This document shows positions 1 through 64,000 of a stretch of DNA of 64,000 nucleotides, one piece after another (the stretch's first letter is position 1; each line of letters opens with the position of its first letter). A program made the position numbers and the translations under genes. The stretch is taken from NCBI GenBank assembly GCA_963580285.1, contig OY757014.1:101124072-101188071 (forward strand), read 5' to 3'. Under the pieces are notes generated by a model. That model searched no databases. It had not been told where the DNA came from and worked only from the letters and a program-made list of their open reading frames with translations. The stretch comes from Lucinisca nassula (Eukaryota; Mollusca; Bivalvia; Lucinida; Lucinidae).

Positions 1-1524
1 CATTACAAAACCAGGTTTTCCCGTGGCTGATTTTCCCTGAAAAGGTACTTTTCTACAGGAGGTTTATCATGTTATCTTTGGGTCGTGTTGTTCTGTAATA
101 TAAACGTATGCATTGGTTACAAATGACTGCTTGATTTCAGAAAATATACGGCGACTGCAATATCCCAATTCATTTTCGAATGAGTGTTATACTCTTTCGA
201 CTCCAGGTAGCCCCATAGAAAGTAATCACATGGGTCCAAATCAGGGCTATATGCGGGCCAAAAGTGTCCACAATTCTTTACCTCAGGGTATCGCCTAGAA
301 ATCAACTTATCGCCGAAAGCTTCATGAAGAAAATCCAAAACTATATTTGATGCATAAACCAGACGTTTTCAAGACATCTCGTACGCTTTTGAAGAGCAGG
401 AACAAACTTGTTTTTTCAGAAGCATCAGATACCGTTTAGAGTTTACAGTGTCCGTAAACACGTACGGTCCGATTATTCCGTGTGATGTCATAGCGCACCA
501 AACTGTTAGTCTTCACTATGAATGGGTTTTTCTGTGAAGCAATGCGGATGTTCATTTGTCCAAAACATCATGTTGTGCTTACATGTAGTAGTCGCAGATA
601 AAATTGACTAGGTGGAGCTATTCGGGTGTTGTCAATATATTTCAAATTCGCAGGGTGCACCAGAAGATTCGGTACAGTGGTTTTCTCATGCTTTCTCCAA
701 GCGGACCGAATGGCCATATATGCCACAGATTTGTTTAAATTCTTACAACCGGGAGACTTGGTTTACCTTCATGCTAATACGGCATTCCAAAGGCAGGTAC
801 AAACGATAGTTCTGCCTAGCAAATCGTATCTGCGACTACTATATATGGTCTGGCAAAAGAAAGTGTGATTCATCACTGAACCAAACATCATGGAAAGCAT
901 TGGCATAATTGTTAGCCACGTCTATGTCCCAGCGACAGAAATCAAGCCTTTGCACCTGGTCTGTAGTATTAAAATCGGAATTTTGTAGGGTAAAAGTTTA
1001 AGATCTTTCTTTATAATATCATGCACACATGTTTTCCGAATACAAGTTTCAGATGAGGAACGTCTTGAACCGAGCTGTTGGTGAGCACTTCTCTCAGTGA
1101 ACTGACGTTTTCATCGCTCCTACTCGATCTTGATCGACCAGTTTTGGACACGTCCGCAACTGAACCTTGTCATTCAAACTTCTGAATTACTTAATAGATA
1201 TGTTGCTTGCTGACAGTTGTGTTCTTGAAATGTTGTTCAGACTTTCTCCGAATGTCCGTTACGGATTTAGATTCGAAATAATGTTTCTTAATAAAGATAC
1301 GTTGCTCCGATATCATATGCGCCATCTTGAAAATAGTGTTTATTTGGTTATTTGTATGACGCCATGACGTCAACACGGTATATATTTTGGCGCGTTTATA
1401 TAGCAATCAATAAAAAATTATATTCAAGACCTTTAAATTGATATTTTTACGATGAAAATATACATAAGTTGAACAAAGTTTTGATCATTTTAAAGTGTAA
1501 ACTTTCTTTTCGGACAACCTGTAT
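1..1524 (-). pseudogene. Tc1/mariner-superfamily transposase relic (DUF4817-type HTH), left end outside the window
   Basis: Broken cut-and-paste transposase read right to left. An N-terminal helix-turn-helix of the DUF4817 type starts near 1325 (residues beginning MAHMISEQRIFIKKHYF). The DDE domain follows in pieces: a WFSDESHF block with the first Asp near 870, VWCAMTSHGIIGPYVF near 500, and FWPAYSPDLDPCDYFLWGYL near 200-250 with the last catalytic Asp. In-frame stops and frameshifts separate the blocks, so no intact protein is encoded. The right terminus is probably the GGACAACCTGTA sequence at 1512-1524, next to a TA. The left terminus is not in the window. Family assignment is from motifs and is fairly safe; activity is excluded. 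Confidence 0.75.
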
Positions 1525-1589
1525 ATGAAAAACGTTGCACTTTTTACCTATCGGGGTTTTTACCTCACTAGGTTTATAAATCCTTTATT

Positions 1590-2166
1590 TAATTGCAACC
1601 ACTGGGTCGGTGTCTCGGCTGGTGGATGATCCGTTCGTCTGCGAGGATATTATCAGCTCAGTATCAGTTACTTAGTGCTGAGGTTGATACTGCGGTGTTG
1701 ATGTCAGTACTCAGGTACTGATTTAAATAACTATATTCTTTAACTTTTGCAGTATAAAATTATATTTTTTTCTAAAACAAAGACTGACTTGTCAGGTGAG
1801 ACATGTATCTTAGCGGATTTGGTTGCCACTTTATGCTATATTTTAAATTTTGCAAGTCTCGCTACTTTGGACATCTCCTTCCTGATGCCCGGGACTTCCG
1901 TGGAGTGTGGGCCATGTTTGCTGATGTTGGCACGGATGGGGACGCCTATAAGTCCACGGTTAGGCGTTTCTTGCCTGAAGCCTCCAGTTGACCTGTCTCA
2001 CGAGCTACGTTGGTCGGTGTGTGCTCGGAGGGGGATGTGCTGTGTTTGCCGGGTCTTGTCCATCATCCGTTTCGGTTTCAGAACTTTGGGGTTCTGACAC
2101 ACTGATGGAGATTAAATATCAGAAAGGCCTCTGTGACACTAAATTTGGTACAGTTACGCCTTAATT
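1590..2166 (+). repeat. 573-bp hammerhead-bearing repeat, solo copy A
   Basis: One full unit of the repeat that also forms the tandem array at 3104-4555. It runs from GCAACCACTGGGTCGG near 1595 to GTTACGCCTTAATT at 2166. TTAATT lies at both edges and may be a target duplication. It lies just upstream of CUB exon 1. The open frames in it (for example 1747-2097) recur in every copy but carry different stops, so I do not call a protein. Confidence 0.7.
2096..2137 (+). ncRNA. Hammerhead-like motif, inactivated copy
   Basis: Stem I GACACA/TGTGAC (one mismatch) brackets CTGATGG, a GAT/ATC stem II, GAA and the self-complementary stem III AGGCCT. The invariant core CTGATGA has become CTGATGG, so this copy should not cleave. 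Confidence 0.4.
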
Positions 2167-2242
2167 AAAATAGGAAAATAAATAAACTCATTTTGTTTCC
2201 TAAACTTAAACACGCACTGTATATACTTATAACGTTTTTCAG

Positions 2243-2445
2243 CAAACCAGTCTCCGAAATGTGGCGGAATCATAGAAAGTGAGTCCGGTGTAATTACCAA
2301 CCCTGATTTGAATGGTGATGGTCTTTATGATAGTACTGTTGATTGTTTCTGGAAAGTACAAGGACAGCCTGACAGTGTTATAAGATACCGAATTTTCTAC
2401 ATTGACATTGAGTATTCTGAAGGCTGTGTGAAAGACGTGCTTAGG
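2243..2445 (+). CDS. CUB-domain protein, exon encoding the first half of CUB domain 1
   Basis: An internal coding exon of an extracellular CUB-domain protein. The acceptor is a T-rich tract ending in CAG at 2242 and the donor is GTAAGT at 2446. The frame opens with two bases completing a split codon (phase 1) and ends on a full codon (phase 0). The 67 residues show the CUB first-half pattern: KCGG, then VITNPDLNGDGLYDS, DCFW, a hydrophobic strand (IRYRIFYIDIEY), then GCVKDVLR. The three Cys are CUB cysteines 1, 2 and 3; the Asp after the third is the usual conserved acidic position. The domain continues in the exon at 16657, about 14.2 kb away. The wider protein type (protease, receptor or lectin partner) cannot be told from CUB domains alone. 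Confidence 0.88.
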
Positions 2446-2560
2446 GTAAGTAAAACAAAAACATCACACTAAAGTCGTAAACTTCCCACGCGATTAAACA
2501 AAGTTTAAAGTTTCCTTTTAAAAGGAAGGCTTCCCCAGTCTGTAAAGTTGAAAATCAATC
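2446..2560 (+). other. Start of intron 1 (2446-16656)
   Basis: The intron opens with a consensus donor, GTAAGTAAAA. Apart from repeats listed separately, no exon is supported between 2446 and 16656. Confidence 0.6.
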
Positions 2561-2561
2561 A

Positions 2562-2850
2562 TTTTTGCTCGCCTTTCGAAAGAAGGGAGTGGGTATTGCC
2601 ATACCCCCGGCGTCCGTCGTCGGCGGAAGCGTCGGCGTCCGCATTTGGTTAAATGTTATCTGCAAGCAATCGTTTGTATTGTTTTACAAATTTATTTTCA
2701 AGTAAAGTTATCAATTGGTAAAAAACAACACTGTTTAACATATTCTTTTTTCACTCGATTTACCAGGTTTTGGGTCTTAAATTTGTCTTTTTGAGAAGTT
2801 TATCATTGCCTCTGTATTGCCTCCCTTAGTATCATACAATTTGTCAAATT
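2562..2850 (+). repeat. 5' end fragment of a Helentron-like element, GCTCGCC subtype
   Basis: It begins TTTTGCTCGCCTTTCG, followed by a short fold and a GTCGTCGGCGGAAGCGTCGG-type repeat. This is the same layout as the GCTCACC elements elsewhere in the window (hairpin, then CGTC-rich stretch, then unique body). The body resembles part of 11560-11760. No 3' hairpin is seen. Confidence 0.45.
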
Positions 2851-3338
2851 CATGTGCGCAGCCAACTAAAACACATATTCTCTTCTACATATCCGAGAAC
2901 AGCAAAGTCTCTGGCAAGACTGCGCGTCCCATGACCCATGTCATGTCCATGAAGTCTAAGTAATAAGCCGATACAACGTCATGAAGTTGCATCGACGTTT
3001 TCGCTCTAAATAAGCACGATTTTCCTGGGAAGGCTTTTACGGAAACTGTTTCAGTGTTAGCTGTCCTTCTTAAATCATTGGAAGGAGGACAATGTACGTA
3101 GAAACTATTTTGGGCATCTCCTTCCTGATGCCCGGGACTTCCGTGGAGTGTGGGCCATGTTTGCTGATGTTGGCTCGATGGGGGACGCCTATAAATTCCC
3201 TGGTAGGCGTCTCTTGCCTGATGCCTCCAGTTGACATGTCTCATGAGCTACGTCGGTCGGTGTGTGCTCGGAGGGGGATGTGCTGTGATTGCCGGGTCTT
3301 GTCCATCAACAGTTTCGGTTTCAAAACTTTGGGGTTTA

Positions 3339-3380
3339 GACACACTGATGAAGACTAAATATCAGAAAGGCCTCTGTGTC
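3339..3380 (+). ncRNA. Hammerhead-like ribozyme motif, 573-bp family
   Basis: Stem I GACACA (3339-3344) pairs perfectly with TGTGTC (3375-3380). CTGATGA is at 3345-3351 and GAA at 3365-3367. Stem III is AGGCCT with no loop, and the predicted cleavage follows C3374. Stem II is weak: an A-A mismatch at its base, then only GA/TC. Activity is doubtful without a dimer partner. Confidence 0.45.
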
Positions 3381-3910
3381 ACTAAATTTTGTATAGTTAC
3401 ACATTAATTGCAACCACTGGGTCGGTATCTCTGCTGGTGGATGATTTGTTCGTCCCCGAGGGTATCATCAGCTCAGTATCAGTTCCTTAGTGCTGAGGTT
3501 GATACTGCGGTGTTGACGTCAGTACTCAAGTACTGATTTAAATAACAATATTATATCTATAATTTTTGCAGTATAAATTTCTATTTTTTCTAAAACTAAG
3601 ACTGACTTGTCAGGTTGGACATGCATCTAGCTGAATTGGTTGCCACTTTTTGTAATATTATAAATTTTGCAAGTCTCGCTACTTTGGGCATCTCCTTCCT
3701 GATGCCCGGGACTTCCGTGGAGTGTGGACCATGTTCGCTGATGTTGGCTCGGTGGGGACGCCTATAAGTTCCCTGGTAGGCGTCCCTTGACTGATGCCTC
3801 CAGTTGACATGTCTCATGAGCTACGTCGGTCGGTGTGTGCTCGGAGGGGGATATGCTGTGTTTGCCGGGTCTTGTCCATCAACAGTTTCGGTTTCAAAAC
3901 TTTGGGTTTA

Positions 3911-3952
3911 GACACACTGATGAAGATTAAATATCAGAAAGGCCCCTGTGAC
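3911..3952 (+). ncRNA. Hammerhead-like ribozyme motif, 573-bp family
   Basis: CTGATGA core with stem II GAT/ATC (three pairs above a basal A-A mismatch), GAA, then AGGCCC in place of AGGCCT. Stem I GACACA/TGTGAC has one mismatch. Confidence 0.42.
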
Positions 3953-4484
3953 ACTAAATTTAGTATAGTTACACATTAATTGCAACCACTGGGTCGGTAT
4001 CTCTGCTGGTGGATGATTCGTTCGTCCGCGAGGATATCGTCAGCTCAGTATTAGTTCCTTAGTGCTGAGTTGATACTGCGGTGTTGACGTCAGTACTCAA
4101 GTACTGATTTAAATAACTATATTATATCTTTAATTTTTGCAGTATACATTTCTAATTTTTCTAAAACTAAGACTGACTTGTCAGGTGGGACATATATCTT
4201 AGTGGAATTGATTGCCACTTTTTGTAATATTATCAATTTTGCAAGTTTCGCTACTTTGGCCATCTCCTTCCTGATGCCCGCGTATTCCGTGGAGTGTGGG
4301 CCATGTTTGCTGATGTTTGCTCAGCTGGGGACGCCTATAATATCCCTGGTAGGCGTCTCTTGCCTGATGCCTCCAGTTGACATGTCTCATGAGCTACGTC
4401 AGTCGGTGTGTGCTCGTAGGGTGATGTGCTGTGTTAGCCGGGTCTTATCCATCAACAGTTTCGGTTTCAAAACTTTGGGGTTTA

Positions 4485-4526
4485 GACACACTGATGAAAA
4501 TTAAATATACGAAAGGCCTCTGTGTC
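4485..4526 (+). ncRNA. Hammerhead-like ribozyme motif, 573-bp family
   Basis: Perfect stem I GACACA/TGTGTC, CTGATGA core, GAA and stem III AGGCCT. Stem II is degraded in this copy. Confidence 0.4.
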
Positions 4527-4611
4527 ACTAAATTTGGTATAGTTACACATTAATTATAATTTATATTCACGGACCCGGCGAGGAGCGAAACCGCAACGTC
4601 TCAGTGTAACG

Positions 4612-5300
4612 GTTAAAAAAACAAAATAAAAAAAAAAAAAAAAAAAAACATCCGCCTTTGTGAACAGCGAAGGCTGAATGTGGCGAGCTGCTCACTCGCA
4701 CAAGTTTTATGCTGGCGGAAAAATTGTAAAAAAATACAGAACCATGCACATGTTAAGCTTTTAAATTATTCGTTTGACGCGCAATTTGATTTCAAAGATG
4801 AACAATGGCATGTTTTGTAAAATTGACCATGTTGGTAGATACGAGCGCTGACCCATAAATATGAGGTTTATGCCTGAGTTCGAGGCCACTATCGAGTCAA
4901 GCTCTACAATGGAAAGCCAGGTGGTTTGAAACGTTTTATCTCCATACGGAACGGTTAATACTGTTGCTAAATGAATGAAAAAAAATGACATCACTTTCAT
5001 ATAGACAACCCTACAACAATTTTACTCGATTGATTTACATCGTGAAAAACCACTCGGAAAAAAACACTTTTATACAATAAGTTATCAAGTAGTTCGACTA
5101 TCTGCCTGTTACTGGACTCTGCAGAAATATTTTTACTGATTTCAGCTGTCAAACTCCCTTGATAAACTCATCCTGGAAATTCTGGGTGACCAAGAACAGT
5201 TTGAGACTCACAGAGAAGTGTGACTCAAGTGACATAATTAACTTTTGTATGCTATAGGCATTTATATAAATTACAAATCCTTAAGAAAAGAAAAGCATTA
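4612..5300. other. Intronic DNA with a poly-A tract; no gene seen
   Basis: An A-rich run lies at 4612-4648. The rest has no recognisable family. A CAG at 5143-5145 followed by a 25-codon open frame was considered as an exon and rejected. Confidence 0.4.
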
Positions 5301-5440
5301 CTCCAACAGGTCCGTGTACCAAACAACCCACTAAACCCCTTTATATAGAGAAAGTTGGGTGTACAGGGGTACACGTTATTTTTATGTGTTTTTTTTTCTT
5401 GCTCAATACACCGAACATCTACAATCTATATTTGGACTAA
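5300..5440 (+). repeat. Degraded half of an AAACACGCC foldback MITE
   Basis: Matches the left half of the MITE consensus (ACCCCTTTATATAGAG, GTACAGGGGTACAC, CTACAATCTATATTTGG) but lacks the central palindrome and the right terminus. Confidence 0.4.
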
Positions 5441-5460
5441 TCAAAATGATATTTTTTTCA

Positions 5461-5740
5461 CATCAAGAAAACACGCCTGCCTAATTTTAACCCCCTCAAA
5501 TCCCACTTTAATTTAGAAAAAAAAACTGGGGGTTACAGGGATATAAATTATTTTTCTTATTTCTGCTCAAACATAGACAGTGGGTACTCGTTAGAAATGC
5601 GTCATCGAGGCGGTTCTAACGAGAGCCCACAATCTATGTTAAGAGCAGAAATATGAAAAAATATGATTTGTTTAATCGGAAAAGTTTCATTTTTGGTTGC
5701 AAAATTCTCTATATATTTGAATAGGCGTGTTTTCATAATG
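5461..5740 (+). mobile_element. AAACACGCC foldback MITE, copy 1
   Basis: Terminal inverted repeats CATCAAGAAAACACGCC and GGCGTGTTTTCATAATG bracket a central palindrome made of GGGTACTCGTTAGAA and GGTTCTAACGAG. The flanks of the palindrome (CTTATTTCTGCTC and GAGCAGAAATA) are also inverted. No coding capacity. Confidence 0.75.
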
Positions 5741-6714
5741 AACTGAAAAATCCTAGTTCAAGATATATGAAAGCCATAACGTTAGCACATTGATGTTTTA
5801 TATTTTGGCCCCAGTGCAGAAGACAAGTTATACATATAATAGGGTTAGTTTCGAGTCACAACAAGAACGCTTACTACGTCGAATACGGCAGCTAGTATAA
5901 AACAATAGGGATAATTTCACCATGCACGGGATACCGGGAAATGGGAAAGAATTTGAGATGACTGGAAGCAAGTATTACTGCTTTTTTACATCGAACTTCA
6001 CTATTTTAATTAACCTATATATGGCTAGCGGCCCTTTTGAGACATTGGCAAATTGTGCAGACCCAGATGAGATGCCGCATCCAATCAAGATCTAAACGGT
6101 TTGCTCAGCGTACATACATTTTGCAAAAATAACCGCAAAAATACTGACATCCCTATGTTTAGAAATTGACCACTCCAGACTAATAAAATTAAGGTGAAAT
6201 ATTTTATTGGCATCTATGGATAAATTATTTCCCTTCGTAAATAGGGTGACACACACAAGCTTAGTCAAAGGACTTAAGTGAGAGTAGGATCTGTTCTACT
6301 CTAACTTTTTTTTTCTTTGGCTTGACTTCTTGGAGACGACTTTTTGGCCCGACTTCTTGGAAATGCTTTATGAATATATACTGGAAACGCTTAATAAATA
6401 GACATCGACTGGCACTGCATTCGGTTTGTTCCGAATGCGTTTTCACTGCATAAATATGTGGCGAGCAGTCTTATCTATAGGGCTTTCCCAGTTACGTCAT
6501 AAGACGTTTAGAAATAAACTGGGGTATCACCAATCTAATCTAGATGGCTTCCAATTGAAATTGGAAGCCAAAAAAGAGAAGCAAAGGCAGACACCGTCCA
6601 AAATTGTGCATGCCTTTGGAGGAAACATTCAAGGTATAAATAGTAACCTTCTTGAACTCTCATTCTGAGCCTGAATGTAGCAAGTTATGTCAAAAGTCAC
6701 AGACACAGAAATCA
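5741..6714. other. Unclassified intronic DNA
   Basis: No gene or known family recognised. There is a small perfect inverted repeat, GGCTTCCAATTGAAATTGG, near 6545 with AAGCC continuing it. Confidence 0.4.
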
Positions 6715-6715
6715 C

Positions 6716-6766
<51 letters not shown>
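6715..6766 (+). repeat. (TAA)n microsatellite
   Basis: About 17 uninterrupted AAT/TAA units. Confidence 0.95.
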
Positions 6767-6768
<2 letters not shown>

Positions 6769-6957
6769 TGAAAGTGCTTTGGCATTAATAGAAAAAGGGC
6801 ATGTTGTGCCTGCAGCAGGTGCGATACTGGGGCTGTTTTTAGATGTTCTTCTACTCCATCCTGTTTTCTGTTTCTAATTCCCCTTCTCCTGGGAGACGGC
6901 TTGAGATTGGTGGTTGCTTTAAGCCCCGGCCGTTGACCTCCCGGCTGTTATCAGTAA

Positions 6958-7225
6958 CTGTTTTAGTTTGATCTGAGGTTAAACTTCCCCGTCAACACTA
7001 TTTAGGTCATTTTGGAGTAGTTGCTTCAAATTTTGTGGGACTTTTGCCCGATATTGAGATAAAATGACATCTCAGTCACTACGCCCAATGAAACCAATAC
7101 GGTTTATATATGCATGGACGGTCCGACTCAGTAACTGTGGGAGGGCGATCCGCTTGGAGGGTCTAAGCCTGTCCAGGAACAGTGATTATAAATGGCGGGA
7201 CCGACATGACCTAAGCTGTTGACTG
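6958..7225 (-). repeat. SINE-like repeat with GACGTTAAAC-type tail (family S6), degraded
   Basis: Reverse strand ends in a tail related to GGGACGTTAAACCTCA. The body (TTTAGGTCATTTTGGAG, ATGACATCTCA, CGGTCCGACTCA) matches copies at 52778-53069 and 62110-62385. Confidence 0.6.
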
Positions 7226-7940
7226 GGCCGTGAAACAACAACACAAAATACATAATGATCGTGCTGAACGAACCAACACACATTCAAATCATTACCACAG
7301 TATTTGATATTTACCCGTTCCGATTAAATTAGACAAAAACACACAGAAATCCAATGAAGGATATGTCTCATTTGACTGAGGTATTTTTGTATCAAAATGG
7401 GGTTACACGTGTGTGTATTGTGTGTATTTGGTTAAAGGAAAGCTCCTATTTTAATCGCATCCTACAATAACAAATTTCATACAAATGCAGAAAAATATTT
7501 ATTTTGGTTTGATAAACAGTTACTGTATCGCTAAGAGTAAGTGATAATGTTTGCTGTCATTGCGACGTACTGTCGCTGTTTTTCGATATGTTTCGTATTC
7601 TTCGTATGGAAAAAACAGGGCTATCAACATTACCCTTAAAATTACGATTGTAATTTAAATAAAACGCCCACGAAAGTTATATAGTAATGTTGTACGTCAA
7701 CTGATTTCATGAGCATTTCAAATTTCAACCGTATCCAGACAAACACTTCAATCTGAATAATAGAAAATTTATAATTAACTAATTATTGATTACTATTAAA
7801 ATGCCTCTTACATCTAAACCGATATTCTATACCGGTAATGCAAATGAGTTTGGCACAGTAAAAGGTGGTTTCCAGTGCGTTCAAGGACAAACGTCAATGA
7901 AAGTTCGGGATAAACACAGCAGCCCAGTCAATTCTCATAT
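7226..7940. other. Unclassified AT-rich intronic DNA
   Basis: No gene or repeat family recognised. Confidence 0.4.
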
Positions 7941-8345
7941 GGCTACAAAAATGATATTTGCTGATCTTGGACCCCAAATGGCAGTCTCCCTGTCCTTCAT
8001 CATAGTGTAGATTGTACAGTACTCCCATCGCAATGTTTTTGAACCTACGTGACCTCGCAGTATAGTTCTTTTGGCCCGCCGCATTTCCGCGCATGACCCC
8101 GTGCTATGTCCCACTGCGAGCCATCGCAATGACCCGGCGTACATCCCGCGGATCTGCCGCGTTTCACTTATATACCTATGTTTAAGACAGATAACGTCGA
8201 ATATTAATTTTCTACCTGTATAATGCCGCGGAACTAATGTGATTTCCCCGCGATTACCCCGCGATCTCCCCGATCGGCGCGTACCCTCGATGATCGTCAC
8301 AGATTTAACCCTTTTTTCATGACCCGCTCAACACGGGAATCGCGG
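7940..8345. other. GC- and CpG-rich patch inside intron 1
   Basis: A sudden rise in CCGCG, CCCGCG and GCGG words (for example GCCGCATTTCCGCGC, CCCCGCGATTACCCCGCG) in otherwise AT-rich DNA. The open frame on - at 7935-8300 has no recognisable domain and I do not call it a gene. It could be a CpG-island promoter or a foreign or repeat fragment. Confidence 0.45.
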
Positions 8346-8374
8346 GTTCAAAAACATTTGCGGCGGGTGTACTG

Positions 8375-8560
8375 TAGCTCTTGTCCTTTTGGATCATTGA
8401 TTCCACTGTGGGGTTTTAAAATATTTGAGTGACACTGATATGGCCTAATTGACCGAAGCTATCTAGTCTGACACATTAGAAACGTGCACACTCCATAGTT
8501 TTCTATTCTGCGCTGCATTGTTTTCTTCCAAAGGATGACCCTTTTATAGAACATATTATA
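8375..8560 (+). repeat. Dispersed repeat, uninterrupted copy of the one split at 50305-50790
   Basis: Shares GATCATTGATTCCACTGTGG, AATATTTGAG, CTAGTCTG and CTTTTATAGAACATAT with the two parts at 50305-50366 and 50656-50790. That locus has an L-family insertion in the middle. Confidence 0.5.
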
Positions 8561-8563
8561 CCT

Positions 8564-8660
8564 AACCGCGCCACCAGTTCCCAAGTTCGATCGGTTTCAG
8601 CTCTGCGCGGCAGCACTATGCAGTCCAATCAATTTCTCCAAGCCCCGATTGGTTGGGGCA
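8564..8660 (-). repeat. Fragment of SINE-like family S6
   Basis: Contains CGGTTTCAGCTCTGCGCGG and ATGCAGTCCAATCAATTTC, matching the head of the S6 copy at 62300-62385. Confidence 0.5.
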
Positions 8661-8921
8661 CGCGTCGAGTGTGATGCGTAAAATCGGTAAACATGCAAGA
8701 ATGTGGAACTGTGCGGCAGATCAAGTTTCTATGGTGGTAACATGCTTACTAATTTCCATTTTTTTAAACGTAAACAAGCAGGAAATATTTGCTTCATTAC
8801 TTTCTGCGTGTAAGAAACACGTCTTGATCTGCGTTATTCATGGTTGCTTTTTATCGGAGAAACAAATGTCGGAGTCCAGAGCTACATGAAGCAAGGATGG
8901 TGTACGGGATCGTTTTTGCTT

Positions 8922-11459
<2,538 letters not shown>

Positions 11460-12123
11460 TGTTTTTGCCTTTTTTTTGACAGGGTTTTAAAAAAATATGT
11501 CCTTTAGCCGGGTGGGCGGGCGGGCATCCTTTTGGATAACCTTTTTTTCAAAGTAATATATTACCTTTATTCTTCAAAGGATTGCTTCAAATTATGACCG
11601 TTGCTTCATTGATAGTATGTCTTTCTTAGGCAATCCATTAGTGGCATCAAGAACCAAAGTTTTGTTGAAAATTATCATTTTTCGAACTTAAGTTTATTTA
11701 AGAAGTTTGCTCCGTATTACCTCTCTTACTTCCCTCGCAAGCTTGATAGTGTGTTCAATACCAGGTTAAGGAATGTTTTGTTGTTTTTTTTCTTTTCTAT
11801 TTCCTGTTTTTTCTTTCTTAAATACACATAAACATTATTATTACTTGCAAGTTGGTAAAATTTCTTTTTTTTTTTGTCAAATATACAAATTTCGTTTTGT
11901 ACAATGAACAGGCTTGAAAATTTCGTGTTCATTTGTTCTTAGGGATACACATTTTTTTTTAAAAGTCCTTTAAAATAGCGATGTAGAGAGCGGTCGTCGT
12001 CCGAGGTTCAACCCCGTGGAGGAATGGAATCTCTTTTTTTATCTTTTTCTTCATCAACACATAAACAGTTATTATCCCCCTCGCACAACAAAGTAGTTAG
12101 GGGCTTGGAAGATTGCATTTTTC
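11460..12123. other. Intronic DNA, partly related to 2562-2850
   Basis: TGCTCCGTATTACCTCTCTT near 11710 resembles the 2810-2830 region. Otherwise no gene is seen. Confidence 0.35.
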
Positions 12124-12250
12124 CTATACATACATACATACATACATACATACATACATACATACATACATACATACATACATACATACATACATACATA
12201 CATACATACATACATACATACATACATACATACATACATACATACACACA
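12124..12250 (+). repeat. (CATA)n microsatellite
   Basis: About 30 near-perfect TACA/CATA units. Confidence 0.95.
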
Positions 12251-13115
12251 TACATACATGCATGCACACACACACATTCACACATGCATGCATGCACATA
12301 CATGCATACATGCATGCAGCCTTATGCATGGACTCATGCACACACGCTCACACTCATGCATGCATGCACTTACACACATTCATGCACACACACGCTTGCC
12401 TGCACACTCGCATGCATGTACAGACATGCACGCACGCACATACAAAGGCAAACATGCACACACACATGTATGCATGCTCACCCTCAGACCTACGCATATA
12501 TGCATGTATGCATGCATGCATGCAAACAGGCACATATGCACTGATGCAAACCTGTACACATGCACACATGCATGTACGCTCACACTCATAAATGCACACA
12601 CATGCATGTACTCATTTATGTATGCACACATACACATACATGCATGCCCATGCGTGTGTATGCACTAATGCATCCATGCACACACATGCATATATGCACT
12701 CACACATGCAAGCATTCAAGCACACATGCATGCACACATACACTCATGCATGCATGTATACATACACTCATGCATGCATGCATTCACACACATGTATGCA
12801 TGTATGCACATACTCATGCAGGCATGAATGCACACACATGCATGCATGTACCCACACATGCATGCCTGCACTCACACTTGCATGCATGCCTACATGCACA
12901 CATGCATGCATGCACAATCACACTCATCCATGCACAGATGCATGAACTCACACATGCATGCATGAACACACACACATTAATGCATGCATGAATTCATTCA
13001 CACCCACACATGCATGCACACACACACACATACATGCATACATGCAGTCATGCATACATACATACATACATACATACATACATGCACTCACGCATGGATG
13101 CATGCACGCACACAC
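12251..13115 (+). repeat. Degenerate CATG/CACA simple-sequence region
   Basis: About 865 bp of mixed ATGCATGC, CACACA and CACTCA words grading out of the CATA array. It is open in several frames on both strands (His/Thr/Cys/Met-rich); these are artefacts of the repeat, not genes. Confidence 0.85.
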
Positions 13116-13554
13116 TCAAATGTTGGGTGCAACAAATTATTATCTCAAGCAATATCAACTTAAAGGGTCCTGGGTTCAAGTTCAAGGTCACTGTCTATTT
13201 GTAGGAAACATTTGTCAGCGCTGTAGTGCGTACATTTATAAATGGATTTTAATTTAACTTCACACAAATGTTGGGTAAGAATTGCTGCAGTCTGTTGAGC
13301 TCTTTTACAAAACTAAATGTCATTTCTTGGGACAAAAAGCCTGCATAATTGAAATTGTGTATTTGGATAACTTGTTCCACTTAAGCCCCTATAGGCGAGC
13401 ATGTTGCCGTCTGCCAACTCTCGCTACATATGCAGATTGCAGCTGCTTGGCTTACGTCAAAACTGTACTGAAAAAGAGCTCCGCGAAAGGGGCATTATAC
13501 GCCCGAAGCAAGTTAATATATGTTGGACTGAAACCTTGAAACATTAACAATTGT
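13116..13554. other. Unclassified repeat-like DNA
   Basis: Contains TTCACACAAATGTTGGG, a word also found near 28155, 28570 and 29100, so it is part of a degraded dispersed repeat. No gene seen. Confidence 0.35.
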
Positions 13555-13806
13555 TCTGTGACGGTTCTTCTGTGGCGATTTATTTATGTTGTTGTTTGTT
13601 ACTTACTGTGTGTATCACTTGTGTCTTTTTATTTTGGATGGCCATATGGCCATTTTGTGGGAAAGTAACTGTCCTTATGGCCTTCCTTTTTTTAGGTTTC
13701 CATTATGGTCTGGTCGCTTAATGTTTATGTTTCTTTCCCTTTGGTGTCTTTGGTGGGTGGAGTAAATTAATTGTATCTATTCCTGATCTTTGTTTTACTT
13801 CTACTT
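13555..13806 (+). repeat. L-family retroelement, 3' UTR fragment
   Basis: Matches the conserved 3' UTR: GCGGTTCTTCTGT-like start, TTTGGATGGCCATATGGCC, GGGAAAGTAACTGTCC, CTTTGGTGTCT, and the 3' terminus GATTCCTGATC...CTTCTA-like. 5' truncated. Confidence 0.75.
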
Positions 13807-14474
13807 TGCTCCATATCGTGGTCTAACTACATATTAATTTTCAGCTTGATTGGATCTAAATTGTAGGAGGAGTTAGCCGTAAATGAAAATATTACATATA
13901 TTTTCGAAGTGTTATACTTATATAAATATTTGGTGGACCAGCCTCTCTAAACCATATGCACTGCTCAACATCATAATCAGACTTTATATCAAGATTGTGC
14001 TAGATTGAATGTTACCTGCAGGAGAAGTTAGCCGCAAACAAAATGTGCACAGAAATGTTCAAAGGGGCATAACTCGATTAATTTTGGTGGACTGTAACCT
14101 CAAAATAATAAGCACTGCGCCACATAAGGATCTTTCTATATATGAAGTTTCCACTCCATCGGATATTAATTGTAGGAGAAGTTAGCCATAAACAAAATAC
14201 TTAAAGAAATCTGCAAAGGGGCATAAGTTTGTTTATATCTGGTAAGCCATATCCTCAAAACAATATGCGCTGCTCCAAATTGTGGTCAAAATCTTTATCA
14301 ATTTTCAGCTTGATTAAATGTTCACTGCAGGAAGAGTCAGCCATAAACAGGAATTTTCAAAGGGGCATAATTCGATATATATTTGGTGCACTGTAACCTT
14401 GAAATAATATGCGCTGCTCCACACGTTGGTCTAACTGTATATCAAGTTTCAGCTTTATCGGTTCTAAATTGCAG
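13807..14474 (+). repeat. Tandem repeat core (about 130 bp, GAGGAGTTAGCCG family), left part
   Basis: About five units share CAGCTTGATTGGAT, GGAGGAGTTAGCCG, CAAAGGGGCATAA and GGTGGACTGTAACC. The array continues at 15706-16510 after an L-family insertion. Confidence 0.7.
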
Positions 14475-15120
14475 GCAAAATTGCCCCCAGAACTTCAGTT
14501 AAATAAAGCAAATTCTTCTAATACCGCGGCCCCATTTGTTGGATTTACATCTATCTATTGTAGATGGGTTTGTTTCGTGCAAAATTTATGATAAACGCGC
14601 TGACTTTGATTTTGAGATTGTAAATTTTTCTTTTTTGGATGGTGCTGTTCCTCGTGCGCCATCCTATGGCGTTTATATTTCGCAATTAATATGATCTGCT
14701 AGAGTGTGTAGTCATGTAACTGACTTCAACACTCGAAATAAATTATTAACGGCTAAACTTCTTAATCAGGGTTATCGGTACCATAAACTACGCAAAGCCT
14801 TTCAAAATTTTATAGACGCCATTCTGATTTAATTTCAAAATTCAATATTGGACTTAAATCTCTTCTGCAACAAGGTCTATCGGAACCCGAATTTTATGGT
14901 GACTTAGTATATAAATTTAGAAAAATATATAACCACAATTTCTTCAGTACCAAATTTCGTAAAATCATTATTCGATATAAAAAGATTGGGTACAACATGG
15001 ATGTTATACGACAGACTGCATGCATGGTAGTTAATCCAATCACGGTTGGCAACTTTGCTTCCCACTTTAATGCACGCCGGTGGGTCAGGCCTCATATTCT
15101 ATGACGGTTCCAACGTAAAG
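14475..15120 (+). pseudogene. L-family retroelement: C-terminal part of reverse-transcriptase-like protein, broken
   Basis: Fragments of the same protein tail appear in order: PPELQLNKANSSNTAAPF, then (after a frameshift near 14540) IYDKRADFDFEIVNF, LDGAVPRAPSYGVYISQLI, a stop, HVTDFNTRNKLL, GYRYHKLRKAF, a frameshift, then SLLQQGLSEPEFYGDLVYKF and IIRYKKIGYNMDVIRQTACM. This tail is common in retroelement proteins of marine invertebrates. The FLDL...YDKRDDF...YISQLIRFAR stretch looks like the thumb region after an RT core, which is my inference. The RT core itself is absent (5' truncation). The + strand copy is followed by its 3' UTR. Confidence 0.72.
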
Positions 15121-15705
15121 GCTTATTGAGAATTAGAGAGATCTAATTCAAGGTAATGTTGGTTGGTGCCTGATACTCTGTCTCTTGTCGGGCCCATCGG
15201 AGTCTAACAGTTGGTTTTCTTTTGCTCCAGCATTTCAGTGGTTTCTTGCTGTCGAGTCCTCACCGTTGTCTCACATCCGTGGTTCTTTGATTATGTGTGT
15301 TCACGGAGATATTGCACTGATGAGTTAGGTGGCCTTCATGCGGACTGAACAAATTATTTGTCTAAATCGCGACGGAAGTAAGGGCGAGGATTGTGGCCAC
15401 GTAAAATCGATTTAAGCCCCTCCCCCCACCCCAGTGGAAATCTTTCCACTGACCGTTCCAAGGCGGTTCTTCTGTGGCGGTTTATTTATGTTGTTGTTTG
15501 TTACTTACTGTGTGTATCACTTTTGTCTTTTCATTTTGGATGGCCATTTTTGTGGGAAAGCAACTGTCCTTATGGCTCTCCTTTGTTTGGGTTTCCATTA
15601 TGGTCTGGTCGCTTAATGTTTGTGTTTCTTTCCCTTTGGTGTCTTTGATGGGTGGAGTAAGTTAATTGTATCGATTCCTGATCTTTGTTTTACTTCTACT
15701 TTACA
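15121..15705 (+). repeat. L-family 3' UTR of the copy at 14475
   Basis: Continuous with the RT-like pseudogene. It carries the conserved blocks CTCCAGCATTTCAGTGGTTT, CATGCGGACTGAACAAATT, AAATCGATTTAAGCCCC and GGCGGTTCTTCTGTGGCGG, and ends at TGTTTTACTTCTACTTTAC. There is no poly-A tail. The open frames at 15391-15665 recur in other copies as 3' UTR shadows. Confidence 0.75.
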
Positions 15706-16510
15706 GAAACTACCAAAGGTGGATAACTTTGTTTTCATTTGTTGGATCATAACCTCAAAACCAGATCAATGACTACGCCAGAAAGGGCCCCACATATAGC
15801 TTTCAAAGAGGTGTGGTACAAGTTTTTGTCAGAATGTAGGTCTTGTGATGTTAAGTATTTGTATAAATTTTCATGAGAGAAAGGCAAATACTTTTGAAGT
15901 TATGACACAGGTTAAGTATTGTGGTCAAGGCAAGACAAACACACGGACAAAAGCAATATAGGCATGGTCCTGTGTCAGAATATAGGTCTTGTGATGGTGA
16001 GTATGTGTGTAAAGTTTCATGAGAGTAGTGCCTTCCTTTTGAAGATATGACAAACGTTACGATTTGGTTAAGGCGTTACAAACACACGAGCAACAGCAAT
16101 ATAGTTGTAGCTAGTGTGAGGCCACAACAATATGCACTGCTCCACATCATGGTCTAACTATATTTAAAGTTTCAGCTTGCTCGAATATTAATTTTAGGAG
16201 GAGTTATCCGGAAACTAAATATTTACAGAAATACTCAAATGGGCATAATTTAGTGAATATTTAGTGGACCGTAACCTTGAATTGATATGCGCTACAGCAG
16301 GTCAGGGTCTTACTATTTACCAAGTTTCAGCTTGATCGGATTAAAACGGTAGGAGGAGTTACCCGGAAACGAAAGTTTTCAAAAAATGTTCAAAGGGGCA
16401 TAATTCAGTAACTATTTGGTGGACCGTAACATCGAAAAGTTTACAGATCGACGGACGCCGACCCCATACCATAATGCGACCTTTTTTTCGCGCGTATATA
16501 AACCCGTCCA
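15706..16510 (+). repeat. Tandem repeat core (GAGGAGTTAGCCG family), right part and 3' end
   Basis: Units resume after the L-family insertion. The element ends with GATCGACGGACGCCGACC and CCATACCATAATGCGACC, a CGGACG-rich terminal segment. Confidence 0.6.
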
Positions 16511-16656
16511 TTATGACGTTTTTCTTGTTTAGTGTGTCGAACAACTGGCAGTAGACAGCAGTATTTTTCGTAGATGTTCAATGAAATGCTTGTCAATTGA
16601 TACACAATGTGTGTTTGTCTTGAAATTTTGAACGTAACATAATTCCAATATTTCAG

Positions 16657-16858
16657 ATATTTGAAAAGTATTCTCCCTATTTGTACAAGTTTTGTGGCAA
16701 CTCCCTAGACGACGGAAGAATAGGCGAGCTCGAATTTGATAGTGATGATTTTCCGGTAGATGGAGAGACTATAACCAGCACACTATATGCTCATTTGTAT
16801 GCTGACAACAACATTTACACTGGAAAAGGCTTTGCAATAACATTTCGTCAACTTCAAA
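16657..16858 (+). CDS. CUB-domain protein, exon encoding the second half of CUB domain 1
   Basis: Acceptor TTTCAG at 16651-16656, donor GTAAGC at 16859. It starts in phase 0, exactly fitting the end of the exon at 2243-2445, and ends in phase 1, fitting the exon at 42877. The 67 residues run from IFEKYSPYLYKFCG, with the fourth CUB Cys in FCG, through a GELEFDSDDFPVDGETI loop and YAHLYADNN to YTGKGFAITFRQLQ, the usual Gly-x-Gly-Phe-x-Ile closing strand of a CUB domain. Reading on past the donor runs into a poly-C and (CA)n stretch, which supports the splice site. Together the two exons give one complete CUB domain of about 115 residues. Confidence 0.88.
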
Positions 16859-17031
16859 GTAAGCATGGTCAAATCCGTTACCCCCCCCCCCCTCACACAC
16901 ACACACACCTAAATTGCCCAGGGTATGTTCAGCGTTTCTCACCGTTGCGAGCCAGGATCGTTGCCGGTATTTTATGCGGCAAAGTTAAGTCGCCCGTTTT
17001 TTTCTCTATGGGAACTCCGATAGCAGACATG
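16859..17031 (+). other. Start of intron 2 (16859-42876)
   Basis: Poly-C and CA runs near 16880-16908 follow the donor. This intron of about 26 kb contains no further supported exon. Confidence 0.6.
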
Positions 17032-17127
17032 CATCAAAACAAAAACATGCCTATATAATATGACCCATCAAATCACAATTTTGTATGGTAAAACTTTCTG
17101 CTCAAAACACAATTTGTGGGTACTGTA
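17032..17127 (+). repeat. AAACACGCC foldback MITE, left half only
   Basis: Starts CATCAAAACAAAAACATGCC and runs to TTGTGGGTACTGT, just before the palindrome. An L-family copy begins immediately after. Confidence 0.55.
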
Positions 17128-17132
17128 TAGAA

Positions 17133-18155
17133 AATAGAAGTGAAGGCAATAATCAAGAATCGATAAATAAACCCAAGGCTCCAGTCAGGGATATCAAAAA
17201 GAAAGAAACACAAACATGTAACAACTAGACTCTAATAGAAACACCAATTGCGGAAAGCCAAAAGGACAGTTACTTTCCCATACAATGGACAATTGGCCAT
17301 CCAAAACAAAATAATATCAGCGATACACACACTCAAAGACAAACCATAACAAAATTAACCGCGTCAGAAGAACCGCATTGGAACGGCCAGTGAAACGAAT
17401 TCCACTGGGGGGGGGGGGCTTAAATGGATTTTGTGCGGCCGCAATCTTCGCCCCTTACTTCCGTCGCGATTTAGGCAAAACAATTCAGTCCGCATGTAGG
17501 CCTCCTAATTCATCAGACTGACGTGCAACATCTCCGAGAACACAAAAATCAAACAACCACAGAGATGAAACAACAGTGAGGACTCGACATCAAGAAACCA
17601 CTGAAATGCTGGAGCAAAGGAAAGCCAACAGTCAGACACTGGTGGGCCCGAACAGAGACAGAGCATCAGGCCCCAACCAACATTACATAAAATTTTATTA
17701 TCTCTAATGCTCAGTAAGCCTTTACGCTGGAACCGTCATCGAATTTGAGGCCTGACCCACGGGCGAGCAATTAAAGAGGGAAGCAAAGTTGTCAACCGTG
17801 ATTAGGTTAACTACTATGCATGCAGTCTGTCGTAAAACAGTTATGTTGTACCTAATCATTTTATATCGAAGAATGATCTTAAGACATAGGTTGCAACTGC
17901 AATTATATATTTTTTTCTGAATTTATATACTAAGTTATTGACAAATTCGGGTTCCGATAGACCTTGTTGCAGAGTGATTTACGTTCAACATTGAATTTTG
18001 AAATGAAATCTGAATGAGGTCTATAGAATGTTGAAAAGGCTTTGCGTAGTATATTATATATACCGGCAACCCCGATCAAGAAGCCGGCAGCCAACAATCC
18101 ACCACGAGCGCTGAAGCCAGCTACCACATTTGGGTCGATGACATTATGGCACAAA
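17133..18155 (-). pseudogene. L-family retroelement copy, 3' UTR and RT-like tail
   Basis: Reads right to left: the RT-like tail (LRKAFSTFYRPHSDFISKFN at about 17985-18050) with stops, then the whole conserved 3' UTR, to the 3' terminus TTGCCTTCACTTCTATTTTC near 17133. It is 5' truncated and non-coding. Confidence 0.7.
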
Positions 18156-18747
18156 GTCAGAATGTATGATAGGGATACTTTTCAATTTTAGTTCACACGA
18201 GACGAAGGCTCAGTGTGAACTTTTGTGATGAATCAGTGCCCTTCGTCTGTCTGTAGCCTAGCGTCGGTCGTGTATCGTCTGTCAACATTTGACCTTGCAT
18301 ATACCATACAGGCTGCATTATTCATTGGATCTTCATGGAACTTCGTCAGGATGTGTCATCTGAGGTCGAAAACTACATTCCTTGTCAAATCATATGGAAC
18401 ACTCTTGATGCAACAGAGGCTGCATTTTGCAATTGATCTTCTTGAAACTTTGTCAGGATGAGTGTCTAGATAAATTTTAGGTCAAATCATTATATACCCA
18501 GAAAATGTCCCGTCTACTTTGTACAGAAGTTACCGGTCAATATTTTTCCATATTGCCCGTGGTCAAGTTCATATTGCCCGTAGATAGGCAGTCACGTTCA
18601 AAATAGAACTACTTTCAAATTTGTCCACTTCGATACTAAAAATTGGCAGCCATCTTGTCGTGCGTATCGATTGAAATAACCTTAAACAAAATGAATATAG
18701 GCTGTGACAAGGTGCATAAAGTGCATTTTATGCTAGCAAATATGACC

Positions 18748-18999
18748 CATCACGAAAACACGCCTATATAATTTTGACCCCCTTGAAACCCATGTTTGTA
18801 CAGAAAAACTGGGTTTCCGGGGGTATACCTTATTTTTCTTATTTCTGCTCTAAAATATAGATTGCGGGTACTCGTTGGAACCGCCTCAATCTATATTTGG
18901 AGCAGAAATAAGAAAAATATCACAATTTTTCATCATAAAATTTTCATTTTTTCGGCGATAAAGGTGGCAATGTATTTGTATAGGCGTGTTTGCGTAATG
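18748..18999 (+). mobile_element. AAACACGCC foldback MITE, copy 2
   Basis: TIRs CATCACGAAAACACGCCTAT and ATAGGCGTGTTTGCGTAATG. The central palindrome has partly collapsed (CTCGTTGGAACCGCCTC). Confidence 0.8.
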
Positions 19000-19039
19000 T
19001 ACCTGCAATCTGTTCAGATATTCAATAATTTCTTTTAGG

Positions 19040-19478
19040 AACTCAAGAGTATTTTGAAAGAAACAAAACTAACACACTTCGGTAAGCATGGCGTCCTGCG
19101 TTGGGAAACGTTAATGTTTTTAATGACGTCACGTAAACCGACGTCAACGTCGTCTTCACTTTGGCGCCATTGGGCGTGGTTTTTCATAGTGTAGGAAGAC
19201 ACTTAACGACGTGCATTATTTTCAATTTCAAAGCACTTAAAGATGTCTAATCTCATTTTACGTTCAAATTTCAAAGCCAGGCAATCCTGAATTCTGGCAC
19301 AGACTCCAAGTTTATAATAATATATAATGAAAAGGTTATTGACTTTATATTGTGAAATATTCGGCACTCGTTCATATGGCGAAGACACACTCGCAAGCTC
19401 GTGCTTCCTTCGCCATATGAACTCGTGCCGAATATTTCACAATTTAAAGTCAATAACCTATAATTATAGCAATGTCAC
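19040..19478. mobile_element. Foldback element with a 127-bp near-perfect hairpin
   Basis: Arms AGGTTATTGACTTTATATTG (from 19333) and the inverse ending GTCAATAACCT (19459) flank a loop of TCGCAAGCTCG type. CGTCACGTAAACC, GACGTCAACGTC and GGCGCCATTGGGCG lie to the left. Confidence 0.65.
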
Positions 19479-19538
19479 CTTGGCTTAAAAACTAGGTCAC
19501 TAGGTCAAATCATATGAAACACTTGTGGGTACAATGGA

Positions 19539-19950
19539 AAGTAGAAGTAAAATAAAGATCAGGAGTCGATACAATAAACTTACTCCACCCATCAAAGACA
19601 CCAAAGGGAAAGAAACACGAACATGAAGCGACCCGACCATAATGGAAAACTAAACAAAGGAAGGCCATAAGGACAGTTACTTTCCCACAAAATGGCCAAA
19701 TGGCCATCCAAAATAAAAAGACACAAGTGATACACACAGTAAGTAACAAACAACAACATTAATAAACCGCCACAGAAGAACTGCCTTGGAACGGTCAGTG
19801 GAAAGAATTCCACTGGGGGGCTTAAATCGATTTTCCATGGCCATAATCCTCGCCCTTACCTCTGTCGCGATATACACTAAGTTTGTTTATTCCGCATGAA
19901 GGCTTCCTAACTCATCAGTGTAACATCTCCGAGAACATACAAATCAAACA
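19539..19950 (-). repeat. L-family 3' UTR copy, left part
   Basis: 3' terminus at the left (AAAGTAGAAGTAAAATAAAG in + sense). The copy is cut at 19950 by element C and resumes at 22775-22865 with ACCTACAGAGATGAAAC. Confidence 0.75.
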
Positions 19951-22774
19951 AGAGGACCATGATGGTCCTAAATCGCTCACCTGAGGTAAGATATTTACAT
20001 TCTTAATATTTAAGTTTGACAATGTAGATGCTACAAGTTGTTTGATGCTATTATCTGAACACTCTTCGTAGAGATTGACGATTGAAGCAAAAATCGTGGC
20101 CTCCAGATGCTGTATAAGGTTTTCGAGGAATTTGACCTAGTGGCCTAGTTTCTTACCTGACATGATCAATATTTGAACTTGACCCAGATATCATCAAGAC
20201 AAACATTCTGGTAAAGTTTCATGAAGATTGAAGTGAAATTGAAGTCTCTAGAGGGTGAACAAGGGTTTCAAGGAACTTGACCTAGTGACCTAGATTCTGA
20301 CTTGCCATGACCCATATTCCAACCTGACTCAGATATCATCAAGTTAAATATTCTGGTAAAGCTTCATGAAATTTGAAGCAAAACTACTGTCTCTAGAGGG
20401 TGAACAAGGATTTCAAGGAATTTGACCTAGTGACCTAGTTTTTACCTGATATGACCCATATTCAAACTTGACCCAGATATCATCAAGACAAACATTCTGA
20501 TAAAGTTTCATGAAGATTGAAGCAATATTGTGGTCTCTAGAGGATGTACAAGGTAAATGTTGATGACGCACGTCACATGATGAATGATGCACGACGCACT
20601 TACGACGGACAAAAGATGATCACAAAAGCTCACCTTGAGATTTGCTCAGGTGAGCTAAAAATTGAGGTTTCTAGAGTATAAACAAGGTTTTTCTATGATT
20701 TGACCTACTGACCTACTTTTTGAGCTCAGATGACCCATATTGGAACTTGCCCTCGATATTGTAGATATGATCATTCTCAGCAAGTTTGATGATGATTGGA
20801 CCAAAACTGTGGCCTCTAGAGTGTTAACAAGGTTTTTCTATGATTTGACTTACTAACCTACTTTTTTAATCCAAATGACCCATATTCGAACTTGACCTAG
20901 ATATTGTAGAGATGATCATTCCGAGCAAGTTTGATGATGATTGGACCAAAACTGTGACCTCTAGAGTGTTAGCAAGGTTATTCTATGATTTGACTTACTG
21001 ACCTATCTTTTGATCCCACATTACCATATTTGAACTCGACTGAGATATTGTCAGGATGATCATTCTCAGCAAATTTAAGGATGATTGGACCAAAACTGTG
21101 GACTCTAGAGTCTTAACACAGTTTTCATTGATTTGACCTACTGACTTACTTTTTGACCTGACATGACCAATATTATACTCGACCAAGATATTGACAGGAT
21201 AATCATTCTGAGCAAGTTTGAGGATGATTGGACCAATACAGTTGCCTCTAAAGTCTTAACAAGGTTTTTCTATGATTTGACCCACTGACCTACTTTTTGA
21301 CCCGAAATAACCTATATTTGACCGAGATTTTTCAGGATGATCATTGGAGCAAATTTGAGGATGATTGGACCAAAACTGTGGCCTTTAGAGTCGTAACAAT
21401 GTTTTTCTATGATTTGACCTGCTGACCAACTTTTTGATCCCATATGACCTGTATTCGAACTTGACCGAGATATTGTCAGGATGATCATTCTGAGCAAAAT
21501 TGAGGATGATTGGACCAAATCTGTGGCCTCTAGAGTCGTAACCATGTTTTTCTATTATTTGACCTGCTAACCGCCTTTTTGATCACATATGACCTGTATT
21601 CGAACTTGACCGAGATATTGACAGGATGATCATTCTGAGCAAAATTGAGGATGATTGGACCAAAACTGTGGCCTCTAGAGTCTTATCAAAGTTTTTTCTA
21701 CGATTTGACCTGCTGACCTACTTTTTGACCCGACTTGAACCATATTCGAACTTGACCGAGATATTGTCAAGATGATCATTCTGAGAAAGTTTCAGGATGA
21801 TTTGACCAAAATTGTGGCCTCCAGAGTCTTAACAAGGTTTTTTTATGATTTGGCCTGCTGACCTACTTTTTGTCCCGACATATTCGTACATGACCAAGAT
21901 ATTGACAGAATAATCATTCTGAGGAAGTTTGAGGATGATTGGACCAAAACTGTAGCCTCTAGAGTCTTAACAATGTTTTCTTATGATTTGACCTACTGAC
22001 CTACTTTTTGACCCGAAATGACCCGTATTTGAACTTGACTGAGATATTGTCAGGATGATCATTCTGAGCACATTTGAGGATGATTTGACTGAAACTGTGG
22101 CCTCTAGAGCGTTAACAAGGTTTTTCTATGATATGACTTGGTGACCTACTTTTTGAACCGACATAACCCATATTCGAACTTGACTGAGATATTGTCAGGA
22201 TGATTATTCTGAGCAAGTTTCAGGATGATTGAACCAAAACTGTGGCCTCTAGAGCCTTAACAAGGTTTGTCTATGATTTGACCTGCTGACCTACTTTTTG
22301 ACCCGACATGACCCATATTCGAACTTGACCGAGATATTGTCAAGTTGATCATTCTGAACACGTTTGAGGATGATTTGACAAAAACTGTGGCCTCTAGAGT
22401 CTTGACAAGGTTTTTCTATGATTTGACCTGCTGACCTACGTTTTGACTCGACATGACCCGTATTCGAACTTGACCGAGATCTTGTGGGGATGATCATTCT
22501 TCGCAAGTTTCAGGATGATTGGACCAAAACTGTGGCCTCTAGAGTCTGAACAAGGTTTTTCTATGATTTGACCTACTGACCTACTTTTTGACCCGACATA
22601 ACCCATATTTAACCTTGACCCAGATACTATTACGGCAAACATTCTGGTAAAGTTTCATGAAGACATAAGCAAAACTGTAGTCTCTAGAGTCTTAACAAGG
22701 TAAATGTTGACGACGCACGACGCACGAAAGGTGATCACAAAAGCCCAGCTCGAGCTTTGCTCAGGTGAGCTAAA
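19951..22774 (-). mobile_element. Helentron-like element C inserted in an L-family copy; about 136-bp tandem core
   Basis: Read on the - strand it starts TTTAGCTCACCTGAGCAAAG, has GTGATCACCTTTCGTGCG and CGTGCGTCGTC, then about 15 core units (GACCTACTTTTTGACCCGAC, GGATGATCATTCTGAGCA, ACTGTGGCCTCTAGAGTC in + sense), a more diverged part at 20000-20650, and ends with the 3' hairpin GGACCATCATGGTCC and TCT. The host L-family sequence is interrupted between the two A of CAAACAACC (T|T on the element strand) with no duplication, as expected of Helitron2/Helentron transposition. An internal GCTCACC...GGTGAGC pair near 20630-20655 suggests two units joined end to end. Confidence 0.68.
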
Positions 22775-22865
22775 ACCTACAGAGATGAAACAAGGTTGAG
22801 GACCCGACAGCATACAACAACAGAATTGCTGGAGCAAAAGAAAACCAACAGGTAGACTCCGAGGT
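22775..22865 (-). repeat. L-family 3' UTR copy, right part (continues 19950)
   Basis: ACAGAGATGAAACAAGG and GCTGGAGCAAAAGAAAACC continue the L-family sequence broken at 19950. Confidence 0.75.
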
Positions 22866-23169
22866 CATAGGCTGCATTGTTTAAAGGATATTCATGACCA
22901 GGATAAGTGTCTATGTCAAATATGAATATGCGTCATATTGGGTCAAATTCTATATCACCAGGTCAAATTATATGAAAACATTGAAGATGCAATAAAGGCT
23001 GCAACTTTTGATGAATCATTATGAAAGATGGTCATATTGTTTGTCTAGATGAAATCAGGGTCGAATTTGAATTAGGGCAATCTGGGGTCAAACGCTAGAT
23101 CACTAGGTCAAATCATATGAACGCCTTGTAGAAAAAAAGGAGCTGCATTTTTAATGGGTCTTTTTAGAG

Positions 23170-24250
23170 CATTTTCAGGATCTGCATATAGATAAATGCA
23201 ACACAAATGTGACGGCTGTATAAAGTCTCCTCGTACATCAGCATAGAGCTGATTATATATTCTTGTTCTTTGGTATCATTGAGTGCATTTAGAATCATTT
23301 TGAAAATAGAGTTCTACTTAAGCCGGTTCAAGAGGGCGTGGCCGTGTTCCACATTTCAGGACTCATGCCGTGTTTTTCTCTCAGAGACATCTCCCCCTTC
23401 CCGACTAATACTATATGCAAGTCGGGTAAGTTGGGTATCACATTTTCACATGTTTATTATGACCTTGACCATAAAATACCGCGGATAGACCAATAAAGTA
23501 ATGCTCAGTGACGCACTCGCTAGTTAATTAGAGGTTATTAGAAGTCTATACTAAAATTTTCAATTTAAAAATGGGATTTTTTATTTAAATACTGGGCTGA
23601 AAATAAAAATCTGCATCAGATTTTAATCAAATAATAAGTTTCAAACGTTTTTCTGGCTGGAAAAATAAGTATTTTAAAGATCAATCATTTCGAACGGAAC
23701 TAACAGATATATGTATATTGAATTAAAGTAGTACTCCAGGTAAAGCTAGCAATGCCACCTGTTGTGAGCAGAGCAGAGTCATTAGTGGAGATAGATGATG
23801 CCAGTAGCCAATACCATCTGGTTAAATTACCAATTAATCATGAATGTTTGGTCATTTTTCGTAAAGAAAAGAAAAAAAAAGAAGAAAAAAACACGTCATG
23901 TAGTCATGAACAGACTCAATAAAGCCCAGCCTGCTATTTTCGTTTATTAGGTGTATTCTTTGCTTCTAAGGGGTCTACCTATTCACAACTTATTTATCGT
24001 CACTGCAGCTGGTGTTGTGTCGTGTAGTGGCCATAAAGAGTCTCCCCGTACATCACCATAGCGCAGATGTTTTCTGGTCCTTTGGGATCATTGTATTCAA
24101 TAGAGTTCTGCTTAAGCCAGTACTAGAGGGTGTGGTCGGTGTTGCACATTTCAGTATTGGTCATGAACTGACACAATAAAACCGAGCCTGTTATATTCGT
24201 TTATTTGGTGTATCCTTTGCTTCCGAGGGATGTAACTATTCAGAAATTAT
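23170..24250 (+). repeat. Dispersed repeat with two units, partly homologous to the 383-bp hammerhead repeat
   Basis: CATAAAGAGTCTCCCCGTAC, TGGTCCTTTGGGATCATTG, GAGTTCTGCTTAAGCC and GAGCCTGTTATATTCG occur twice (23200-23345 with 23915-23995, and 24020-24245). The block CACTGCAGCTGGTGTTGTG at about 24003 is shared, with about 45 following bases, with the reverse complement of 41800-41860. A third fragment lies at 24838-24905. Confidence 0.5.
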
Positions 24251-24649
24251 TTGAATATGGGTAGAAAACTAGGTCACTGGGTCAAATCATATGAAAACTT
24301 TGTGGATGCAATGGAGGTTAACATTTTCAATGGATCCTTATTCATTTTGGTGAGACTGTTTGTTTACATGAAATCTAGGTCAAGTTGGAATCTGAGTTAT
24401 CTGAGGTCAAAAACTAAGTCACTTGATCGAAGCATACGAAAACCTTATGAATGCCATAAATGATGCATTTTTTCAATTGAATTATGTCACAGGTAACCAG
24501 ATTCTTTGTCTATATCAAATCTAGGCCAAGTTTGAATGGGTCACTATGAGATCAAAAGCTAGGCCAATAAGTCAAATCATATGCAGACATTTTGGATGCA
24601 AGAGAGGCTGCATTTTAACCCTTCTCTTGCTGAATATTCAGTTTAGCCA

Positions 24650-24790
24650 CACCCATTTGTGACTTTGAACCAATCAGATTACTTCATGTAATTTATTCAT
24701 ACAAATTCATAAATTGAATGTCAAGCAGTGTAGATCCTGATCAGATGGCTTCTTCAAAAGCCACCTGATATGGATCTACATTGTTTGCAA
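24650..24790. repeat. Foldback sequence in element A
   Basis: TGTAGATCC and GGATCTACA flank GATGGCTT/AAGCCACC inverted halves near 24732-24780. Confidence 0.5.
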
Positions 24791-25684
24791 TGACAGGGGT
24801 GGTCGTGAACAGCAGGGTAAGAGTTAATGGAATTTTATGCCGGTACTAGAGGGTGTGGCCTGTGTTGCAATTTTCAGTACTGGTCATGAACACATTGCCT
24901 TTACTTCTATTTTATGATCCGTAGGCATGATGTTTGTCTAGATACATTCTAGGCCCAGTTCGAATATTGAACATCTTAGGCAAGATCAATTTATTTGAAA
25001 AGATTGAGGATAAAATAGAGGCTGCATGTTTCGATGCAGGACGATTGTTTGCCTGGATGAAATCTAGGTCGAGTTTGAAACTTGGTGATGTGGGGTCAAA
25101 CAATAGGTCACTATGTCAAAGTATAACAGAATCTTACGGAAAGAGTAGGGCTGCATTTTCCATTGGATGTTAATGAAATTTGGCCAGGATGAGTGCTACA
25201 TAAATTCTAGGTCAGGTTTGAGTATGGATTAACTTTGGTCACAACTAAATCCCTGGGCCAGATCACATGACAACCATTTGGATGCTATAGAAGCTGCAGT
25301 TTTCAATGGATCATCAAAAATGTTTGACAGATTGTTTGTCTAGACGAAATCTAGGTCAAGCTTGAATCTTGGTCATCTGTGGTTAGGACCTAGATCACTA
25401 GGTCACATAATATGAAAACCTTGTGGATGAAATAGAGGCTACATTGATCTTTATGAAGCTTGCTCAGGATGCGCATCTAGATGAAATCTAGTCCAAATTT
25501 AAATGTTGGTCATTTTTGGCAAAACTCTACATCACTGGGCCAAAACAAATGAATACGTTAATGCAATTGAGGCTGCAACGTTCAATGGGTCTTTGTGGAT
25601 AAGATCTAGATCGGGTTGAAATCTGGGTCATCTGGGGTTGAAACCAGGTCACTGTGTCAAATCAAAAGAAAACCTTGTTGATGC

Positions 25685-25958
25685 CATCACGTAATCAAGT
25701 CCATGAAATGAACACCCCTTAAACCCCACTTTCTATAGAGACTGGGGTTTACAGGGGTATACATTATTAGTCTTATTTCTGCTGCAAGGCATAGGTTGTG
25801 GGTACTCGTTAAAACCGACTCGATTAGGCGGTCCTAACGAACACCACAACCTATGTTTGCAGTATAAATAAGAACAGTATTACCAATTTTCATAAGAAAA
25901 GTAGGAATTTTGGAGATATGAAAAATGCACTATATCGCACGGGTGTGTTATCGTAATG
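25685..25958 (+). mobile_element. AAACACGCC-related foldback MITE, copy 3 (CATCACGTAATC subtype)
   Basis: Central palindrome halves GTGGGTACTCGTTAAAACCG and GGCGGTCCTAACGA are present. The termini differ from the main type: CATCACGTAATCAAG on the left, CGGGTGTGTTATCGTAATG on the right. Confidence 0.65.
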
Positions 25959-26686
25959 CGGTAAACGCTGTATTTTTCAGTGGATCTTTGCAAAAGTTAA
26001 TCATATTGTTGTTCAATATGAAATCTAACTAATGGTTGAATCTGGGTCATCTGGATTCAGAAACTAGGTCATGGGTCAAATCATATGAAAACGTTGTGCA
26101 TGAAACTGAGGCGGCATTTTTCAATGAAACTTTGTCAGATTGTTTGTCTAGATGAAGTCTTTGTCAAGTTTGAATCCGAGGCTTCTTGGTCTAAAACTAG
26201 GTTACGGAGTCAAATCATAAGAAAACTTTGTGGATGCAATAGATTTTGCCTTTTTTTTCAATGGATCTTTGTGAAAGTTGACCAGATTCATTGTCTATGT
26301 GAATTCTTTGTCCAGTTTGACTCTGGGTATTCCGGGATCAAAAATTAGTTCACGGGGTAAAATTATATGAAAAACTTTGAAGATGGAATGGAGGCTGTAG
26401 GTTTCAATGGAACATTATGAAAGTTGGATATATTGTTTTTCTACATGAAATCTAGGTCAAATATGAATCTGGGTCATCTCGAGTCAAACACTAGGCCACT
26501 GGGTCAAATCATATGAAAACCTTGCGGCAGAAGTTGCATTTCTCATTGAATTATTCTGAAAGTTGGCCAGGATATTTGTCTGAATGGAAACTAGGATAAG
26601 TCTGAATATGATTCATCTGAGCTTTGAAACTAGGTCACCAGGTCAAAACATATGAAAACATTTCATATGCAATAGAGGCTCTCACT

Positions 26687-27817
26687 CATCACGTGAACAT
26701 GTCCGTGACATGAAGCCCCCCCCCCCCCCAACCCCACTTTATATAGAGACTAGAAATGCGTCCATAGGACACGGATGCCCCCGCCCGAAAATATGTCTAT
26801 GTTCGTATTCATCCATAGAAAGTTATTGACAGTGTTTAAGTTTTGGACCCTTTTTATGCCATTTGACCTCCAAGTATGACCTTGGAGGTACGGATCTGGG
26901 TTTGCACGTGACACATTGTCTCATGATGGTTAACATTTCTTCAAAATAATTTCAAAATCCATCCGAAAATAAGTAAGTTATTGCCTGCGTTTAAGTTTCG
27001 GACCCTTTTTTGACCTTTGACCTCCAAGTATGACCTTGACCTTGGAGGTACGGACCTGGATTTTGCATGTGACACATCGACTGATGATGGTTAACATTTC
27101 TACAAAGTAAGTTCAAAATCCATCCAGAAATAAGAAAGTTATTGACTGTGTTTAAGTTTCGGACCCTTTTTTTGACCTTTGACCTCCAAGTATGACCTTG
27201 ACCTTGGAGGTACGGACCTGGGTTTTGCAGGTGACACATCGACTCATGAAGGTTAACATTTCTCCAAAGTAATTTCAAAATTCATCCAGAAATAAGAAAG
27301 TTATTGACTGCGTTTAAGTTTCAGACCCTTTTTTTGACCTTTGACCTCTAAGTATGACCTTGACATTGGAGGTACGGACCTGGGTTTTGCACGTGACACG
27401 TCGTCTCATGATGGTTAACATTTCTGCTGAGTAATTTTAAAATCCATCAAGAAATAAGGAAGTTATTGACTGCGTTTAAGTTTCGGATGCACGGACGGAC
27501 GCACGGCCGGACGAACGGACGGACAGACGGACGGACGGACGGACATGGGCAACGCTATATGCCCTTTCCACCATTCTTCGAATGGCGGGGGCATAAAAAC
27601 TGGGGTTTACGGGGTATTCATTATTTTTCTTATTTCTGCTCCAAGACATAGGTTGTGGGTACTCGTTAGAGCCGCCTAAATGAGGCGGTTCTAACGAGCA
27701 CACACAACCTATGTTATGAACATTTATTAGACAACTATCACGGTTTTTTCATCAGAAAAGTAGCCATTTTGGAGATGTGAAAATGCACTATATCGTACGG
27801 GAGAGTTATCGTAATCC
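26687..27817 (+). mobile_element. Foldback MITE, copy 4, split by a tandem-repeat element
   Basis: Left piece 26687-26750 and right piece 27599-27817 join into a CATCACGTGAAC-type MITE with palindrome CTCGTTAGAGCCGCC/GGCGGTTCTAACGAG. The inserted element lies between. Confidence 0.65.
26751..27598 (+). mobile_element. Tandem-core element inserted in MITE copy 4
   Basis: Inverted ends ATGCCCCCGCC (26781) and GGCGGGGGCAT (27583). Four roughly 159-bp core units (TTTGACCTCCAAGTATGACC, GGAGGTACGGACCTGG, GATGGTTAACATTTCT), then a (GGAC)n stretch at 27490-27545 and GGCAACGCTATATGCCC. Related ends occur at 32930-33025. Confidence 0.65.
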
Positions 27818-28104
27818 ATTTTGCTTTGGATTTTGATGAATAATAGTCAGAATGTTAACTTTGATGAAATCTAGGTCAAGTTTGAATCCGGGTCATTTGT
27901 GATCAAAACCTAGGTCACCAGGTTAAATAATAGTATAACCTTGTATATTCAATAGATGCTTTATCATCCCCTTGCACATCGAAGTGGCTTGGTGATAAAG
28001 GGTTTGTCATGGACATTAGTACGTACATATGTATATAATTACATTCTTACATATGTGCTTACATTCGTACATGTGCATCTATCTTAACTCTTTGTCAACG
28101 GTCG

Positions 28105-28257
28105 AGCACCTACATTAATTGATGGATTTTATTATATCTTCACACAAATATGGGTATGATAGAATCTCCAGCAAGTTTGACTTTCAGGATGCTGAGCTCC
28201 AGGCCAGGGTTACTGTGGCTATGATTAGAAATACTTTGCCATCACTCTAGCGCTATC
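28105..28257 (+). repeat. Unclassified dispersed repeat fragment
   Basis: CTTCACACAAATATGGG, AGCAAGTTTGACTTTCAGG and the following bases match 29095-29165 and, less well, 13230-13280. Confidence 0.4.
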
Positions 28258-28539
28258 CATCACGGAAACACGCCTATATAATTTTGACCCCCTTGAACCC
28301 CACTTTTATATAGTAAAACTTGGGTTTCCGGGGGTATACCTTATTTTTCGTATTTCTGCTCTAATATATAGATTGTGGGTGCTCGTGAGAGCCGCCTTGA
28401 TGAGGCGGTTCTAACGAGTGCCCACAATTTATATTTGGAGCAGAAATAAGAAAAAAAATCACCTTTTTTCATCATAAAATTTTCATTTTTTTCGGCGATA
28501 AAGGTGGCAATGTATTTGTATAGGCGAGTTTTCGTAATG
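28258..28539 (+). mobile_element. AAACACGCC foldback MITE, copy 5
   Basis: Nearly canonical. TIRs CATCACGGAAACACGCCTAT and ATAGGCGAGTTTTCGTAATG; palindrome GTGAGAGCCGCCTTGATG and GAGGCGGTTCTAACGAG. Confidence 0.82.
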
Positions 28540-28589
28540 ATTTATTGATGGGTTTTAATAGAACTTCACACAAATGTTATGTTTGATAA

Positions 28590-29060
28590 TTTATCAGTTA
28601 CCCTCTATATTAATTGCATTGCAGCACACTGACCTGATAAAGATATGCTATCTCAGGACAAGTGAGCTTTATCAGGTCAGCGTAACATTGCACTTTTATG
28701 AATTAACCGGACTACTGAAAAAATGGCAAAAATGTTATTATGACTGGAATAAAATGAAAAAAAAAAAATACTTCAAAAAATATGGTCATCTGATACTTAG
28801 TATATCGATCGCCGGAATGCTGGGACGCACTGAGGACCATCGGTATCTGATCGTGAATTACAAATTTAAGAGTGTACTAGGGGATATGCTGATAAATAGA
28901 ATACCAGATTCGTGTCATTTGATTTCAAGTTTATCAGGCTCGGCTTCGAGAGCGCATTTCGAATCGCTCGGCAAGCCTCGCGATTCTACATGCGTTCTCG
29001 AAGCCTTGCCTGATAAACTTGATATCAAAAGTCAATCATCTGGTATTCTCTATATCTCGA
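28590..29060. mobile_element. Compound foldback sequence
   Basis: An inner hairpin TGACCTGATAAAG/CTTTATCAGGTCA (28630-28683), then a long hairpin at 28901-29046 with arms ATACCAG...CTTCGAGAGCGCAT and ATGCGTTCTCGAAG...CTGGTAT. The open frame at 28574-29113 runs through both arms and is a by-product of the palindrome. Confidence 0.65.
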
Positions 29061-29234
29061 GCAAGTGGCTTCTTTCATCAGTGGATTTAAATATAACTTC
29101 ACACAAATGTTAGGTGTGACAATGTCTGGTTAGTTTGACTTTCAGGGTCCTGGGTGCATGGCGCTTGCCAACACTAAGTATACTTGTGCGAGGGAGTATG
29201 TATGCCTTCAGTTGATCACAAAATGTATCAGAAT

Positions 29235-29513
29235 CATCACGAAAACACACCTATATAATTTTGACCCCCTTGTACCCCACTTTTATATAGTAAAACAGGG
29301 GTTTACAGGGTAAACCTGATTTTTCTTATTTCTGCCATAAAATATAGATTGTTGGGTACTCGTTAGAACCGCCTCGATGAGGCATTTCTAAACAGTACCC
29401 ACAATCTATATTTGGAGCAGAAATAAGAAAAATATCACAGTTTTTCATCTTAAAATTTTCATTTTTTTTATGATAAAGATTACAATGTATTTGTATAGGC
29501 ATGTTTTCGTAAT
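29235..29513 (+). mobile_element. AAACACGCC foldback MITE, copy 6
   Basis: TIRs CATCACGAAAACACACCTAT and ATAGGCATGTTTTCGTAAT; palindrome with the right arm mutated (GGCATTTCTAAACAGTACCC). Confidence 0.8.
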
Positions 29514-30344
29514 AATGTGTGCCTAGATAAATTCTAGGTTTATTTTGAATTTTTCAAAATCTAGGTTATCGGATCAAATCATACGAAAACCTTGTGTATG
29601 CAACAGAGGCTGCATGTTGAATTCCCCCTGAGTAAAAGTCAGGATGTTTATTTTGATGAAATCTAGGTTGACTTTGAATATGGGTCATCTAGACTAAAAA
29701 AACTATTTCAATATGTTTATTCATAGTAAAACCGTGTGTATGCAGTAAAGACTTTAATTTTCCCTGCGTATTCATGACAATTGGTCGATGGTTTGTCTTC
29801 ATATAATCTAGGTTGAGTTTGCATATGGGTCATTTCGAATAAAAAATGGGTCACCGGGTTTAATCATACCAAAACCCTGTGTAAGCTATTGAGGCCGCAT
29901 TTTAATTGGATTTCGATGGAACTTTGTCTCAATCTTTGTTTTGATGAAGTCTAGGATAAAAGGAAGTATGGGTCATCTGGTATAAACAAACTAGGTCTTA
30001 AAATGCAGAATACTATTGTAGTCAATAGAGGCTGCATTTTTTTTGTAGGACATCCATGAAAATTGGTAAGATGGAATGCTTTGATATATTTGAGATCGAG
30101 CTTGAATATGGGCCATTTGGGGTCCAAAAGTAGTTCATTAGGTCAAATAAGAGGAAAACGTGGTATATGCAGCAGAAGCTGCTCTTATATTGCCAGTATG
30201 GTCAATTAACTCACGTGAACGTAACAGGCCCATTATGGCCCTCTTCTTATTTTAATGAAGGTAAAAATGTCAATGGCTGGAACACCTTTAGGACCATGAA
30301 AAATTGTTCTAGTCATAGTGCCAGATGAGGCTGTTTTATAGGTT

Positions 30345-32180
30345 TTTAGCTCACCGGAGCATCGGGAAAGCATATAGGATAGGCAGTGGTCTGTTTCGCG
30401 TCGACGTATGTCGTCGTCTCTCGCCGTCGTCGTCAACATTTTCAAACAATACCGCATCTGAAGCCACTGGGAAATTGAAACCAAATTGCACGAGAAGCTT
30501 TCATGGGAAGGGGGAATAAAAGTTTGTCCGTGAGGACTGGGTCACATGACCAAGATGACCGCCGTGCCCATATATGGTAAAAATCTTTAAAACTCTTCTC
30601 AAGAACAAAAAGGCGGATGACCTTGACACTTAGTATGAAGCATTAGGGACTCAAGCCCTACCATGTTTGTTCAAATGATGACATTTGGATGGTCTTGACC
30701 AATTTCACGTCAAGGTAAAATTTGGTTACCTAGACATTTGCATGGGAAGACGCGACACAATGGACTTTTCTGATTCTACTATTATAGCTTGTGGTCTCAA
30801 AATTGATATGTGCAATGAGCTTAAAGGATGTTTATTGATTCCAAAGGTCAATGTTACACACTGACCTTTGTTATGGATGACTCAGATTCAGATGTTTTTA
30901 TCTTCCTCTCCAGTAAAATCGCTGGGCTGATTGAAACCAAATTACATGTGGAGCCTCTATGAGAGGAGGCAATAAAAATTAATTTTTAGGAGTGGCGTCA
31001 GATGACCAAGATGGCCGCCATACTCATATATAAAAAAGGCTTTAACTATCTTCTCCTAAGGAACCTAAAGAAAGTTGACATTTACACTTTGTGTGCAGCA
31101 TTCGGGTCTCGGAACTTACCATGTTTGTTTAAATGATGACCTTTGGATGACCTTGGCCTAGTTTATGTCAAGGTCAAATTTAGTCACTTCAGCATATGTA
31201 TGGGGAAAGGTAAAAAAATGTTTGTTTTTTTCTGATCCTAATATTGCATGTGGTATCTGAATTGAAAGTTGCATCAGCTGAAAGGAAAGTTAATAATTCC
31301 AAAGGTCGAGGTCATTTACTCACCTTTGTAATGGAAGGCTCGTATTCAGTATTTCTATCTTCTTCTCACTTATTTAAACCAAATTATATGTAAAGCCTCA
31401 ATGGGATGAGGCAATGGAAAAGTAATACTGGCATTGGAGTCACATTACCAAGATGGCTGTCATGCCCATATATGGTGAAAACCTTTTAATATCTTCTCCT
31501 CAGGAATCGAAATGCAGATTACCTTGAAACTTAGTATGCAGTATCAGGGACGCAGTGCCCTATCAATTTTATTTAGATGCTGGCCTTTGGAGCACCTTGA
31601 ACTATTTTACATCAAGGTAAAATTTGATCTCTTCAGCATTAGTATTGGCAAGAAGGTAAAACTAGGAGTTTTCTGATTCTTTTGTAGCCGGTGGCCTCAG
31701 AATGGATATTTGTAAACAGGTAAATGGAAGTCCATTGATTCCAAAGGTCAAGATCATTAACTGACTTTTGTCTTAGGTGGCTTAGATTCAGAATTTTTAT
31801 TTTCTCTTCCACTTAAATTGCTATGCTGATTTAAACCAAATTTTATCAGATTCTATGGGATGAGGAGGCAAAGGGAATCTATTTGTGGGATTGAAGTAAC
31901 ATAACCAAGATGGCTGCCATGCCCTTATATGATTAAAACCTTTTGGAAATCTTTTCTTCAGGAACCAAATTGCCCATGTCCTCGTCTCTTGGAATGTAGC
32001 ATTTGGGACTTTGTTGACCACGATCTTTTTTACGTCAAGGTCAATTTTGATCACTTAGACTTTTGCATGTGAAAGCGGCAAAACCGTCAATTTTTCTGAT
32101 TCTGTTGCATTCGATGGGATCAAAATTGATATTCCTAGCAAGTTTGCTCAGATGGTGACCTTTGGTTGACATTGATCGGG
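30345..32180 (+). mobile_element. Helentron-like element E, about 450-bp tandem core, 3' end unresolved
   Basis: 5' end TTTAGCTCACCGGAGC followed by a CGTCGTCTCTCGCCGTCGTC stretch. About four core units carry CAAGATGGCCGCCATGCCC-like words at about 30555, 31008, 31450 and 31904. No 3' hairpin found; the right edge is approximate. Confidence 0.5.
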
Positions 32181-33040
32181 CATTTCTAATGGGAAAAAAG
32201 GCAAAACAGTGGATTAATTTTGTGGTTCTCTACGCTCGTAGTTACCTATGGCATCAGAATGATCATTTGCAGCTAGTTAAATGGGAAATGGTAATTATGG
32301 GCATGATTGTTATCATGCACATGTATGGGCAAAAACATGAAACTTTATTTCAAAAACTGAAAATTATGTTTAACGATCTCTTGGTGTTCGTGTCATCAAA
32401 ATGCCACTTATATCGTGTTCGCTCACTAGAATCGACCCATCGCGGCGACTTGAATGAGTCCACACCACATATATTTGCGAATAAAACAAGAAAATATTAT
32501 CCTTAAGTTATCGCAAATATATCTACATTGATATCTGTATACTGTAATGGAATGGTTGCCATAGGCACTTAAATGAGTTTGAACAAGCCGTGATAAGCGA
32601 AGCATTGGTATTTGTACTGTGTAGCACCTATTGATGATCTTACGTGGCGAGTTTCATAAATTTCATATATAAGATTGTAAGATTGTGTTTATTATTTAAC
32701 GGTCTTATCGGATCTTCTTGCCGAGGAAGTTGAATTTCAAAAACCAAAAAAGCAAGGGTTTTCTTCCTTGTTCATGACACATCGTCTAATTGCCATGCAG
32801 GCACCTGTACAGTTTCATAAATATATATCTTATGGTTTGGGAGTTATGACTCGGATACATCGTCTAAATGCCATGCAGGCACCTGTAAATTTTTCATAAA
32901 TACATACAATATGGTTTGGGAGTTATGGCCCGGACACGAAGTGGGACGGACGTACGGACGCACGGACTTACGTACGGACGGGAAGGACAGGGGTAACACT
33001 TAATGCTCTTCCGCTATTCTTCGAATAATAACCTTTTTAT
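32181..33040. other. Unclassified DNA with a second-family element 3' end
   Basis: Two 92-bp units (CATCGTCTAATTGCCATGCA and CATCGTCTAAATGCCATGCA) precede a GGACGGACGTACGGACGCAC stretch and AATGCTCTTCCGC near 32990. This matches the terminal part of the element at 26751-27598. No gene seen. Confidence 0.45.
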
Positions 33041-33062
33041 GGTCAATTTATTCAACATGTTC

Positions 33063-33325
33063 CTCATGTTAACAACTCCATGTAATGAGTAGCCCTCTAA
33101 ACCCAACTTTATATGGCAAAATGGGGTTTACACTACAGCGGTATACATTAGTTTTTATTTCTGCTCCGAGATATAAGCTGTGGGTACTCGTTAGAACCGC
33201 CTCAATAAGGCAATTCTAACGAGCACCAACAATCTGTTTCAAGTATAAACAAGAACAATATCACAAATGTTCACCAGGCAAGCACCCAATTTGGAGATAT
33301 GTAAAACGGGTGTGCTATCATACTG
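33063..33325 (+). mobile_element. Foldback MITE, copy 7 (degraded)
   Basis: GTGGGTACTCGTTAGAACCG and GCAATTCTAACGAGCACC palindrome halves. Termini belong to the GGGTGTGCTATC subtype. Confidence 0.6.
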
Positions 33326-33794
33326 TAAATGTGTGACCCATAAAGGGAATGCCGGAGGAACTGGGATACAATGTACTCAGTTGAGTGGCATTTATCATTT
33401 CTGTGAACAACTTGAAATTTTAACATAGTGGCCAAACCGCAATGTATTGGGTCCAACAGATGTAGGATGAATGGCAAAGAAGCCAGAACCTGATCATACT
33501 GCTCCACCAGGATCTGGGTCTGCATTGATTTGCCAAGACATTTATGTCTTAAAATGTTTGTTTTGTTGAGACCAGGCTAATTCATTTTTATACAAACTAT
33601 CCTTTACATTCCATTGGGATCAGTTACAACTTTACCTCCACGTGTTATAAACCAGCAAACTGATTAACCTTGCACCTGACCAGTATAAAAACATAAATAC
33701 GCTCCTCCGCAGGACATGCAATAAAAGTAAGATTAATGGATATTTCTCTGGAATAACTAATTAAGCATTTAGACAGCTGGTGTCGGTCTTGAAA
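33326..33794. other. Unclassified intronic DNA
   Basis: No repeat family or gene recognised. The - frame at 33271-33525 has no known motif. Confidence 0.35.
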
Positions 33795-34049
33795 ATAAGC
33801 AAATTCTTCTTATACCGAGGCCCCGATTTTGGATTAACATGTTTGTATTGTTTATGATAATCTTGATTTTGAGATTGTAAATTTTCCTTTATTGGCTGAT
33901 GATGTTCCTTGTGCGGAATCATATGGCGTTTATATTTAACAATTGATTACATTGCCAGAGTGTCTAGCCATGTAACTGAATTCAACACTCGTATTAAATT
34001 GTTAACTCCTAAACACCTCAATTTATCGGTATCATAAACAACGCAAAAT
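33795..34049 (+). pseudogene. L-family RT-like tail, piece 1 of a copy split three ways
   Basis: KANSS-type start, then EIVNF, VYI and HVTEFNTRIKL-like fragments with stops. The copy breaks at 34049, continues at 36707-36783 and ends at 40468-41155. Confidence 0.65.
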
Positions 34050-34939
34050 AGAAGTAAAGACACTAATTAGGAATCGATACAATTAACCCACAGCTCCCAC
34101 CAGAGAGACCAAATGGATATAAACACAAACATGAAATTCCCAGTAAACACAAAACGTTATCGTAACGTTTTTCATAGGTTTCAAAATGGTTACGCAGAAC
34201 GTGACGTTTTGTAAACGTTTTGCAACCGTTTTTTTCTGTGTCGAACTGCGATGACTGTTTTTGGCAATCAGATAAAAAATACTACCCTTCTGCAAAACCT
34301 AGAACGTATTCCTTATCATGTCAAACAATTTTCGAGGAAGTTATAAAATGGTTACAGAAAAAAAAAAAAAAAAAACAAATTTTTACTAACGTTGTGAAAA
34401 CGTTCTATAAATGTTGCAGAATTTGTTGATATAAATGTGCGTCTTCTTTCCGCCAATATTCTTAGAACAAAGAACAAAGAAAATCGAACGCCTCACCGAA
34501 TTTGTGTTTTTCCGGCTCATTTTGCTCCCGGTAACTTTGATTTGATGATTTAATTGCATGTGGTTCTTATTTTATTTGCACCGGATAATAATATAATGTA
34601 ACTCTAATGCGCGATTGTTTGAATTTGGTGGTTGTCACATGTTTTCGCGACTAATGAAGTAAACACACATCTGTTGCATGACAATATTCGTAAATAGTGA
34701 CATGTTTTCGGTTTACTGAAGGTGACGACAAGTTTTCTCACAGCATTTGATTAATTTTATGACCAAATTTCTGATATTTATTCAAAAGTAATTGATCAAA
34801 ATGTTTCGTTTGTACCAAACGATGTAAAAACGTTCTTGAAACATTCAATCTACATCGGTGTGTGCATTTGTTGAACATATTCATATATCAAAAATAGCAT
34901 TTTCGTGATGAAAATTTGTAGAAGTTTTCTCATCACTGC

Positions 34940-35080
34940 TTAAAACAAATGAGGTGGGTGCTCGTTCTAACGAGTGCCTACAACCTGTCTTCGAACAAAA
35001 ATAAGAAAAATAATGAATTTCCCAGTACACCAAGTTTTCTTTATATAAAACAGGGTCTACACGGGCGTTCATTACATGGG
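34940..35080 (-). repeat. Foldback MITE, partial copy
   Basis: GGGTGCTCGTTCTAACGAG shows a collapsed palindrome, followed by AAATAAGAAAAATAATG and a degraded right part. Confidence 0.5.
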
Positions 35081-35232
35081 CTTGGTAAAGTGATGAACAG
35101 GGCTTCAGATAAAAAGGAATATGGACATCATTTTATTTACACACTATTAAAGCATATATATGCTATGTGGTTTACAGTTTTCAATTTTACGGAACACCCA
35201 CAATGTTTTTTACATGAAATAACCACTTTTTC

Positions 35233-35503
35233 TTGCCTGAAACACGCTTATATGAGTTTGACCGCCTTTAAATCTCACTTTTATATAGTAAAATGGGGGT
35301 TTACAGGGGTATACATAATTATTTCTTATTATCGCTCAAAAGCATAGATTGAGGGTACTCGTTAGGATCGCCTCCTCGATTCGGTTCTAACGAGTACCCA
35401 CAATCTGTGTTATGAGCAGAAGTATGAAAAATCAGAATGTATCAATTTTGGGTGGTAAATTGTTTAATACAATGTATATTTGAATAGGCATGTTTAAGTA
35501 ATG
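35233..35503 (+). mobile_element. AAACACGCC foldback MITE, copy 8
   Basis: Ends GCCTGAAACACGCTTATATG and GAATAGGCATGTTTAAGTAA; palindrome GGGTACTCGTTAGGATCG and CGGTTCTAACGAGTACCC. Confidence 0.75.
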
Positions 35504-36706
35504 TCAGTGTTCTTGTTTCACACTGTTTTAATTAGTTAATATGATTGACATATAGTGGAATGTGCAATCTAGAGTAACTTCACTGTTTACAACACCATGT
35601 CCAATTCCCATGCAATCTACACTTTAGAAAAGTAAAGCACCGCCTAAGACCCGCCTACTACATCTGGACTTCAAGAATAACCACCAGATGACTTCAAAGG
35701 AAAAAAAAACAACAACATAATTTAGTCATAAAAAACATATTAAGACAAAGGCTTTTAAAATAATTTTTTCTGGTTTGTTTATCAGGTTGAATTAAACCTT
35801 CCATATAAACGTTACTCAAATGTTCCCCAAAACGTTTCAAAAACTGCTTTTATAATTGTTTTTAGAATGTATATTTACTGGTTAGAATAACATATTTTAA
35901 ACGTTTTTTGAACGTTTTATGAACTTTTTTCCAAAACGTCCTTGCAACGTAAAAAAAACTTTCCATATAAACGTTATGTAAAAGTTCACAAAAACGTTTT
36001 TTAACGTTTTTGGAAACGTTTTTGTAACGTTCTAAAAACATTTCTTTGTTAGCTGGGTTACTAGTAGACCCTGTTGGAAACACCAATAGCGGAAAGCCAA
36101 AAGGACAGTCACTTGCCCACAACATGGCAATAAGCTGTCCAAAATAAAAAATATAAGCGATACCCACACTCAAAAAAAAGAAAAAAAAACATAATAACAA
36201 TAACCCGTGACAGAAGACCCGCCTTGGAACCATCAGTGAAACGAATTTCACTCGAGGGGTGGTTTGGTTGTTGGACAGGGGAGGGTACTTAAATCGATTT
36301 TACGCGGCCGCAATCATCGCCCTTACTTCCGTCGTAATTTAGTCAAATACTTTGTTTAATTCGCATGAAGGCCTCCTAACTCAAAATCCAAAAATCAAAC
36401 CGTAGAGATGAAACAACGTTAAGGACTCAACAGCAAGAAACCACTGAAATGCTGGAGCAAACCAAAACCAACAGTTAGACACCGATGGGCCCGAACAGAG
36501 ACAGAGCATCATGCCCCAATATTAAATAAAATTAAATTCTAATTCTCAGTAAGCCTTTACGCTGGAACCGTCATAGAATTGGAGGCCTGACCCACCGGCT
36601 TGCAACTAATGAGGAAAGCAAAGTTGTTAATCAACCGTGATTGGGTTAACTACTATGCACGCAGTCTGTCGTATAACTTTTATATTGTACCTAATCTTAT
36701 ATCTAA

Positions 36707-36783
36707 ACTTTATAGATGTCATTTCGATTTAATTTTACAATTCATTAAAGGACTTAAATTTCTTCTGCAACAAGGCCTTTCGG
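36707..36783 (+). pseudogene. L-family RT-like tail, piece 2
   Basis: TTTATAGATGTCATTTCG to AACAAGGCCTTTCGGAA continues the coding frame broken at 34049 (RRH...LLQQGLSE). Confidence 0.65.
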
Positions 36784-36874
36784 AAACAGGGACCAGTTGT
36801 TCAAAGCATCGTTAGCTTAACGAACTCGTTAGTGGTCATATTGTTAACTGTTCTAGTAAGTTTAATATTTCTTT

Positions 36875-39042
36875 TTTAGCTCACCGTCACGTAGTGACGA
36901 GGTGAGCTTTTGGGATCACTTTTTGTCCGTCGTGCGTGCGTGCGTGCGTGCGTGCGTGCGTCCGTGCGTAAACAATTTCTTTAAACGACATCTCCTCCTA
37001 AACCACTGATCGGATTTTGACCAAACTTCACAGGAATGATCCTTAGGTGGTCCCTTTTCAAAGTTGTTCAAATGGTTCCGGTCCGTTGCACATCTAGGTC
37101 ACAGGAGCCAAAATAGATTTTTTTCACTAAAAACTTAAAAAATCTTCTTCTCTGAAACCACAAGGCCCAGGTCTTTGATATTTGGTGTGAAGCTTCATGT
37201 AGTGGACCCCTACCAAGATTGTTCAAATTATAGTGCTGGGGCCAAAAATGCCCCCGCCCTGGGGCCCTTTGGTTTTACATAGGCTTAAATAGGGAAAATC
37301 TTTAAAAATATTCTTCTCTGAAACCACAAGGCCCAGGTCTTTGATATTTGATATGAAGCTTCATCTAGTGGACCCCTACCAAGATTGTTTAAATTATAGT
37401 GCTGGGGCCAAAAATGCCCCCGCTCCGGGGCCCTTTGGTTTTACATGGGCTTATATAGGGAAGAGCTTTAAAAATCTTCTTCTCTGAAACCACAAGGCCC
37501 AGGTCTTTGATATTTGGTATGAAGCTTCATCTAGTGGACCCCTACCAAGATTGTTCTATTTATAGTGCTGGGGCCAAAAATGCCTCCGCCCCGGGGCCCT
37601 TTGGTTTTACATAGGCCTATATAGGGAAAATCTTTAAAAATTTTCTTCTCAGAAACCACAAGGCCCAGGACTTTGATATTTGGTATGAAGTTTCATCTAG
37701 TAGACCCCTACCAAGATTGTTCAAATTTTATTGCTGGGACAAAAAATGCCCCCGCCACGGTGCCCTTTGGTTTTGCATTGGCTTATATAGGGAAAATCTT
37801 TAAAAATCTTCTTCTCTGAAACCACAAGGCCCAGGTCTTTGATATTTGGTATGAAGCTTCATCTAGTGGACCCCTACCAAGATTGTTCAAATTATAGTGC
37901 TGGGGCCAAAAATGCCCCCGCCCAAGGGCCCTTTGGTTTTACAAAGGCTTATATAGGGAAAATCTTTAAAAATCTTCTTCTCTGAAACCACAAGGCCCAG
38001 GTATTTGATATTTGGTATGAACTTTCATCTAGTGGACCCTTACCAAGATTGTTCAAATTATAGTGCTGGGACAAAAAATGCCCCCGCCACTTGGCCCTTT
38101 GGTTTTACATTGGCTTATATAGGGAAAATCTTTAAAAATCTTCTACTCTGAAACCACAAAGCCCAGGTCTTTGATATTTGGTATGAGGCTTCATCTAGTG
38201 GACCCCTACCAAGATTGTTCAAATTATAGTGCTGGGGCCACAAATCCCCCGCTCCGGGGCCCTTTGGTTTTACATAGACTTATGTAGAGATAATGTTTGA
38301 AAATCTTCTCCTCTGAAACAGCAAGACCCAGGTCTTTGATATTCGGTGTGAAGCTTCATCTAGTGGACCTCTACCAAGATTGTTCAAATTATAGTGCTGG
38401 GGCCAAAAATGCCCCCGCCCCAGGGCCCTTTGGTTTTACATAGGCTTATATAGGGAAAATCTTTAAAAATCTTCTTCTCTGAAACCACAAAGCCCAGATC
38501 TTTGATACTTGGTATGAAGCTTCATCTAGTGGACCCCTACCAAGATTGTTCAAATTATAGTGCTGGGACAAAAAATGCCCCCGCCACTGGGCCCTTTGGT
38601 TTTACATTGGCTTATATAGGGAAAATCTTTAAAAATCTTCTTCTCTGAAACCACAAAGCGCAGGTCTTTGATATTTGGTATGAAGCTTCATCTAGTGGAC
38701 CCCTACCAAGATTGTTCAAATTATAGTGCTGGGGCAAAAAATGCCCCCGTCCCGGGGCCCTTTGTTTTTACATAGGCTTATAGAGGCAAAATCTTTAAAA
38801 ATCTTCTTCTCTGAAACCGCTAGGCCCAGGTCTTTGATATTTGATGTGTAGCTTCATCTAGTGGACCTTTGCCAAGATTGTTCAAATTATAGCCTTTGTT
38901 GATGTTTGGTATGAAGCTTCACCTTTAAGACCTCCCTCATTATTATGCACATTAAAGCCCTGGGGCCAATAATGGCCCTCCCTGGGGCCCACTTGTTACA
39001 CTATGGATCACGTGAGCGATCCAGGGCCATCATGGCCCTCTT
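36875..39042 (+). mobile_element. Helentron-like element D1, about 165-bp tandem core (11 units)
   Basis: 5' hairpin TTTAGCTCACCGTCACG / CGTAGTGACGAGGTGAGC, then (GTGC)n and CGTAAACAATTTCTTTAAACG. Core units contain CTCTGAAACCACAAGGCCC, GTATGAAGCTTCATCTAGTG and CAAAAATGCCCCCGCCC. The 3' end is GTGAGCGATCCAGGGCC with hairpin AGGGCCATCATGGCCCT. No protein is encoded. Confidence 0.7.
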
Positions 39043-40305
39043 GTGATTAATATTAGGATCACTTTTTGTCTGTCATCCGTGCGTAAACAATTTCTTCAAA
39101 CGGCATCTCCTCCTAAACCACTAATTGGATTTTGACCAAACTTCACAGGAATGATCCTTAGGGGGTCCCCTTTCAAAGTTGTTCAAATGGTTCCGGTCCG
39201 TTGCACATATAGGTCACAGGAGCCAAAAATAGATTTTTTCACCGAAAACTTAAAAAAATCTTCTTCTCTAAAACCGCAAGGCCCAAGTCTTTGATATTTG
39301 GTATGAAGTTTCATCTAGTAGACCCCTACCAAAATTGTTCAAATTATAGTGCTGGGGCCAAAAATGCCCCCGCCCTGGGGCCCTTTGGTTTTACATGGGC
39401 TTATATAGGAAAATCTTCAAAAATCTTCTCTGAAATCACAAGGCCCAGGTCTTTGATTTTTGGTATGAAGCTTCATCTAGTGGACCCCTACCAAGATTGT
39501 TCAGATTATATTGCTGGGGCCAAAAATGCCCCCGCTCCGCGCCCTTTGGTTTTACATGGGCTTATATAGGTAAAACCTGTAAAAATCTTCTTCTCTGAAA
39601 CTGCAAGGCCCATGTCTTTGCTATTTGGTATGAAGCTTCATCTAGTGGACCCCTACCAAGATTGTTCAAATTATAGTGCTGGGTCCAAAAATGCCCCCAC
39701 TCCGGGGCCCTTTGGTTTTATATGGGCTTATATAGGGAAAATCTTGAAAAATCTTCTTCTCTGAAACCACAAGGCCTAGGTCTTTGATATTTTGTATGAA
39801 GTTTCAGCTAGTGGACCTCTACCAAAATTGTTCAAATTATAGCCCTGAGGCCAAAAATGCCCCTGCCTCGGGGGCCCTCTGATTTTACATAGTCTTTAAT
39901 CGGGAAAATCTTTAAAAATCTTCTTCCGTGTAACCACAAGGCCTAGGTCTTTGATATTTGGTGTGAAATTTCATCTAGTGGACGTCTATCAAGAATGTTC
40001 AATTATAGCCCTGGGGCCAAAAATGCCCCCGCCCCGAGACCCTTTGGTTTTACATAGTCTTATATAGGAAAATCTTTAAAAATCTTCTTCTCTGAAACTG
40101 CAAGGCCCATGTCTTTGATATTTGGTATGGAGCTTCATCTAGTGGACAATTATAGCCTTTGTTGATATTTGGTATGAAGCTTCACCTTTTTAGACCTCCC
40201 TCAACATTATGCACATTAAAACCTTGGGGTCAATAATGGCCCTCCCCGGGGCCCACTTGTTACTCTATGGATCAGGTGAGCGATCCAGGGCCATCATGGC
40301 CCTCT
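39043..40305 (+). mobile_element. Helentron-like element D2, head-to-tail with D1
   Basis: Directly after the D1 3' end, a second copy starts at GGATCACTTTTTGTCTGTC (5' hairpin missing). It has six core units and the same 140-bp 3' segment and hairpin, ending CCCTCT|TG. Confidence 0.7.
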
Positions 40306-40467
40306 TGTTTCGTATTTTTGCAAGAAAAAATGTGAGCAGCTTTTGTAAATGCAAAAGCTGCTCTTTTTTCAGCAAAAATAATAATATATTTGCCATAATA
40401 AATGATCAAAGTTTTAACGATATGTTAACTAACGACTTCGTTAGTTATGAACAATCGGCCCAAAATT

Positions 40468-41155
40468 TTTATGTTGACTTAGTTAATAAATTCAGAAAAA
40501 TAGATACTTGCACGGACCTCAGCAGCCAATTTGTAAAATCATTCTTCGAATTATAAAGGTTGGGTACAACATAAATGTCATACGACAGACTGCATGTATT
40601 GCAAATAACGCAATCACGATTGTCAAATTTGCTTCCCTCTGGTCGGGCCCATCGGAGGCTAACTGTTGGTTTTCGTTTGCTCCAGCATTTCAGTGGTTTC
40701 TTGCTGATGAGTTCTAAACGTTGTTTCATCTCTGTGGTGGTTTTATTTCTGGATTTTGAGTTAGGAGGCCTTCATGTGGACTGAACAAATAATTTCTATA
40801 AATCGCGACGGGTGTAAGGGCGATGTTTGCGGCCACGTAAAATCGATTTAAGCACCCCCCCCCCCCCGCCCCCATCCTCCAGTGAAATTCGTTTCACTGA
40901 CCGTTCCAAGAAGTTCTTCAGACGCGGTTTATTTTTTATGGTTTGTCTTTGAGTGTGTGTATATCTTATACTTTTCTCTTTCGATAGCCAATTGGCCATT
41001 GTTTGGGAACGGAACTGTCCTTTTGGCTTTCCGCTGTTGATGTTTCTATTGGGGTCCAGTTATTTCATGTTTGTGTTTCTCTCCCTTTAGCGTCTCTGAT
41101 GGGAGCTGTGGGTTAATTGTATCGATTCCTGTTCGTTGCTGTCACTTCTATTTTG
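40468..41155 (+). pseudogene. L-family RT-like tail end and 3' UTR, piece 3
   Basis: Resumes with TTTTATGTTGACTTAG (FYVDLVNKFRK), FVKSFFEL, then GYNINVIRQTAC, and the full 3' UTR to CTGTCACTTCTATTTTG near 41155. A small internal deletion joins KFASL to the GGTCGGGCCC block. Confidence 0.68.
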
Positions 41156-41539
41156 TATGATTCATTTAAGGATTTAGGGTTGTTTATTTTAAATAGAAAT
41201 GACGATGACTAATTAAATACAAGTTTCACTTATTTGATATCTTTTTAAATGCACATTGAAGCGGAACAATTTAATTAAAGTAGAAAGTGTTTGCCAAATG
41301 TTATATTTGTTTAAAAATAGTATTCCATTTAAGCACCTGCTATTTCCAGCATGGGATTCTTTACAGGTAATCTGGAAGGTCAGCGCACAGTAAAACGCTT
41401 AATCCTTTTTGCTCAAGGCATAATTGTCAACAATAGTTGGGAATGATTCCCCCGAGTGGAATTCGTTTCTCTGACCGTTCCAATAAAAATAAAAAATGAG
41501 TCCCTTTAAGAGCAATGAAAACATTCTGAGAAAGAAGAT

Positions 41540-41585
41540 GGGTCATACTACGTAGTTTCGGCTAATAAAGCATCATCAGTGACCC
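41540..41585 (-). ncRNA. Hammerhead ribozyme, type I, unit 1
   Basis: Same fold as unit 3 with one change: the base of stem II is T-C instead of G-C. Confidence 0.8.
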
Positions 41586-41923
41586 TGCAATGGTCCGACA
41601 AAAAAAGCCAGAGGAAACATACTGCAATTGTGCGAATTTCGAACAGGCAGTCGATTCATAGACTGATATAAATCAAAATGGGGTCCAAAATAATTAAAAA
41701 CCTGTCTAGAATATGAGTCTTAACCAATAATTTATTTCTGATTTCTCAGAATATTCACGCTGATCTCAAAGGAGCAAAAGTAAAATATAAACTGCACTAT
41801 GGTTGATGTACGGGGAGACGTTTTACGGCCGCCACACGGCACAACACCAGCTGCAGTGAAGGCAAATAAAAATCAAAAATGAGTTCCTTTAAGAGCAATG
41901 AAAACATTCATAAGAAAGAAGAT

Positions 41924-41969
41924 GGGTCATACTACGTTGTTTCGGCTAAAAAAGCCTCATCAGTGACCC
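41924..41969 (-). ncRNA. Hammerhead ribozyme, type I, unit 2
   Basis: Core intact and stem I perfect. Stem III carries ACAACGTAGT in place of ACTACGTAGT (one lost pair) and the stem II loop is TTTTT. Confidence 0.75.
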
Positions 41970-42307
41970 TGCAATGGTCCGGCAAAGAAAGCCAGCGGAA
42001 ACAGACTGCAATTTTGCGAATGTCGAACAGGCAGTCGATTCATAGACTGATATAAATCAAAATGGGGTCCAAAATAATTAAAAACCTGTCTAGAATATGA
42101 GTCTAAACCAATAATTTATTTCTGATTTCTCAGAATATTCACGCTGATCTCAAAGGAGCAAAAGTAAAATATAAACTGCACTATGGTTGATGTACGGGGA
42201 GACGTTTTACGGCCGCCACACGGCACAACACCAGCTGCAGTGAAGGCAAATAAAAATAAAAAATGAGTTCCTTTAAGAGCAATGAAAACATTAATAAGAA
42301 AGAAGAT

Positions 42308-42353
42308 GGGTCATACTACGTAGTTTCGGCTAATAAAGCCTCATCAGTGACCC
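42308..42353 (-). ncRNA. Hammerhead ribozyme, type I, unit 3 (canonical)
   Basis: On the - strand: stem I GGGTCA / TGACCC, core CTGATGA, stem II GGCT-TTATT-AGCC, GAA, stem III ACTA-CG-TAGT, and cleavage triplet GTA. The predicted cut is between 42314 and 42313. All invariant core positions are present. Stem III is a 10-nt palindrome, too short to be stable alone but able to form a dimer. Confidence 0.9.
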
Positions 42354-42876
42354 TGATCCGGCAAAGAAAGCCAGAGGAAACATACTGCAATTTGCGCATT
42401 TCGAACAGGCAGTCGATTCATAGACTAATATAAATCAAAATGGGGTCCAAAATAATTAAAAACCTGTCTAGAATATGAGTCTAAACCAATAATTTATTTC
42501 TGATTTCTCAGAATAAGACGGCTCTTCTGTCGGGTTTTATTTTTGTTATGATTTGTCTTTGGGTGTGTGTGTCGCTTCTATCATTTTGTTTTGGATAGCC
42601 AGTTGGCCATTTTGTGGGAAAGTAACTATCCTTTAGGCTATCTGCTATAATTGATGTTTCCATTAGGGTCTAGTTGTTTCATGTTTGTGCTTCTTTCCCT
42701 TTGGTGTCTATTATGGGAGCTGTGGGTTCGATTCCTGATCGTTGCCTTCACTTCTATTTTTCATATGAAATTTATGGAACTCGATAGGGGCTTGCTTCAC
42801 TAATTTCATATTAAATGACCACTCGTGTAATATCCTAAATATATCACAATGGCTGATTAATCTTCTTATGTTTCAG

Positions 42877-43076
42877 ATCAACAACAATCTTGCCATGAAA
42901 CACTGCGGAATTCATCAGGCTATATAACTGCCCCAGACAAGGATCTGGACGGCTATTATGATTTTAACCTCGACTGTTCTTGGTCAATTGAAGTAAACCG
43001 CTCTAACGCCATTTTGATGCGAATGCACGTATCGGGAATAGCAGTTAGAAACTACTTGTGCGACGAATATCTACAG
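42877..43076 (+). CDS. CUB-domain protein, exon encoding the first half of CUB domain 2
   Basis: Acceptor TTTCAG at 42871-42876, donor GTGCAC at 43077 (GT but weak). Its two leading bases complete the codon left by the exon at 16858 (phase 1), and it ends in phase 0. The 66 residues carry the first-half CUB pattern: SCHETLRNSSGYITAPD, DGYYDFNLDCSWSIEV, a hydrophobic strand (AILMRMHVSGIAV), then YLCDEYLQ. Cys 1, 2 and 3 are in place. It lies about 26 kb from the previous exon and 15.2 kb from the next, with repeats in between. The match of phase and domain order makes this the start of a second tandem CUB domain. Confidence 0.87.
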
Positions 43077-43426
43077 GTGCACTCTTTGATTTGTTTTCAA
43101 TATTATCTATAAAGGTTTATTTTTAAAACAAGGAGAAAATGCTTAGGGGCGAATTCATTCCTCACATAGTTGAATCTCTTAAATAGGGAACAAGTTAATA
43201 AGACAGCAAATTGTAAGTGATCAAAATTATTTTCGTTCGGATATTTTCACATCCGTATGGCATAGTATATTCTTTCAGGTATCTAAACAAAATTTATATA
43301 AAGTTTGGCTTGCATGTTTATTTATTTTTTTTTTTTTATTTTTTTTGTTTTTGTCAGCTTCTCCGCCCCTTACTGACTCCATATTTTTGTATATCGTGCA
43401 TTTGATAAAATAACATTTCTAAAATA

Positions 43427-43534
<108 letters not shown>

Positions 43535-43568
43535 AACGTAGAAAAACCGAGGCAAGTGAATTATACAA

Positions 43569-43704
43569 AAAAGAGAAATGACATCACACGGAAAACACAG
43601 TAAATAATATTATTCCCTTTATTCCCCTGATGAGTTATAAACGAAACCGGTTGGGAATAATATTATTTACTGTGTTTTCCGTGTGATGTCATTTCTCTTT
43701 TATA
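43569..43704 (+). mobile_element. Palindrome with a hammerhead at its apex
   Basis: Arms of about 48 bp (AAAGAGAAATGACATCACAC... and ...GTGTGATGTCATTTCTCTTT) flank a 35-bp centre. The centre holds the hammerhead core described at 43619-43660. Confidence 0.8.
43619..43660 (+). ncRNA. Hammerhead ribozyme, minimal type I, second family
   Basis: Stem I TTATTCCC / GGGAATAA (8 pairs), core CTGATGA, stem II GTT-ATA-AAC, GAA, stem III ACCGGT with no loop, triplet GTT, predicted cut after T43652. Every invariant core base is present. Stem III cannot close in a monomer, so a dimer form is expected. The same right strand could instead pair with the distal 48-bp arm, giving two competing folds. Confidence 0.72.
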
Positions 43705-43794
43705 TACATATATATATGTGTGTATGGAAGGGTATACAACAACGTTCTTTACATGTTTGCATGTTTATGAATTTCTTTTTGTGATCGGCCTCTC

Positions 43795-44280
43795 TCAGTC
43801 GCCCGTCGTGCGTCTGTGCGTCCGCCCGTCGCCAACTTTTGCTTTGAACGACCTCTTCTCAAAAATTGCTGGACATATTTTGAAAGAGTTTCACAGTAAA
43901 GTTCCTTGAGTGACCTTCAACAACGTGGCCAACATAGCTAAAAATAAAAAAAAACAAAAAAAAAAAAATAAATAAAATAAACAACTTCTCCTCCTTAACA
44001 AATGGATGGATTTTGAAATAATTTCACACAAATGTTCTTGGGTGACCTTCTACAAAAAATGCTCAAACCATTCCCATCGAATGAACAAAATGGTCACCAG
44101 AGCTGAAAATATTAAAAAAAAAAAAACCTTTAAAGAACTTTCGTCCTAAACCGATGGATGGGTTTTGAGATAATTTCACAGGAATGGTTTGATCACCATC
44201 TACCAAAATTGCACACAAACAATTCCGCTCGGATGAAAAAGAAGTCAACAAGTGGATAGTGAAGATGCAGAAGAACAAGC
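43795..44280 (+). repeat. Helentron-like body fragment, about 180-bp units
   Basis: CGCCCGTCGTGCGTCTGTGC is the CGTC-rich stretch. Two units (ATGGATGGATTTTGAAATAA and CGATGGATGGGTTTTGAGA) follow. No clear ends. Confidence 0.45.
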
Positions 44281-44355
44281 TGTTGAATCAGAAGATTTTG
44301 TTTAAGAAACAGTTCAGCTCTAACTGTGATTTGTTGAGTAATAAATCATAGTTTG

Positions 44356-44812
44356 GAGGTCAACTGTAAAGTAGACAAATCACGAGCGCGAAGTGCGAGC
44401 GCGCATGATTTGTCTACTTACAACTGACCGACATACTATTCGCTATTGATGTTTATCATATGACGTCGCGTCTGAGAGTGTTATAACGCCATGCAATATT
44501 TTCGATAATCCACTAGTGGATTAAATATGCAAATTAGCTAGATACGTTCCGTAACGTTACATGTACGATGTCCTTAACGACGTCGCGTTTACTAATGGCG
44601 GAATATTGACAATTTTGTAAACAATCGTGAATAAAATGCGTTTTAAATGCCATATGATAAATAGAATCTTGCATTCGTGCTCATGTATTATTGAATTTAT
44701 TAAACTCGTTGAAGAAAAGGGATAACATGCTCAGCAAAGCCTCGCATGTTATCCCTTTTCCTCAACGAGTTGAATAAATTCAATAATACATGAGCACTCA
44801 TGTAAGATCCTC
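44356..44812 (+). mobile_element. Foldback element with two hairpins (copy 1)
   Basis: Hairpin 1 at 44356-44430 (GTAGACAAATCA / TGATTTGTCTAC, loop of GCGCGAAGTGCGAGCGCGC). Hairpin 2 at 44677-44797 (GTGCTCATGTATTATTG... / ...CAATAATACATGAGCAC). Between them are TGACGTCGCG, CCACTAGTGGATTA, ATGCAAATTAGC and GTAACGTTAC. An inverted copy lies at 60861-61256. Confidence 0.7.
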
Positions 44813-44814
44813 TA

Positions 44815-44922
44815 TTTCCATTAGGCTCTATTTATTTCATGTTTATGATTCTTTCCATTTGGTGTCTATGATGGGAGTTGTGGGTTAATTGTATCGATTC
44901 CTGATCATTGCACTCACTTCTA
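44815..44922 (+). repeat. L-family 3' UTR, terminal fragment
   Basis: TCCATTAGGCTCTATTT to GATTCCTGATCATTGC and CTTCTATTTC. Confidence 0.65.
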
Positions 44923-45552
44923 TTTCAAGAATGACTAATGGATACAGGAGAGAGCTGCATAATGCGACATAAATTTCAAAGCTAGTTATTATGTTTTATG
45001 TTGCGGAGGTGGGGAGGTTGGAGGATTATGAAACAGTTTAAGTCAATATTTAAAACGTTTCCGATCAATTTCTATAACACGTCTAAAGTGTGTGATCTCG
45101 GCAGCTTAACGGAGGTAAAATTCCAATATTACTATGGCAACAACCAGCTGCGAGAGGTTTGATACAGAATATCGAAAAATTATTTACCTAGGCGTGTAAT
45201 AGTCATTACATAAATACCGCTATGGTGCATAGCCGTAATTTATGCCATTCCTATTCAGGCATTTGGGAAAGGGAACGCAATGCGCCTTTTGGTTAAATAG
45301 ATCCGTACGTTCATATGGGTGTAAGCAAATAAAAACAGCCAAATGTGGTGAAAGAGTCTAATCAAGACTAAAATAGACATGATAAGGTTAATCAGTAATG
45401 TTGTGATGAACGACTGTTATCAAGACTGTAATTAGCAAATAAGGTAATCCATCAATCAAACGATACCACATACTAAAATACATATTCCGTTCTGCAAAAC
45501 ATGTGGGGCACATAGGCCATAAAACTGGCAAAATGATCTTTTATCACGCTGC
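44923..45552. other. Unclassified intronic DNA
   Basis: No gene or family recognised. Confidence 0.35.
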
Positions 45553-45692
45553 AAATAAAAATCAAAAATGAGTTCCTTTAAGAGCAATGAAAATATTCAT
45601 AAGAAAGAAGATGGGTCATACTACGTAGTTTCGGCTAATAAAGCCTCATCAGTGACCCTGTAATGATCCGACAACGAAAGCCTAGGAAACAT
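45553..45692 (-). mobile_element. Retrozyme-like 383-bp repeat, solo 5'-truncated copy
   Basis: Same 3' terminus in RNA sense as the array (GATTTTTATTT side at 45553). Only about 140 bp remain, including the complete hammerhead. Confidence 0.75.
45613..45658 (-). ncRNA. Hammerhead ribozyme, type I, solo copy
   Basis: Identical fold and sequence to unit 3 at 42308-42353, including GGCT/AGCC stem II and the ACTACGTAGT stem III. Confidence 0.88.
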
Positions 45693-45697
45693 AAGAA

Positions 45698-46049
45698 CTA
45701 TAGTGAAACTTTGAAAATTCTTGCACCTTTTGGACACTAAAACTTTGTTCGAGATAGGGGTAGTTCGAACTACTGAGGGTTACTCTTACCGCCAGTCTAT
45801 GAGATATATATTTTCGACTTTTTATAAAATAAATGTATGTTGTGTGAACTTATTAGAATCGCCTCAATTAGGCAATACTGGTGAGTACACAACATACATT
45901 ATAAGTTAAAATCAAATAAACCTCCAAAGGTTAACCTAAACACGTGGGTATTTGGATATATAAAATGGCGCCACAGAGATGCAAGAAAGAGCTCGAATTA
46001 GCCATAGTAAACGAATTATAGGTTTTCGAGTTATCGGAGTTTCTCTGTA
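45698..46049 (+). mobile_element. Tigger/pogo-like MITE, copy 1 (degraded)
   Basis: Contains TTGTTCGAGATAGGGGTAGT, CGAACTACTGAGGGTTACTC and a right end TTCGAGTTATCGGAGTTTCT. The central palindrome has decayed (AATCGCCTCAATTAGGCAAT). Confidence 0.6.
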
Positions 46050-46439
46050 TACATATTTCAGAAAAAAATAATGTATTGCAACTTGCATGCTTTAAACCTA
46101 TCACCGACATTGCTAATTTGTACATGTTTATGCTCAAGGGTTATATAGCCTACTGCACTAGAATACATCAATGTATTCTTCAGCAAAATTGTTGAGTGAC
46201 ACATATGAAGTGCCAGAATAACACAAGCCGCACCAAGTTCAATTGTAACTTTATACGGGGGCATACAGCTCAGATAAACATGTACGGTTGCGCCGGCTCG
46301 TTAGAGATTTAGCGATGTACTAAATGCACACCCGGCATGCCATATCGCCTTCATGCAGACATCAGAATTTTTATTCTAGCTTAGTCTCGTCATTAAGAGG
46401 CTAATCTAATGGATCCAATGTGCGAAATATTTTTATTAA
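46050..46439. other. Unclassified intronic DNA
   Basis: No gene or family recognised. Confidence 0.35.
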
Positions 46440-46870
46440 ATCGAAGGTATAGATCCGGAATCGGTAAAATAACCTTCCAACTCCCATCCAAGCAACCAAA
46501 GGATAGAAACACTAATATTGTGTATATAACTTCACCATAATGAAAACGTCACCAGCGGAAAGAAAAACAGAAGAATCGCCTTTGGACGGCTCCTGGGAGG
46601 GGGCTTAAATCGATTTTGCTTGGCCACAAGCTTCGCTTTCGGTTCCGTCGTGGTGTATACAAATAATTTGTTCAGTCTACATGAAGGACGTCAAACGCAT
46701 CAGTGCAACATCTCCGAAAACATAAAACTCAAAAGAATTCAGAGAGGAAACAACGATGAGGACTCGACAGCATGATATAAATGAAACGTTGAAGCGAAAG
46801 AAAACCAACAGTTTTGGACTACGGTGGGCCAGAGCAGAGACAGAGCATCAGGCTTCAACCGAAATTTCTT
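46440..46870 (-). repeat. L-family 3' UTR copy, diverged
   Basis: Blocks AAATCGATTTTGCTTGGCC, AACATCTCCGAAAACAT and GAGACAGAGCATCAGGC in the expected order for a - strand copy. Confidence 0.65.
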
Positions 46871-47467
46871 AAAAAAAAAAACGTTATTTTGCAATTTCTA
46901 GTGCTTTCGTGTGTATTAATAGGCACTGCGTTGAAAATGATTGGAACATAAATAGAACATATTTCTGAAATCAGCATACATGATGAGATGTGACTGTGTT
47001 ATATATGGGGATGAACAAATGACATTTTCCAAAGTTTAAAGATGGTATTCAAAATTCAGTATTAGAAATCAATCAAATGTACCCCTTATTCAGAAAGACC
47101 CAGGTCTGCAGTTACCAAGCATTGCATTAATAAGATCAAGTCAATTAACGAAAAAGATGCACATTTTCCCATCCAGATAGTCAGATCAAATAAAAAAAAC
47201 TTAGGATCAGCCTCTATCCACTTCATTTCGAAGAAAATTCTTAAGGTTACGAAGTAATGTGCTCGCTGTATCCCCCTTTTGCTCTCCCATGAACAGAATT
47301 ATGTGAGAGTGCAAATGGCTTAGCAACTACTGAAGACAACGGTACCCAAAATATCAAGAAAAGGTGTTTGACAGTCGCATTAATGTTTACGGGGTGGGTC
47401 GATTTTTCTGAACCCCAAGAAAAAGTTGATATGGCTCTGATATATGCCATAATGCAAACTTTTGCCA
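46871..47467. other. Unclassified intronic DNA
   Basis: No gene or family recognised. Confidence 0.35.
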
Positions 47468-47659
47468 AACGAACACAGCATCATCGAGGCGATTCTAATG
47501 AGTATACAGAGCATACATTTGCAAGGTAAAAGACTAAAATCTCCTTAATTATCCCCCACTATTTCTTATGTAGAGGATTTCGCTAGTAGCTCAAGAATGG
47601 GTTCGACACATCCATTGTAAACGAGCAATCGGTGTTCGAGCCATCGGAGTTCTACTGTA
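47468..47659 (+). mobile_element. Tigger/pogo-like MITE, copy 2 (5' truncated)
   Basis: Begins in the palindrome (CATCGAGGCGATTCTAATGA) and shares TTTCGCTAGTAGCTCAAGAA and the right TIR GAGCCATCGGAGTTCTACTG with copy 3. Confidence 0.7.
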
Positions 47660-48379
47660 ATATAAATCAACTTGTGGACGACAACAAGGTCGACCAACTA
47701 GTTTTCAGGTCGACAAACTAGTTTTCAGCAGTGCGCGCTAAGTGGTTCACCCTAAGTGAACGTTTAATCTGGCCAGTCGCGTTTTGTGTTTCTTTTTCTT
47801 ATTTTGTTGTTGTTTTTGTTGTTTGCTTCTGTAGGCATTTACGTCACCCCGTTCCGAGCACAGAACATTGTTTTGCCTTCGGGGCGGACGCCGTGAGTGG
47901 GCTACAGAAGCAACTTAATGTGATGTTTTGTTTTAGTATTGTTGTATATAGATACTGTAAATAATTCATGTAATTCATTTGATAGCTTTCTTGTGCCCCC
48001 CCCCCCACACACACACAGCTGCCCGTACACCTGTTAGAGATCACGCTCGGTTGTCTTGTTAGCATGGGTGTTTGCGGGACGCCGTACGCCCACATGTAAC
48101 AGGTACTGAAATACATTGTGAACAAAAACAGAAAAGCATGTCCAAAAAAACCCCGGCCTCCAGTATGTTTATTTGCAAATGATAATCTTTCAGCCCACAA
48201 ATCCTCAACTGTAGCACATCATGCTTTAAATTCTGAAATGGTTGAAGGCTATTTCTACTGCATGAATTTTTTTTTTTTTTGAAAAGCGACTTTAATCTCA
48301 CAACTGTGAGATGTGTTTTACATTTTACATTTTCAACGACTATTTAACATTTTATTAAACATCGCAGAATCCATTGGGT
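47660..48379. other. Unclassified intronic DNA
   Basis: A poly-C/(CA)n run at 47996-48018. No gene recognised. Confidence 0.35.
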
Positions 48380-48684
48380 TATTGTTTGTTTGTTTGTATT
48401 GGAGTTTAACAGCCCAGTCAACTTTATTTAAGGTCATTTTGAGCCGGTCAGTTTACCTATCCAAACTTTTCTTTTGCAGGCTTATACGTAAGCGATTGAC
48501 CGGTACAGTGCACAATCTTTCGCCAGAAACTGACAACTGCCGTTCTTGAATCAGCGGAAAAAGGGAATGACCATAGAAAAGATTTGATGATCAATCTCCA
48601 CGACAGAATGTTGCCGACCCCGGCAGGTATCGAACCCGCATCCTACTGATCACGCGAATCCGACTGAGCTACCGAGGCCGGTCC
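48380..48684 (-). repeat. tRNA-derived SINE, family 1
   Basis: On the - strand: A-box TAGCTCAGTCGG and B-box GGTTCGATACC about 35 bp apart at the 5' end, then a unique body, a tail with CTGTTAAACTCC, and (CAAA)n. A second copy is at 61436-61745. Confidence 0.8.
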
Positions 48685-48734
48685 ATTAGATTATAACAAA
48701 CAATGATGAAATTGTTTGCTGCCTGCCTTGAAAT

Positions 48735-48815
48735 ATATACGTTCTGCGCAAATTAGGAATCGGTAAGATTCCGGAATTATCCTGCGCAAAGTAGGAAGTC
48801 TCAATAATATATAGC
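48735..48815. repeat. AATTCCGGAATT-type palindromic fragment
   Basis: TGCGCAAATTAGGAATCGG, GATTCCGGAATTATCC, TGCGCAAAGTAGGAA; related to 49665-49755 and 51450-51570. Confidence 0.5.
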
Positions 48816-49645
48816 CGCAATGACTTCAGCACCCGTTGTAGTAAAATCATTTTCGATATAAAACGATGGCGTACAACATAAATGTTATACGAAAGACTGC
48901 ATGCATGGTAGTTAACCCGATCACGGTTGACAACTTTGCTTCCCTCTTTAATTGCACACCGGTGGGTCAGGCCTAAGATTCTATGGCGGTTCCAACGTTA
49001 AGGCTTATGTTGATTTGTACCTGATTCTCTATCTCTGGTCGGGCCTATCGGAGTCTAACTGTTGGGTTTTCTTTGCTCCAGCATTTCAGTGGTTTCTGGC
49101 TGTCGAGTCCTCACTGTTGTTTCATCTCTGTGACTGTTTGATTTTTGTGGTCATGGAGATGTTGCACTGATGAGTTTGGAGGCCTTCATGCGGACTGAAC
49201 AAATTATTAGGGCCCCGCACTGAAAGTGTGGGTGCCCTATAGTCTGTCTGTCTGTCTGTCTACAAATTTCTGATAGCGCTGCCGGGGCCCTAGTCAGTTT
49301 CACTGACAGCTCTAGTTTGTCTTAATCGCGACGGAAGGAAGGGCGAGGATTGTGGCCACGTAAAATCGATGTAAGCCCCCCAGTGGAATTCGTTTCCGCT
49401 GACGGTTCCAAGGCGGTTCTTCTGTCGGGGTTTATTTTTGTTATGGTTTGTCTTTGGGTGTTTGTGTCGCTTATATTATTTTATTTTGGATAGCCTATTG
49501 ACAATTTTGTGGGAAAGTAACTGTCCTTTTGGCTTTCCGCTGTTGATGTTTTCCTAAGGGTCTGTTGTTTTATGTTTGTGTTTTTGCCCTTTGGTGTCTC
49601 TGATTGGAGCTGTGGGTTAATTATAACGATTCCTGATCATTGCCC
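48816..49645 (+). repeat. L-family copy: end of RT-like tail and 3' UTR, with a small insertion
   Basis: Starts in the coding end (ACATAAATGTTATACGAAAG), then the full 3' UTR to TGCCCCCACTTCTACTTC. Interrupted at 49209-49318. Confidence 0.72.
49209..49318 (+). mobile_element. Small Helitron-like insertion
   Basis: About 110 bp inserted into an L-family TTATTTGTCT site. It has (TCTG)n, the pair AGGGCCCC / GGGGCCCT, a 3' hairpin GTCAGTTTCACTGAC and terminal CTAGT next to T. No duplication beyond T runs. Confidence 0.5.
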
Positions 49646-49664
49646 CCACTTCTACTTCACTTTG

Positions 49665-49755
49665 TTGTGCAAAGTGTGAATTCCTACCTTGCGCAAGACA
49701 ATTCCAGAATTGTCCCTGCGCAAAGTGAGAATCCGGACAAAGTAGGAATAATTAA
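49665..49755. repeat. AATTCCGGAATT-type palindromic fragment
   Basis: GCGCAAGACAATTCCAGAAT and TGTCCCTGCGCAAAGTGAG. Confidence 0.5.
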
Positions 49756-49879
49756 ATGTTTCTGTGTTTAATGTAGTATTTATTTTTATTTTCGGCTCAT
49801 ATTTGGTATAAAGATACATTGAAGTAATTAATAAAAAAAATACCTGGTGCCTTGTGTCATTGGAATTGATCGTTATGCA

Positions 49880-50010
49880 TGTTCTATTTACGCCTTAGAC
49901 TTCAGCAGGTCACTGGTTCGATGCCAGTCAGATTCGGCGTCTCACATATGGTCCGATCGAGGCTCGAATCGCAACCCTCTTATCCAGTAGGCCACGGAGG
50001 TCCGTCGACG
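49880..50010 (-). repeat. tRNA-like SINE head, family 2
   Basis: - strand reads CCGTGGCCTACTGGATAAG, GCGATTCGAGCCTCGATCGG. Matches the heads at 53265-53432 and 58025-58120. Confidence 0.6.
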
Positions 50011-50044
50011 GACAGGTGGATGGATGGATTACAAATTATTGATG

Positions 50045-50046
50045 AA

Positions 50047-50114
<68 letters not shown>
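50045..50114 (+). repeat. (GA)n microsatellite
   Basis: About 35 GA units with one GC interruption. Confidence 0.95.
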
Positions 50115-50117
<3 letters not shown>

Positions 50118-50304
50118 CCATGCAGTCTGATCAGTGTGGCCGCCTTTCGACATATAACAATCTAAATAGGCAGATTAAAAAAATCAGTTGTGAACCCCAC
50201 TTACTTCGTTGCGAATTAATTAGTTAAAAGCTATACATCTACTACAGCTGGTATTAAGGGAATGTTTGGCAGCTGTAGAAAGCCCCCCCCCCTTTCCTTA
50301 TATT

Positions 50305-50790
50305 TTCTTGTCCTTTCGATCATTGATTTCATTGTGGAAATTCGAAAATATTTGAGGGCCTGATAAGTAGAAGTAAAACAAAGATCAGGAATCGAAAGAA
50401 ATACAAACATTAAGCGACCAGACCATAATGGTAACCTAAACAAAGGAAGGCCATAAGGACAGTTACTTTCCCACAAAATGGCCATATGGCCATCCAAAAT
50501 TAAAAGACACAAGTGATACACACAGTAAGTAACAAACAACAACATAAATAAATCGCCACAGAAGAACCGCATTGGAACGGTCAGTGGAAAGATTTCCACT
50601 GGGGGGCTTAAATCGATTTTACGTGGCCATAATCCTCGCCCTTACTTCCGTAAGGTCTTATTGTCCTAAACTAGCTAGTCTGGCACCGAAAAACTTGCAC
50701 ACTATATCGTTTTAGTTCTATAGTGTACTCCATGTTTCAAAGGGATTCCCTTTATTAGAACATATTTCATGGGTATTACGTTTTCTTTAT
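50305..50790 (+). repeat. Dispersed repeat split by an L-family insertion
   Basis: Pieces 50305-50366 and 50656-50790 match the uninterrupted copy at 8375-8560. Confidence 0.5.
50367..50655 (-). repeat. L-family 3' UTR copy
   Basis: - strand 3' UTR from GGAAGTAAGGGCGAGG (right) to the 3' terminus at 50367. 5' truncated. Confidence 0.75.
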
Positions 50791-50794
50791 CTTT

Positions 50795-51003
50795 GAAATG
50801 AAATAGAAGTGAAGGCAATGATCAGGAATCGATACAATTAACCCACAGCTCCCTTCAGAGACACCAAAGGGAAAGAAACACAAACATGAAACAACAAACC
50901 CCAATGGAAACATCAATAGCGGAAAGCCAAAAAGACAGTTACTTTCCCACAAAATGGCCAATTGGCTGTCCAAACCAAAATAATATTAGCGATACAAACA
51001 CTC
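50795..51003 (-). repeat. L-family 3' UTR copy
   Basis: Runs from AATAGAAGTGAAGGCAATGA at the left to AGCGATACAAACACTC, where it is truncated. Confidence 0.75.
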
Positions 51004-51702
51004 TGGTACCAGACAGAAACCCACCATTGAGACAGTTCGAACGAGAGTACCCAGAATTTATGTTTGGAGCAAATATACATGTAAGATACACGATGGAGTG
51101 TGTCTTCATACTTATATGTTGAATGGACAGCCCAAACCATATCGAACACACACTAATCTGCAGGTTTCCAGCAAATTAAATAATGACCGACCTTGATGTG
51201 AGAACAGTAACTTTAAAACATATCTTGGCGTTTGTTATTCAATTCATTTGGCCATTATCTTGCGTATTTTTGTTCTTTAAGATTTTTCATGGGTATTTTT
51301 TGCGTTGAAATATTTTATTTATGAAACTCGGTACTGGATAAAGCGAAAGAAGGTAAATAATCGACAAGCCATTCTTTCACCAATAAAATGCAATATGATT
51401 CGATTCTAACTTTGTCCATGCGCAGAGACATTTTCCTTGACAAATAATCGATAATTTAACACCCAATCCCTTGCGCCATTCTAGAATTGTACCGGTACAA
51501 TTCCGGAATCGTGGCGCAAAATGAGAATTACTACTTTGCGCAGGACAATTCCGGAATTGTACCGATTCTTACTATTCGCAGAACAAATATATCGAATTAA
51601 TACTCTCCAGCAACGACTTGGTAATACGAAGGCATATGAAGTACAGCCTTCGGCTGAAGAGAGCTCAGTGGTTAATGTCCATATCTGTTATTCGGCCTCT
51701 AT
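51004..51702. other. Intronic DNA with CCGGAATT palindromes
   Basis: 51480-51570 holds GGTACAATTCCGGAAT and GACAATTCCGGAATTG separated by GGCGCAAAATGAG. A decayed MITE palindrome (CGAACGAGAGTACCC) is near 51040. No gene seen. Confidence 0.45.
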
Positions 51703-52115
51703 TATAGAAGTGAAGGCAATGATCAGGTATCGATAAAATTAACCCACAGCTCTCAGCTCCAATCAGAGACAAAACAGGGAAAGAAACACAAACATGAAAC
51801 AACAGACCCTAATGGAAACATAAATAGCGGGAAGCCAAAAGGACAGTTACTTTCCCACAAAATGGCCAATTGGCTATCCAAAACAAAATAATATAAACGA
51901 TACAAACACTCAAAGACAAACCATAACAAAAATAAAACACGACAGAAGAACCGCCTTGGAACGGTCAGTGAAACGAATTCCACTGGGAGCTTAAATCGAT
52001 TTTACGTGGCCACAATCCTTGCCCTTACTTCGGTCGCGATTTAGACAAATCATTTGTTTTGTCCGCATGAAGGCCTCCTAACTCATCAGTGCAACATCTC
52101 CGTGAAGTTTGCTTA
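51703..52115 (-). repeat. L-family 3' UTR copy
   Basis: Left terminus TAGAAGTGAAGGCAATGATC; right end in the CATCAGTGCAACATCTCCG block. Confidence 0.78.
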
Positions 52116-52319
52116 TGTTTTAAAGAAAGCAAACTAGGCTTCCTACACCATATTGGTTAACTAAACTTCACAAAAAACATACAAAGCATGGTTGATTGCA
52201 ATTTCTATGTTCTTGTACCACTACTGAACTTTCTAAATCATCAACTACATGCCTTACTGCCATCAAAATCATAAGATTAAATACTGTGGTAAAGTCTATG
52301 GAAGGTCAGGGAGAAATAT

Positions 52320-52777
52320 GTTTCGGTCTATTAAAAATTCGAATGAGGATGGTGATGTTCCTCGTGTGGCATCGTATGACGTTTATATTTCGCAATTAAT
52401 TCAATTTGCCAGAGTTTCTAGTCATGTAAATGACTACAACACTCGCAATAAATTGATAACTCCTTGCCATCTTCTTCATGGTTATCGGTATCATAAACTA
52501 CACAAAGCTTTTCTAAGTTTCCGATTTAGTTTCAAAATACAATGTTGGACTTAAAACTTTCCTGAAACAAGTTCTGTCGGAACCCGAATTTTATTCTGAT
52601 TTAGTATATAAATTTAGAAAAGTATATACACTCAATGACTTCAGTACCCAATTTCGTAAATTCATGCTTCGATATAAAAAGATTGGGTACAACATAAATG
52701 TTATAGGATAGACTGCATGCATGGTAAGTTAACTCAATCACGGCTGATAACTTTGCCTCCCCCTTTAATTTCACACC
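52320..52777 (+). pseudogene. L-family RT-like tail, in a copy split by two SINEs and a mariner
   Basis: EDGDVPRVASYDVYISQLIQ, HVNDYNTRNKLITP, HGYRYHKLHKAF, then after a frameshift LKQVLSEPEFYSDLVYKF and MLRYKKIGYNINVI with a stop. The longest readable RT-like tail here but still broken. Its 3' UTR continues at 53070-53180, 53433-53613 and 54941-55270. Confidence 0.7.
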
Positions 52778-53069
52778 GTTGGCCCCCGCCCAGCGGAACT
52801 TGAAGACATGAATGGGCTGCATGATGCTTCCTCGCAGAGCTGAAACCGACCGCACACGAGAACTTGAAAACCTCTTAGTAGATCTAAGCTTGTCAAGGCA
52901 AAGCGGTGTGAGTCTGACCGCCCATGCTTATAAACCCTATTGGGTTCATTGGGCGATAGGGCTTGAGATGTCATTTCATCTCAATGTCGGGTAAAATCCC
53001 AGTAAATTGGAATCAACGTTTCCAAAATGACCTATACAGTGTTGACGGGGACGTTAAACCTCAAATCAA
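52778..53069 (+). repeat. SINE-like family S6, most complete copy
   Basis: Runs from TTGGCCCCCGCCCAGCGG to the tail GTTGACGGGGACGTTAAACC and TCAAATCAAACAAAT. It interrupts the L-family copy at ATTTCACACCG|...|TGCACGCCGGTGGG. Confidence 0.7.
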
Positions 53070-53179
53070 ACAAATAATTGCACGCCGGTGGGTCAAGCCA
53101 TAGCTTCTATGACAGTTCAAGCTTAAAGTCTCACTAAGAATTAAAACAAAAAAATAATAATAATAATAATAATTTAATG

Positions 53180-53432
53180 TTTTTTTTTTTTCGTTTTTTT
53201 TTTTTTTTTTTTTTTTGTTTTGGTTTTTACGGTCCTTTCAAGATTATTTCACTCGTATCGTTATTCACAGGTGGGCGAAAACCGACGTACCCGGAGAAAA
53301 ACCACCTGACCTTCCGTTGCAGAACTTGGCGTCTCACATGTGACCCGAGCGAGACTCGAACTACAGCGGTGAGAGACCTAATAATCAAGAGTCAGGGCTC
53401 TTAACCACTAGGCCACGGAGGCCCGTCCATTA
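53180..53432 (-). repeat. tRNA-derived SINE, family 2, with poly-A tail
   Basis: - strand head GGCCTCCGTGGCCTAGTGG, B-box-like GTTCGAGTCTCGC, then GACGCCAAGTTCTGCAACGG and an A-rich tail (T run at 53180-53215 on +). TTAATG/TTAAATG at the edges is a likely target duplication. Confidence 0.7.
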
Positions 53433-53613
53433 AATGTTAGTTGGTACCTGATGCTATGTCTCATGTCGGGCCCATCGGCGTCTAACTGTTGGTTTACATT
53501 TGCTCCAGCGATTCAGTTATTTCTTGATGTCGCGTTCTCACCTTTGTTTCATCTCTGTTATTGTTTGATTTTTGTGTTCTCGGAGATGTTGAGGACTGAA
53601 CAGACTACATGTA

Positions 53614-54940
53614 CGAGGGGTGATCAATAAATTCGAGAACTTTTGCCATAACGTAATAATGAAAAACGATACTCACGAATACTGTTTATTATTTCTCGAC
53701 ATAGGATCCCTTGACCTTGATACACTTTTGACATCTGTTCATCCACGTGCCGAACACGTGACGTAAGCCGTCACGTGACACCTCCCTAAGCGCTACCGTT
53801 ATAGCAGCCCCTAGTTCATCTCGCGTCTCATATTTTACTCCGCGCAGCTGATCCTTCACATTTGGAAACAGGAAAAAGTCACAGATAGCCAAGTCTGGGC
53901 TATAAGGTGGATGCGGTAGAGTTTCGATACCCAGTTCCTTGAGGGTGGACGTCACAAGTTGACTCACGTGCACTGGAGCGCTGTCTTGGTGCAAAATGAA
54001 CCCCGACCTTACAAGTCAGGGCGTTTATCTCGAATAGCTCTCTGCAACTGGAATTTAATTAGATGTGCTTAGTATTCACTATTGACTGTAGTTTTAGCTG
54101 GCACCATGTGATTGAACACAATTCCTTTTGTGTCACAAAATATGATGGACATAACTTTACCCACTGACTTGAAAAGTCAGGCTTTTACAGGCGATGGTGA
54201 CGATGCATGCTTCCAGACGGAACTCTGTTGCTTGCTTTCCGGCTCAAAGAAGTGGAACCATGTTTCATTACATGTTATGATTTTATTCCGGAATCCATCA
54301 CCTTCCTCTGCATATCGGTTGAGAATATCTCGACAGATCTGTTTCCTTACGCCCTTCTGGTCAGGCTGAAGTAGACGGGGTACCTACCTTGCACATACGC
54401 AGCTTAATTCAATCTTTTCCGTCAGAATCTCTTGGGCTGTACCATTACTTAAGTAAAAGTTCTCCGCTACATGTCTAATAGTCACTCGCCTGCTTTCCAT
54501 TACGTATTGTTCAATGGCAGCACAGTTTTCGTCTGTAGTATACTTCACAATGCGGCCAGATCGGGCGTCATCTTTGGTCGATGTTTTTCCGTCACTGAAG
54601 CGATGCCACCATTTATGAATACAAGATTTTGAAAATGCTGCTTCTCCGTATACATTTTGGAGATCCTCTTTGATTTCGCTCATAGGCTTCCCTAATTTTA
54701 CGTAGAATTTAATGATAGCCCTCTGTTCTGCAACAACGTCGTCAGCCATTTCTGAACGGTGAACGTAAAGTATGACATAGAAAATATAACGTCATTGAAA
54801 AACAAGTGACGTCACGAACGTAATACCTTGATGACGTTGTCCGTAACGTGCTATTCTATCGACCATATACATTTTTTTGCGATTGGTTGTATATTAAAAA
54901 AGTTATAATAAAAGTTCTCGAATTTATTGATCACCCCACG
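53614..54940 (-). mobile_element. mariner element with intact ends
   Basis: 1327 bp between TA dinucleotides at 53612-53613 and 54941-54942. Near-perfect TIRs: CGAGGGGTGATCAATAAATT at the left, and the inverse of CGTGGGGTGATCAATAAATT at the right. It sits in an L-family 3' UTR (CATG|TA...TA|TTTGTCT). Confidence 0.88.
53689..54749 (-). pseudogene. mariner transposase, frameshifted
   Basis: Starts with ATG at 54749. The N-terminal paired-type HTH runs MADDVVAEQRAIIKFYVKLG through CIHKWWHRFSDGKTST and the linker DDARSGRIVKYTTDEN; this frame stops at 54384. The middle lies in other frames with stops (ETWFHFFEPESK near 54250 is the first-Asp block). The C-terminal frame 53689-53994 reads MHQDSAPVHVS (second Asp region) and PPYSPDLAICDFFLFPNVKD, the mariner D34D third Asp. 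The element is therefore dead for transposase, although its ends look usable in trans. Confidence 0.85.
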
Positions 54941-54942
54941 TA

Positions 54943-55270
54943 TTTGTCTAAATCGCATCGGAAGTAAGGTCGAGGTTTGCGGCCCCGTAAAATCGGCTTA
55001 CACCCCATCCTCAACACAATTTAAATACTTTTCATCGACCGTTCCATGGTGGTTCTTCTGTCGCAGTTTATTATTTTTATAGTTCGTCTTTGAATGTGTG
55101 TATATTTTATATATATTTATATATATCGTATTCTTGTTTTAGATAGGCAATTCGCCATTGTGTGGGACAGTAACTGTCATTTTGGCTTTCTGCTTTCCCT
55201 TTGATGTCTGTGATGGGAGGTGTGGGTTAATTGTATCGATTACTAACCATTGCTTTCACTTGTATTTTTA
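54943..55270 (+). repeat. L-family 3' UTR, end of the copy begun at 52320
   Basis: TTTGTCTAAATCGCATCGGA to ATTACTAACCATTGCTTTCA; there is an extra TATATATTTATATATAT expansion near 55105. Confidence 0.7.
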
Positions 55271-55354
55271 AATAAAACAGGCGTTTTTGTGCATCTTGTC
55301 TATGTATGATATTTCCGTGTTTTACACTATACTGCATCATTATCTTATATTTTT

Positions 55355-55380
55355 ACAAAAAAAAAAAAAAAAAAAAAAAT
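55355..55380 (+). repeat. Poly-A tract
   Basis: Run of about 23 A following TTTTTAC. Confidence 0.9.
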
Positions 55381-55519
55381 ACTTATTTAACTGAATGGAC
55401 ATTTGAAAGAGGAGATTCCCTCTATCATGCATGTAATGAGAGAAATGCAATTTTACTTTCAAAAAGCATAAACATTACACATTATTGTCATGTCAGAAGT
55501 TGCAAGAAGAACCTTTCTA

Positions 55520-55865
55520 CAGTCGAACTTCAATGGCTCGAACACCTTTGGGACCTCGAAAATCTGTTCGAGACAGGGGTAGTTCGAGCCACCGAGGGTT
55601 ACTGCCAGGAGGCACAAGAGATACTTTTAAACATCTTTTCGGTGTTCTATAATGAAAATGTATGCTGTGTGTACTCATAAGAATCGCCTCATCGAGGCGA
55701 TTCTAATGAGTACACACAGCATACACTTGCAAGATAAAAGACTAAAATCTCCTTAATCCCCCCACTATTTCTTATGAACTGAGGATTTCGCTAGGGGCTC
55801 AAGAATGGGTTCGACACATCCATGGTAAACCAGCCATCGGTGTTCGAGCCGTCGAAGTTTTACTG
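55520..55865 (+). mobile_element. Tigger/pogo-like MITE, copy 3 (best copy)
   Basis: TIRs CAGTCGAACTTCAATGGCTC on the left and the inverse of GTTCGAGCCGTCGAAGTTTT on the right, with TA at the left edge. Central palindrome ACTCATAAGAATCGCCTCAT / CGAGGCGATTCTAATGAGT. No coding capacity. Confidence 0.78.
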
Positions 55866-56363
55866 TTATTAAACATTTTAAAATTCAATGTTGGGCTTAA
55901 ATCACTTCTGCAACAAGGTCTTTCAGAACCCAAATTTTATGGTGACTTAGTATATAAATTAAACAAAAAATGCACTTGCAATGACTTCAGTACCCGATTT
56001 CGTAAATCATTCTTCGATATATAAGGATTGGACACAATATAATGTTATACGACAAACTGCATGCACGGTAGTTAACCTAATGACGGTTGATAACTTTGCT
56101 TCCCTATTTAATTGCACACCGATGGGTCAGGCTTCAGATTCGATGACGGGTCCAGCCAGCGTAAAGGCTTACTTAAAATTAAAATTTAATTTTATGTTAT
56201 GTTGCTTAGTACCTGATGTTCTGTCTCTGGTCGTGCCCATCGGAGTCTAACTTAGTTTTCTTTTGTTACAGCATTTCAGCGTTTTCTGTCTGTCGAGTTC
56301 TCGCCTTTGTTTTCTCTCTGTGGTCGTTTTTGTGTTCTCTGAGATGTTGCACTGATGCGTTAG
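55866..56363 (+). pseudogene. L-family copy, RT-like tail end and 3' UTR, left part
   Basis: Coding remnants (LLQQGLSEPKFYGDLVYKL, DFSTRFRKSFFDI) with a stop, LFNCTPMGQASDSMT, then 3' UTR up to CACTGATGCGTTAGGA. An antiparallel copy follows at once and this one resumes at 56947. Confidence 0.68.
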
Positions 56364-56946
56364 GAAATAGAAGTGAAGGCAATGATCAGGAAGCAATACA
56401 ATTAACACACAACTCCCATCAGAGACACCAAAGGAAAGAAACACAAACACGAAACAACTAGACCCTGATGTAAACATACCTAGCGGAAAACCAAATGGAC
56501 AGTGACTTTCCAATAAAATTGACTAACCAAAACAAAATAATTTAAGCGATACACACACTCAAAGCCAAGCCATAACAAAAATAAACCACGACAGAAGAAC
56601 CGCCTTCGAACGGTCAGTTAAACGAATTCCACTGGTGTTGGGGGTGGGGGGGGGGTGAAATCGATTTTACTTGGTCACAATCCTCGCCCTTACTTCATTC
56701 GCGATTCAGACAAATAATGTGTTCAGTCCGCATGACGGCGTCCTAACTCACTAGTGCGACATCTCCGTGAACACAAAACAATCAAACAACCACAGAGATG
56801 AAACAACGGTGAAGACTCGACAGCAAGAAACCACTGAAAGTTTGGAGCAAAAGAAAACCAACGGTTAGACTCCGATGAAACCAGAGACAGAGCATCAGGC
56901 ACCAACCAACATTACATAGAATTAGATTCCCTCGAATCATCAGTGG
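56364..56946 (-). repeat. L-family 3' UTR copy inserted antiparallel
   Basis: 3' terminus at 56364 (AATAGAAGTGAAGGCAATGA in + sense); 5' truncation at ATCATCAGTGGAAG. Confidence 0.72.
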
Positions 56947-57315
56947 AAGCCTTCATGCTGACTGAACAAATTATTTGTCTAAATCGCGACAGACGTAAGG
57001 GCGAGAATTGGGGCCGCGTAAAATCGATTCAAGTCCCCAAGTGAAATACCTTTCACTAACCTTTCAAAGACAGTTCTTCTGTCAGTGTTTATTTTTATGA
57101 TTGTTCGTATTTGAAAGTGTGTGTATTGCTTGTAGCTTATGTTTTGGATAGCCAATTGACAATTTTATGGGACAGTAACTGTAGTTTTGGCTTTCCGCTA
57201 TTAATGTTTCCATGAGGGTTTGGTTATTTCATGTTTGTGTTTCTTTCCCTTCGGTGTCTCTGATGGTAGCTGTGGGTAAATTGTATCGATTCCTGATCAT
57301 TGCCTTCACTTTTAT
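56947..57315 (+). repeat. L-family 3' UTR, right part (continues 56363)
   Basis: GCCTTCATGCTGACTGAAC to GATCATTGCCTTCACTTTTA. Confidence 0.72.
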
Positions 57316-57715
57316 GTTGTATTTGTTAGTGGTTGAAATACAATACAGAAATTACCGAATTGTTCAAAATGCGTGTCAAACACGTACCACAAGCAGTATA
57401 ATTGAAATTTTGAATTAAATTGTAATTTTAAACATTTTAAAAAATATTTTTAATTTTAATTTAAGTTTAAATCAAATTCTCATTCCTATCCAAAATTATT
57501 GACAACATGCATAGTAATCATAGGGCATGAGAAAAATGAATTGGGCAACTGCAATATGAAAAATATGGTTAGTAATGCATAGTAATCATAGGGCATATGG
57601 TAGTTTAAAATTATATCAGAAAAAAAAATAAAAAAAACACCATGACATCACGTGCTATTCATTTTGGGTTTAAATAAAAAAATCAAGGGAGGTTACTCTT
57701 AGAAGAAAATAGGTA
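57316..57715. other. Unclassified AT-rich intronic DNA
   Basis: A 20-bp direct duplication, GCATAGTAATCATAGGGCAT, at about 57509 and 57576. No gene seen. Confidence 0.4.
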
Positions 57716-57785
57716 TGTGTGTGTGTGAATTCGGGTTTAACGTCGCTTTCAACAATTTTTTAGTCATATCACGACGGAAATAGGT
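57716..57785 (-). repeat. 3' tail of tRNA-SINE family 3 with (CA)n
   Basis: GTGTGTGTGTGAATTCGGG, TTTAACGTCGCTTTCAAC and TCATATCACGACGG match the left end of the copy at 62700-63021. Confidence 0.65.
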
Positions 57786-58024
57786 ATGTGTCAAATATAC
57801 ATGAGCATAACTTTAGAAAGAATTTTGACTTTGCATGCGGTTTTTCATAAAATGACCCTCTTCGTGTCTGCTTTCACCCTGCTTCATATTAAGAATATTT
57901 AAAATTTCATTGTAGTTGCTCTTTAAAGTACGAACTGTAGTCCGCATCAAAAGAGTTCTGTTGGACAGTATGGTTTTAATTATATGGCGGTCGTCTATAA
58001 ACCAATAGCGACCCTATATTTGAA

Positions 58025-58250
58025 GAGTAACGGGCGTCCGTTGCCTAATGGATAAAAACGCTGATTCTTAAATATCATGTCTGTCACCGCTGTTGTTGGA
58101 GTCTGGCTCGGGTCACATTGAGACGCCAAGTTCTGCAACGGAAGGTCAGGTGGTTTTTCTCCGGGTACTCTGGTTTCCGCCCATATCTGATTAACAATCG
58201 ACTCGAAAAAAAGTCTAATTACATTTTAATGGGCCGTATAATCTAAAAAA
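58025..58250 (+). repeat. tRNA-derived SINE, family 2, + strand copy
   Basis: Head GCGTCCGTTGCCTAATGGAT, then GGAGTCTGGCTCGGGTCAC, GACGCCAAGTTCTGCAACGG and TGGTTTTTCTCCGGGTAC. Confidence 0.65.
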
Positions 58251-58289
58251 AATACATGTATTTGCAGATTATTTACCATTTCTTTTCAG

Positions 58290-58461
58290 ATTTTTGCGTC
58301 GATCGTGTTCGCACATTTCTATCAGTTTCGATATAGGTGGTGTGGAGAATTTAGCAGAGATGTGCTAATTCAAAAGGTCATTTTTGAATTAACCATAGCC
58401 TTTGTCACGAACAATATTATGACAAGTACAGGGTTTTACATCTTTTATGAGGAAGTGGAAA
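58290..58461 (+). CDS. CUB-domain protein, exon encoding the second half of CUB domain 2
   Basis: Acceptor TTCTTTTCAG at 58280-58289, donor GTAAGT at 58462. It starts in phase 0, fitting the exon at 42877-43076, and ends in phase 1 like the CUB1 end exon. The 57 residues run from IFASIVFAHFYQFRYRWCG (fourth CUB Cys) through SRDVLIQKVIFELTIAFVTN to STGFYIFYEEVE, the closing strand. The usual Gly of the closing motif is present (TGF). The domain is slightly shorter than CUB1 in this half. The phase-1 end implies at least one more exon downstream, which is not in the window. Confidence 0.87.
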
Positions 58462-58589
58462 GTAAGTTATTTACTTTATGGTGTTACGTTACCTTTTAGC
58501 TCGTCAGTGTAATCAGTATCCATTACGATTACACATGCTTGCGACATAGTGTATTTTTCACATCTACAAATAGACTATTTTCTGATCAT

Positions 58590-58745
58590 AATTATACTGC
58601 AAACATGGGTTGTAGATACTCATTAGAACAGCCTAATTTAGTATATTCTAACGAGTACGCAAACCTATGTCTTTAAGCAGAAATAAGAAAAATAATGTAT
58701 ACACCCGTAAACTTCAGATTTCTCTGTATAAAGTATCAAACATAA
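58590..58745 (-). repeat. Foldback MITE, partial copy
   Basis: GTAGATACTCATTAGAACAG and ATTCTAACGAGTACGC palindrome halves, then AGCAGAAATAAGAAAAATAA. Confidence 0.6.
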
Positions 58746-58874
58746 AAAAAATGTAAAATGCAGTACGTCGGGCAAACTAATCGCATCTTAAAACCAAGAT
58801 TAAACGAACACTATCGTAGAATGAGTAAGCCTGAACAGTATGGTGTACCAAAAGGGTCAAAATGACCGATACTG

Positions 58875-59260
58875 GTCTACTTGCATTTTTGATATGCAAG
58901 TAGACCCGTAAATTTGCAAGTACACCCGTAAATTTGCAAGTATACTCCTATTTTAAATGCGGGTATACCCGTAAATTTGCAAGTGCAGCCGCATTTAGCG
59001 GTCTACTTGCATTTTACTAGTATACATGAATTTTACATGTATTCTCCTAAATTGGCAAGTATATCTTTATTTGCAAGTATACTTGCATTTTACAAGTACA
59101 TTCCTATATTTGCAAGTATATATCTATTTGCAAGTATACTTGCATTTTACAAGTACATCCCTAAGTTTATGGGTGTATCGGCATCTTAAAATGCGAGCGT
59201 ACTTGTAAAATTGGGAATGTACCCGAAAAATGCAAGTGTACTTGTAAAATTCAAGTAAAC
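58875..59260 (+). repeat. CAAGTATACTTGCATTTTA minisatellite
   Basis: About a dozen imperfect units built on TTGCAAGTA and TACTTGCA, in both orientations, joined by ACCCGTAAA or TTTTACAAGTA. Confidence 0.75.
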
Positions 59261-59707
59261 CGCTATTTCTTATTTTACAATTATCCAATCAAAATGCCGC
59301 TCTTTTGTTTGGTATTTTTGAGAAAAATGTCTTCAATTTTGTAGTCTATACTTTATGCACAACATGATTAAATACTAAAAAAAAAAAAAAAACGGGCAAA
59401 TAAATGAATAAACAAAAATCTTTACTAACAATGTTTATTAAAAACTCTGGTTAGAGACAATGGAATAATGTTCTTATCTTTCCTGCGGCGTCTTTAATAT
59501 ACCTGTCCAGTTCATGCTGTGTAAGCACTCAAACATTTCAAATTTTAATGAGCATCTAGAGCGCTTTTTCAATCTTGCAAAAAATCACGTGATACATTGT
59601 CTGATTTGATATATTAAAATTTAAATAAGAGCGTAATACAATTTTCCTGTCATTTATTTACACAGAATATCATGTGGGGTTTAATTCCACATAATACAAA
59701 GTTGAAA
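59261..59707. other. Unclassified AT-rich DNA
   Basis: Poly-A run near 59380. No gene seen. Confidence 0.35.
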
Positions 59708-59964
59708 CATCAAATAAACGCGCCTATATAAATTTGACCCCATTAAACCGCATTTTAATTTAGTAAAACAAGGGTTTACAGGGGTATACATTATTTAACT
59801 AATTTTTGCTCAAAACATAGATTGTTTATTCTCTTTAGAACCATTCTAACGAGTACTCACAATCTATGTTTATGCAAATATGCGGAAATTATCAGATTTT
59901 TTTTCTGAAAAATTTCACTTGTTTTTGTTGGAAAAATTTTCAAAAAAGGCGCGTTTTCGTAATG
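59708..59964 (+). mobile_element. AAACACGCC foldback MITE, copy 9
   Basis: Ends CATCAAATAAACGCGCCTAT and GGCGCGTTTTCGTAATG; a reduced palindrome TTAGAACCATTCTAACGAG. Confidence 0.75.
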
Positions 59965-59989
59965 TCTTTTAATATTTCTGCCATAACTA

Positions 59990-60272
59990 AGGTTATAACT
60001 ACTACTACTATTACTACTACTGCTACGACGACGCCTACTGCTACTACACTTTCTACAACTACTATTACAACTACTATTACTACTACTGCTACCACTGCTA
60101 CTACTACTAATATTTCTACTACTACTGCTACTACCAGTACATCAACAACAACAAGATGTACTTCTATAACTACTACTGCCACTACTCATGCTACCTCTGT
60201 AACCACTACTACATCCACTTCTACTACAAGCACTAGCCGTAGTAATTTTAATAGCAGTAGTAGTATGGTACT
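59990..60272 (+). repeat. (TAC)n/(ACT)n imperfect trinucleotide array
   Basis: About 280 bp of TACTACTAC with GCTAC and ACAAC variants. The Thr-rich frame through it is not a gene. Confidence 0.9.
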
Positions 60273-60344
60273 AATCTAGAATCATGTTAGAGATTTGGTT
60301 TAGAACTGGGTTTGGTAATGTATGGCTGAACCAAGGGTAGTAAA

Positions 60345-60759
60345 ATGGAAATATTCATCAAACAATTCAAAACAAGATTACTAGATTTGGATATGCAAAC
60401 TCAGAACTCAGACGTACAAGATATGGATAGATTACGAACGTATAAAATATTGAAAACAAACTTTGAATGTGAAAATTATTTATTCCTGGCCAAAAAGAAG
60501 AATGTTTAGAACAGTTTTAGCAAGATTTAGAGGTAGTTTATTAAAATTAGAGTGTAACGAGGGTCGATACAGAAATCTACCATTTAACGAAAGGTTATGC
60601 CCTTTATGTCACACAGATATCGAAACAGAATACCCCTTCCTTCTTGTATATCCAAGTTTGAATCAGCTTTGGCCTAATATATATCAAGTATTTGGTACAC
60701 ATATCCATCTGTATAAAAATTTGTTCAGCTATGTACGTCCAACAACAGCTATACAATAA
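60345..60759 (+). pseudogene. LINE reverse-transcriptase C-terminal region, frameshifted
   Basis: Starts at ATG 60345 (IFIKQFKTRLLDLDMQTQ, NSDVQDMDRLRTYKILK), shifts frame near 60475-60512, and continues in the frame ending at 60759: LARFRGSLLKLECNEGRY, RLCPLCHTDIETEYPFLLVY. The R-x-G-x-L-x-x-E-x-GRY and CPLC...ETE..FLL signature is the C-terminal zinc-binding tail of LINE ORF2-like proteins. The final Cys of the usual CP is Tyr-Pro here. No RT core lies upstream. It is a different lineage from the L-family. Confidence 0.7.
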
Positions 60760-60860
60760 ACACTAATTGTCGCTATATATTTTCTGCAATGAAACAACGT
60801 AATCAATATCTCACTGACATGAATGTATAACCTTGTCACTCTCTATATGTATATATAGAG

Positions 60861-61256
60861 GATCTTACATGAGTGTTCAAGTATTATTGAATTTATTAAA
60901 CGAGTTGAGGAAAAGGGATAAAATGCGAGGCTTTGCCGAGCTTTTAATCCCTTTTCCTCAACGAATTTAATAAATTCAATAATACATGAGTACGAATGCA
61001 AGATTCTATTTTTCATATGACATTTTAAACAAATTTATTCACGATTGTTTACAAAAATGTCAATCTTCCGCCGTTAGTAAACGCGACGTCATTAAGGACG
61101 TCGTACATGTAACGTTACGGGACGTATCTAGCTAATTTGCATATTTAATCCATTAGTGGATTATCGAAAATAATACATGACGTTATTACACTCTCAGATG
61201 GGACGTCATATGATAAATGTATATAAATTGTGTGTGATGTAATTTTGGTCAGTGGC
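60861..61256 (-). mobile_element. Foldback element (copy 2, inverted relative to 44356-44812)
   Basis: Hairpin at 60861-60995 (ATTATTGAATTTATTAAAC / TTTAATAAATTCAATAATAC), then GCGACGTCATTAAGGACGTC, GTAACGTTAC, GCTAATTTGCATATTTAATC and CATTAGTGGATTATCG. Confidence 0.7.
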
Positions 61257-61304
61257 CTATGTTACCAAAGAAATAAACTCTTGAAATTACAATAATTTTA
61301 GATG

Positions 61305-61436
61305 TAGTAGAAGTTTAGTAGCAGCAGTAGTAGTAGCAGTAAAAGAGGTAGTGGTAGTAGTAGTTTTAGTAGCAGCAACAGAAGCAGTAGTAGTAGAAGT
61401 AGCAGTAGTAATAGTAGTAGAAGTAGTAGTTGCTGC
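61305..61436 (+). repeat. (GTA)n/(AGT)n imperfect trinucleotide array, part 1
   Basis: AGTAGCAGCAGTAGTAGTAG type. Same motif as 59990-60272 but on the other strand. Confidence 0.9.
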
Positions 61437-61745
61437 AGAAGTTTGTTACTGTTGGGTTTAACGACCCAGTCAACACTATTTAGGTCATTTTAGAGCCGGT
61501 CAGTCTACCTATCCACACGTTTCCAAGGCAGGCTTATACATTAGCGGTTAACAAGTACAGTGCACATTCTTTCGCCAGAAACTGATAAATGCCCTTATTA
61601 AATCAGCGGAAGGGAGAGAATGACCATAGAATAGATTTCATGATCAATCTGCACGAACGAACGTTGCTTACCCAGGCAGGTATCGAATCCGCGTCCTCCT
61701 TATCACCAGTCAGACGCGCATCCTACTGAGCTATCGAGGCCGGCA
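61437..61745 (-). repeat. tRNA-derived SINE, family 1, second copy
   Basis: - strand: GGCCTCGATAGCTCAGTAGG (A-box), GATTCGATACC-type B-box, a small duplication of GCATCC/GCGTCC between them, and tail GACTGGGTCGTTAAACCC. Confidence 0.78.
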
Positions 61746-62109
61746 ATGTAGAAGTAGTAAAATATATAATTGTAGGTGCAGTATCATAAGCAGTCTTATT
61801 ATTATTTTTATTTTTTGTTATTATTATTATTACTATTATTATTTTATAATTAGTAAGGTAGTAGAAGTAGTAGTTGTAGTACTAGTAGTATAAGTAATAG
61901 TGGTAGTAGTAGTAGTAGTTCTAGTAGTAGTTGTAATATTAGAAGCAGTAGCAATAGAATTAGAAGTAGTTGTAGTAGTAGTACAAGAAGAAATAGTAGT
62001 AGTAATAGTTGTAATAGAAGAAGTAGTAGAATGTGCGGTAGTAGTAGTAGTTATAGTTGTAGCAGATGGACCAGTAGTAGAAGTAGTAGTAGTAGAAGTG
62101 GTAGTTTTG
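61746..62109 (+). repeat. (TTA)n and (GTA)n imperfect trinucleotide array, part 2
   Basis: ATTATTATT block at 61796-61850, then GTAGTAGTA to 62108. Confidence 0.9.
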
Positions 62110-62387
62110 TTTGTTTGAAGTGAGGTTTGACGTCCCCGTCAACAATAGGTCATCTTGGAGAAGTTGCTTCCAGTTTGTAGGCCTTTTACCCGCTATTGAG
62201 ATGGCATGACATCTCAAGCCCTGTAGTTCATTAAAACCAAAAGGCTTACATGCATTGAACGGTCTGACTCACATCACTTTGGTCCTTCTAAGCGGTTTAC
62301 CAGTACTCGTGTCGTCCGTTTCAGCTCTGCGTGGAAGCACCATACAGTCCAATCTATTTCTCCAAGGCCCGATGGGTGGTATAGGAG
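62110..62387 (-). repeat. SINE-like family S6 copy inside the trinucleotide array
   Basis: TTGACGTCCCCGTCAAC (tail), GATGGCATGACATCTCAAGC, CGTTTCAGCTCTGCGTGG and CCAAGGCCCGATGGG match 52778-53069 inverted. Confidence 0.7.
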
Positions 62388-62590
62388 TAGTAGAAGTGGT
62401 AGTAGTAGTAATAGTAGTAGTAGTCCGTAGTAGTAATAAAAGTACAAGTAGTTGTGGTAGTAGTAGTAAAAGTTTCTGTAGCAGTATTGCTTATAGTAGT
62501 AGTTGTAGTAGTAGTAGTAGTAAATATTGTAGTAGCAGTAGTAGGATTGAAAACGGCAGTAGCAGTAACAGGCGTAGTAGCAATGCAAAT
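62388..62590 (+). repeat. (GTA)n imperfect trinucleotide array, part 3
   Basis: AGTAGTAGTAATAGTAGTAG type. Confidence 0.9.
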
Positions 62591-62593
62591 AGT

Positions 62594-62629
62594 TGGTGTG
62601 TGTGTGTGTTTGTGTTTATGTGTGTGTGT

Positions 62630-62700
<71 letters not shown>
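62594..62700 (+). repeat. (GT)n microsatellite
   Basis: About 50 GT units with a few TT/TA changes. It directly adjoins the tail of the SINE at 62701-63021. Confidence 0.95.
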
Positions 62701-62703
<3 letters not shown>

Positions 62704-63021
62704 TCGGGTTTAACGTCGCTTTCAACAATTTTGCAGTCATATCATGACGGTGTCTGGTTGCGACAAGGAGCTCAATGCTCATTTTTATAGTGCTGCCTCA
62801 CTGAAGTATAATGTCCTAGACACATTACACGATACCACACCCAGTCACATTATCCTGACACTGTGTCGATCAGTCCTTGCTCAACCTCGTAAATCTGAGT
62901 GCTAAGCGAGGAGCAGCTAGTACCATTCTTAACGACTTCGGAATGTCGCGGCCCAGGATCAAACCCGTGACCTCCCGTTCCCCGGAGCGGACACTCTACC
63001 AACTGAGCTATCGGGGCCGGT
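62701..63021 (-). repeat. tRNA-derived SINE, family 3
   Basis: - strand head GGCCCCGATAGCTCAGTTGG, GTCCGCTCCGGGGAACGGG, B-box GGGTTTGATCC. The tail is GTTGAAAGCGACGTTAAACC and GAATTCACAC. The head is close to a real tRNA in its D-arm, anticodon-arm-like and T-arm spacing. Confidence 0.82.
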
Positions 63022-63345
63022 TAGAAGTAGTTGGTGTGATAGTAATATAAGATGGTGATGTTTTCGTGTTTTGCGACGCGGCGTGATGGTAAGAGCAATA
63101 GTAGAGGTAGTAGTAGTATTAATATCGGTAGAAGCCGAGTAGTAGTAGTAGAAGTAATAGTATCAGTAGTAGTAAAAATAGAAGTAGTAGTAGATGCAGT
63201 AGTAGAAGTTATTCTAGAAATAATATAAATAGTTGTAGCAGTAGAAGTAGTAGTTGTAGTTGGTGTTGTTGAAGTAGAGAAAGTAGAAGTGATAGTAATA
63301 AAAGATGGTGATGTTTTCGTGTTTTACGGCGCGGCGTACTGGTAA
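63022..63345 (+). repeat. (GTA)n array, part 4, with a 65-bp duplication
   Basis: GATGGTGATGTTTTCGTGTT and GCGGCGT occur at about 63050 and 63305, in the same context (GTGATAGTAATA). Confidence 0.85.
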
Positions 63346-63700
63346 AAGCAATAGCACTTAAGAAACGAGCTTATACATATACAAATAAAATACAGAAACG
63401 TTACACTTTTAAATGATTGAAGTCGTCCGTTAGAACGCCATTGCGCAAACAACCAATGCATTACCATAAATATAATTTTCTTCTAACAAAACATAAGGCT
63501 GAAAATGACGGTGCAAAAGTTTGCCATTGTTCTCTTCTTCTGCCCAGAATACGAACCGCGCCCACACGTTAGAACAGTATCACTGCGCGAAGCTATTCTA
63601 ACGAGTATCAACAATCCGCATGCCAAAGCAGAAACACGAAAAAAATGAGTTCATCAACGTCATATTAACATTGCAGCGACAATGAATCGCTCGGAGTACT
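63346..63700. other. Unclassified DNA with a decayed foldback MITE
   Basis: ACGTTAGAACAGTATC and GCTATTCTAACGAGTATC near 63567-63610 are the palindrome halves of the MITE family, followed by AAAGCAGAAACACG. Confidence 0.45.
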
Positions 63701-63729
63701 CGGATATAAGTACACCGGCTCAAATCTAA

Positions 63730-64000
63730 GAATGAAGGGTACTCCCACGTGATGACAACCAGCCGTATATGCTTAATAATGCCCTCAAATTAATAGCCCA
63801 ATGATCTGCTTCCCACTTATTCGCGGTCGCGTATTTCTCAAACCGCGAAATGTAACTATCCATCTTACCCTTTGCCTCGTCAAAGTAAGGCAACTTAGGA
63901 TCCTAAGCTTTCTCGGTCTGTTCATACGCGATTTCGACGTTTGCCGTCAAACGTTCGTGTTCAAACCTTATGTTATTTCCTTCTCATGTGCCAATTTAGA
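63730..64000 (-). pseudogene. LTR-retrotransposon (Gypsy-type) gag N-terminal relic, cut by the window edge
   Basis: Read right to left: a charged stretch (HEKEIT, HERLTANVEIAYEQTEKA), a stop, then KLPYFDEAKGKMDSY, RFEKYATANKW and NLRALL before the frame fails. The KLPYFDE...YL.RFE.YA pattern is the start of gag-like proteins of Gypsy-type elements in molluscs and cnidarians. There is at least one stop and one or two frameshifts. The rest lies outside the window. Confidence 0.65.

Follow-up and report, generated by a model that had tools for sequence, protein, structure and literature searches.

RTZ-1, an abundant metazoan retrozyme of Lucinisca nassula with a nearly fixed internal integration start

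The RTZ-1 array and its hammerheads

The window, a 64-kb stretch of genomic DNA from the bivalve Lucinisca nassula, contains a head-to-tail repeat at 41482-42515 (period 384 bp, 2.7 copies, 95% matches by TRF), here named RTZ-1. BLAST with the second unit resolved units of 383 and 384 bp, together with a solo copy whose limits are 45555-45691 when unit 2 is the query and reach as far as 45551-45693 with the consensus unit. Tandem 383-bp units with minus-strand hammerheads had been predicted here, and both TRF and BLAST confirmed the units. The features are listed below, with q denoting positions in the unit.

41483-42515, minus strand: RTZ-1 array of 2.7 units, RNA sense minus
41483-41865, minus strand: array unit 1, 383 bp, from BLAST of unit 2
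41866-42249, minus strand: array unit 2, 384 bp, from BLAST of unit 2
42250-42515, minus strand: array unit 3, partial, from BLAST of unit 2
41482-41500, minus strand: array end at which integration is fixed (AATAAAAAT..., rich in U in the RNA sense)
41540-41585, minus strand: hammerhead of unit 1, one stem II mismatch (T/C)
41924-41969, minus strand: hammerhead of unit 2, one stem III mismatch (A/A)
42308-42353, minus strand: intact hammerhead of unit 3, with cleavage predicted between 42314 and 42313
about 45555-45693, minus strand: solo RTZ-1 copy, 5'-truncated, about q1-140, from BLAST with unit 2 or the consensus
45613-45658, minus strand: hammerhead of the solo copy, intact by motif and pairing

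Other repeats lie in the same window. TRF also reported tandem arrays at 37129-38892 and 39254-40147 (periods of 166 and 166 bp) and at 20670-22701, 9623-10890 and 26817-27487 (145, 144/290 and 162 bp, respectively). A minimal hammerhead-like motif on the plus strand at 43622-43657 (UUCCC CUGAUGA GUUAUAAAC GAAA CCGG UU GGGAA) is centred in a MITE-like inverted repeat of ~130 bp (about 43568-43702), whose arms prolong stem I. The minus strand carries a long near-perfect hairpin at 44694-44779, part of a repeat also present near 60908-61149, with a weak match to mir-1891 (31.8 bits, gathering score 70), and at 54387-54791 a fragment bearing HTH_48, a domain of Mos1-type transposases.

All core bases checked are kept in the four RTZ-1 hammerheads of the window, and all 15 stem pairs are present only in those at 42308-42353 and 45613-45658. 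The intact motif reads GGGUCA CUGAUGA GGCU UUAUU AGCC GAA ACUACGUAGU A UGACCC in the RNA sense. The original prediction placed a complete type I hammerhead in each of three units; its positions, strand and cores are correct, but the wording was slightly generous, since units 1 and 2 are each mispaired once. A fourth hammerhead is present at 45613-45658 on the minus strand as proposed, and the ribozymes of unit 3 and the solo copy are indeed intact in every core base checked and every stem pair. The covariance-model search suggested at the same time gave a weak to negative result, because no Rfam model matched at its gathering score in the whole 64 kb, and at a lax threshold Hammerhead_3, rather than the type I model, matched three of the four motifs below its gathering score of 48.5 (solo copy 31.3, unit 2 21.6 and unit 3 21.2 bits). 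The type I hammerhead of each unit was thus recognized from its core, stems and pairing, with Rfam silent at the gathering score. The minimum free energy (MFE) fold of a single RTZ-1 hammerhead is not the active form; the dimer (-39.3) adopts a double-hammerhead fold in which stem III has 10 bp.

Allowing up to three mismatches, the 46-nt hammerhead matched the 2.93-Gb genome 15192 + 15299 = 30,491 times, against 0 + 0 matches for the same sequence read backwards, and the hammerheads of the window are therefore not due to chance. Motif, fold and copy number together provide strong support for the ribozyme. Fully intact hammerheads made up 109 of the 138 inspected, a proportion inflated by the origin of 36 of the 80 sampled arrays in exact-hammerhead clusters. 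Among 44 arrays, variant cells amounted to 0.55% in q1-58, 0.95% in the hammerhead, 2.7% in q105-200, 1.4% in q201-300 and 0.38% in q301-383; the hammerhead is conserved, yet q1-58 and q301-383 are more so.

Metazoan non-LTR retrozymes are described, in the available text of Cervera and de la Pena 2020 (PMC7229834), as LTR-free, GC-poor tandem repeats with units of 150-450 bp and a type I hammerhead. The class is further characterized by self-cleavage, by linear as well as circular RNA in tissue and, where TSDs occur, by lengths above 4 bp. The 383/384-bp unit falls within this size range, and the GC content of the two 2-kb bins holding the array is low (0.39 and 0.335). Circular RTZ-1 RNA has a stable predicted fold (MFE -91.4 versus -75.4 for shuffles, sd 4.9, z = -3.25). 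Array starts adjoin 80 distinct left flanks, which indicates dispersed copies of a mobile element rather than a plain satellite. This dispersal and the agreement with the published description, as far as the latter is available, support the retrozyme identity put forward originally, with RTZ-1 as a new and very abundant member of the metazoan non-LTR class. The retrozymes of Mytilus galloprovincialis (350-390 bp), Acropora and axolotl (same source) share with it the unit size and the tandem type I hammerhead, and the class as a whole also shares low GC, high copy number and absence of an LTR. RTZ-1 differs in showing a target of AA^RYC and an integration start that is nearly fixed (see below); its likeness to the mussel family is one of description. 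Plant LTR retrozymes, from the available text of PMC4918200, are likewise non-autonomous hammerhead elements presumed to spread via circular RNA, but they differ in their type III hammerheads, LTR, PBS and PPT, 4-bp TSDs and Gypsy machinery; the RTZ-1 hammerhead is of type I, and the net change at its empty sites is variable. No relatives were found in prokaryote genome contigs.

Boundaries, homogeneity and targets of the arrays

Array boundaries were determined for arrays L001-L050 and the first 40 exact-hammerhead regions of contig C1 (L051-L090), using as query a unit permuted to start mid-unit and removing repeated left flanks. Of the 92 array pieces, six extend beyond the left limit of the retrieved sequence, which leaves 86 resolved left ends. 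Of these, 80 start at q377-q10 next to unrelated flank, and 76 at q379-q4; the outlying starts among the 80 include q377 once and q10 three times, and some of the spread is due to target bases that match the unit by chance. The cluster persists with the query permuted to mid-unit, and the C1 sample alone places 36/36 resolved array starts in the q377-q10 stretch. Three of the six exceptions (L013, L018 and L077) are second pieces of interrupted arrays in which the phase continues, and the others are divergent repeats in L025, L034 and the minus strand of the window near 24,000.

Right ends, in contrast to this nearly fixed start, are variable, with counts of 11, 6, 9, 7, 12, 4, 4, 4, 3, 8, 8 and 4 per 32 nt of the unit; their phases deviate slightly from uniformity (KS p = 0.043). 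Array lengths in the C1 sample, which was selected by exact hammerhead, are not exponential (KS p 0.011) and average 468 nt, little above one unit. Read on the minus strand, which carries the hammerhead, these boundaries mean that the RNA 3' end is nearly constant and that 5' truncation varies. The cut site of the hammerhead lies 64 nt upstream of this fixed end, and in the window array reverse transcription would have started at 41482-41500. Among the listed titles and abstract openings of published, non-subscription papers, none dealt with a fixed integration start of retrozymes; this internal start, with its evidence on the mode of insertion, is the new part of the present analysis.

No array among the 80 ended at q62-67, so the arrays run through the cut site. 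First-lap run-off copies would be missed in the C1 sample, because its arrays were picked for carrying the hammerhead. This gap is covered by genome-wide counts: q59-104 matched 30,491 times, only 13% below the 35,184 matches of q12-57, which argues against any large class of copies stopping at the cut site.

Mean divergence was 1.6% within arrays (the 42 with at least two units of at least 100 compared columns) and 3.46% between arrays (2628 pairs). In 6/42 arrays the units do not differ at all, and several arrays carry variants common to all their own units, such as L070-, with three shared and no partial variants over five units. Divergence within the array exceeded the between-array mean in 4/42, including the window array (3.8%), which is presumably old. 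We read the homogeneity within arrays as probable repeated copying of one closed circle, with gene conversion or a homogeneous multimer as possible sources of the same pattern.

The last four element bases and 18 flank bases of the right junction were scanned in the 80 arrays. AARYCT occurred in 22/80, compared with 2/80 and 1/80 in control stretches, and AARYC in 36/80, compared with 8/80 and 8/80. Joined flanks matched to some extent across the joint in 39/80 cases and matched well in 25; at these 25 empty sites AARYC was present in 15, against 3/25 at a control point, and the net change ranged from -10 to +14 nt, within 5 nt in 20/25. RTZ-1 insertions thus prefer AA^RYC sites. The first bases of an array often prolong the target: at the site GCAA the array reads GCAAAT, and at CAAA it reads CAAATA. 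Pairing of the nicked end with the UUUGC side of the circle would be expected to give this pattern. Words shared by the two flanks were mostly near the level of mispaired controls, with few long ones. The longest, a 28-nt word in L005, was considered as a long TSD and set aside because it lies inside a repeat.

Penelope-like elements and a second retrozyme family

The window array interrupts the 3' region of a Penelope-like element; when its two flanks are joined, they align with uninterrupted copies at 49376-49529 and 51838-51987, and the empty copies read GGTTCCAAGGCGG or near. The features concerned, with those of a second retrozyme family named RTZ-2, are the following.

14484-15702, plus strand: one of the window's several copies of a Penelope-like element, with fixed 3' end
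42515-42760, plus strand: right piece of the Penelope-like 3' region interrupted by the array, from flank comparison
8423-8557, plus strand: RTZ-2 relic, RNA sense plus
50653-50766, plus strand: RTZ-2 relic, RNA sense plus
42166-42249, minus strand: block q301-384 of RTZ-1 unit 2, adjoining the inferred start in the circle and common to other repeat families

RTZ-2 has a unit of ~235 bp and a GUC triplet, with a further example at 563-925 of L034, which served as the reference sequence. Its stem III palindrome is CTAGCTAG, that of RTZ-1 CTACGTAG. Six RTZ-2 copies (L006, L025, L034, L068 and the two in the window) share the same start base, 86-87 nt from the cut; a weak copy in L037 starts one base later, and pieces in L061 and L035 lie at other phases. 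The block adjacent to the start is common to RTZ-1 and RTZ-2 and folds alone as a stem-loop in RTZ-1 and two RTZ-2 sequences. One pair of this hairpin is changed on both sides between the families (G-C to A-U), and the covariation term over all six hairpin sequences is unfavourable (+2.11); that the start-adjacent hairpin has been kept across RTZ-1 and RTZ-2 is thus suggestive only. Repeats at 23986-24091 and 23188-23276 of the window share q280-383 with RTZ-1, and no hammerhead was detected in them.

Penelope-like fragments are numerous in the window (at 14484-15702, 40454-41154, 48796-49657, 52130-52724 and elsewhere), and some RTZ-1 arrays lie inside them. Several RTZ-1 arrays have fragments with the YLDD motif beside or around them. 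The protein typical of Penelope-like elements joins a reverse transcriptase to a GIY-YIG endonuclease. A homologue search with a Penelope-like fragment returned 7998 proteins, which were all those scored. Pfam RVT_1 matched weakly, namely P0001 (E 3.6e-4, below the curated cut-off) and 1/22 aligned homologues, and the domain search of the Penelope-like fragments showed no endonuclease domain. A PDB sequence search with the reverse transcriptase homologues gave nothing usable, and their predicted structure was itself unusable (mean pLDDT 46.6).

Downstream of the Penelope-like ORF, similarity between copies ends at about one place in most of 12 aligned copies, L036+4797 and L048+6273 stopping early. 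Forty matches reach to within 30 nt of this 3' end, with unrelated flanks and variable 5' ends; the reference ends there, so that reaching the end is itself a selection, and two of the matches repeat window copies. For the target count 28/40 were kept, excluding repeats, edges and copies abutting another element, and AARYC was found at 6/27 right junctions versus 0/27 and 1/28 in controls. One site inside the Penelope-like ORF, CATAAACTACGCAAAGCCTTTTC, has received element copies in L036, L004 and L047 as well as the RTZ-1 array of L061; a fourth candidate at this site, window 34045-34135, matches on its left side only. Reading the alignment by eye revealed an imperfect hammerhead-like motif (CACUGAUGAG...UGAAC...GUC) in the Penelope-like 3' region. 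Homology between the RTZ-1 start and the Penelope-like 3' end was also considered and rejected, the AGTGAAGGC match at the junction being no better than shuffles (289/500 and 227/500 reached its score).

Reverse transcription by a purified Penelope-like enzyme begins inside the RNA, 85-92 nt beyond the hammerhead cut (111-118 nt into the ORF, with the cut at 26), and in vitro the enzyme uses uncut RNA, the hammerhead being dispensable (PMC11167929, available text). Such hammerhead-bearing elements have in common with RTZ-1 a fixed 3' end, an internal start downstream of the hammerhead, 5' truncation and tandem copies. RTZ-1 differs in being non-coding and 383 bp long, with a canonical stem III palindrome, and its AA^RYC target contrasts with the preference of the Anolis enzyme assayed, which was for ATT in AT-rich DNA (same source). 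A term search of the available text of PMC11167929 found the words retrozyme, circular and non-autonomous absent from it.

A proposed insertion cycle and its alternatives

Besides the target motif, the genomic copies display a start that is nearly fixed, an end that varies, continuation past the cut site and homogeneous units within an array. These last four features fit a model in which a ligated RNA circle is reverse transcribed by rolling-circle, target-primed synthesis; the continuation past the cut site and the homogeneity bear on the circle indirectly. In the cycle that we propose, the RTZ-1 repeat would be transcribed in the minus sense as a multimer and cut by its hammerheads, and the 383-nt monomer would be ligated into an RNA circle; these three steps, transcription, cleavage and circle formation, we infer from sequence. 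An endonuclease would then nick target DNA at about AA^RYC, and reverse transcription would be primed by pairing of the AA 3' end with AUUUUUAUUU, a U-rich part of the circle located 64 nt to the 3' side of the hammerhead cut. The polymerase would pass the closed cut site, sometimes for several laps of the circle, and stop anywhere, after which the second end of the insertion would be joined with small gains or losses. We consider it likely that RTZ-1 is a retrozyme with such a circle-templated, target-primed, fixed-start cycle.

The template might instead be an uncut multimeric linear RNA with its 3' end set near q1, for example by U-rich termination, and primed in a SINE-like manner. The fixed end does carry a U-rich stretch, and the Penelope-like enzyme uses uncut RNA without need of the hammerhead in vitro (PMC11167929, available text), but the array-private variants present in all units and the 6/42 arrays of identical units would require a homogeneous source array at least as long as the copies, while the C1 arrays, in that exact-hammerhead sample, average little above one unit. 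We regard a linear template as quite unlikely. That the tandem units belong to an ordinary satellite, or to a Helitron-type rolling-circle DNA element with an incidental hammerhead, is far less credible still: head-to-tail units would suit either, and Helitron-like elements of bivalves often have tandem cores, yet the combination of a fixed with a variable end, the lack of relation between flanks, the slight net changes at empty sites and the many fully intact hammerheads, their share inflated by exact-hammerhead selection, all speak against it.

As to the enzyme behind a circle-templated cycle, the return of retrozymes to the genome was left as a proposal in the available text of PMC7229834, target-primed or otherwise, by LINEs or Penelope-like elements. 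The similar anatomy of the 3' ends, AARYC at both, one shared site and the published internal initiation (PMC11167929, in part) lead us to think that RTZ-1 probably uses the enzyme of a Penelope-like element. A LINE could instead mobilize RTZ-1 from the same kind of fixed start; L002 contains LINE-type RVT_1 genes, and TSDs of 15 bp, a LINE-like length, are reported for repeats of Nematostella (PMC4918200, available text). The small and variable changes at RTZ-1 empty sites, the scarcity of long shared flank words and the insertion site common to RTZ-1 and the Penelope-like element point away from a LINE, whose involvement we consider rather improbable.

We lean slightly towards retrozyme circles being true substrates of a Penelope-like reverse transcriptase. 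The enzyme would load on the hairpin beside the start, begin synthesis downstream of the hammerhead at a fixed internal U-rich site, as the autonomous element does, and copy the closed circle for several laps, so that an array would arise in a single rolling-circle target-primed insertion. The ~30,000 hammerhead units of this one genome give direct evidence on the mode of priming, with nearly one start, 5' truncation and passage through a closed cut site. Both the RNA position and the DNA target (GCAAAGCCTTTT) are now named for an in vitro test, and a link is drawn between retrozymes and the internal start of reverse transcription measured with a Penelope-like enzyme.
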